Positions 1 through 20,559 of a DNA stretch of 20,559 bases are shown here, piece after piece. Numbering within the stretch: position 1 is the stretch's first letter; every line of letters begins with the position of its first letter. A program made the translations under genes and the position numbers. The notes under the pieces were generated by a model. It worked only from the letters and a program-made list of their open reading frames with translations. It was not told the DNA's origin and searched no databases. Origin of the DNA: a virus; IMG/VR virus record IMGVR_UViG_3300018080_000683, positions 1 to 20,559 of that record; one strand, 5' to 3'.

Positions 1-155
1 AAGAAAGCCTCCTTTGCCTGTTCTGCTTTTAGCTGATTGCGCATAGCAAGTAACTTTTCCATTGTCTCAACCGATACATTCTTATCAATCGCTTGTGCTA
101 TTAACGCTTCCGGTGTCGGATTTGCTTTTATCAACTCTTTCTTTGTCTCTGACAT
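1..155 (-). CDS. ERF-like single-strand annealing protein, N-terminus only
   Basis: Only the first 51 residues are in the window; the gene runs off the left edge. The start is the ATG at 155, preceded by AAGGAG seven bases upstream. The visible peptide has a short charged leader, then a helix reading TPEALIAQAIDKNVSVETME, followed by KLLAMRNQLKAEQAKEAF. This 'P-E-L-I-x-A-I-x-K-x-V-x-V-E-T-M-E-K-L' followed by 'K-A-E-x-A-K-x-A-F' pattern is what I know from the beginning of phage ERF-type recombinases, which anneal single-stranded DNA during recombination. It follows the exonuclease, SNF2 helicase and ParB genes on the same strand, which fits a recombination module. Its first 71 bases overlap the 3' end of the preceding gene in another frame. 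The assignment rests on a short N-terminus. Confidence 0.6.
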   Translation of the reverse strand, partial: MSETKKELIKANPTPEALIAQAIDKNVSVETMEKLLAMRNQLKAEQAKEAF

Positions 156-948
156 TTTCTTTCTCCTTTTTATAATGTTCTGGACGATCATCAAACTCTG
201 GCTGGTTCTGCGTGTAAGATAACAAGAAAAGTAAGCAACAGCCAGCATGAGCCAAATGATTTAATCCAGTTTCGCTGTCATTTGTCTCGCCACGCCACCA
301 TGCCCACATATGTCTCATTAATGCTGCAAACAATCGACTATACGCAATACCCTTTGTCCAATTGTAAGCATCATATTTCTCTGCACCAAACATAAGTACT
401 TGAATGATCGGCTCTATTGATTCGGCGGGAAACAGATCCCAACGGAGCTTATCTTGATCGAATTTCTTGCCTGCTGTTGGTTCCGTGTTTGCTATAAATA
501 CTCCTGGTCGTGCTGATCGTTTTACGGATGCTTGACAGTTAGGGCATTGCCACCCAACGACTGCTTTGTTAACAACGAAGTAGTCATCGCATACGTGACA
601 TAAAACTACTTGTTCTTGTGGTGTATGTACATACACAGAATCTCTTGAATACGTTATATGGAAGAGCTTACCACACCCTTTATCACTTGTTGCGCACATG
701 CATTCTGTTTGACGGTGTTTAACTATATGTATAGCTGAACAAAATGGACATTTTACTTCATGTAGCATTGCAGCCATTCCTTTTGTTTCTAATGCAGTAA
801 GATCACAAATAGCATCTTTTGTTACCTGAATATGGTGGCCGCAAGAGTTACAAATAAATTCCTGTGTAAATTTTGGTTGTATATTTTCGCTATGGCAATT
901 TGGGCACCAAAATGACTTATCGTTAGTTGTTAAGCCTGAATCAGCCAT
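85..948 (-). CDS. Multi-zinc-ribbon protein with dATP/dGTP diphosphohydrolase-like (DUF5664) domain
   Basis: A 287-residue protein if it begins at the ATG at 948, which has GGAGG eight bases upstream; a GTG at 963 would swallow that ribosome site, so I reject it. Residues 1-150 carry CxxC pairs at C15/C18, C33/C36, C67/C70, C117/C120 and C135/C138, plus C83, C85 and C92, so several zinc ribbons. Residues about 161-256 look like the phage DUF5664 domain (KKFDQDKLRWDLFP, FGAEKYDAYNW, SGLNHLAHAG, ending DDRP). Pfam lists a dATP/dGTP diphosphohydrolase N-terminal family of this type, linked in some phages to hydrolysis of purine dNTPs. The tail after residue 256 is low-complexity and charged. Family members are usually little longer than the C-terminal domain, so the long zinc-ribbon front is unusual. 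The start overlaps the preceding small gene by 8 bases. The enzymatic role is inferred from family resemblance only. Confidence 0.72.
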   Translation of the reverse strand: MADSGLTTNDKSFWCPNCHSENIQPKFTQEFICNSCGHHIQVTKDAICDLTALETKGMAAMLHEVKCPFCSAIHIVKHRQTECMCATSDKGCGKLFHITYSRDSVYVHTPQEQVVLCHVCDDYFVVNKAVVGWQCPNCQASVKRSARPGVFIANTEPTAGKKFDQDKLRWDLFPAESIEPIIQVLMFGAEKYDAYNWTKGIAYSRLFAALMRHMWAWWRGETNDSETGLNHLAHAGCCLLFLLSYTQNQPEFDDRPEHYKKEKENVRDKERVDKSKSDTGSVNSTSD

Positions 949-1114
949 GGAACTTACCTCCACGACTTGCTTCGATGGCTACACCTTGATTGATCGCACG
1001 TTTCTTTGCTCGTTTGCGACTTGCTTCATTGCCAGAAGTATATACATAGCATTTACCATCTTTGCCATATTTATACCCTGGCTTACCATCTTTTGAACAT
1101 GGCATTATTGGCAT
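941..1114 (-). CDS. Small basic phage protein, 57 residues
   Basis: This short frame starts at the ATG at 1114, with AAGGAG five bases upstream, and overlaps the end of the ParB-like gene by 10 bases. It ends inside the start of the next gene. The peptide opens MPIMPCSKDGKPGYKYGKDG, then KCYVYTSGNEASRKRAKKRA. The 'KDGKPGYKxGxxGKCYxY' and 'EASRKRAKxxA' pattern is one I have seen in small hypothetical proteins of many tailed phages. No function is known to me. The basic, lysine- and arginine-rich second half could bind nucleic acid. Its coupling on both sides and strong ribosome site support it as a real gene. Confidence 0.75.
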   Translation of the reverse strand: MPIMPCSKDGKPGYKYGKDGKCYVYTSGNEASRKRAKKRAINQGVAIEASRGGKFHG

Positions 1115-1992
1115 GGTATCTCCTTCATATTCGGAATCCCTTCTTTTTCAGGATGCTCAAATAGTAGACCTTGCTCTTCACAGAAACTTGCTACTGTATC
1201 CATGAGTTCATTATCACTGATCTCACCTGAGCACCACGCAAGAATACGGCTATGGAAACCAACAGGTATTTTGATCTTCTCAAAATAATCCATTAGATTA
1301 AGCATCTCAGTCCTTGGCCGTTCTTTCTTTGGTGCCACTTTCTTCTTGAGTTCTTCTTCACCAGGCCGTTTGATCTTGATCTTAATTGGACCTGAAAACC
1401 CTTTTTCTCGTTTCTCCTTGATAAGGGCTGCTGAGATCAAACGCTCTTGTGGATCTTTAATTGCATAAAGGTCCAATACATTTTGTGGTGATAATATCTT
1501 AGCTGCTGCAAGATCTTGTAGCTCATCAGGTAGCTTCAAAAGCATCATTCGGGTGCGAACCCAACCTTGAGGCTTTTGGATCTTCTTTGCTACCTCTTGG
1601 ATTGACAAACCCATTCGAGCCATACGAGCCACGGCATTAGCCTCTTGAAGCATATTCAAATCTTCTCGTTGGATGTTTTCTGAGAAGTTAATAAATACTG
1701 CTTCAAGAGGTGTAATATCCTCGACTATGGCTTTTATTGTTTCACGTTCCAATAGACGATGAGCAAGGGTCCGGCGAAAACCGGACACTAATACGAAGGG
1801 TAAATCCGTATTATCTTCGGTGTAAGATGATCGGACTAGAACAGGTTGATGTAATCCTTCATCCTGGATATTTTGGGCAAGTTCAGTCACAGTATGCGGT
1901 GCTATCTTACCTCGACAGTTCCGCTTTTCATCGACTAGGAACTTATCCAAAGGAAGATCGTATACTTGACCAAACTTATAAGATTCCATCAT
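1105..1992 (-). CDS. ParB/Spo0J-like DNA-binding protein
   Basis: 295 residues from the ATG at 1992, which has GAGG six bases upstream; the frame stays open to 2097 but that part is coding for another small gene in a different frame. The N-terminal half has the ParB layout: PLDKFLVDEKRN, a central LVSGFRRTLAHRLL (the arginine motif), then ENIQRED, matching the ENxxRE motif that in ParB proteins contacts CTP. A helix-turn-helix follows (LSIQEVAKKIQKPQGWVRTR). The C-terminal third contains a lysine-rich linker and then no motif I know. ParB-family proteins bind specific DNA sites; in phages they act in partition, transcription or replication. No ParA is visible in this window, so partition is not shown. 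It is the more canonical of two ParB-like proteins here. Confidence 0.85.
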   Translation of the reverse strand: MMESYKFGQVYDLPLDKFLVDEKRNCRGKIAPHTVTELAQNIQDEGLHQPVLVRSSYTEDNTDLPFVLVSGFRRTLAHRLLERETIKAIVEDITPLEAVFINFSENIQREDLNMLQEANAVARMARMGLSIQEVAKKIQKPQGWVRTRMMLLKLPDELQDLAAAKILSPQNVLDLYAIKDPQERLISAALIKEKREKGFSGPIKIKIKRPGEEELKKKVAPKKERPRTEMLNLMDYFEKIKIPVGFHSRILAWCSGEISDNELMDTVASFCEEQGLLFEHPEKEGIPNMKEIPCQ

Positions 1993-2137
1993 ATAAATCC
2001 TCAAAATCAGGGTCCGCATCAAGATCAGGACATAAATGCTGGTCAGCGCACTCGGGGCAATTCGGACCGTAATTGCAGACCGGACACTCTTGAGCATCTA
2101 TATCGTCAAATTCTATTCCACAATCTATACAAATCAT
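1976..2137 (-). CDS. 53-residue zinc-ribbon protein
   Basis: A short frame on the minus strand. The ATG at 2137 overlaps the stop of the exonuclease gene in an ATGA junction, and its own end overlaps the start of the ParB-like gene by 17 bases, so it fits exactly between two certain genes. The peptide begins MICIDCGIEFDD and has cysteines at 3, 6, 18, 21, 27, 30 and 36, arranged as CxxC pairs, followed by a very acidic tail (DLDADPDFEDLYDG). This is typical of a small zinc ribbon. It may act as an adaptor to a partner protein or nucleic acid; nothing shows which. The alternative is non-coding leader for the ParB gene, but the regular cysteine spacing and coupling argue against that. Confidence 0.7.
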   Translation of the reverse strand: MICIDCGIEFDDIDAQECPVCNYGPNCPECADQHLCPDLDADPDFEDLYDGIL

Positions 2138-2700
2138 CCGCCACACAAAGCCTTATATACTTGGGCACACGTAATACAGTCACCTTCTGCCTGATGAGGT
2201 GCTGGATTCACGATGCCTAATGCCTTAGAAACAGAACCTAGAGAAGTTGAACTAAATGGCATTGAAGTGCCATTAAGTCTTGCACGATCATTGATATATT
2301 CAGCTACTCGTTGAGTATCCTTGACACGATAAAAAATGAAGTCTCGTAAATTCAACCCACGAAACGCTGCCGTAATAAAGCTATAGTCGAAGAACCAATT
2401 TTGAGCCAAGGGTTCGATTTTCTGACCTTTTGGTATTGTTCGAGCAAACCAATCTGTAAACATGTTTACAGCGATTTCACGAGTTACAGTTCGTGCCATA
2501 AGCTCATCTAATGTATGACCATTTACAGATAGGGCTTTCTTTTCTGCACGATCAGGAAATTCAGGTTTGACCTCAACAATAAAGGGCTGTACGTGGTCAA
2601 CTGGATCAAACGTGTCAGTTAAGGGGAGAATACACAGATCAACCATTTCATGGTAATATGGTGTTAGCCCCGTTGTTTCACAGTCAATTGCACAAATCAT
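2134..2700 (-). CDS. DEDDh 3'-5' exonuclease (DnaQ-like)
   Basis: 188 residues. All five DEDDh residues can be assigned: D6 and E8 in AIDCETTGL (Exo I), D105 in NWFFDYSFI (Exo II), and H169 and D174 in HQAEGDC (Exo III). Such enzymes remove nucleotides from 3' ends using two metal ions, as in proofreading subunits and recombination nucleases. The start at 2700 overlaps the stop of the 70-residue gene upstream (ATGA). It lies between the SNF2 helicase and a ParB-like gene, which suggests a role in replication or recombination and not in stand-alone RNA decay. A catalytically degenerate relative is encoded at 16530-17228. Confidence 0.9.
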   Translation of the reverse strand: MICAIDCETTGLTPYYHEMVDLCILPLTDTFDPVDHVQPFIVEVKPEFPDRAEKKALSVNGHTLDELMARTVTREIAVNMFTDWFARTIPKGQKIEPLAQNWFFDYSFITAAFRGLNLRDFIFYRVKDTQRVAEYINDRARLNGTSMPFSSTSLGSVSKALGIVNPAPHQAEGDCITCAQVYKALCGG

Positions 2701-2909
2701 TCATTTTCCTTTCGTTCGTCAAATTCACATTCAAAGTCATCATCAAAACAATATTGATGGACTATCTCTCCATTTTGTTCAATGGTAAGATGAACATCTG
2801 ATCGTTCAGCAAGCAATTCAAATGCTGTAACATCATCAGCAATACAAGCTTGTAATGCCTCATCACTCAACTCACCTTCCCATGTTAAGCTGATTTTTCG
2901 TGTAGCCAC
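2697..2909 (-). CDS. Small acidic protein of unknown function, GTG start
   Basis: 70 residues, starting at a GTG (2909) with a perfect AGGAGG five bases upstream; the overlapping ATG four bases further up would be in another frame. The protein is acidic, with a patterned sequence alternating charged and hydrophobic residues (KISLTWEGELSDEALQACIA, then VHLTIEQNGEIVHQYCFDDD), ending in a highly acidic tail. Two beta-strand-like stretches around one helix are likely. It sits nine bases after the SNF2 helicase gene and overlaps the exonuclease start, so it is co-translated with them. I do not recognise a family. Confidence 0.75.
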   Translation of the reverse strand: MATRKISLTWEGELSDEALQACIADDVTAFELLAERSDVHLTIEQNGEIVHQYCFDDDFECEFDERKENE

Positions 2910-2918
2910 TCATTCCTC

Positions 2919-4937
2919 CTATGCAACATTTTCTAAATATTGTTGCAGTTCACCCATAGTTGCGGCTTGCAGATATTTCTTTTTCCGCAAGTTCTCCAAA
3001 ATATACTCATCTGTTTGTAGATGAATAAGATCAACAATTGTTGCGCCACGATTGGCATCCATACCTGGTCTGTGTATCCTATCCTCAGACTGCATACGAT
3101 CAGTTCCATTGAACGTGTTACTATAATACACGATCATTGATGCAGCAGTTAATGTCAAACTGACACCTGCTGCTCCTGGTTGACCGATAAATGCAATCTT
3201 TTCTGGATGGTCTTTATTTTGGAAGTGCTCTAGGGCAGTATTAGGTCGAAATGCATGGTACTGAGGATGGAAAGTATTATGTTCTGGTGCAGATTCAGTG
3301 TCATGACAAACTACACACTTCTTAGGATCACCGTAGTTGAAACTAACCCATTGACCACGACCATCAATTCGTAATACCTGCCAACCTTCTTTCATACATA
3401 ATCGAGTTACACGGTCAACTGATGCTGCAAATCCTGCGTAAATGACAATACGGCCATAGTTTTCATTCTCTTCTAACAACTCTTTTAAGGCATCATCTTT
3501 TGGACATTTGACTTCTTTTGAGACATTAACGATATTATCTGCTTTCCCTGATCCTGCGCAATTTGGACATTCTACCTTGACCATTTCTTGCATAGGATCA
3601 ACATCTTTTGCTATATCCCCTTGTATGTGTTCATCATGTGGGTTTGTTTCTGTGACTGGTTTGAATGTTTCCCCTGACCCACCACAACGAGGACATACGA
3701 TCTTACCGCGTGCTTCCTTGATATATTGGAAACCGTCACTTAACTCTCTTGTTTTCTCAAGAGCTTGTATAACAGTCGGACTTTTCCGAGTAATTAGTTT
3801 CATCGCTCGTATTGTAGCTGGTGCAGGTTCACACTTAACAAGACGATACACTTTCTCAGGAAGATCATTACAGTCTTTCTTCCATTTAATGTATACAAGA
3901 CCCTTTAAGCGTTGATATAATTTATCAATCTCATTTTCTGATTGAACAAAATTATGTGGGTTCAAACCCATTGCAGTATGTTCTACATGATCGTAAAACT
4001 GACCACAGACTTTGCATTTCTCAGGATTATCAAACCAAGTTACATGTTCTGGATAAGACCCACCTGACATTGTTTGTTTCTTGATAATCAATGCCAATCG
4101 GTATTTCAAGAATGTTGGTGAACTTTCTTTCATGAACCCCGGACAAACAATTTCACACTGCATCCACCAGTTCAACGGATCTTTTGGTGCAGGTGTACCA
4201 GTCATGGCAATAATATAAGGATCAGGATGATCGGCTCTTGCTCCATCTGCTAAGTTCTTTGCCCTTTGTGATCGTTGTGTATTTGAGTTTCTTACCATAT
4301 GAGACTCATCAAATACAATAAAATCAGGCGCTACTCGACCTTCTGGCCAACTGTCTACCATTGATTTCATACGATCATAAGACATGAACTCTGGCATTAT
4401 ACGGGCATTCCAAAATTGAAATTGTGTACGCAAACTACACAAAGCATTCTTAGGACAAACATAAATAGGCCATGTAGGTTTCGCAAGTTCCATGGCTCGA
4501 ATAATCGGGAGTGTCTTTGCCGTGCCCATTTCGGCTGCAAGAATCACACGACGGCGATTCATAATGGTTGTTAACATTTCACGTTGTTGAGAAAAAACAG
4601 GCCAATCTTTATTTGATGCATCCTTACGAATCGCCCATTCCATAAGCGGGTATTCCCGATCATAACGCTCGTAAGGGCTTTCTGCGCCTTCAGTTAAATA
4701 CTGCCACGTAAAAGCATTACGAGCAGTGTCTCCAATTCGCCAGCATTTTTCTTTTGGGTCCCACTTAGACCCTTCCATGGATTTGATCTCGTCTTTTAAC
4801 CATGGATCGTAGGGAAATTGAAGTCGAAGAATATCGTTTGGTTGTGCAGTAACATGTACTGCAAGATAACAATGACCATCTTTAGCACGCTTACCTCTTG
4901 TTGCTCTTAATGAATGTACGCCCTCTTTTATGTACAT
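2919..4937 (-). CDS. SNF2-family helicase with zinc-binding insertions
   Basis: 672 residues. Superfamily 2 motifs are clear: MGTAKT at 137-142 (a GKT variant), DESH at 210-213, MTGTP near 245-249, the second lobe starting RIVIYAGF near 496, and QSEDRIHRPG at 616-625, the SNF2 motif VI. Residues about 35-75 (MEGSKWDPKEKCWRIG) resemble the HARP-type domain seen before SNF2 annealing helicases. Between and within the lobes are cysteine insertions: CKVC 308-311, two DnaJ-like CxxCxGSG modules at 415-422 and 457-464, and CVVC at 541-544. It should use ATP to move along or remodel duplex DNA, perhaps to promote strand annealing with the ERF-like protein. The start overlaps the preceding gene by 10 bases, with GGGAGC upstream. 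The zinc insertions are unusual for this family. Confidence 0.9.
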   Translation of the reverse strand: MYIKEGVHSLRATRGKRAKDGHCYLAVHVTAQPNDILRLQFPYDPWLKDEIKSMEGSKWDPKEKCWRIGDTARNAFTWQYLTEGAESPYERYDREYPLMEWAIRKDASNKDWPVFSQQREMLTTIMNRRRVILAAEMGTAKTLPIIRAMELAKPTWPIYVCPKNALCSLRTQFQFWNARIMPEFMSYDRMKSMVDSWPEGRVAPDFIVFDESHMVRNSNTQRSQRAKNLADGARADHPDPYIIAMTGTPAPKDPLNWWMQCEIVCPGFMKESSPTFLKYRLALIIKKQTMSGGSYPEHVTWFDNPEKCKVCGQFYDHVEHTAMGLNPHNFVQSENEIDKLYQRLKGLVYIKWKKDCNDLPEKVYRLVKCEPAPATIRAMKLITRKSPTVIQALEKTRELSDGFQYIKEARGKIVCPRCGGSGETFKPVTETNPHDEHIQGDIAKDVDPMQEMVKVECPNCAGSGKADNIVNVSKEVKCPKDDALKELLEENENYGRIVIYAGFAASVDRVTRLCMKEGWQVLRIDGRGQWVSFNYGDPKKCVVCHDTESAPEHNTFHPQYHAFRPNTALEHFQNKDHPEKIAFIGQPGAAGVSLTLTAASMIVYYSNTFNGTDRMQSEDRIHRPGMDANRGATIVDLIHLQTDEYILENLRKKKYLQAATMGELQQYLENVA

Positions 4938-5407
4938 AGAACAAAGCTCCCATCACCTAAAACTTGAGTTGTATATTTTGTAAGATAGCGTTTCAAGTTT
5001 GTTGTACGCATAATATCAAAAACTTTATTAAATACTTGTCGTTCTTCATAAGTACGATTTCGTGAACACCCCTGCACAATGGCTTCTTGCCATTCTCGGA
5101 AGTTACCGAGCATCAGAAATACAAGATCATTTGTAGTTGTCGCAAAATGTTTGATTCGGATATCATATTCTGAAATTAGGGTGATTACTATTGATGCAGG
5201 ACAATTTGGGTAATAAAGAAAGAACCCAAGCATACAATGCTCGGGACAACCTAATCCTCGTATTAAAGCAGCAGGATCATTGTGCTTAATTTTGTCACCA
5301 TCAAGAAGTTTGGTAGGATCAGTTATTCCTACGTCTCTACAAAAAATAGATATGCCTGCCCAATTAACGCTAGGCATAATTGCCGGAATAACAGTCATTT
5401 CTTTCAT
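4928..5407 (-). CDS. Unknown protein, 159 residues
   Basis: The start at 5407 has GGAGG six bases upstream. The protein seems globular with an alpha/beta character, and has several cysteines (RDVGI..., LGCPEHCMLGFF, NCPAS, QGCSRN), with a CPEHC motif at about 55. There is no signal peptide or convincing membrane helix. It is translated just before the SNF2 helicase, whose ATG lies inside its last codons, so the two are probably made together and may work together. I do not recognise a family and give no function. Confidence 0.8.
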   Translation of the reverse strand: MKEMTVIPAIMPSVNWAGISIFCRDVGITDPTKLLDGDKIKHNDPAALIRGLGCPEHCMLGFFLYYPNCPASIVITLISEYDIRIKHFATTTNDLVFLMLGNFREWQEAIVQGCSRNRTYEERQVFNKVFDIMRTTNLKRYLTKYTTQVLGDGSFVLCT

Positions 5408-5424
5408 TTAGTACCTCCGCATAT

Positions 5425-5474
5425 TAAGGTGAGGTAGGGGCTGCTGCTACCCGGTACAGCCCCTACCAACCTTA
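5425..5474 (-). terminator. Strong RNA hairpin between two minus-strand genes
   Basis: An 11-bp perfect stem (5433-5443 with 5457-5467) around a 13-base loop is extended by a further 6-bp stem (5425-5430 with 5469-5474) across a small internal bulge. It lies directly after the stop codon of the upstream gene at 5479 and before the ribosome site of the gene starting at 5407. There is no run of T after it in either direction, so it is not a classic intrinsic terminator. It may dampen read-through, protect the 3' end of the upstream message, or be a processing site. Confidence 0.55.
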
Positions 5475-5478
5475 GTCC

Positions 5479-6210
5479 TTACCGATCACGAGTATCTGCT
5501 GATGCTGTATCGGACCCACCACTGTCACCACCCGATTGAAACGATTCTGGATTTGTGAACTTGGCATGGTGTTCTTTCATTTCTTCGAGATCAATGGGTA
5601 CTTGAGGCGGAGCCGTACATTCCGAACAGGAGAACGCAAACCACTGATGGCCAGTGCTTTCCTTCTTCAACATATGGCTTTTAAGCGTTACCGCCTTTTG
5701 CATGTAGTGAATCAATTCACTACGCGCAACATTTTGAAGTGTCAAATTGTTGCAATACAAATGGACATGCTCCCCAACATCATTGAGATAAATGAGGAAT
5801 TCAAATCCCCAGAAATACCCTTGTGCGCGTGCTTTTGCCGCTTCCTGGATCTCATGAAACTTCTCGCTTTCACGATCATATTCCACTGTAACCTTCTTCG
5901 TGGCTTGATCGATATGCATTGCCTTGGGTCGCCAATCAACGATTACGACATCAATAGATTCGCCAAGATCAATAACTTCATTCTTGTTTTTATGCAAGAC
6001 AAAAGTTCCTGCATTCATTCGGTGCGGGGGAAGGGTAAGTGGCGATTGACTTTGGACCAAACGCACAAACGGCGCAGAATCCCAAGTTGGTGCCATTTCT
6101 TCCATGACCTTGGTGTCACGAACTGGCGGCAATGCGGCTGCGAGGGCTGCTTGAATGTCTGTACTTTGATTGACTGTTGCTGGTACGTTTTCGTTGATTT
6201 CTTCACTCAT
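5479..6210 (-). CDS. Unknown early protein, possible ssDNA-binding type
   Basis: 243 residues starting at 6210, with AAGGA ten bases upstream. The first 50 residues are low-complexity and alanine-rich. A core follows with beta-strand-like stretches (FVRLVQSQSP, GTFVLHKNKN, LGESIDVVIVDWRPKAMHID, then YFWGFEFLIYLNDVGEHVHL). A CSEC pair is near residue 195. The tail is hydrophilic and disordered (SGGDSGGSDTASADTRDR). A beta-rich core plus a flexible charged tail, in a replication and recombination operon, would suit a single-stranded DNA-binding protein, but I cannot show that from motifs, and the tail lacks the usual final hydrophobic residue. Base composition is richer in GC than the genes on its left, like the ParB-like gene just upstream. 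Confidence 0.8.
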   Translation of the reverse strand: MSEEINENVPATVNQSTDIQAALAAALPPVRDTKVMEEMAPTWDSAPFVRLVQSQSPLTLPPHRMNAGTFVLHKNKNEVIDLGESIDVVIVDWRPKAMHIDQATKKVTVEYDRESEKFHEIQEAAKARAQGYFWGFEFLIYLNDVGEHVHLYCNNLTLQNVARSELIHYMQKAVTLKSHMLKKESTGHQWFAFSCSECTAPPQVPIDLEEMKEHHAKFTNPESFQSGGDSGGSDTASADTRDR

Positions 6211-6253
6211 TGGATCTTGTTCCTTTTTCTCTTTGTTTTTCGGTTTCTTAAAT

Positions 6254-6334
6254 GATTGTCTATGGTTAAAGTGACCAAGTATCGGGTTTGATTAGCAGTC
6301 AAATGATGTAACTCGATCGACCGCATAGACAATC
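6254..6334 (-). promoter_or_regulatory. Structured inter-gene element, 11-bp closing inverted repeat
   Basis: The 132 bases between the ParB-like gene and the next gene contain an exact 11-bp inverted repeat, GATTGTCTATG at 6254-6264 and its complement at 6324-6334, enclosing 59 bases. Inside it is a smaller TTTGA/TCAAA hairpin and the palindrome TCGATCGA. In the minus-strand message this would fold into a branched stem-loop upstream of the ribosome site of the gene starting at 6210. It may be a processing or regulatory RNA element, or a protein binding site. It matches no riboswitch I know. Confidence 0.4.
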
Positions 6335-6342
6335 AAGACTAA

Positions 6343-7389
6343 TTACTTCTGGACTGACGCTGCGGCGGTTTCGGCTGCTGCATCGGCTGCGGTATCGGCT
6401 GTTGCCTGAGCTTTGGCCTTCTTCTCGGCTTCCTTCGCGGCCTTACGTTCTTCTGCCCGTGCTTTCTTCGCGGCTTGATCAGCTTCCCACTGATCCTGTT
6501 CAGCGGCCATGGTATCGGGGTCTTGATGCAGGGTCCATGCAATTGCAAGATCAAACGCTTCTTGCGCACTCATCTTGTCATTGACCAACGCGATCCGCAC
6601 TTCATGTGTATCGTACTCCTTCTTGACCAACGCAGGCGGACGCAGACGCTTGACCGAAACGAATTCCGGGGGCTTTGCAACCTCGCCTTTACGCTTGGCC
6701 TCACGCAAGTCACGTACCCGAGCCTTACACTCTTCCACGAACAGCTTCGGCTCCTTGGACATGGCCTTCTCGACCCATTCCGTCTGCTCTTCTTCGGGGA
6801 GCTTGGCCAACTCGAACGCATTCATGGCCGGAATTGATCCTTCATCGACCAATGTTGCGATCTCGGGCCGTAACGTATGGAGCGAGATCCGCTGATTCAC
6901 CCACTGCGTCGTTACACCCAACTGCTTAGCAATCGACGTAACGGTCAGTAACGGATTCAGGCCCATCATACGACGGATCTGCTGACCATACGCTGCCGGA
7001 CGCATCTTGACTTTGTGCAAGTTCGTCTGGATCTGCGCGGCCATCATTTCCATTTCGTCCATGGAGGCCAGGTTGACGGGGATCTTGGAATACCGGGGAT
7101 CTTTCGTCTTGGCATACAATTCCTTGACAATGGTCAACCGCTGCAAGCCATCGACCAAGAGCAACTTGGAATGATCTTTGTCGAAAGGCCGGACCAAGAT
7201 CGGCGTATGCACGCCACACGAATCCGGTTTGCTGCTGGCCTCGATGCCCGCCGCAAGCCCCTTGTAGTCGTCTGTATCCCGCTGAGCCGGACGTAACGCG
7301 ATCTCACTTACTACGATGCTGTTTACGTCAATTTTGTTTGCACCTTGCAATGCTGCGATATCGACTTTTTCTGCTGATTCTTCTGCCAT
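6343..7389 (-). CDS. ParB-like nuclease-domain protein, GC-rich gene
   Basis: 348 residues; first gene of the minus-strand arm, with AAGGAG upstream of the ATG at 7389. The N-terminal part has a ParB-type fold signature: a stretch of IDVNSIVVSEIALRPAQR, then GVHTPILVRPF and LLLVDGLQRLTIVKEL, where GLQR takes the place of the arginine motif, and QTNLHKVKMRP in place of ENxxR. A helix-turn-helix follows (LTVTSIAKQLGVTTQWVNQR). The last 60 residues are a highly charged, alanine- and lysine-rich helix (AKKARAEERKAAKEAEKKAK) ending in an alanine-rich tail. It probably binds DNA, and could act on the adjacent control region. Sampled lines are 50-60% GC, against 30-42% in most neighbours, suggesting different codon use or recent acquisition. 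Confidence 0.8.
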   Translation of the reverse strand: MAEESAEKVDIAALQGANKIDVNSIVVSEIALRPAQRDTDDYKGLAAGIEASSKPDSCGVHTPILVRPFDKDHSKLLLVDGLQRLTIVKELYAKTKDPRYSKIPVNLASMDEMEMMAAQIQTNLHKVKMRPAAYGQQIRRMMGLNPLLTVTSIAKQLGVTTQWVNQRISLHTLRPEIATLVDEGSIPAMNAFELAKLPEEEQTEWVEKAMSKEPKLFVEECKARVRDLREAKRKGEVAKPPEFVSVKRLRPPALVKKEYDTHEVRIALVNDKMSAQEAFDLAIAWTLHQDPDTMAAEQDQWEADQAAKKARAEERKAAKEAEKKAKAQATADTAADAAAETAAASVQK

Positions 7390-7420
7390 GATCTTACTTA
7401 CTCCTTATTTTGTTTCCTAG

Positions 7421-7433
7421 TGATTTGATAGTG
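7421..7433 (+). repeat. 13-bp site TGATTTGATAGTG, copy 1
   Basis: Exact copy of a 13-bp word that recurs at 7583-7600 (inverted) and 7701-7718. This copy lies in the leader of the minus-strand ParB-like gene. Three exact copies within 300 bases suggest a binding site for a regulator or replication protein, possibly the adjacent ParB-like protein. Confidence 0.6.
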
Positions 7434-7483
7434 ATCTCAAACCGGCAAAAACCCATTTTCCGCCTGTCGTTTGTATCACTTCC

Positions 7484-7521
7484 GACATACTATTATAGCA
7501 GTTTTCGGGACAAAAGTTAAC
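7484..7521 (+). repeat. 38-bp inverted repeat, left arm
   Basis: Left arm of an imperfect inverted repeat with 7643-7680. 33 of 38 positions match, including a 17-bp perfect block (7490-7506 with 7658-7674) and a 10-bp perfect block AAAAGTTAAC (7512-7521 with 7643-7652). Each arm contains a complete promoter pointing outward. Confidence 0.85.
7492..7520 (-). promoter_or_regulatory. Leftward sigma70-type promoter
   Basis: Read on the minus strand: TTAACT (7520-7515) as -35, a 17-base spacer, and TATAAT (7497-7492) as a perfect -10. It points at the ParB-like gene at 7389 and would start the whole left arm, giving a leader of about 95 bases. The same two hexamers and spacing occur in the rightward promoter. 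Confidence 0.75.
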
Positions 7522-7582
7522 CTACTTTGAAAATAATTTTTAATTCCCCTATATAGTAATGTAGATATAAATAGCTCTTTTT

Positions 7583-7600
7583 TATGCACTATCAAATCAT
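7583..7600 (-). repeat. 13-bp site, copy 2, inverted, 18-bp match to copy 3
   Basis: This copy lies in the AT-rich centre between the two promoters and is in opposite orientation to the other two. With 7701-7718 it forms an exact 18-bp inverted pair. It could pair as a very long-range hairpin, but a shared protein binding site is the simpler reading. Confidence 0.7.
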
Positions 7601-7642
7601 ACGATCTGATTTTAACTATTTTTTAGATTTTAGTAAATTTTA

Positions 7643-7680
7643 GTTAACTTTTAATCAGAAAACTGCTATAATAGAATGTC
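7643..7680 (-). repeat. 38-bp inverted repeat, right arm
   Basis: Mirror partner of 7484-7521, with 121 bases between the arms. Differences from the left arm are confined to one position near the transcription start and four positions inside the spacer, so both hexamers and the flanks of -10 are conserved. Confidence 0.85.
7644..7672 (+). promoter_or_regulatory. Rightward sigma70-type promoter
   Basis: TTAACT (7644-7649), 17-base spacer, TATAAT (7667-7672). Transcription would begin near 7679 and run into the primase-helicase gene at 7739. The leader contains copy 3 of the 13-bp site. Confidence 0.75.
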
Positions 7681-7700
7681 AGGAGTGCCGATCATTTCTG

Positions 7701-7718
7701 ATGATTTGATAGTGCATA
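7701..7718 (+). repeat. 13-bp site, copy 3, in rightward leader
   Basis: Exact 18-bp inverted match to 7583-7600. It lies about 25 bases downstream of the rightward -10 box, where a bound repressor would block elongation. Confidence 0.7.
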
Positions 7719-7738
7719 TAGATCGTACAGGAGCATAA

Positions 7739-10432
7739 ATGAATCCTACAAGGACTGAGGCAATTAAGAATTTTCTTACTGCTCAAGCTCAAAGTATGTA
7801 TCCCCAAATAACTGATCTTGCTGAGTTATATTACTCAGGGCTGGAGGTTCAAGTTAATGTGGCCCAAGATGGTGGGGAAAGAGTAAGCGGTGAGTTCCAT
7901 GGACATAAATGGATCGGGTGGACCGATCATATTCAGATCTGGAAATCATTCAGAATTCCAAACAATGCAAACACTACACCTACTTATGAAGATCGTCCTA
8001 TGACTTTTGATCTTGCGGCCCATGCCGAGGGTATTGGCTTTACTGGCTGGGATTGGTTTCATAGAATCAGTAAGTATGTTGCATTCGATTTTGATTCAAT
8101 CACTAATCATAAAGATGGGCTTACTAACAAAGAACTTGATCGTGTACAAGAATTAGCTATGGATCTTCCATTTGTCACTGTTAGAAAATCAACATCTGGC
8201 GGTGGTATTCATTTATATGTACCTGTTAATAACGTTAGTACTATAAATCACAATGAACATGCTGCATTAGCTCGTGCTATTCTGAGCAAGATGTCAAGTC
8301 TTACAGGCTTCGACTTTAATACCAAAGTTGATACCTGTGGTAGTAACATGTGGGTTTGGCATCGTAAGATGACAGGAACCGATGGCTTAACGATCATCAA
8401 AAAAGGTACGATCTTAAATGAAATACCTCCGAATTGGCAAGATCATTTATCAGTAGTTTCAAGGAAGCGTCACAAGATCATTACAAAAGGTGCAACTACT
8501 GATGAATCAAATGAAATGGAAGAAATTGCCAATAATCGTTCATATGTAGCACTAGATGAAACACATCTCAAGATCATCAAAGCGCTAGAAGAGGCAGGTG
8601 GAACGACGTGGGATTCTGACCATTCAATGCTTACTACCCATACTGCAACTCTTAAACAAGTACACACACAATTAAATTTGCGGGGAGTATTTGAAACACA
8701 ATCAGACACAGAACCCGGTACAGATTGGAATTGTTTTGCATTCCCAAGTGCAAATGGATCTTGGGTTATTCGCCGCTTTACTAAGCATTGCCAGGAAGCA
8801 CCTACTTGGGATATTGATGCATCAGGCTGGACACGCTGCTATTATAACCGAGAAGCAACTTTAGCTATGGCTTCACGAGCACATGGTGGTATTGAGCGTG
8901 AAAAGGGTGGATTTCTTTTCCGAGAAACCTCAGTTGCATTGGAGGCATTGGGTCTACTTGGTGCCAGAGCTAATGTTCCAAACGCTATGTTAGGTCGCGA
9001 AACCATTCTTAAAGAACGACCTGATACTCGAATTATCGTCAAGATCAAACGTGAACCGTCTGATGATGGCGGGGTTATGCTGGCTTGGGAGCCAAGTAAA
9101 GACGATTATTGGACTCAAATTCTTAATGCTCCTAAGAAAGCGCCAGATGAAGTTGAAGTCGCAAGTTTCGATAAAACAATTCGACATCTTATTACTATGG
9201 ATGGTCACGATCATGGTTGGGTTGTTAATATCAATAGTAATTGGGTTACAGAACCATTAATACATGCACGTTACGCATTAACGTCTATGGGCTTTACAAA
9301 AACGGAAATCGATAATATCGTTGGTTCGTCCATTAAGAATTGTTGGACATTGGTAAATCAACCGTTTGAAGCAGAATATCCTGGTGGTAGACAATGGAAT
9401 CGTGATGCTGCTCAACTGACATATACACCAAAAGAAGATGCTGAGAACTTGAATTACCACCATTGGAAACTAATCTTGAATCATTGTGGTACTGATATCA
9501 ATGATGCAGTCAAACAAAACACATGGTGTAAGGCTAATGGTATTGAATCGGGTGCCGACTACTTGAAATGTTGGATAGCATCTATGTTTCAAGAACCGCG
9601 CCAACCTCTACCCTATTTGTTCTTCTATGGTGAACAAAATAGCGGTAAATCAATAATATGGGAGGCTCTTGATCTCCTGATGACCAAAGGTGTCATGAAT
9701 GCAGGATCAGCACTTAAAAACGACTCAGACTTTAATGCCGAGCTTGAAGGTGCAGTCTTATGTGTTGTAGAAGAAATTAACCTCAAACGCAATCGAGAAG
9801 CATATACTAAGATCAAACAATGGGTTACGGCCCTTATGATGTCTATCCATAGGAAACAAAAGACACCATATATGACACATAACGTAACACATTGGATGCA
9901 TTTTGCTAATGACCAAGATGCTTGTCCTGTGTTTCCTGGAGACACAAGGGTTGTAGTTATACATGTACCTCCTTTGAACCCACTCCAATTGATTCCTAAG
10001 AAACAACTAATCGAAGCTCTCAAAAGTGAAGCACAAGATTTCATTACTGAGATCTTATCTTTAGATTTACCCCCATCTAATGATCGTTTGAACATACCAC
10101 CAATCATGACCGAAGCAAAGACCGAACTTCAAATGGCTAATGAAACTGATTTACAAACATTCTTACGTGAAAATTGTTTTTATGTTGAAGGTCATACAAT
10201 CTCCGTTGAAGCCTTTTGTGAAGAGTTTTTCAAAACCTTAGATGCTATGCAAGTCAGCAAATGGTCCAAGATCAAAGTCGGAAAAGAAATGCCTAAGAAT
10301 AAATTCCCTAAAGGCCGATTGAAAGACGGTAAATGGTATTATGGAAATATTAGTTTTAATGATGGTCCAGCAGTCGGTCCCAAGATCACCAAAGATCCAG
10401 AGTCAGATTATTTGCTTAAAGGTGATATATGA
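7739..10432 (+). CDS. Primase-helicase (AEP primase plus D5/SF3-type helicase)
   Basis: 897 residues, with AGGAG five bases before the ATG. The N-terminal part has the archaeo-eukaryotic primase signature: FDFDS with the metal-binding pair D117/D119, and STSGGGIHLYVP (153-158 SGGGIH) as the second motif. The C-terminal part is a superfamily 3-like helicase: Walker A GEQNSGKS at 631-638, acidic Walker B CVVEEIN at 675-681, and a FANDQDACPVFPGDTRVVVI region near 720-740 matching motif C and the arginine finger zone. Such fused proteins make primers and unwind DNA at phage and plasmid origins. It is the first gene of the rightward arm and adjoins the candidate origin. The length fits a two-domain protein; the region between the domains (about 260-590) I cannot assign. 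Confidence 0.88.
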   Translation: MNPTRTEAIKNFLTAQAQSMYPQITDLAELYYSGLEVQVNVAQDGGERVSGEFHGHKWIGWTDHIQIWKSFRIPNNANTTPTYEDRPMTFDLAAHAEGIGFTGWDWFHRISKYVAFDFDSITNHKDGLTNKELDRVQELAMDLPFVTVRKSTSGGGIHLYVPVNNVSTINHNEHAALARAILSKMSSLTGFDFNTKVDTCGSNMWVWHRKMTGTDGLTIIKKGTILNEIPPNWQDHLSVVSRKRHKIITKGATTDESNEMEEIANNRSYVALDETHLKIIKALEEAGGTTWDSDHSMLTTHTATLKQVHTQLNLRGVFETQSDTEPGTDWNCFAFPSANGSWVIRRFTKHCQEAPTWDIDASGWTRCYYNREATLAMASRAHGGIEREKGGFLFRETSVALEALGLLGARANVPNAMLGRETILKERPDTRIIVKIKREPSDDGGVMLAWEPSKDDYWTQILNAPKKAPDEVEVASFDKTIRHLITMDGHDHGWVVNINSNWVTEPLIHARYALTSMGFTKTEIDNIVGSSIKNCWTLVNQPFEAEYPGGRQWNRDAAQLTYTPKEDAENLNYHHWKLILNHCGTDINDAVKQNTWCKANGIESGADYLKCWIASMFQEPRQPLPYLFFYGEQNSGKSIIWEALDLLMTKGVMNAGSALKNDSDFNAELEGAVLCVVEEINLKRNREAYTKIKQWVTALMMSIHRKQKTPYMTHNVTHWMHFANDQDACPVFPGDTRVVVIHVPPLNPLQLIPKKQLIEALKSEAQDFITEILSLDLPPSNDRLNIPPIMTEAKTELQMANETDLQTFLRENCFYVEGHTISVEAFCEEFFKTLDAMQVSKWSKIKVGKEMPKNKFPKGRLKDGKWYYGNISFNDGPAVGPKITKDPESDYLLKGDI

Positions 10433-10632
10433 AAATACATTCCTTACAAGAAGCTATAACTAAATTAACAGCATCCGATAAAGAACGTCTTACTTATGCT
10501 TTTGAAAATGGTTTTTCACAAGTAGCATTTTTAGATGACGGTTACTTTGTTGCCGTCCACAGTAATGTCCCTGCTATTGAAGCAAATGGCGCATGGGCAT
10601 TTGGTCAAACACCGCAGAAAGGACAACAATGA
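10429..10632 (+). CDS. Unknown small protein, 67 residues
   Basis: It starts in an ATGA overlap with the primase-helicase stop and ends in another ATGA overlap with the next gene, so it is translationally coupled on both sides. The sequence has a helical first half (LQEAITKLTASDKERLTYAF) and a beta-like second half (SQVAFLDDGYFVAVHSN). No cysteines, signal or membrane helix. No family recognised. Confidence 0.75.
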   Translation: MKIHSLQEAITKLTASDKERLTYAFENGFSQVAFLDDGYFVAVHSNVPAIEANGAWAFGQTPQKGQQ

Positions 10633-10799
10633 AGGTCATAGCAACAAAACATGATGTGACTTTGACTCCTACAAACCCCAAAGATATCAAATTCTGTGAT
10701 ACAATTATGCAAGATCATGACTGTGTTACAGCAGCATTTCGATCTGATACAGAAGGTATGTATCTTAAGATCACACCTATTAATCCTGAGGATCTCTAA
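10629..10799 (+). CDS. Unknown small protein, paralogue of next gene
   Basis: 56 residues from the ATG at 10629, which has AAAGGA upstream and overlaps the previous stop; an upstream in-frame start at 10593 would lie inside the previous gene and is less likely. The protein contains VTLTPTNPKDIKFCDTIMQ and ends ITPINPEDL. The first part of the next protein aligns with it along most of its length (V, PT, K, C-x-TI-x-Q, V and TP-x-N shared), so the pair looks like a tandem duplication. Function unknown. Confidence 0.72.
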   Translation: MKVIATKHDVTLTPTNPKDIKFCDTIMQDHDCVTAAFRSDTEGMYLKITPINPEDL

Positions 10800-11209
10800 T
10801 GTTAATCAGAAAAGTCACATCAAACGAAGTTCAAATAAGACCAACTTCCGAAAAAGAAGAAGCGACTTGTAGAACTATACTCCAAGGAAAAACGCGTGTC
10901 GCAATCCAACGAACCAGATCAAACTCATTACGGTGTACACCTACTAATATTCTTGTATTTGAACATGATGAACTCAAGGTTATAGAGTACGATGGCTACG
11001 TGCAAGTTCGTGCTTTAACAAAAGATGCAGAAGAGTTACTGTATAACATCTTAATGCTTGGCGGTTTTGCAGTAATTGAGAAAATTAAAACAGAGGATGG
11101 GTCCTTTCTACGATCAGTTGGTACAAACCCTGAGACTATGAACCCTTGGAAATTTGAGGCTGACTTACCTCGTGCAGACATGACACGCGGGGACGACGAA
11201 AAGGAATGA
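10799..11209 (+). CDS. Unknown protein with duplicated N-terminal module
   Basis: 136 residues, starting on the last base of the previous stop codon (TAATG). Residues 1-50 repeat the preceding small protein's pattern (VQIRPTSEKEEATCRTILQ ... TPTN). Residues 50-136 are additional, with a strand-rich stretch (NILVFEHDELKVIEYDGYVQ) and a hydrophobic helix (ELLYNILMLGGFAVIEKI), ending in a charged tail. No membrane protein or enzyme motif is evident. Co-translated with its paralogue. Confidence 0.75.
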   Translation: MLIRKVTSNEVQIRPTSEKEEATCRTILQGKTRVAIQRTRSNSLRCTPTNILVFEHDELKVIEYDGYVQVRALTKDAEELLYNILMLGGFAVIEKIKTEDGSFLRSVGTNPETMNPWKFEADLPRADMTRGDDEKE

Positions 11210-11213
11210 CAGA

Positions 11214-11564
11214 ATGAATCAACTTATCAACTATGTACGAAAAGAAAACAATGTGCCAATTGCAGTATTTGTGGCATATCAAACAGAGGACCGAGTACGA
11301 ATTGGTTATGCAACTTGTCACCCAAACGACACTTTTGATAAGAAATGGGGCAAGATCATCGCATTTGGTCGTGCTGACAAATTTGATCAAAAGAAACAGA
11401 TTAATGTACCACAGCGTATCGCTACAGAGTTCTTTGCATTCTTGCAAAATTGTCTTGATCGTCAATCTTTCCAGGGGAAGTACTTCCCAAGATGGATGAA
11501 TGATCCGAATAATGTTTCTTTCCCTGGCGTCGTGGTTGATATCCCAAAAGCAATGGAGAGCTAA
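11214..11564 (+). CDS. Unknown protein, 116 residues
   Basis: The ATG at 11214 follows the previous stop by four bases. The protein has a beta-rich N-terminal half (VPIAVFVAYQTEDRVRIGYA) and a conserved-looking WGKIIAFGRADKFDQ stretch, then a helix (ATEFFAFLQNCLDRQ) and a proline- and aromatic-rich end. I have no family for it. It is in the middle of the unknown early block after the primase-helicase. Confidence 0.75.
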   Translation: MNQLINYVRKENNVPIAVFVAYQTEDRVRIGYATCHPNDTFDKKWGKIIAFGRADKFDQKKQINVPQRIATEFFAFLQNCLDRQSFQGKYFPRWMNDPNNVSFPGVVVDIPKAMES

Positions 11565-11566
11565 TC

Positions 11567-12196
11567 ATGAGTGATTTTTCATTTAACACCGAAAGAATTT
11601 GGCGAGTTTGTAAGCGTTGTGTTGAAGTACTTGATATGCGGGCTTCTTTCTCACGATACAACTTTGCTACAGCTATGTTGCTTTTCGGTACGGCAGCACA
11701 AGAAAGCAACTTAAAATGGGAACGTCAACGTTCACCGCGTTGGGATGGCTCAGTTGGTGGGTTCTCAAAATGGCAACTTGAACAAGATAGTATTCAATTA
11801 ACCTTGAACGCTATGAGGCAACCTCATCGTTGGGGTCGTACCTCCAAGGTCACAAAAGTTGTGTTCAATGATTCTAACGCGCCAATTGATTGGTTAGCAA
11901 ATTCATCTATGAAACAAATCCTTTGGGGTATGCGGATCGAAGATAACGATCATTTAGGTGTTGTCTTTGCTCGTGAGCACTATCGTCGCGTCCCTGCTCT
12001 CATTCCCGTAGATGATGGTGACCTCTTAGGTACAAAGCAAATAATGCTACTTGCCGAGTATTGGAAAGATCACTACAATACCTACCTCGGTGCTGGAACG
12101 CCCGAACAATTTATTCACAATTGGGTAAGGCTCTGTAATGACACAGTGCTCAACGATCCACTATATAAGGAAATGTCACATGCACCACGAACTTGA
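11567..12196 (+). CDS. Lysozyme/transglycosylase-like phage protein
   Basis: 209 residues; GGAGAG six bases before the ATG. Residues 33-50 read FATAMLLFGTAAQESNLK, then GGFSKWQLEQDS near 65-75. A 'GTAxxESN ... GxxQ-x-E' pattern with a glutamate in an E-S motif (E46) is what I associate with a family of phage proteins whose fold is like goose-type or transglycosylase lysozymes. The end, YNTYLGAGTPEQFIHNWVR, also matches the closing region of that family. If right, it cuts peptidoglycan glycan chains. There is no signal peptide. Its place in the early-side arm, away from the endolysin, is odd, and the true role may be different. Treat the function as tentative. Confidence 0.55.
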   Translation: MSDFSFNTERIWRVCKRCVEVLDMRASFSRYNFATAMLLFGTAAQESNLKWERQRSPRWDGSVGGFSKWQLEQDSIQLTLNAMRQPHRWGRTSKVTKVVFNDSNAPIDWLANSSMKQILWGMRIEDNDHLGVVFAREHYRRVPALIPVDDGDLLGTKQIMLLAEYWKDHYNTYLGAGTPEQFIHNWVRLCNDTVLNDPLYKEMSHAPRT

Positions 12197-12467
12197 AAGT
12201 CACGCTCGCCAAGTCCTCAAAGAGGGCTTAGCGAAATGCTCCGAACCCCAGCAATTGATGTTCAAACGTATATATGCGAATGGCAATCTTGATCTTGATA
12301 CCAATACTGGAGTGGACAAGATGCCCGTGAGCAAACTCGAAAATGCTATGGACCAAGTGAAATGGTCTATATCCATAACTACGGGGCGTTTTGTCTTGCT
12401 TAGATACATTCATCCGTTTGGATGTTTTTTCAAACCTATTCAACTCAAGTTAGAATGGATCTTCTGA
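12180..12467 (+). CDS. Unknown small helical protein, doubtful C-terminus
   Basis: The ATG at 12180 has AAGGA eight bases upstream and overlaps the previous gene by 17 bases. Residues 1-60 are helical and charged (HARQVLKEGLAKCSEPQQLM, then NLDLDTNTGVDKMPVSKLEN) and resemble short phage proteins that usually stop soon after the 'MDQV' region. Here the frame runs 35 residues further through a hydrophobic, aromatic stretch (RFVLLRYIHPFGCFFKP) unlike the rest, so a frameshift near 12360 is possible. A 5-bp hairpin (CATCC/GGATG) followed by six T, at about 12412-12431, is embedded there and might be a weak terminator. Confidence 0.6.
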   Translation: MHHELESHARQVLKEGLAKCSEPQQLMFKRIYANGNLDLDTNTGVDKMPVSKLENAMDQVKWSISITTGRFVLLRYIHPFGCFFKPIQLKLEWIF

Positions 12468-12571
12468 AACGGTTGATTCAACATACAAATGAAGAATTGC
12501 CTTTAAGTGATCCTACAAAACAACGGATTTTAGACATCATGAAGAACTTGATAAGGGAAGGTTATGTATAA
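12455..12571 (+). CDS. 38-residue helical protein
   Basis: A short frame starting at the ATG at 12455, reading MDLLKRLIQHTNEELPLSDP then TKQRILDIMKNLIREGYV. The second helix and 'REGYV' ending resemble the last part of a winged-helix domain. It ends in an 8-base overlap with the next gene's start, as is typical here. The ribosome site is weak and it overlaps the doubtful end of the previous frame, so it may instead be the C-terminus of that gene after a frameshift. Confidence 0.45.
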   Translation: MDLLKRLIQHTNEELPLSDPTKQRILDIMKNLIREGYV

Positions 12572-13283
12572 GAAAAACCCAAAAACAGATGGATCAGGTA
12601 TTATTTGTGCGATCCCACAAACTGGTACCTGTCCAAACAAATGTGCTGATTATTTCTTCCAATCAGGTCGCAGTTACCTTGAGCCATTGGATGAAAATCT
12701 TCCAAATATACCTTCACCTTTACAGGGTAGAGGGAGAGTTGTTCGTATTAATGACGGAAATGACTCCAACATTCAACGCACCAAAGTTGAGTCGTGTGCT
12801 CAAATGTATTCTGATGTATTTTACAACACTGCTATTAACAAAGATCTGGCAGATTTTCCTGGTCCTGTAGTTCTTACAATCAATCCAGGTAAAGATACTG
12901 ATAGAGCTATTTCTCTATTCACTGATCCTTTTCCCGACAATCTTATATTTGTAAGATTTCGCGCAAATACTTGGAATCTTGATCTTCTAAAACAAGCTGT
13001 CAGCTATTACACGCATCCAGAAGTACCAAGACAAGTGCCTGTGATCGTAACATTCATGGCTTACTTCCAAGAAAGCCTTCCTGTAAAAGACGCGATCTTT
13101 TATACCTACAGGCAGCGTACCTTGAACTCTTATTGGTTATTGGTGCTGCTAAATGTAAAGAAATTATGGATGAGTATTGGGATAATCCCTTTGTATATCA
13201 ATGTGGCAAAGATGGTAAAACCTTCTCTTGCCAACGTTGTGGAAACTGTATTCGTGAATATTACAACACAAAAGAAAGGTTAA
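12564..13283 (+). CDS. Radical-SAM-like phage protein, frameshifted and missing a cluster cysteine
   Basis: The open frame gives 239 residues. The N-terminus reads IICAIPQTGTCPNKCADYFF: C23-x3-C27-x2-Y30, which is the CxxxCxxC iron-sulfur motif of radical SAM enzymes with the third cysteine replaced by tyrosine (codon TAT at 12651, one base from TGT). QSGRSYLEPL follows. The middle (VVLTINPGKDTD, NLIFVRFRANTWNLD, VPVIVTFMAYFQ, YRQRTLNSYW) is coherent. After about residue 191 the frame turns into nonsense, while the -1 frame continues with a sensible cysteine-rich end up to the stop at 13292-13294. No standard slippery heptamer is present at the junction (about 13134-13141). I read this as a decaying gene or a sequence error. 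The family is inferred from motif and layout; the reaction is unknown. Confidence 0.6.
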   Translation: MYKKNPKTDGSGIICAIPQTGTCPNKCADYFFQSGRSYLEPLDENLPNIPSPLQGRGRVVRINDGNDSNIQRTKVESCAQMYSDVFYNTAINKDLADFPGPVVLTINPGKDTDRAISLFTDPFPDNLIFVRFRANTWNLDLLKQAVSYYTHPEVPRQVPVIVTFMAYFQESLPVKDAIFYTYRQRTLNSYWLLVLLNVKKLWMSIGIIPLYINVAKMVKPSLANVVETVFVNITTQKKG

Positions 13284-13294
13284 GGAATGATTAA
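13139..13294 (+). pseudogene. Displaced C-terminus of the radical-SAM-like gene (-1 frame)
   Basis: In the frame one base back, the sequence reads IGAAKCKEIMDEYWDNPFVY and then QCGKDGKTFSCQRCGNCIRE before YYNTKERLRND and the stop. The C-x7-C-x2-C-x2-C set looks like a second metal site and continues the upstream protein naturally. Its stop overlaps the next start by 8 bases (ATGATTAA), the same junction type seen across this genome, whereas the stop of the upstream frame falls before it. Confidence 0.65.
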
Positions 13295-13688
13295 GCCTTG
13301 TTCAAAATGTCGAATATGCCAAAAAGATTTTCTTACAGATATAAGCTACTCATCCTATATATGTCATGAATGCGCTAAGGGCGCACGTAGAGTGATCGTG
13401 ATAGACGATTCAGGTATTTGGATAGAACTTGCTGAAAAAGTTGAATTTTTTGAAACTGTACGAGATTGTGTCCAACAATTTGCTCAACAAATGGAACAAA
13501 CGCTCAAGGATAATGATTACAAAGGCGGTTGGGATCATATGAGTCCCCTTGAACTTTTGAACCGTTTGAAAGAAGAAACAAGCGAATTGGCTGATGCACT
13601 CGAAGGTGGTGAAGAATCAGCATCGATTAAAGAAGCAATAGATGTGGCAAATTTTGCCATGATGATCTTTAACATAATAAAGGAGTAA
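13287..13688 (+). CDS. Zinc-ribbon plus MazG-like NTP pyrophosphohydrolase-type protein
   Basis: 133 residues. The first 33 carry C5, C8, C11, C26 and C29 (CSKCRIC ... CHEC), a zinc-binding module. Residues about 55-133 follow the all-alpha phage MazG-like pattern: FAQQMEQTLKDNDYKGGWDH, then LLNRLKEETSELADALE with the E-x-x-E acidic metal site, and EAIDVANFAMMIF, where the E-x-x-D second site appears. Members hydrolyse nucleoside triphosphates to monophosphates, cleaning or shaping the dNTP pool. It lies next to thyX, also a nucleotide gene. Zinc ribbon in front of the enzyme domain parallels the 85-948 protein. Substrate unknown. Confidence 0.78.
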   Translation: MIKPCSKCRICQKDFLTDISYSSYICHECAKGARRVIVIDDSGIWIELAEKVEFFETVRDCVQQFAQQMEQTLKDNDYKGGWDHMSPLELLNRLKEETSELADALEGGEESASIKEAIDVANFAMMIFNIIKE

Positions 13689-13691
13689 CAA

Positions 13692-14318
13692 ATGAAAATT
13701 ATCAAACCAGAAGTATTTTTCCGTTGGGTATCGCCTGATCCTGAACGCTCAATTGAAGAAGCTGCAAGACTGTGTTATAAAACAGAGGGTGCTATCACAA
13801 GAGATAGCCATGTAGCAATGATCCGCAAACTTGTAAAGCTCGGACATACGGCCATGCTTGAACATGCAACTGCAAGTTTTCGTTTCATTTATGATCGTGG
13901 TGTTTCTCACGAACATGTGCGCCATCGTTTGGCGTCATATGCACAAGAATCAACACGTTATTGTAATTATGGTGTTGCAAAATTCGGTCGAGAAATTGGC
14001 GTCATCGAACCACCTGGGCTTACGTCTATACAACGTATTGGTTGGTTAAAAGTCTGTTCCGTTGCAGAAGAAGTCTATATGGAATTGATCGATAGTGGTT
14101 GCGCACCACAAATTGCAAGATCAGTTCTTCCTACTTGTCTCAAAACCGAAGTGATCTGTACAGCCAATATGCAAGAATGGCGACACATTTTTACGCTTCG
14201 TACAAACGTAAAAGCTCATACACAAATACGAGAAGTAATGTATCCAGCTTTAATAATTTTACATTCTTACTGTCCTACAATCTTTGAAGATATCATAGAG
14301 GCTTGTAAAAATGGATAG
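13692..14318 (+). CDS. thyX: Flavin-dependent thymidylate synthase ThyX
   Basis: 208 residues with a strong AAAGGAG six bases before the ATG. The ThyX signature RHRxxSxxxxSxRY is exact at 77-90 (RHRLASYAQESTRY). Also present are GHTAMLEHATASF, which contributes to FAD and substrate contacts, and a C-terminal QEWRHIFTLRT ... AHTQIREV region that contains the conserved arginine and histidine positions. The enzyme methylates dUMP to dTMP using FAD and methylenetetrahydrofolate, supplying thymidylate for phage DNA synthesis independently of the host ThyA. Full length for the family. It follows the MazG-like gene by three bases, so they form one translational unit for nucleotide supply. Confidence 0.95.
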   Translation: MKIIKPEVFFRWVSPDPERSIEEAARLCYKTEGAITRDSHVAMIRKLVKLGHTAMLEHATASFRFIYDRGVSHEHVRHRLASYAQESTRYCNYGVAKFGREIGVIEPPGLTSIQRIGWLKVCSVAEEVYMELIDSGCAPQIARSVLPTCLKTEVICTANMQEWRHIFTLRTNVKAHTQIREVMYPALIILHSYCPTIFEDIIEACKNG

Positions 14319-14662
14319 ACGAGAATTTTTTGCAAACGAGCCTTGCTGCAAGTGTTACCGCTTTATTTGCGCCACAGATTGCTCAAGCCAAAGCCAAACA
14401 ATTAGTTATTACAGATTGGATACATTTTGAGTTTGCAGGTGAATTAACAGAATCAACTCTTGATTTCCTTACCGACATAATTGCACAAGAAATTAAGCGA
14501 CATCTCAAGAACTATCCTACACATAGGATCATTGCAATTGAAAAGCAATGGGCCAAAGTATGGAAAAACCATTGCCACCAAAACGAATTGCTGTTGAAGA
14601 CCGTGGTGAATGGTCTGAAACACTATCCGATGCTACAGAACGTGGTGATCTTAATGAAGTAG
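14311..14662 (+). CDS. Tat-signal-like secreted protein, frame split by one base
   Basis: The ATG at 14311 overlaps the thyX stop and reads MDRREFF before losing sense, running to a stop at about 14428. Removing one T from the run of six at 14326-14331 gives MDRREFLQTSLAASVTALFA and then PQIAQAKAKQ: a twin-arginine-type signal (RREFL), a hydrophobic core and an Ala-x-Ala cleavage site near residue 26. The mature part (LVITDWIHFEFAGELTESTL ... IIAQEIKRHLKNYP) is unknown. Without the correction the frame can only start at a TTG at 14330. Either the sequence has a homopolymer error, the gene is broken, or slippage on T6 restores it. The 3' end overlaps the next gene by 115 bases, so the real end may be earlier. 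Confidence 0.5.
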
Positions 14663-14748
14663 ATGGTATCTTGCATCATGAAATCAGCTTTGCCGTTCAC
14701 GATACACGAAAAGCGCATCTTATTACAGAAGATGTTCCCAGACATTGA
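14548..14748 (+). CDS. Unknown acidic protein, about 66 residues
   Basis: Frame starting at ATG 14548 or 14560; neither has a good ribosome site. It contains KPLPPKRIAVEDRGEWSETL and DATERGDLNEVDGILHHEIS, a mixed acidic and polar composition of normal protein character and better than the overlapping end of the previous frame. It stops twelve bases before the next start. No family recognised. The overlap suggests that one of the two frames is shorter than drawn. Confidence 0.5.
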   Translation: MGQSMEKPLPPKRIAVEDRGEWSETLSDATERGDLNEVDGILHHEISFAVHDTRKAHLITEDVPRH

Positions 14749-14759
14749 AGGAAAATATA

Positions 14760-15041
14760 ATGACAACAATCCTACTGATTTCTTTAATTACCCTTTGTAT
14801 TATCGAGGTACTTCACATTGCTTGTTCCTTGGTAATTCTCCATTTGAAAAATAAGATCAAAAAACAACGAAAAAAGATGACTGATATGTTTTGTGACTAT
14901 GCGACAACTTTGCATCCTGAATTTAACCCACAAGAAATAATTTGTGTTAGTTTTCCTGGAGACAAACCTGTTTGGAAACTATATATTACTTTAGAACAAG
15001 CGATTCAACAAGGTTGGACCTTGGAGAAAGTCGATGGCTAA
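14760..15041 (+). CDS. Single-pass membrane protein, unknown
   Basis: 93 residues from the ATG at 14760, with AAGGA eight bases upstream; a TTG fifteen bases earlier is less likely. The N-terminus is one hydrophobic segment (TTILLISLITLCIIEVLHIA, then CSLVILHL), followed by a positive stretch KNKIKKQRKK, which would keep the C-terminal part in the cytoplasm. The soluble part ends LYITLEQAIQQGWTLEKVDG. Function unknown. It overlaps the next gene by eight bases. Confidence 0.75.
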   Translation: MTTILLISLITLCIIEVLHIACSLVILHLKNKIKKQRKKMTDMFCDYATTLHPEFNPQEIICVSFPGDKPVWKLYITLEQAIQQGWTLEKVDG

Positions 15042-15309
15042 CTTAGCAGAATATCGTTGTGGCCATACTGATCTTAGGATACAACATAGTTCACCTTTTA
15101 TTGGCGTCAGGGCATCATATGGTTCTATAACTATATGTTGTCAAACTTGTCATCGCTTAGTTTCTATGTATTATGGTGATCCAGGTTGGAATGAAACTCG
15201 TGTATTTAATATGGTATTACGTATGTTTCAAGGTTCACAAAAACGAATTATTAGATCAAAATGGCCAAAGCACTTAACTGAATTTGATCCAGGAGATCGG
15301 AATGTCTAA
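15034..15309 (+). CDS. Small cysteine/histidine-rich protein
   Basis: 91 residues. It contains YRCGHTDLRIQH, then ITICCQTCHRLV, i.e. C-x-H and CxxCH elements that could bind one zinc ion, and a basic C-terminal half (FQGSQKRIIRSKWPKHL). It overlaps both neighbours by eight bases (ATG inside the previous end; next ATG inside its own end). No known family; a nucleic-acid- or protein-binding adaptor is possible. Confidence 0.72.
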   Translation: MANLAEYRCGHTDLRIQHSSPFIGVRASYGSITICCQTCHRLVSMYYGDPGWNETRVFNMVLRMFQGSQKRIIRSKWPKHLTEFDPGDRNV

Positions 15310-16267
15310 TCACTGTTGTAGGTGTGGGACAAAGGCAGTTGTAATTTGTTCAAGATGTGAGCGTGGGCCTTTTTGTATAGAATGTCTCGCTATACATGAA
15401 ATCAATTGCCAAGGTCCAGTCGAACCAATTGATCCTAGCTGGTTACAAATAGGATCACATCGAAAAGCAATTCGAGCGCCACTAAATTACCCTGGAAGTA
15501 AAGCCAAATCCTTGAAACATATACTTCCAGTCTTACCGTATCGTGGTGCTTACATTGAGCCTTTTGGAGGATCAGCTGCTGTTCTCTTGGCCCGACAACC
15601 TGAGAAACTAGAAGTATATAATGACCGCTATGGTGGCATTTGTTGTTTCTACCGAGTCATACGTGATCGTTGTGATGAATTCATGGCACGACTTGATCTC
15701 ACTATACATTCCAGAGAAGAGTTCGAGTGGTCCAAAGCAAGTTGGCAAGATTGTGCCGATGAAGTCGAACGTGCTGCTCGATGGTACTATTCTATGTATT
15801 ACTCGTTCAGCGGAAAAGGAGAATTCTTTGGCCGTAATATCAAACCGCAAAACCCTTATGCTGGGAAACTACGGAACAGAATCCCTGAACTTCCTATCAT
15901 ACATGAACGCTTACGACAAGTACAGATCGAAAACCTTGACTGGCGTGACATTCTCAAGGATTATGATCAGCCAAATGCAGTTTTCTATCTTGACCCTCCC
16001 TATTATGAAGCCCGAGACCCTCGTTATCGTTCCACCATGTCCAATTCCGATCATCGAGAACTCTTGGATCGAATCTTTGAATTATCAGGCTTTGTTGCTC
16101 TCTCAGGTTATACGAATGAACTCTATGACAGTTACACCTGGGATGATCGTGTCACATGGTCCCACCGTGACGTTATGAGTGCTATGGCATTTACCGAGGA
16201 AAACAATCGACAAAAGACTACCAGAGCAATGGTAGAAGAGGTATTATGGGTAAAGGAAGCGGATTAG
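15302..16267 (+). CDS. Dam-family adenine-N6 DNA methyltransferase with N-terminal zinc finger
   Basis: 321 residues from the ATG at 15302 (GGAG seven bases upstream); an upstream TTG at 15284 includes that ribosome site and is rejected. Residues 60-92 are APLNYPGSKAKSLKHILPVL ... YIEPFGGSAAVLL: the NYPGSK opening and EPFGGSAAVL SAM-binding motif of D12-class (Dam/DpnM type) enzymes. DPPY is at 231-234. The first 38 residues carry HCCRCG, CSRC, CIEC and H-x5-C, a cross-brace or B-box-like zinc finger that Dam enzymes normally lack. It should methylate adenine in a short motif, perhaps GATC, which is frequent in this sequence. Roles could be protection from host restriction or regulation. The last 22 bases overlap the next gene. 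Confidence 0.88.
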   Translation: MSNHCCRCGTKAVVICSRCERGPFCIECLAIHEINCQGPVEPIDPSWLQIGSHRKAIRAPLNYPGSKAKSLKHILPVLPYRGAYIEPFGGSAAVLLARQPEKLEVYNDRYGGICCFYRVIRDRCDEFMARLDLTIHSREEFEWSKASWQDCADEVERAARWYYSMYYSFSGKGEFFGRNIKPQNPYAGKLRNRIPELPIIHERLRQVQIENLDWRDILKDYDQPNAVFYLDPPYYEARDPRYRSTMSNSDHRELLDRIFELSGFVALSGYTNELYDSYTWDDRVTWSHRDVMSAMAFTEENNRQKTTRAMVEEVLWVKEAD

Positions 16268-16533
16268 GTAATTACCAAAACGAGCGAGGTCAAACGACAG
16301 CAGTTGACTCTACTCGACTAATTTGGTATGCCCCTTGTCAACATTGGACAGACAATTGGGATCTATTAGATCATACAAAAGAAGGTATCCCTATTTGTCC
16401 AATATGTAGACACGTAGGTTTTCAAATTAAAGCCTATCAATGGTTTTCTGATATTGATAAGTACGAAGCCAATGGACATCCTGGTTATATGCAACAGGTT
16501 CTCATCCTAGAACTCAAGGAAAATGATCTATGA
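16246..16533 (+). CDS. Small zinc-binding protein, unknown
   Basis: 95 residues; GAGG four bases before the ATG at 16246, inside the end of the methyltransferase gene. It has CQHW near residue 31 and ICPICRHVGF near 49-58, so a C-x-H plus CxxCxH arrangement likely to bind zinc, between polar ends. It ends in an ATGA overlap with the DnaQ-like gene. No family recognised; its coupling to both neighbours suggests a shared process. Confidence 0.72.
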   Translation: MGKGSGLGNYQNERGQTTAVDSTRLIWYAPCQHWTDNWDLLDHTKEGIPICPICRHVGFQIKAYQWFSDIDKYEANGHPGYMQQVLILELKENDL

Positions 16534-17228
16534 AACACCTTAACCATCATATCGTTTGTGTTGTTGACTCGTGTACATCTGGTCCACGACCCGGCTACAA
16601 TGACATTATCGAGCTTTGTGTTATGCCTGTAACTAATGGCTTTCAACCAGATAAGCAATTCTTACCTTTCCATATGTACATGCACCCTAAGCGTCCAGAG
16701 AATTTTGACTGGTCACATCTAGGTAAATATGACGCAGCATACACACGGAAACACTTAAAAGACTCACTTGATCCTTGGTACTGCCAGGAACTCTTTGAAA
16801 ATTGGTATACCAAACTTGGTCTTCGTGATCGTAAGCACATACAACCCCTTGCATACAATTGGTCTAAGCAAGCTGCATTCTTACAAGATTGGTTCGGTTA
16901 TGATGACGATAATCAAACTTTTATGAGTGACTTCTTTGATCTTTTGCATCATCGAGATCTTATTGATTTGGCTCTTTACATGAATGATCTTGCTTGGTGT
17001 AACCAAGAACCATACCCCATACAGAAACAAAACTTAGCTTACATATGCAATAAATTGAATATAGTTCAACGAACTCCCCAAACCTGTATGAGTCATTGTT
17101 TTGATATCTTATCTTGTTGGCGAGAACTCGCTTACATGAAATTACCGACAGGCTTTGAATTAAATCTCCGCCTGCCGGTGGATATTGACTATTCGGCTTA
17201 TCAGGAATCTGAAGATTCAGATGATTGA
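16530..17228 (+). CDS. DnaQ-like protein with degenerate catalytic site
   Basis: 232 residues. It aligns along its length with the exonuclease at 2134-2700: VVDSCTSGP against AIDCETTGL, IIELCVMPVT against MVDLCILPLT, IQPLAYNWSKQAAFL against IEPLAQNWFFDYSFI, and PQTCMSHCFDILSCW against PHQAEGDCITCAQVY. By this alignment only D13 survives; the partner residues E, D, H and D become C15, Q114, Q184 and H189. The fold is likely kept but 3'-5' exonuclease activity is unlikely. It could be a binding or regulatory protein. The C-terminus is longer and ends in an acidic tail. Its 3' end overlaps, in antisense, the end of the minus-strand gene by 28 bases. Not broken: frame and length are intact, so selection has kept it. 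Confidence 0.72.
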   Translation: MKHLNHHIVCVVDSCTSGPRPGYNDIIELCVMPVTNGFQPDKQFLPFHMYMHPKRPENFDWSHLGKYDAAYTRKHLKDSLDPWYCQELFENWYTKLGLRDRKHIQPLAYNWSKQAAFLQDWFGYDDDNQTFMSDFFDLLHHRDLIDLALYMNDLAWCNQEPYPIQKQNLAYICNKLNIVQRTPQTCMSHCFDILSCWRELAYMKLPTGFELNLRLPVDIDYSAYQESEDSDD

Positions 17229-17464
17229 ACTATTTGTTCACAATGAACACATTCAACAGTGACAAATTTTCTTTTTGTCTTACAATATGGTTCAAGTAAA
17301 GTACCTCCACAAACTCTTCTAAGTTTCTTGGTCCTTACGTTACATAATGGATACTGTTCGACATGTAAATAAGGATCAGGGTTTTTCGGATCAAGAATCC
17401 AACCATTTGTGACCGGGGGTAAAGGCCCATTTGGATCATATTCTCGTGTCTTCCCATTACTCAT
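17201..17464 (-). CDS. Small cysteine-rich protein, end of lysis block
   Basis: 87 residues, starting in an ATGA overlap with the lipoprotein gene. The N-terminal half is proline- and glycine-rich (REYDPNGPLPPVTNGWILDP). The C-terminal half has C41, C52, C61, C72 and C75 (PLCNV, RRVCGG, EPYCKTK, ECVHCEQ), a possible zinc ribbon with irregular spacing. It is the last gene of the minus-strand late block and converges with the DnaQ-like gene. Function unknown. Confidence 0.65.
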   Translation of the reverse strand: MSNGKTREYDPNGPLPPVTNGWILDPKNPDPYLHVEQYPLCNVRTKKLRRVCGGTLLEPYCKTKRKFVTVECVHCEQIVQSSESSDS

Positions 17465-17754
17465 TTGGTACGTCTCTCCAGTTCCTTAGCTATGATTTTT
17501 TCCGTTTGTTCGAGCTTATTGATCCTATCCAATAGCACCTTTTGCATCTCTGGGTCATCGGCACTTTCTCCGTCACGGACACTCCAAGTCCAAAGCATAT
17601 ACTGTATATTAGCAATGGACAGTGCCATTTCAACTTGGCTCAAAGAACCGCTTAACTCAATAATAGGATCAACACTACACTCTGTTGTCTCAAATCGTGG
17701 TCCACTTAGGCAGCTGGTCAATAATAAGCATATACAAATGGTTAATGTTTTCAT
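17461..17754 (-). CDS. Small lipoprotein, outer spanin candidate
   Basis: 97 residues. Signal peptide MKTLTICICLLLTSC with lipobox LTSC and C15 as the lipidation site. The mature protein is helical and ends in a charged coiled-coil-like helix (VLLDRINKLEQTEKIIAKEL). Lipoproteins of this size near endolysin genes are often outer-membrane spanin subunits, which help fuse the membranes at lysis. This supports a Gram-negative host. No matching inner subunit is certain. It starts in an ATGA overlap with the next lipoprotein gene. Confidence 0.65.
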   Translation of the reverse strand: MKTLTICICLLLTSCLSGPRFETTECSVDPIIELSGSLSQVEMALSIANIQYMLWTWSVRDGESADDPEMQKVLLDRINKLEQTEKIIAKELERRTK

Positions 17755-18053
17755 TGGCTAGTCTTGACTTTCTTCTTTTGTAACGAGTCAAAAATTTGTT
17801 TCAATGACTCGATGTACATTTTCTGCCGGTCAAGACTGCGTTGATACTGTTCTTCACCGATCCGTTCGCGCCGTTCTTGATCTTGGACATAGAGGTCATA
17901 GGCTGCTTGAGCCGCGACAATGGCTTGCTGTACTCCATTGATAACGGCCTCATTGTCCACGACAACTACTATCTCACCTGTTGGCTTAGTTGTGGTCTGA
18001 CAACCAACACCTAAGAACGCAAGGATCAATAGGCTCACAATAACTTTCTTCAT
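17751..18053 (-). CDS. Second lipoprotein, lysis block
   Basis: 100 residues if it starts at the ATG at 18053, with AAAGGA nine bases upstream; the longer frame to 18134 overlaps a membrane gene and is less likely. Signal MKKVIVSLLILAFLGVGC, with C18 as the lipidation site (LGVGC). The mature part has a beta-like stretch (GEIVVVVDNEAVINGVQ) and a long charged helix (QERRERIGEEQYQRSLDRQK). Two lipoproteins in a row are unusual; one may be the spanin and the other a superinfection or accessory protein. Translationally coupled to the next gene. Confidence 0.65.
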   Translation of the reverse strand: MKKVIVSLLILAFLGVGCQTTTKPTGEIVVVVDNEAVINGVQQAIVAAQAAYDLYVQDQERRERIGEEQYQRSLDRQKMYIESLKQIFDSLQKKKVKTSQ

Positions 18054-18069
18054 GGTCACTTTTCCTTTC

Positions 18070-18198
18070 TTAAAATAGTAGCCAACCAAATAAGAACCAT
18101 ATGATCGCTTCAAACCAATCTTTGAAGAAATCACCTATGGGTTCTAATACAAGATCACCGAACTGATCTCCCATCCAATCAATGATCCACTCAGTCAT
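18070..18198 (-). CDS. 42-residue membrane protein, holin candidate
   Basis: A short frame beginning at ATG 18198 inside the end of the previous gene (ATGACTGA overlap). The peptide opens MTEWIIDWMGDQFGDLVLEP and ends with an aromatic membrane segment (WFEAIIWFLFGWLLF). An acidic amphipathic first part and a hydrophobic C-terminus, between the lipoproteins and the 135-residue membrane protein, fit a holin, anti-holin or pinholin. It is below common gene-calling length limits, so easily missed. The role is inferred from location. Confidence 0.6.
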   Translation of the reverse strand: MTEWIIDWMGDQFGDLVLEPIGDFFKDWFEAIIWFLFGWLLF

Positions 18199-18598
18199 TG
18201 TTCAACTTCTTTTTGATTTTCAAAATGCCTTTGGTTTTCATATCTTCCACAATATTCTTGATGTGGAGGTCAATGAAATCAGCACCTAAAGCATTTACAA
18301 GGTTAACGCCCTTTTTCTCTGCTACACGATTTGCAATACGTTTTGCCATTTCATGAGCTTCGACTTCGATTTCTTCGGATACACCATTTTCTGGATCTTT
18401 TTCTTTCAGCCCTTTGATATAGCGTTGAAACGTCTCAAGGACGCCTACACACAATGCGTCGAATGCAATCTGACGATCCCACTCGACTTTTGTTCCATTG
18501 ATCTCTTTCTTCTTCAATAAGAGATAAATTGTCCCGAACAACCCTGCCAAAGCAGTCAATCCCTGTTCGCTGAAAACCCACGCGAGTATATCGCTCAT
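18191..18598 (-). CDS. Single-pass membrane protein, holin candidate
   Basis: 135 residues. One hydrophobic segment near the N-terminus (LAWVFSEQGLTALAGLFGTI, then YLLLKKK), followed by a long soluble, charged helical part ending in lysines (KGILKIKKKLNND). AAAGGA lies upstream of the ATG at 18598. A single N-terminal membrane helix with cytoplasmic tail is compatible with a class III-type holin, or with a protein of the phage tail assembly. Position between endolysin and lipoproteins favours lysis. No family recognised. Confidence 0.65.
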   Translation of the reverse strand: MSDILAWVFSEQGLTALAGLFGTIYLLLKKKEINGTKVEWDRQIAFDALCVGVLETFQRYIKGLKEKDPENGVSEEIEVEAHEMAKRIANRVAEKKGVNLVNALGADFIDLHIKNIVEDMKTKGILKIKKKLNND

Positions 18599-18682
18599 TG
18601 GTCATTTTTCCTTTCTTCTTTGTCCTCTTACCACGAAGGAAATTTACAACTCCCTTCACATGTTGAAATGTTATCTGCACTC

Positions 18683-19555
18683 TCATTCAACTTCTCCATA
18701 ATTATACTGATGTACTTTTCTTACAAGCTCCGAATGCGTATGCGTTGTTCTAGTTATTGATAGTTCAATCATCACACCACCTAATGTTCTCGCATTACCT
18801 CCACGATCTGCAATATACGATGGTCGATTATTGACAAAGGCTTTAAGAAATGATCCTGTTCGACAAAAATGTTGTACTTTTTCACAAACAATTGGCTCTT
18901 TGAGTTTTGCATGGCGTTTCAAGAAAATTTGTGTATTTGATGTCACACCTACATGATGATCGTGTCCCTGGAGATATAAATCTGCATTAACCCCATTAGC
19001 CATACGAACTACACGATTAATACTACCTCCAAACAAAATACACGCACCACCACCGTGATATGCACATATATCATAATTAAAATGTGAGTTTCCTACTTTA
19101 ATACCTAATTTTATTAAAGCCATTGCACCTAGATATTTACAATGTAATAGCTCTGCAAGGTATTGTGTACTTGTTGATCCGTCTCGAAAACGATAATAAT
19201 GATTTCCTTCAACTAAGCCAAGTGTATTACCAACTAAATGTGGATACCGCTTAACAAATGCTCGAATTTCAGCTTTTGTAACTACATCAAATTTATCTTG
19301 CGTAGAATCGTGTGTTTTTGCTAAATGCTCTCGTTCACTGTAAGATGCGAAATCAAAGTAATCACCCATTCCTAAGTATCGAGCATATTTATTTCGCTTA
19401 TGTTCTCTTATGAACTTTGCAAAATGTTTATCTGCATGATGTTCTGCACCGAAATGTATGTCACCAAAAGGTATTACAAATAAATGGTTTCTGTTAGCCT
19501 TCAAATTAATAGGGATATATGTTGCTGTGAAAATCCCTGTATTGCTTAGAGACAT
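18683..19555 (-). CDS. Calcineurin-like metallophosphoesterase
   Basis: 290 residues; AGGAGG four bases upstream of the ATG at 19555. Metallophosphoesterase motifs occur in order: GDIHFG (D32, H34), GMGDYFD (D65), VEGNHYYR (N118, H119), a further histidine near 167 (AYHGGG), and QGHDHH (H198, H200). These bind two metals and hydrolyse phosphoester bonds; in phages such proteins have been linked to nucleic acid phosphodiester cleavage or end processing, but substrates vary. Its location between the endolysin and the membrane proteins is not explained by lysis. Frame is intact. Confidence 0.88.
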   Translation of the reverse strand: MSLSNTGIFTATYIPINLKANRNHLFVIPFGDIHFGAEHHADKHFAKFIREHKRNKYARYLGMGDYFDFASYSEREHLAKTHDSTQDKFDVVTKAEIRAFVKRYPHLVGNTLGLVEGNHYYRFRDGSTSTQYLAELLHCKYLGAMALIKLGIKVGNSHFNYDICAYHGGGACILFGGSINRVVRMANGVNADLYLQGHDHHVGVTSNTQIFLKRHAKLKEPIVCEKVQHFCRTGSFLKAFVNNRPSYIADRGGNARTLGGVMIELSITRTTHTHSELVRKVHQYNYGEVE

Positions 19556-19563
19556 AAAACCTC

Positions 19564-20064
19564 CTATATCTCACGCGCCTCCAATAACCATCGTTTTATT
19601 TGATCGGGATTATTTGCTCTTAATGGGTTGTTTTGTTGGGATAATTGGAAGTGCATAAGATCAACAAAGTTTTTCCAACGACCGCCCCAAACCAAACCAA
19701 TTGATTCTGCGCGGCTACCGAAGCGTTCCCACAATTCTTTGTCTTTCATGATTGACTTTCCATCAACCATAGGTACCGCGTCAAAAGCCATACCGTAATT
19801 GTGCCATGATTCACCACAACAGGCGTTGGTTACATACGGTCCCGTGTGTGGTCCTACTGCTTCTAGTATATCGGCCAAAAATCCAAAGCCATCATGTCTC
19901 AGCGTTTCTGCTTTACTTCTAATAGTCAAACGGGTTCGTGATTGTCTCCATAATATAGCTTGTTGTTCAACGGATCTATAAAGCGATGTGACACGAAAAT
20001 CAAAACCATCTGTCTTACATGCTTCATGCAAATTGTCAAACATTCTTTCTATTGGGTATGCCAT
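19564..20064 (-). CDS. M15-family peptidase endolysin
   Basis: 166 residues, AGGAG six bases before the ATG at 20064. Zinc-binding motifs of M15 peptidases are visible: VTSLYRSVEQQAILWRQSR near 25-43, ESWHNYGMAFD (H88 and D95), and DLMHFQ (H138). These enzymes cut L-alanyl-D-glutamate or D-Ala-D-Ala bonds in peptidoglycan. No signal peptide or cell-wall-binding domain is visible, so release would need a holin. The length is typical of small phage endolysins of Gram-negative phages. The gene is followed directly by the phosphoesterase and then the holin candidates. Confidence 0.88.
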   Translation of the reverse strand: MAYPIERMFDNLHEACKTDGFDFRVTSLYRSVEQQAILWRQSRTRLTIRSKAETLRHDGFGFLADILEAVGPHTGPYVTNACCGESWHNYGMAFDAVPMVDGKSIMKDKELWERFGSRAESIGLVWGGRWKNFVDLMHFQLSQQNNPLRANNPDQIKRWLLEAREI

Positions 20065-20073
20065 TTACGACTC

Positions 20074-20559
20074 CTAATGGTAAATAGTTCCAGTCGTACC
20101 AGCTGGAACAACTTCTTGTAAGCCTGGGGTACGCAAGATCACTGCTTCCGGGCTATCGTTATATCCGATAATGTAATATGTGTAATTACCCAGGCGTAAT
20201 GGGTCATTCTCAAAAATCTCACCAACTAGATCTTCAATTAAAACTGTTTGATTACGTGTTTGTGTAATTTCTAAAGCATTAAATAATTCATATTCTAAGC
20301 CAGGTGCAGGGATAGTAATAGTCCATGTAGGCAATGTTTCAACGGCATTCTCAATCTTATAACTTACTGTTGATTCCTCGCCACCAACGATAATTGTTTG
20401 ACCGGGTTCAGGTACTCCTGCCGTTACTGTAATTTGAAAAGTTATATCACCTATTTCATATGACCCTGTAACTGTTGCTTCCAATTCAATAATTGGATGT
20501 TCTTCTTGTACTGTATCAAATGTTGTCGGTGGTATTGAATTTGCAATTACATTACCTAC
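20074..20559 (-). CDS. Probable structural or tail protein, C-terminal part
   Basis: The frame is open to the right edge, so at least 161 residues are present and the start is outside the window; a TTG at 20484 would be an internal codon. The sequence is beta-rich with repeated strand-turn units (VTGSYEIGDITFQITVTAG, GGEESTVSYKIENAV, WTITIPAPGLEYELF), few charges and no enzyme motifs. The region looks like an immunoglobulin-like or fibre domain, ending in GTTGTIYH. It lies directly upstream of the endolysin, where phages often place tail genes. The assignment is based on composition and position only. Confidence 0.5.
   Translation of the reverse strand, partial: VGNVIANSIPPTTFDTVQEEHPIIELEATVTGSYEIGDITFQITVTAGVPEPGQTIIVGGEESTVSYKIENAVETLPTWTITIPAPGLEYELFNALEITQTRNQTVLIEDLVGEIFENDPLRLGNYTYYIIGYNDSPEAVILRTPGLQEVVPAGTTGTIYH

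Follow-up and report, generated by a model that had tools for sequence, protein, structure and literature searches.

Catalytically dead binding proteins with a DnaQ fold are already known from animals. Maelstrom of Bombyx has a DEDD fold that lost the catalytic residues; it shows no activity but does bind single-stranded RNA (PMC4408791). The PXL module of PML-1, an exonuclease-like domain, has no nuclease activity and binds nucleic acid in single-stranded form (PMC12934764). In fungal Ssd1/Dis3L2, the active site was lost repeatedly and an older, nuclease-independent role has been proposed (PMC8097288). The phage protein studied here, P0001, resembles each of these to some extent. Like the MAEL domain of metazoan Maelstrom, it has a predicted DEDD-type fold from which the catalytic residues were lost, but Maelstrom is eukaryotic and carries a structural ECHC zinc site, and P0001 has no Pfam MAEL match at an E-value of 1. 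PXL is part of a large eukaryotic protein whose binding was demonstrated, whereas for P0001 we infer it. The likeness to Ssd1/Dis3L2 lies in the repeated loss of the active site, and the differences in the family (RNase II) and the eukaryotic origin. Our best reading is that P0001 may be a recurring phage counterpart of such eukaryotic proteins (Maelstrom, Ssd1). The literature searched yielded no description of a phage pseudo-exonuclease family of this type, which is not proof of absence.

P0001 is encoded in the window, i.e., the whole stretch of 20,559 nucleotides of viral DNA that was analysed (Table 1). Its ORF of 232 codons runs from ATG to TGA without interruption, the coding signal at the gene is confined to its own frame, and the protein is cysteine-rich throughout. 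BLASTP aligns it with P0002 (E-value 2e-20, 24% identity, 201 columns), and its residues 1-204 score 161 bits against a profile made from 53 active homologues, from which both window proteins were excluded to avoid circularity. Only D13 is retained among the five catalytic residues (1/5), the others being replaced by C15 (from E), Q115 (from D), Q184 (from H), and H189 (from D); the D-x-E motif thus reads D13-S-C15, the second Asp is Q115, and H-x4-D has become Q184 and H189. A misalignment of these positions is ruled out by the profile alignment, which is free of gaps at all three motifs. The same alignment is the basis on which the metal site appears to have been lost and P0001 is predicted, from its residues, to be catalytically dead. 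The protein lacks the motifs of active members (D-x-E, D, H-x4-D) and belongs to the family by full-length profile homology and by its locus. The gene is tightly packed with its neighbours: P0004 overlaps the Dam-like gene by 22 nt and the start of P0001 by ATGA, and an AAGGA sequence precedes this start. The preliminary description, made from the letters alone, had claimed homology to the active product of 2134-2700, replacement of four of the five catalytic residues, and an intact frame coupled to its neighbours, all of which hold.

Table 1. Features of the window and catalytic positions of the dead copies in related phages.
Feature	Coordinates	Strand	Remarks
P0002, intact DEDDh exonuclease of the P0001 family	2134..2700	-	Between ParB-like gene and helicase; without N-terminal HLN motif
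SNF2-type helicase	2919..4937	-	Leftward replication module; P0002 just downstream of it
Primase/polymerase-type gene	7739..10432	+	Head of gene run; anchor for finding related phages
Dam-like N6-adenine methyltransferase	15284..16267	+	MethyltransfD12, PHROG 56; upstream of P0001 in the same gene run
P0004, 95 aa, CxxC pair	16246..16533	+	Between Dam and P0001; no Pfam or PHROG match
P0001, predicted pseudo-exonuclease (dead copy of the window)	16530..17228	+	DnaQ fold (predicted); D-C-Q-Q-H at the DEDDh positions; KHLN motif retained near the N-terminus
C-terminal tail of P0001	residues ~205-232		Acidic, low confidence in model
Dead copy, L086			A-Q-M-M-Q
Dead copy, L087			T-T-L-D-E
Dead copy, L121/L122 (one virus recorded twice)			A-R-K-P-E
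Dead copy, L072			T-R-A-R-D
Dead copy, L061			A-K-F-D-R
Dead copy, L051			D-F-K-K-F

The family of P0001 could be reached only through its alignment with P0002 and through the primase. P0001 has no match to PF00929 (RNase_T) at an E-value of 1, below the curated cut-off of Pfam, and no meaningful match among the Pfam and PHROG families; there was no match with tblastn against 50,697 phage records, nor in IMG/VR with single-protein patterns drawn from P0001. P0002 matches RNase_T (E-value 2e-10, 41.9 bits for a cut-off of 24) and PHROG 192, the DNA polymerase exonuclease subunit (E-value 1.5e-18), and scores 182 bits against the active profile. With the primase of the window and the L003 homologue as queries, we collected 80 IMG/VR loci of related phages. 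Their highly conserved layout has genes for a ParB-like protein, helicase, SSB-like protein, and ParB leftwards; rightwards follow the primase, in many cases a Dam-like gene, and a single exonuclease. A member of the family lies downstream of the primase in 62 loci, the window included (counting a single member for each phage and leaving P0002 aside), and the Dam-like gene is its frequent neighbour. The phage DEDDh exonucleases of L003, L041, and L019 (PF00929) are like P0001 in their end-to-end homology, their place downstream of the primase, and their N-terminal motif, but they retain DEDDh and pass the Pfam cut-off, whereas P0001 does neither. A scan of genome contigs gave two distant loci only. 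One side observation is that L123 (13375-14049), with D changed to E at the third catalytic position, lies on an Anaerolinea MAG contig, a possible host hint. Another is that the primase homologue of L003 (3353-7081) has an insertion of ~350 residues resembling an intein.

The five catalytic residues are present in 55 of the 62 phages, L123 with its D to E change among them, and four or five are gone in the other seven, the window included. Homologues that retain DEDDh, one element of the finding that the preliminary description had set against its own reading, do therefore exist; the other element, a lone degraded outlier, is not what we see, since seven phages have dead copies and P0001 groups with two of them. 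When the catalytic columns are removed, the maximum-likelihood tree joins P0001 with L086 and L087 (99/72), L061 adjoining (91/70); L121 falls with the active L019, L003, and L041 (95/84), and L072 and L051 are placed together elsewhere (88/95). The exonuclease genes of L121 and L122 are identical. Mapping the dead and active states on this tree requires three changes. Two or three independent catalytic losses are likely but not proven, because long branches lead to several of the dead rows and the AU test falls just short of rejecting one origin for all of them (p 0.063). The L087 locus has a second, shorter dead exonuclease copy (10603-11046) directly downstream of the first.

P0001 occupies the place shared across related phages, and for this reason it probably stands at the ancestral locus, with the active P0002 as the displaced copy. 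The preliminary description had called P0001 a paralogue of the active gene; the homology stands, and synteny reverses the implied direction. Among the loci examined, P0002 is the only family member in the slot between the ParB-like gene and the helicase. Its nearest BLAST relatives are active members of other lineages (L039 and L010, 38%), its position in the tree is weakly supported, and a sister relation with P0001 is not rejected (AU p 0.27). Both a duplication within the lineage and an acquisition are compatible with the trees. Distant second DEDDh proteins with intact residues were seen in L030 (2075-2713), in the same ParB-helicase slot as P0002, and in L045 (11517-12107).

Structure prediction of both proteins, which had been proposed as a check, gave a DnaQ fold for each. 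AlphaFold2 models made with 59 aligned family members have a pLDDT of 96.8 for P0002 and 88.8 for P0001, only the C-terminal tail of the latter being poor. Re-examination of the Foldseek matches in the PDB gave, against E. coli DNA polymerase III epsilon (DnaQ), a Z of 18.2 for P0001 (rmsd 2.7, 168 aligned) and 19.3 for P0002 (rmsd 2.2, 162 aligned), and P0001 matches RNase T with a Z of 18.0. P0001 would thus have a DnaQ/RNase T-like fold that is intact in the prediction. It shares this fold with the N-terminal domain of epsilon, which is, unlike P0001, an active proofreader with its catalytic residues, and which differs also in context, no DnaE-type polymerase having been detected in 37 records of the phage group.

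The dead copies seem to have been maintained by selection. When the seven dead proteins are pooled, 3 of 35 catalytic positions are kept vs 96 of 147 non-catalytic ones with a conservation of 90% or more among the active members (Fisher p 4e-10), a contrast whose informative half is the survival of the other positions, since the set was picked by catalytic loss, and whose seven rows are perhaps not seven independent losses. P0001 by itself keeps 1/5 and 15/21 of these positions, respectively, and under a looser form of the test the contrast is suggestive without being significant (p 0.15). In a neutral simulation started from the P0001 gene, the probability that the 232 codons stay free of stops is 0.027 at 0.1 substitutions per site and ~0.002 at 0.2. 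The branch of P0001, a single sequence without a close relative, spans 1.7 amino-acid changes per column, and L086 and L087, which are dead sisters, share 43% identity. Part of each branch may predate the inactivation, so that setting the simulation against branch length supports selection strongly without measuring it. Neutral decay would probably have disrupted the P0001 frame. Since the site is predicted to be dead while the predicted fold, the frame, and the non-catalytic conserved residues were maintained, P0001 is likely to be under selection for a non-catalytic function, as the preliminary description had supposed, and its proposal gains from the fold, the frame, the pooled conservation, and the simulation alike.

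Could cutting or proofreading be supplied by other proteins in these phages? The window phage is the only dead-copy case that also has an active family member, P0002. No other RNase_T exonuclease was detected in five dead-copy contigs of 42, 71, 32, 50, and 73 kb, which are possibly incomplete, nor in a sixth, a little informative fragment of 10 kb, the Pfam model being one that misses two records with intact DEDDh (L057/L058). The family profile detected no active second copy in the dead-copy records searched either (L122 left out). In most of the related phages there is a gene for a family A DNA polymerase (PolA), and the DTE, NxxFD, and YxxxD motifs of its N-terminal domain are kept in all 12 records read, five of which are from dead-copy phages; the Pfam DEDDy model matches these proteins weakly. 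The window sequence stops before any PolA gene, and no DnaE-type polymerase was found in 37 records of the phage group. We rejected the idea that the loss of DnaQ was offset by altered proofreading in PolA, since its exonuclease motifs are intact in these 12 records whether the phage has a dead or an active copy. PolA retains its own proofreading motifs, and therefore proofreading need not depend on the P0001 family. Elsewhere among the dead-copy phages, cutting seems to have been abandoned.

An H-[LWFY]-[NH] motif just ahead of the first strand, outside the catalytic site, is present in 47 of 56 active members and in 6/7 dead copies, the seventh having HLD. P0002 begins right at the first strand and lacks the motif. 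This distribution is a correlation, and it fits a split of roles in which P0002 would cut and P0001 would keep the motif. Net charge was considered as a sign of nucleic-acid binding and rejected: taken together, the dead copies show lower acidity (p 0.016), but much of this difference is due to the loss of catalytic acids, and P0001 is net acidic. The acidity of P0001 and its acidic tail do not favour a general binder of nucleic acids and are a reason to consider a protein partner as well. The suggestion that P0001 binds nucleic acid ends is thus plausible by precedent and finds no backing in its charge. A neighbour gene exclusive to dead-copy phages was sought and not found.

We regard it as moderately probable that P0001 is a pseudo-exonuclease which persists because it binds rather than cuts, a confidence that concerns the class and is much lower for any named ligand. 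The ancestral enzyme at the replication-operon locus would have had a second role independent of cutting, namely docking, by its DnaQ fold and its N-terminal H-L/W-N motif, on nucleic acid or on a partner in replication or methylation. P0001 would then have lost the metal-binding residues and with them cutting, the protein being retained, and in several lineages selection would now act mainly on the non-cutting role; in the window phage, cutting could come from the displaced, motif-less P0002. Alternatively, P0001 might be a regulatory or structural partner of P0002, steering or restraining it in a mixed dimer. Solved relatives such as RNase T and oligoribonuclease function as dimers, both genes are intact in the window genome, and the sister relation allowed by the AU test would suit such a pair, but P0002 is on the opposite strand in a different gene run. 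The preliminary description had named a regulatory partner for the real exonuclease among its possibilities; as a general account, partnering fails: five of the six other dead-copy contigs (those of 32-73 kb, possibly incomplete) have no other detected RNase_T protein. For the window itself partnering is unlikely.

It is even less likely that P0001 serves to mislead or block a host nuclease, or else a defence system triggered by phage exonucleases or DNA ends. Repeated catalytic loss with a retained fold and an acidic tail would suit a mimic, and the Dam neighbour hints at a context of genome protection, yet Dam adjoins active copies equally and no defence gene, partner, or host is known. A changed enzyme, in which D13, C15, C186, and H189 form a new thiol/His metal or catalytic site, has a lower probability still. 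C15 and H189 do stand at former metal-ligand positions, with C186 between these and the former His and D13 retained; however, P0001 is rich in cysteine overall and no comparable set occurs in the other dead copies (A-Q-M-M-Q, T-T-L-D-E, A-R-K-P-E, etc.). Least probable of all is a slowly decaying remnant without function, redundant beside the active copy elsewhere in the window genome, given the intact and coupled ORF, its coding signal at high divergence, the neutral simulation, and the recurrence of dead copies in phages with no detected second copy.

Returning to P0001 as a non-catalytic binding protein, the recurrent disarming suggests that the family may have a second, non-cutting job. 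It is conceivable, though on balance doubtful, that a widespread phage DEDDh family also serves replication or genome protection in a hidden way that does not involve cutting, that this is the role under lasting selection, with repeated loss of the site as the result, and that here the roles were split between a relocated active, motif-less copy and a dead, motif-bearing copy. A phage family in which the site was lost repeatedly and the protein kept in its operon would be a natural experiment, in which the comparison of dead and active copies reveals the residues of the non-cutting role. It would also call for caution in annotation, as the fold alone is insufficient to name such phage genes exonuclease or proofreading subunit.

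Some observations concern the rest of the window. A scan with promoter and terminator consensus sequences did no better than on shuffles. The ParB-like gene at 6343-7389 has a third-position GC of 0.63, compared with 0.19-0.42 across the remaining window genes that were measured. Ahead of its methyltransferase domain, the Dam-like protein carries an N-terminal extension rich in cysteine (~residues 11-43), with a weak B-box-like match (E-value 0.66).
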